From NCBI GenBank assembly GCA_014730235.1, contig WJIO01000337.1, positions 1 to 7,851 of the forward strand: 7,851 nucleotides of DNA. Reading direction: 5' to 3'. Positions 1 through 7,851 of the stretch are shown here, piece by piece. The position numbers and the translations under genes are program-made. Below the pieces are notes generated by a model. That model made no database searches, had not been told where the DNA came from, and saw nothing but the letters and a program-made list of their open reading frames with translations. The DNA is from Candidatus Poribacteria bacterium. Lineage in GTDB: Bacteria > Poribacteria > DTPJ01 > WJIO01. Every line of letters starts with the position of its first letter. Positions within the stretch are counted from its first letter, which is position 1.

Positions 1-1072
1 GCATTGACGCGCAGGATTTGAATTCAAATCCCGCAAAGGTATCAAGGCTTTGAAGCCAATGCCAGTGAGCCTTGACGCGTTTTTTACATTCGTCCATGGC
101 TTTTTCGTAGCCCATGTCCAATAAGGCAATTCCCGGGAGCATGGCCAGGGGATTTACAATCAAACCTCCGCCCGGTGCTGTGGTAACATGGGCGGATTTG
201 ACCCATCCTGATACGGATGATCCCGGTGATTTCTGGCGAACTGGATTGTTGTTTTCAATGATCCAGTAGCACAGGGATATAGCATTTAAAGACCTTTTGG
301 GATCTTCCGGGGCTGATGGTTCATTAAACCGGGATTTGCTTTCGACTCCCAGCATAGATTCACATCCAATCATACGGCAAAGATGCCCACCGCCGGTGCT
401 GTCTATGTAGTTGCTGGCTTTAATCCTGTATAACTGATTGTCCGATGATTTCACTGTTACCCCTGTGACCTTATTACCGTTTGATTCGGCCCGGATGAGT
501 TGGGTATCAAACATTATGCGGCAATTGCCGGTTTTGTCCAGAAAGCCTTTAACAACGTTATGGAAAGCATGGGGATTAAATACCACACCATGCCACTGGT
601 TACGCTGTAAATTAGCCCGACGCTGGCTTTGCTTATATTCTAATCCCGATGTTGAAAGCCAAAGACCGAAGGGCCCCTTACTCCTGTCGGCGTTGTAGTC
701 GGATGTTATACCTACGGCATCCTTTTGTTTAAGGCTCTGGTAGATTTCAAGGGCAAAGGCGTCACCTGGGCCTGGTTCCCAGTTGCAAACCAGTCCCAGG
801 GTACTTGTTCCTCCCAGCTTCTGGTTTTTCTCAACCATAACCACCTTTGAGCCGTTGCGGGAAGCCGCCAGAGCAGCTCCGACTCCGCCGCTGCCTCCGC
901 CGATTATGCAAACATCCGCATTGATCTCCTGCATATCTGTAACCTCTTTGTCTGCTGATTTTCCCAAAGTGTTAAAAGCCGTTGGAAAAACAAAAGCCGC
1001 CGCTGTGGTTTTTAACATGGTGCGGCGGCTGATTTTTGTTTTGTTTATAATTGTATCTTTATTTTTATTCAT
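1..1072 (-). CDS. Tat-exported FAD-dependent oxidoreductase, C-terminus beyond window
   Basis: This reading frame is open from the ATG at 1072 to the left edge, giving 357 visible N-terminal residues; the C-terminus is missing. Residues 14-27 form a twin-arginine signal (ISRRTMLKTTAAAF, RR at 16-17), so the protein is probably folded with its cofactor and exported by Tat. A Rossmann FAD-binding unit follows at about 53-82: DVCIIGGGSGGVGAA, then Glu81 at the end of strand 2 (VVMVEK), which normally binds the ribose of FAD. LGGTSTLG (about 87-94) and a later YIDSTGGGHLC segment fit the FAD_oxidored family (PF12831 type), whose members are often exported and lack a known substrate. The start overlaps the stop of the upstream small gene by 8 nt (ATGAATAA) and has no clear Shine-Dalgarno, so translation is probably coupled. 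The substrate is unknown. The FAD-binding and Tat assignments are firm; the subfamily is recalled rather than searched. Confidence 0.87.
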   Translation of the reverse strand, partial: MNKNKDTIINKTKISRRTMLKTTAAAFVFPTAFNTLGKSADKEVTDMQEINADVCIIGGGSGGVGAALAASRNGSKVVMVEKNQKLGGTSTLGLVCNWEPGPGDAFALEIYQSLKQKDAVGITSDYNADRSKGPFGLWLSTSGLEYKQSQRRANLQRNQWHGVVFNPHAFHNVVKGFLDKTGNCRIMFDTQLIRAESNGNKVTGVTVKSSDNQLYRIKASNYIDSTGGGHLCRMIGCESMLGVESKSRFNEPSAPEDPKRSLNAISLCYWIIENNNPVRQKSPGSSVSGWVKSAHVTTAPGGGLIVNPLAMLPGIALLDMGYEKAMDECKKRVKAHWHWLQSLDTFAGFEFKSCASM

Positions 1073-1616
1073 TTGATTTTACTGAAGACCACAATCCCGG
1101 AAGCTTGTTTAATGGTTCCACGCTCAATTCGGATTCCTGCACGAATATTCCATAAGCACAGTCGTTGCCGGTGGTAAAGGTTTTGAATTCTCCCACCGGG
1201 AAAACCGTTTTGGATCTCCAGGGGTTAAAGCCCAGGTCAGGCCCCCATATCACTATATCGTCCAGCATTTCATAATCGTCTTTCAGCCATTCAGTTGGAG
1301 GCGAGGGTTTTGCCGCTTCCCACATGTCCTCTGTATACCATAGAATATATACTTGAGAGGGTGTATCAACCTCAACGGTAATCTCCACATCAGGGGTTTC
1401 CCTGACGCTTTGAACAGGGCATCGAATATAAGTTGCTCCGATGAATTTTTCTGGAACAGTCTTGAAAATATGATCCCGATCAGAGAATACTTTTATACCT
1501 TCGTCAAATTCTTCCAGCTCGTATAGTCCGCCTATGTTATCCTCCACATTAACAATACCAGCTACAACCGGAAATGCTATTGAAACAATAATTAGCGGAA
1601 TAACAAGTCTATTCAT
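1065..1616 (-). CDS. Small Sec-exported hypothetical protein, beta-rich
   Basis: This is a 183-residue protein of unknown function. Residues 1-19 (MNRLVIPLIIVSIAFPVVA) are a Sec-type signal peptide with a likely cut after Ala19; there is no lipobox cysteine. The mature part looks like one small beta-sandwich domain. Its pattern is SDRDHIF (45-51), VPEKFIGATYIRC (54-66), an alternating strand VEITVEVDTPSQVYILWY (77-94), then PPTEWLKDDY (106-115) and VGEFKTFTTG (141-150). I associate the DRD-P-GATYI-VYILW-WL pattern with secreted accessory or sugar-binding-like domains of Planctomycetota-type genomes, but that is memory, not a search. Met24 of the longer frame was chosen over the ATG at 1685 because GGAGGG lies 7 nt upstream, the signal peptide begins exactly there, and the longer start would fall inside the predicted promoter. 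The gene overlaps the following Tat oxidoreductase by 8 nt, so the two products may be made together and meet outside the cytoplasm. Confidence 0.75.
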   Translation of the reverse strand: MNRLVIPLIIVSIAFPVVAGIVNVEDNIGGLYELEEFDEGIKVFSDRDHIFKTVPEKFIGATYIRCPVQSVRETPDVEITVEVDTPSQVYILWYTEDMWEAAKPSPPTEWLKDDYEMLDDIVIWGPDLGFNPWRSKTVFPVGEFKTFTTGNDCAYGIFVQESELSVEPLNKLPGLWSSVKSNE

Positions 1617-1623
1617 TTTCTTA

Positions 1624-1629
1624 CCCTCC
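1624..1629 (-). promoter_or_regulatory. Ribosome binding site deciding the start of the small secreted protein
   Basis: The minus strand reads GGAGGG here, 7 nt before the ATG at 1616. It supports the internal start that begins with a signal peptide over the ATG at 1685, 23 codons upstream. Confidence 0.75.
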
Positions 1630-1657
1630 AAACGATGGTTTCTAATATTTGCTTTAT

Positions 1658-1685
1658 ATGATACCAGATAATGGCATTTTAACAA
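1658..1685 (-). promoter_or_regulatory. Probable sigma70-type promoter of the secreted protein/oxidoreductase unit
   Basis: On the minus strand TTGTTA (1685-1680) is followed after 16 nt by TATCAT (1663-1658). The -10 matches consensus at 5 of 6 positions and the -35 at 4 of 6. Transcription would begin near 1651, leaving a leader of about 35 nt before the ATG at 1616. It is the best candidate in the region, but the -35 is only moderate. Confidence 0.45.
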
Positions 1686-1721
1686 ATTATTAATCCCGGA
1701 TCAATATAATTTCATTTTAAC

Positions 1722-1998
1722 CAAGTATAAATTTTGCCTCTTCCGGTTTGAGTGTGGTAATAATTTGAAAATTTTCTCAGCTTGTCATTCCTGCGAAACT
1801 CTTATTCCTTTTTGCTCAAGCTTTTTCAAAAAGCTTGAAGCAGGAATGACAAATGGAGGATGTTTTTTTCTTAATTGGACAATGTTTTTTACACTTCCAC
1901 ACTCAAACTGGGTGAACCAAAACTTCTGATACAGACTAAAAACTTTATTTGTTACTCCGTTCTTCGCAATAACACAGGGATGTAAAATTTATGCTTTG
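1722..1998 (+). mobile_element. Copy A of a MITE-like repeat (terminal inverted repeats plus palindromic core)
   Basis: The left end (CAAGTATAAATTTTG) and right end (ATTTATGCTTTG at 1987-1998) are inverted versions of each other. Inside them, GGTTTGAGTGTGG (from 1745) is inverted as CCACACTCAAACTGG near 1900. The core is TTGTCATTCCTGC (1782-1794) with its complement GCAGGAATGACAA (1840-1852), and nested within is TCAAGCTTTTT-C-AAAAAGCTTGA (1816-1838). Compared with copy B, the left side of the core carries about 20 extra bases (around 1795-1815). The left arm lacks about 18 bases near its outer end relative to copy C. It encodes no protein. It sits between the two divergent promoters and keeps them apart. 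I read it as a non-autonomous transposon-like repeat; no target duplication is obvious. Confidence 0.75.
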
Positions 1999-2013
1999 CC
2001 TGGTCATTTTAAT

Positions 2014-2042
2014 TTAACATCATGTTGTTTTTCTGATATAAT
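2014..2042 (+). promoter_or_regulatory. Sigma70-type promoter of the glycyl radical enzyme operon
   Basis: TTAACA (2014-2019; 5 of 6 to TTGACA) is followed after exactly 17 nt by a perfect TATAAT (2037-2042). Transcription would begin near 2049, giving a leader of about 60 nt before the GTG at 2110. The -35 begins about 15 bp outside the right end of repeat copy A. Confidence 0.7.
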
Positions 2043-2095
2043 GAATAATATTGAAGGATTTATAGTATACTGAAAATTATGAAGCTTATAAGCGC

Positions 2096-2100
2096 GGAGG
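2096..2100 (+). promoter_or_regulatory. Ribosome binding site for the GTG start of the glycyl radical enzyme
   Basis: GGAGG lies 9 nt before the GTG at 2110. An in-frame TGA at 2104-2106 rules out any earlier start, so this site and the GTG fix the N-terminus. Confidence 0.8.
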
Positions 2101-2109
2101 TATTGACCG

Positions 2110-4299
2110 GTGGAACGTTTAGCAATCATAAGGGAATATTTAAGAGAACCCGGGCCGGTTGCATGGGGTGAAACTTTTTATGAAACATGGATAGAGAATG
2201 AAGGCTCAGACAGACGCATACAGTTTGCTCGAAGTCAAGCGGCCGAAATGTCCGGAGCCAAGCCTTTTATTAAACCGGGAGAGCTTGTAATTGGAAACAA
2301 TGCCCTTCGATCTATCATTACGGGATTACCATCTCCTTTTGGAACTGGCATGCGCTTTCAGGGACATCATGCGGAAAGCCTTCTGAAAGATTTTCCTGAA
2401 TCCCAGGGTAAAGTTACTGAGATAGAGTCTTTCTGGAATGAGTGGAACTCTGAGAACGGTCAATACGCGCCCATGACCTGCCATGCTTCCCTGGCTTATG
2501 AAATACCTTTGACCCTGGGGTTAGACGGTATGCGGGAATATGTGAAACACTGGCGGGGGATCAATGGACCATCAAATCCGGATTGTATTCCCTGGTACGA
2601 TGCGCTTTTGATAACACTGGATGGTGTTTCTGCCTTTATTGAAGCCCATGCAAAGGCTGCCGAAGAAGCTTCTTTTAAAGCCCAGACTGCTGAAAGAAGC
2701 AGAGAGTTGGAACGCATTGCCGGTGCATGTCATAATATCGCATACAAACCACCCGAAAGCTTCCATGAGGCCGTTCAGCTTTTTTACCTCATGTTCTATG
2801 TATGTGGGCATGATTCCCCCGGTCCCATAGACCGATACCTTTATCCATGCCTGAAGAAAGACCTGGATTCCGGTAATATATCCTGGGAAAAAGCTCAGGA
2901 AATTCTGGACTGCTTATGGCTGAAATTTGAGGAAAAGACGGCCTACGGCGCAACTATCGGCGGACAGTTGAGGGATGGCTCTGATGCTTCCAATGAACTT
3001 TCCCTCATGTGCGTCAGTTCCATAAAAAGGCTTCGTCTTTTATCACCCAGGACGGCTTTAAGGTGGCATCCCGATATATCTCATGAGCTTATGGACGCTG
3101 CCTGCGAATCTATAGCCGAAGGTGCTACCTTCCCTTCTTTGGTAAACGATACGGCCATTATTCCGGCTATGTTGGAAAGAGGTATATCCCTTGAAGATGC
3201 CCGGGAATATACATTTGTGGGATGTGGGCAGACCTTTCCCCATGGTCGCGGGCATGGTAACTATGAGGATGTAGTTTTAAATTCGGTTAAGCCGCTGGAG
3301 TATACCTTGAACGACGGTATAGACCCTATGACCGGAAATCAGGCAGGCCCGGCTACAGGAAAGGCCGAGTCGTTCCATACCTACAGGGAATTTGAGCAGG
3401 CTTATCGCCAGCAGATGGATTACTACATATCCCAGGGCATCCAGAACGCCAATCAACGGCGGGAGAGGATCAAGGATCATGCCTATGATTTCCTGCGTTC
3501 TCTTTTGACCTATTCATGCGTGGAGCGCGGTCTGGACTGGCACGCCGGTGGGGCTGATTGCTGCGAGGGCATGGTGGATATGGTAGGCTTGCCCACAGTT
3601 ACCGATTCCCTCATGGCAATAAAACACAGTGTTTATGAGGAGAGATTACTCTCTCTGGAAGAACTTGTGGATATTATGAATAACAACTGGGAAGGGTTTG
3701 AGAACATCCGTTTATACATGCTGAATAAAGCTCCCAAATTCGGGAACGATCTGGGTGAAGCCGATAGTTTTACGGTAAAAGAATTTAACCGCATTAATAA
3801 TCATATAAAATCCCATAAGACTTACTTCGGCGGGCCCTGGGGGATGGACATAATAGGCTGGTCTGGCTCTGTTATATACGGTCTGGATACAGGCGCGACG
3901 CCGGATGGAAGATACCGACAGGAGGCACTGGCTGACTGCGCCGGCCCGGCCCAGGGGCGAAATATAATGGGATTAACGGCGACTTTAAGGTCGGTATTAA
4001 AGCTTCCTCACAGTAAAACCCACGGCCCCATGGCCTTAAGCCTGCGTTTTCCTGCAAAGGTGGTCGAGGGCAAAGAGGGCAGGGCCAAACTCCGGGCCAC
4101 CATCGAGACATATTTCCGGGAAGGCGGACAGCAGTTGCAAATATCCATAGCCAGCACCAAGGATATGAAAGCCGCCCAGAAAGACCCCGAATCCTACAGA
4201 TCACTCATGGTAAGGGTAGGCGGCTTCAGCGCATATTTCACCCAGTTAGATAAGAAATTTCAGGACGATATGATCGCCCGTTCGGAGCTTGTTATTTAG
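2110..4299 (+). CDS. Glycyl radical enzyme (pyruvate formate-lyase-like), unknown substrate
   Basis: This 729-residue cytoplasmic enzyme belongs to the PFL-like glycyl radical superfamily. The C-terminal glycyl radical loop is intact: RVGGFSAYF at 702-710, with Gly705 as the expected radical carrier. The thiyl loop is GCGQTFPHGRG at 371-381, with Cys372 as the catalytic cysteine. The preceding segment LVNDTAIIPAMLERGISLEDAREY (about 344-367) and the later GATPDGR (595-601), LADCAGPAQGRN and GLTATLRSVLK segments are family hallmarks. It is somewhat shorter than the usual 780-850 residues. Position Cys+2 is Gln374, where glycerol, propanediol, choline and hydroxyproline enzymes have a catalytic Glu. 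This argues against assigning any of those activities, and the lack of a Cys-Cys pair argues against true PFL. Activation needs a radical SAM activase, and none is adjacent. The HTH-repeat gene starts 17 nt after the stop and is probably co-transcribed. The family call is firm; the substrate is unknown. Confidence 0.95.
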   Translation: MERLAIIREYLREPGPVAWGETFYETWIENEGSDRRIQFARSQAAEMSGAKPFIKPGELVIGNNALRSIITGLPSPFGTGMRFQGHHAESLLKDFPESQGKVTEIESFWNEWNSENGQYAPMTCHASLAYEIPLTLGLDGMREYVKHWRGINGPSNPDCIPWYDALLITLDGVSAFIEAHAKAAEEASFKAQTAERSRELERIAGACHNIAYKPPESFHEAVQLFYLMFYVCGHDSPGPIDRYLYPCLKKDLDSGNISWEKAQEILDCLWLKFEEKTAYGATIGGQLRDGSDASNELSLMCVSSIKRLRLLSPRTALRWHPDISHELMDAACESIAEGATFPSLVNDTAIIPAMLERGISLEDAREYTFVGCGQTFPHGRGHGNYEDVVLNSVKPLEYTLNDGIDPMTGNQAGPATGKAESFHTYREFEQAYRQQMDYYISQGIQNANQRRERIKDHAYDFLRSLLTYSCVERGLDWHAGGADCCEGMVDMVGLPTVTDSLMAIKHSVYEERLLSLEELVDIMNNNWEGFENIRLYMLNKAPKFGNDLGEADSFTVKEFNRINNHIKSHKTYFGGPWGMDIIGWSGSVIYGLDTGATPDGRYRQEALADCAGPAQGRNIMGLTATLRSVLKLPHSKTHGPMALSLRFPAKVVEGKEGRAKLRATIETYFREGGQQLQISIASTKDMKAAQKDPESYRSLMVRVGGFSAYFTQLDKKFQDDMIARSELVI

Positions 4300-4310
4300 A
4301 CCCCAAAAAA

Positions 4311-4315
4311 GGAGG
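4311..4315 (+). promoter_or_regulatory. Unusually placed ribosome binding site of the HTH-repeat gene
   Basis: A strong GGAGG, preceded by six A residues, ends just 1 nt before the ATG at 4317. That is closer than normal for initiation. The third codon, ATT at 4323, would lie 7 nt away. Initiation may depend on coupling to the stop at 4297-4299 or may use the rare ATT. Confidence 0.55.
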
Positions 4316-4316
4316 A

Positions 4317-4769
4317 ATGCCAATTCCGAGAAAACGCTGGACCGAAGAGGAAAGAAAATTTATATCAGAAAACTATGAGAACATGACCCGAAAGGAACTC
4401 GCTAAACACTTCGGTGTTTCGGAACATTCCATCGTTCAGCAGATAAGAACCCTGGGCCTGGTGAAAGTGGAAAGGTGGAACGAGAAGCGGGATAAATACC
4501 TTCGGGAGCATTACATTTTTTTGAGCAACAAAGAGCTTGCCCGACGCCTGAAAACCACACCCCTGGCCATCAATAACCGACTTATAAGATTAGGCTTGCG
4601 GAGATATTTCCGCTGGACTCCGAAAGCTGAAAAATACTTAAGGGATAATTACCTGCACAAATCCGATAAAGAAATGGCCGACGAACTGTTGACCACGCCG
4701 GATTCGGTATCCAAAAAGCTGAGAAGAATGAATATTACACGTCCATCAGGAAAGAATGATAAAAAGTAA
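4317..4769 (+). CDS. DNA-binding protein of three tandem Myb/SANT-like helix-turn-helix repeats
   Basis: This basic 150-residue protein consists almost wholly of three repeats with an exact 46-residue period: Trp8, Trp54 and Trp100 each begin a unit. Each unit reads roughly W-x(5-7)-(F/Y)-(I/L)-x(2)-(N/H)Y, then (S/T)-x-KE(L/M)A and a recognition-helix segment ending in a basic, leucine-rich tail. Examples are RKELAKHFGVSEHSIVQQI (25-43), NKELARRLKTTPLAINNRL (71-89) and DKEMADELLTTPDSVSKKL (117-135). This is the bacterial Myb/SANT-like trihelical fold; three in tandem resemble the R1-R2-R3 layout of eukaryotic Myb, by architecture only. There is no effector or catalytic domain. It follows the glycyl radical enzyme by 17 nt on the same strand, so it probably shares its transcript and may regulate it or other local promoters. 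Target and role are inferred. The start is slightly uncertain because the Shine-Dalgarno is unusually close to the ATG. Confidence 0.87.
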   Translation: MPIPRKRWTEEERKFISENYENMTRKELAKHFGVSEHSIVQQIRTLGLVKVERWNEKRDKYLREHYIFLSNKELARRLKTTPLAINNRLIRLGLRRYFRWTPKAEKYLRDNYLHKSDKEMADELLTTPDSVSKKLRRMNITRPSGKNDKK

Positions 4770-4795
4770 TTTTCGGTGCATGTTAAGCAATTTCT

Positions 4796-4868
4796 AGAAA
4801 ATTTTCAAATTATAACCATACTTAAACCGGATGAGCCAAAGTTTTCACGGACAAGAAATTTATGCTTG
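4796..4868 (-). mobile_element. Copy D: solitary arm of the MITE-like repeat
   Basis: Read on the minus strand, this stretch begins CAAGCATAAATTTCTTGTCC and aligns over about 73 nt with the left arm of copy C (7649-7721), with only about seven mismatches. Shared blocks include GAAAACTTTGGCTC, TCCGGTTT, AGTATGGT and ATAATTTGAA. The palindromic core and second arm are absent, so this is a remnant or solo terminal repeat. It lies 26 nt after the stop of the HTH-repeat gene. The short open frame that crosses it (4776-4964) is therefore repeat sequence, not a gene. Confidence 0.78.
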
Positions 4869-4884
4869 GAAGGCAAAATAAAAT

Positions 4885-4913
4885 TTGACATATCAAATCT
4901 ACTATGCTATGAT
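4885..4913 (+). promoter_or_regulatory. Sigma70-type promoter of the radical SAM gene
   Basis: A perfect TTGACA (4885-4890) is followed after exactly 17 nt by TATGAT (4908-4913; 5 of 6). The predicted start is near 4920, leaving a leader of about 155 nt. It gives the radical SAM gene transcription independent of the glycyl radical enzyme operon. The -35 begins 16 bp outside the end of repeat copy D. Confidence 0.7.
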
Positions 4914-4919
4914 ATATAT

Positions 4920-5075
4920 ATTAATATTATTGGCAGGCATCGCTTTTTATACCTACCTGAATAATCCGATCATTTAAATCTTATTACCTGGAATATAAAA
5001 TATATATTTATGGGAAAGAAACCCCAATAATCCTGTAATACTTCCAGGAGCTACTATATCTGGGAGATCAGGAAT
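4920..5075 (+). other. AT-rich leader of the radical SAM gene with a weak inverted repeat
   Basis: The presumed untranslated leader contains CCTGGAA (4987-4993) and its complement TTCCAGG (5042-5048), separated by about 48 nt. Pairing extends imperfectly through flanking ATA/TAT bases. I do not recognise a riboswitch or a terminator. GGGAG (5062-5066), 9 nt before the ATG at 5076, is the likely ribosome binding site. Confidence 0.3.
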
Positions 5076-6062
5076 ATGAATGCATTATCTTTATCTCAAT
5101 CATTTATCATACCAATAAAAGTTATTCGAAATTACCTGATAAAAAAACCTTTGATAATGATATTTGAGGTAACTCTATCCTGTAATGCCAGATGCAAGCA
5201 TTGTAACATAACGGGACATTATCCTGATGAGAAAAGGATGCCTCCTGAAGATTACGGAAAATACATATCAGACTTACGTCCTGCCGTGGTTGAGCTTTCC
5301 GGCGGAGAACCATTGTTGAGAGATGATCTAACGGAGATTATTAGATCCATAAAAGAAAGTGCCTTTCCTCCGTATATTATCCTGGTGAGTAATGGATACC
5401 TTCTTAATCAGCAAAAGTATTTAGAACTGAAGGAAGCTGGTCTGGATATTCTTTCAGTATCCATGGATTTTCCCAATGAGGAACATGATAAGTTTCGACG
5501 GGTCAAAGGTTTATATGCTCATCTTGCGGATATACTTCCCAAATTGTCTTTATACAGAAACAATGATATTGTAGTAAATTGTGCTATATCCTGGGCAAAT
5601 TTACCATATCTGGAAGATTTAGTGCAAAGATGTATTGATTGGAAAGTTAAGGTTTCATTCAGTGCTTATTCTGCATTAAGGACAGGTGATGAAAAATATC
5701 TCATATCCAGTGAAGACGATCTACAAAGACTTCAAGAAACCATAGAAAAACTGATTGCCCTAAAGCGAGAAAGCGGGGTAATAGCGAATCCTACATCTAT
5801 TTTAATTAACATTTACAAATTTTTCAGGGATGGTGGTATACCTGATTGTAGTGCAGGAAAGAGGTTTTTGTTTGTGCAGCCTGATGGTAAACTCAATCCA
5901 TGCGCAATGTTTCGAAAGGAAGTATTTTCAAGCTGGAGAGAGATGTTAAACGACTTTCCACCAAGAAATATCTGTGAGCAATGCTACGTTGCTTGTCGTG
6001 CATACACAGATAGATCTCTATGGACCCAATTTAAGGACTTGAATGAATTTATAAAGTATTAA
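5076..6062 (+). CDS. Radical SAM protein with SPASM-like C-terminal cysteines
   Basis: This 328-residue radical SAM enzyme has CNARCKHC at 36-43 (Cys36, Cys40, Cys43; CX3CX2C) for the SAM-binding [4Fe-4S] cluster. LSGGEPL (74-80) is the SAM amino-group motif, and the TIM-barrel core extends to about residue 240. A C-terminal SPASM-like region follows: Cys258, then 12 residues, Gly271 and four residues to Cys276 (CSAGKR...PDGKLNPC), then ICEQCYVAC with Cys300, Cys303 and Cys307. The last group is CX2CX3C, shorter than the canonical SPASM CX2CX5CX3C, so probably only one auxiliary cluster forms. Such proteins modify peptides or small molecules. Nothing like a precursor peptide is evident nearby, so the substrate is unknown. 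It does not look like a glycyl radical activase. It has its own promoter, and its sequence is visibly AT-richer than the flanking enzyme genes, which may indicate separate acquisition. A later start at Met28 is possible but would trim the core. Confidence 0.9.
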   Translation: MNALSLSQSFIIPIKVIRNYLIKKPLIMIFEVTLSCNARCKHCNITGHYPDEKRMPPEDYGKYISDLRPAVVELSGGEPLLRDDLTEIIRSIKESAFPPYIILVSNGYLLNQQKYLELKEAGLDILSVSMDFPNEEHDKFRRVKGLYAHLADILPKLSLYRNNDIVVNCAISWANLPYLEDLVQRCIDWKVKVSFSAYSALRTGDEKYLISSEDDLQRLQETIEKLIALKRESGVIANPTSILINIYKFFRDGGIPDCSAGKRFLFVQPDGKLNPCAMFRKEVFSSWREMLNDFPPRNICEQCYVACRAYTDRSLWTQFKDLNEFIKY

Positions 6063-6067
6063 AGAAA

Positions 6068-6187
6068 TAGGCTCTTCCGGCTTGAGTGGGGTAAAGATAA
6101 GAAAGTTTTTTATGCTGTCATTCCTGCTTCAAGCTTTTTGAAAAAGCTTGAAGCAGGAATGACAAGCTGAGAGGATTTTCAATACTG
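6068..6187 (-). mobile_element. Copy B: inverted, truncated MITE-like repeat with a 24-bp perfect hairpin
   Basis: Positions 6116-6139 and 6141-6164 are perfect complements of 24 nt around a single G, beginning TGTCATTCCTGCTTCAAGC. The left arm (GGCTCTTCCGG, GTAAAGATAAGAAAGTTT) matches the complement of the right arm of copy C. The right side (AGCTGAGAGGATTTTCAAT) matches the complement of the left arm of copy A. The copy is therefore inverted relative to A and C and loses homology after about 6187. It lies between two convergent genes. The hairpin has no T-run after it on either side, so a classical intrinsic terminator is unlikely, though it could slow polymerase or protect mRNA ends. Confidence 0.75.
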
Positions 6188-6393
6188 CAATATCCCATAT
6201 TTCTACTGATCTCCCGCGTCTGCTGAATATCTCCTGAGCGTCTTGAAAGTTCCGAAGCTTGCTATATACAAAGGAGTATATACCGGCCTTATATTTATGC
6301 ACGCTAAAAAACTTATATGTAATTTCTTTCTTTATTTACCCTTCTATATTATTTGACGCGAAAAACAGATAAAGTGTGACAATTGATTTAATT
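6188..6393. other. AT-rich convergent intergenic stretch without a recognisable gene
   Basis: I see no coding region with a start and ribosome binding site here. The only structure noted is a weak AT-rich hairpin, TATATAC-AAAGGA-GTATATA (6263-6282). No clear intrinsic terminator for either flanking gene is visible. It may contain the decayed outer end of copy B, but I cannot align it. Confidence 0.4.
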
Positions 6394-7623
6394 TTACAGA
6401 CTTTTTAGCCTTTCCCGAGATTCCCTATCATATTTAATGCAGCCGACAGGAACTTGGCCCACCAGTAATTTTGCGCATCCCCGGCATCTGACGCAGTAAT
6501 TGGCTTCACCTGATAATATTCTTTCTATATCCGGATCGGCCAGGGTTTGCCTTCCTATACCTATCAAATCGGCGTAACCTTCCCGGATGGCGTTTTCGCC
6601 GACCTTGCCTATGTCTTTGCCAAATACTGAGAAGCCCGACGCGACAACAGGAAGCCCTAAATCCAGCTTTTTAGCCGTCAGGGAATAGGCCAGGTGATGG
6701 TATTGGGTATATGTAGTTGGATCATCAGCATCAAAAGTCTTTGGTGGTTTTGCCGGTCTTACCCATGTGTCGGCGTTATAGGCTGGAATCCCTGTGGATA
6801 TATTCAGAATATCCACACCCCAGTCAGCCAGCATTTTAAGGGTCTCCAGTGATTCGTCCAGGCTGTGTTCTGAGCTTTCCGGGCCGGTTGTACCTACTCC
6901 CCCGGTGATGGTTTCGCCGCTGGATATAGCGTCGCCCTCATCCATGGAAATTCTCACCATTAAACAGAAATCTGGATCGGTTATCCGCTCTTTTATACCT
7001 TCTATAATCCTTTTCGGGAATCTCAATCGGTTTTCCAGGCTGCCGCCGTATTCCCATTCCCTGTCGTTTGCCGGTCTGGTAATCTGCCCGATAAGATAAC
7101 CGTGACAGAATTTAACGTCTACTCCATCCGCGCCGGAGTCATATACTATCTCTGCTCCCTTGATAAAGGCGTCAATTATCTCATTAATGTCCTCGACTGT
7201 AAGCATTTTCCCCGGTTTATTGTCAAAGCCCTTTGGCTTATAAACTCTAACTACCTGGGATTCCCTTACATCGGGCCGATGGAATTCGCCGCTGATCTGG
7301 CCAGCATGATTAAGCTGATATATAAACAGTGAATCAGGATTGACATTTTTAAATGCCTTTGTAAGTTCACAGATACCTTTTCTATGTTCTTCATCCACCA
7401 TTAGCTGGTTTATCCGGGCCCTGTTATTCCCTACCGATACGGCCTCAACCATTGTTATACCGGCTTTTCCTCTGGCAAGCTTTCTGTATCTGTCCAGGGT
7501 TCTACCGCTGGGAAAACCATCAATCGAGTCGTCGCACTCCATAGGCTGATGGACAAACCGATTTGGCGCGGTGAGGTTGCTGAATGTTATGGGGGTCATT
7601 AAATTTGGATAATTTTGTTCCAT
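6394..7623 (-). CDS. Old-yellow-enzyme-like FMN oxidoreductase with C-terminal Fe-S cysteines, no FAD/NAD domain
   Basis: This 409-residue protein of the NADH:flavin oxidoreductase (Oxidored_FMN, TIM-barrel) family opens with NLMTPITFSNLTAPNRFVHQPM (7-28), the usual FMN-barrel entry. It carries QLNHAGQ (103-109) and CHGYLIGQITRPANDREWEYGGSLENRLRF (173-202), both hallmark segments. At the position of the OYE catalytic pair (HxxN) it has Lys171 and His174, a variant I recall from anaerobe and planctomycete relatives. The barrel closes with VVASG and ADLIGIGRQTLADP (351-364). The tail holds Cys377, Cys380, Cys383 and Cys395 (CX2CX2C-X11-C), resembling the [4Fe-4S] motif of 2,4-dienoyl-CoA reductase and trimethylamine dehydrogenase but one residue shorter. 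The C-terminal flavin/pyridine-nucleotide domain of those enzymes is absent, so electrons probably come from a separate partner. AAGGA lies 7 nt before the ATG. The substrate, probably an enoate, enone or amine, is not predictable. Confidence 0.92.
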   Translation of the reverse strand: MEQNYPNLMTPITFSNLTAPNRFVHQPMECDDSIDGFPSGRTLDRYRKLARGKAGITMVEAVSVGNNRARINQLMVDEEHRKGICELTKAFKNVNPDSLFIYQLNHAGQISGEFHRPDVRESQVVRVYKPKGFDNKPGKMLTVEDINEIIDAFIKGAEIVYDSGADGVDVKFCHGYLIGQITRPANDREWEYGGSLENRLRFPKRIIEGIKERITDPDFCLMVRISMDEGDAISSGETITGGVGTTGPESSEHSLDESLETLKMLADWGVDILNISTGIPAYNADTWVRPAKPPKTFDADDPTTYTQYHHLAYSLTAKKLDLGLPVVASGFSVFGKDIGKVGENAIREGYADLIGIGRQTLADPDIERILSGEANYCVRCRGCAKLLVGQVPVGCIKYDRESRERLKSL

Positions 7624-7648
7624 ATTATATTCCTTGGATTATCTTGAT

Positions 7649-7842
7649 CAAGCATAAAATTTATGTCCGTGAAAACTTTGGCTCTTCCGGTTTGAGTATG
7701 GTAATAATTTGAAGATTTTCTCACCCTGTCATTCCTGCTTTCGCAGGAATGACAGTATATAGAAGTTTCTTATCTTTAACACACTGAACCAGGAAGAACC
7801 AAACTTTATCGCAATAACACACGGACATAAATTTTATGCTTG
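7649..7842 (+). mobile_element. Copy C: complete 194-bp MITE-like repeat
   Basis: Perfect 23-bp terminal inverted repeats lie at 7649-7671 (begins CAAGCATAAAATTTATGTCC) and 7820-7842. Further in, both arms share GGCTCTTCCGG/GGTTCTTCCTGG-like and GTTTGAGTATGG/GTTCAGTGTG-like blocks. The centre is a 13-bp stem, CTGTCATTCCTGC (7726-7738), loop TTTC, complement at 7743-7755. No open frame is present and no target-site duplication is obvious (flanks CTTGAT and GTTATG). It is the most intact copy in the window. Its left end lies 26 bp upstream of the start codon of the flavin reductase gene, so it may affect that gene's promoter; I see no convincing promoter in the remaining 26 bp. Confidence 0.82.
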
Positions 7843-7851
7843 GTTATGTAC

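Follow-up and report, generated by a model that had tools for sequence, protein, structure and literature searches.

The window, by which we mean the whole stretch of 7,851 nucleotides analysed here, is one complete contig (G000:C279) of a 5.5 Mb draft genome of a Candidatus Poribacteria bacterium. It carries a complete gene for an oxygen-sensitive glycyl radical enzyme (GRE), with the following features:

2096–2100, + strand: GGAGG ribosome-binding site, nine bases upstream of the GTG start (read from the sequence)
2110–4299, + strand: GRE, 729 aa, complete (PF02901, 6.3e-122; PF01228, 2.2e-21)
2482–2484, + strand: His125, equivalent of glycerol dehydratase His164 and HypD His160 (alignment with 1r8w)
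2803–2814, + strand: Cys232-Gly233-His234-Asp235, in the region of HypD Asp278 and glycerol dehydratase His281 (register uncertain by 1–2 residues)
3220–3231, + strand: thiyl loop Gly371-Cys372-Gly373-Gln374 (codons GGA TGT GGG CAG)
3253–3255, + strand: His382 (Cys+10), seen solely alongside Gln at Cys+2 (alignment)
3265–3270, + strand: Glu386-Asp387, Glu386 being aligned with glycerol dehydratase Asp447 (alignment)
3841–3843, + strand: Gly578 in the later half-barrel, specific to Cys-x-Gln rows (alignment) and retained in L064 (G084)
4213–4230, + strand: glycyl radical loop RVGGFS (residues 702–707), with Gly705 as the radical site (sequence, PF01228)

The open reading frame at 2110–4299 is a genuine gene, since its GTG start with the GGAGG site is combined with matches to both PF02901 and PF01228. 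An earlier note on this DNA had described the Gly-Cys-Gly-Gln (GCGQ) loop at 3220–3231, the stretch TFPHGRGHG directly after it and an intact RVGGFS loop, and all three were confirmed in the translation. The C-terminal RVxG[FWY] motif of the GRE superfamily is present as RVGGF at 702–706, and the mid-protein barrel cysteine of the superfamily as Cys372, which aligned with Cys433 of 1r8w.

The activating enzyme of a GRE is usually encoded next to it, but the activase model detected none within the 7.85 kb contig. A radical SAM gene, at 5076–6062, was considered for this role and rejected, as it matches MoaA/SPASM families and is not recognised by the activase model. Elsewhere in the draft genome, two TIGR02494 activases (C371 and C407) scored over the cut-off, one of them adjoining the GCWE enzyme of contig C407. 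As the draft genome has just these two clear activases for about 16 GRE genes (loci L001–L008 and L088–L095), the window GRE is likely activated in trans.

With regard to family membership, none of the NCBIfam GRE models accepted the window GRE at its cut-off. The best model was that of the PFL2/glycerol dehydratase subfamily, TIGR01774 (383.2 bits, cut-off 678.2), followed by those of HypD (NF043068; 367.9 bits, cut-off 1100), the sulfopropanediol dehydratases (NF048009 and NF048011; 348.5 and 329 bits, cut-off 1000) and the choline TMA-lyase CutC (TIGR04394; 294.3 bits, cut-off 1050). Pyruvate formate-lyase (PFL) was far off (TIGR01255; 87.6 bits, cut-off 994.2), and the window GRE has the single Cys372 and no Cys-Cys pair. 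The eliminase motif Cys-x-Glu is replaced by Cys372-Gly373-Gln374. The X-succinate synthases hold fumarate by an Arg at Cys+15 (Arg508 in BSS, Arg492 in MASS; PMC12358834), a position which, assuming a gap-free loop, is occupied by Asp387 in the window GRE.

An AlphaFold2 model built from 26 alignment rows (pLDDT 90.5, pTM 0.91) was closest to the solved folds of glycerol dehydratase, the propanediol dehydratases, HypD and CutC (Z 38–39). The best PDB matches were 1r8w and 5i2g (Z 39.1), and the dehydratases and HypD together gave Z 38.6–39.1 with an rmsd of 2.5–2.6 over 711–714 residues, while succinate synthases (Z 33–36), PFL (Z 29.4) and class III ribonucleotide reductase (Z ~19) were more distant. 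A common fold does not establish the function of the window GRE. The likeness to glycerol dehydratase 1r8w and propanediol dehydratase 5i2g/9rco extends to the entire fold (Z 39; 711 residues at an rmsd of 2.6), the Cys and Gly loops, the His164 equivalent and an acidic residue at Cys+14. However, these enzymes have Cys-Val-Glu instead of Cys-Gly-Gln, the Tyr339 region is shortened in the window GRE, the identity is 28–31%, and the window is devoid of microcompartment and aldehyde/alcohol dehydrogenase genes. The shortening is shared with many relatives: these proteins are only about 700–790 aa long and are largely devoid of the segment that precedes the GGQ strand and bears Tyr339 in glycerol dehydratase. 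In addition, the third-strand active-site aromatic is replaced by Ala278, adjoined by Tyr279. HypD (6vxc; Z 38.6) likewise shares the fold, the His160 equivalent and an Asp near its Asp278, but has Glu436 where the window GRE has Gln374; a genuine HypD-like gene is encoded elsewhere in the same genome (C184, 1095 bits to 6vxc).

To place the residue at Cys+2 in context, 68 GREs from the genome of the window, related genomes, plasmids and PDB 1r8w were aligned. Glu occupies this position in 54 of them, followed by Trp (7), Gln (5), Asn (1) and Val (1). Within the genome of the window alone, Glu, Gln or Trp is found, and a relative from G057 has Asn. The arylacetate decarboxylase of Olsenella scatoligenes (7e7l) resembles the window GRE in its non-Glu residue at Cys+2, which however is Leu instead of Gln, is not accompanied by His at Cys+10 and belongs to a protein of 29% identity. 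In benzylsuccinate synthase, Ser495 is, by numbering, apparently located at Cys+2 of Cys493 (PMC13298812). The premise implied in the earlier note, that Cys+2 is always Glu outside PFL, thus needs correction: Glu is the majority, but Trp, Gln, Asn, Val and Leu also occur. Neither Gln at Cys+2 nor His at Cys+10 was present in any of the nine readable loops of solved structures (1r8w, 5i2a, 9f3w, 6vxc, 9rco, 6lon, 8id0, 8yjo and 7e7l; the enzymes behind them are GD, PD, CutC, HypD, HpsG, two PflD, 9rco and 7e7l), and no report of a Cys-x-Gln GRE was found in the literature searched, which included few subscription papers.

Other loops were observed along the way. A well-supported GRE clade from several genomes has Trp at Cys+2 (GCHW; L024, L093, L025, L082, L020 and L061), and the separate GRE L095, with a GCNW loop, is likewise remote from the Cys-x-Glu rule. 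A GRE on a plasmid of Peptoclostridium acidaminophilum (L099:2623–4992) has the thiyl loop GCVV and Glu in place of the His164 equivalent; it adjoins its own activase and a GntR regulator.

Cys-x-Glu, as defined in PMC7077986 and PMC8473560, is common to all GRE eliminases, in which the Glu touches the hydroxyl group of the substrate and presumably serves as base (PMC8473560, PMC7077986). In HypD, His160 and Glu436 are 2.5 Å apart (PMC7077986). Exchange of this Glu for Gln abolished the activity of IslA entirely (E470Q; PMC8473560), and in HypD the E436Q variant formed the radical with activity being absent (PMC7077986). Since the exchange kills both enzymes, the standard eliminase base cannot operate in the window GRE, and a natural Gln enzyme requires either another base or other chemistry.

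When 84,980 species genomes were scanned with patterns limited to close relatives, one relative was returned, L009, from a Planctomycetota MAG (VGYV01000072.1). It is 61.8% identical to the window GRE over 469 residues, and its loop, FVGCGQTFPHGRGHGNYEDVV (residues 369–389), matches the window GRE in every residue. Because these residues are all identical despite the overall divergence, GCGQ is neither a chance nor a sequencing variant. A second contig of the L009 genome holds a 3' part, probably of the same gene, which is 75% identical to the window GRE, and a genome from the order of the window has a C-terminal fragment of 82–83% identity at a contig end. RVGGFS is retained in the fragments L050 and L064 (G084), and each of the three members has an intact copy of the longer glycyl loop, RVGGFSAYF. 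No further close members were found among 84 genomes of the window's phylum or among 392 sampled Planctomycetota genomes, where G084, the genome of L009, was the only one to carry a member; viral contigs yielded no relative, and plasmids yielded only relatives at about 33% identity or less. The group is rare, yet it occurs across two phyla.

A second Cys-x-Gln type, with the loop GCSQ, was found in the genome and phylum of the window (G000:C88, G059:C635 and G066:C124). It shares with the window GRE the Cys-x-Gln motif, a Lys or Arg at Cys+8, a His at Cys+10, an Asp at Cys+15 and the shortened third-strand loop, but is only 33–35% identical, carries Gly-Cys-Ser-Gln, forms its own branch nearest the Cys-x-Glu forms and is itself uncharacterised. 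The copy in C88 adjoins an aldo/keto reductase and two Gfo/Idh/MocA-like genes (read by eye); these neighbours hint at sugar-like substrates for the GCSQ group and are not safely transferable to the window GRE.

In a tree built without the Cys-loop columns (few rows, long branches and a quick method; an earlier FastTree was also run), both GCGQ rows group together as a clade (support 100, stem length 1.44 changes per column), outside every characterised subfamily represented. The GCSQ rows form a separate clade with a support of 99, adjoining Cys-x-Glu types. Forcing all Cys-x-Gln rows to be monophyletic cost 3.5 log units and was not rejected (p_AU 0.235). The earlier note had proposed to see whether GCGQ sequences cluster on their own, which they do, and had suggested that they may be an uncharacterised clade; the separate clade and the scores below all curated cut-offs agree with this, but a single clade is an incomplete description, as the same genome also holds the GCSQ group. 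With GCGQ conserved in L009 and a second, GCSQ-bearing set at hand, Gln at Cys+2 is, judged from the alignment and trees, conserved, and it goes back to one or two origins. It is probably derived, as the trees place the window GRE among Cys-x-Glu GREs.

A distinctive companion of this Gln is His382. Each of the five Cys-x-Gln rows has His at this position, as against 0 of the 63 other GREs, and in this alignment the pairing of His382 with Gln374 is a new finding. Gly578 behaves similarly: every Cys-x-Gln row with data carries it, and none of the 63 others does. Arg380 at Cys+8 is ordinary, with Lys/Arg also present in 47 of the 63 other GREs. An anionic substrate, which the earlier note had derived from the His/Arg-rich stretch after the loop, was consequently rejected: Arg380 is too common to indicate it, and only His382 is distinctive, a residue that would fit a substitute base better than a ligand for an anion.

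Combining the inactive Glu-to-Gln mutants with the His382 pairing, we propose, tentatively, that the window GRE is an active, uncharacterised, eliminase-like enzyme with rearranged acid-base machinery, the base having moved from Cys+2 to His382. An activase encoded elsewhere in the genome would install the radical on Gly705, from where it would move to Cys372, and the resulting thiyl would abstract a hydrogen atom from a small oxygenated substrate; by homology, we hold this radical route to be highly probable. At this stage, known eliminases use the Glu at Cys+2 to remove a proton from the substrate hydroxyl. Here, Gln374 could act as hydrogen-bond donor or acceptor only, and His382, in the same loop and eight residues beyond, would most likely act as base. 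His382 could be helped by His125, which is retained, and, for the leaving group, by Asp235/Glu386; in the alignment, these eliminase catalytic positions are kept or conservatively changed, and Asp235 (in GHDSPG) aligned with the Asp of shortened-loop relatives. For the outcome itself, we lean slightly towards an elimination-type reaction. A relocated base, with Gln374 as hydrogen-bond partner, would fit the Gln-His covariation, which spans one or two events. For the same reason, as p_AU was 0.235, the pairing could reflect shared ancestry instead of compensation. The absence of an activase beside the gene and of any conserved neighbour pointing to a substrate also speaks against the proposal.

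The best-surviving alternative, which we consider unlikely, is another class of GRE reaction (a decarboxylase, C-C lyase or radical adder), in which Gln374 would hydrogen-bond a substrate carboxylate or carbonyl and no base at Cys+2 would be needed. Non-eliminases do accept other residues there, as the Leu of 7e7l and, by numbering, Ser495 of benzylsuccinate synthase illustrate, the long stem of the GCGQ clade fits a functional change, and the usual third-strand aromatic is Ala278. However, the nearest solved folds are dehydratases, the fumarate Arg of the succinate synthases is Asp387, and no gene for an accessory subunit was seen in the window. Less probable still is an ordinary eliminase in which Gln merely replaces Glu as hydrogen-bond partner and His382 has no special role. 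The fold and the other catalytic positions are indeed like those of known eliminases, and the Glu of HypD is described as a hydrogen-bond partner, not as the base of the ketyl mechanism (PMC7077986), but E436Q HypD and E470Q IslA are inactive, and His at Cys+10 goes with Gln without exception. A catalytically dead or regulatory relative, with the fold retained and turnover lost, is the least probable reading: Gln at Cys+2 copies the inactive laboratory mutants and no activase lies near the gene, but the Cys and Gly loops, which a dead enzyme would be expected to lose first, are among the best-conserved parts between the two phyla, and RVGGFSAYF is unbroken in each of the three members.

Returning to the relocated base, the enzyme may be described as a new rare GRE variant with a base-site change that is lethal in published mutants and that the matched His may explain. 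The earlier note had gone on to expect a different reaction or a different, perhaps anionic, substrate. This reading is partly supported: the GCGQ sequences form a separate clade, and Glu to Gln is lethal in IslA and HypD, while the anionic part found no support. A broader form, in which all Cys-x-Gln/His(+10) enzymes would be a mechanistic class of their own with the proton acceptor shifted from beside the thiyl Cys to a histidine further down the loop, permitting an anaerobic reaction not described so far, is possible, if rather doubtful. Cys-x-Glu serves to annotate GREs as eliminases, and Gln at this position inactivates the enzymes tested. A natural, strongly conserved Cys-x-Gln group with a matched His offers a testable case of how an acid-base role can be relocated. 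It is also a pointer to anaerobic metabolism, still unassigned, in uncultured phyla whose genomes may each hold as many as about 16 GREs.

The gene neighbourhoods were also compared for clues to the substrate, and no neighbouring gene is conserved across the three genomes with members. In the window, the GRE is accompanied by genes for an FAD oxidoreductase, an HTH protein, a SPASM radical SAM protein and an OYE; the G084 member has a two-domain FAD oxidoreductase upstream, and the G001 member has SelA-like, alanine dehydrogenase, URO-D, CysK and M20 genes nearby. A shared FAD oxidoreductase neighbour was rejected, as the window protein and its G084 counterpart show little similarity (BLASTP E 0.31). 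The SelA/alanine dehydrogenase pair was also rejected as a GRE partner, because it is present in the genome of the window without the GRE. This pair has features of its own. The SelA-like enzyme lacks the N-terminal ~65 residues (L050:6642–9016 and L073:395–2852), the proteins of the two loci are 61% identical, and SelA copies of normal length are encoded elsewhere. One genome has the pair immediately behind the Cys-x-Gln GRE, at a distance of 20 bp, whereas in the second genome the two genes of the pair are separated by a copy of the dispersed repeat described below.

Directly after the GRE of the window, positions 4317–4769 encode a small protein with repeated HTH-like WTxExxFxxxNYxxMTxKELAxxF units, and a similar gene (L110:4476–4826) lies downstream of another GRE (C206) in the same genome. 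The window further contains a dispersed palindromic repeat of ~100 bp with the core GTCATTCCTGCTTCAAGCTTTTT...AAAAAGCTTGAAGCAGGAATGAC at 1729–1925, 6063–6182 and 7673–7800, and in part at 4796–4868. Throughout the genome, about 40 places were scored at 89–100% identity and a first look showed 766 candidates; the element is REP/MITE-like.
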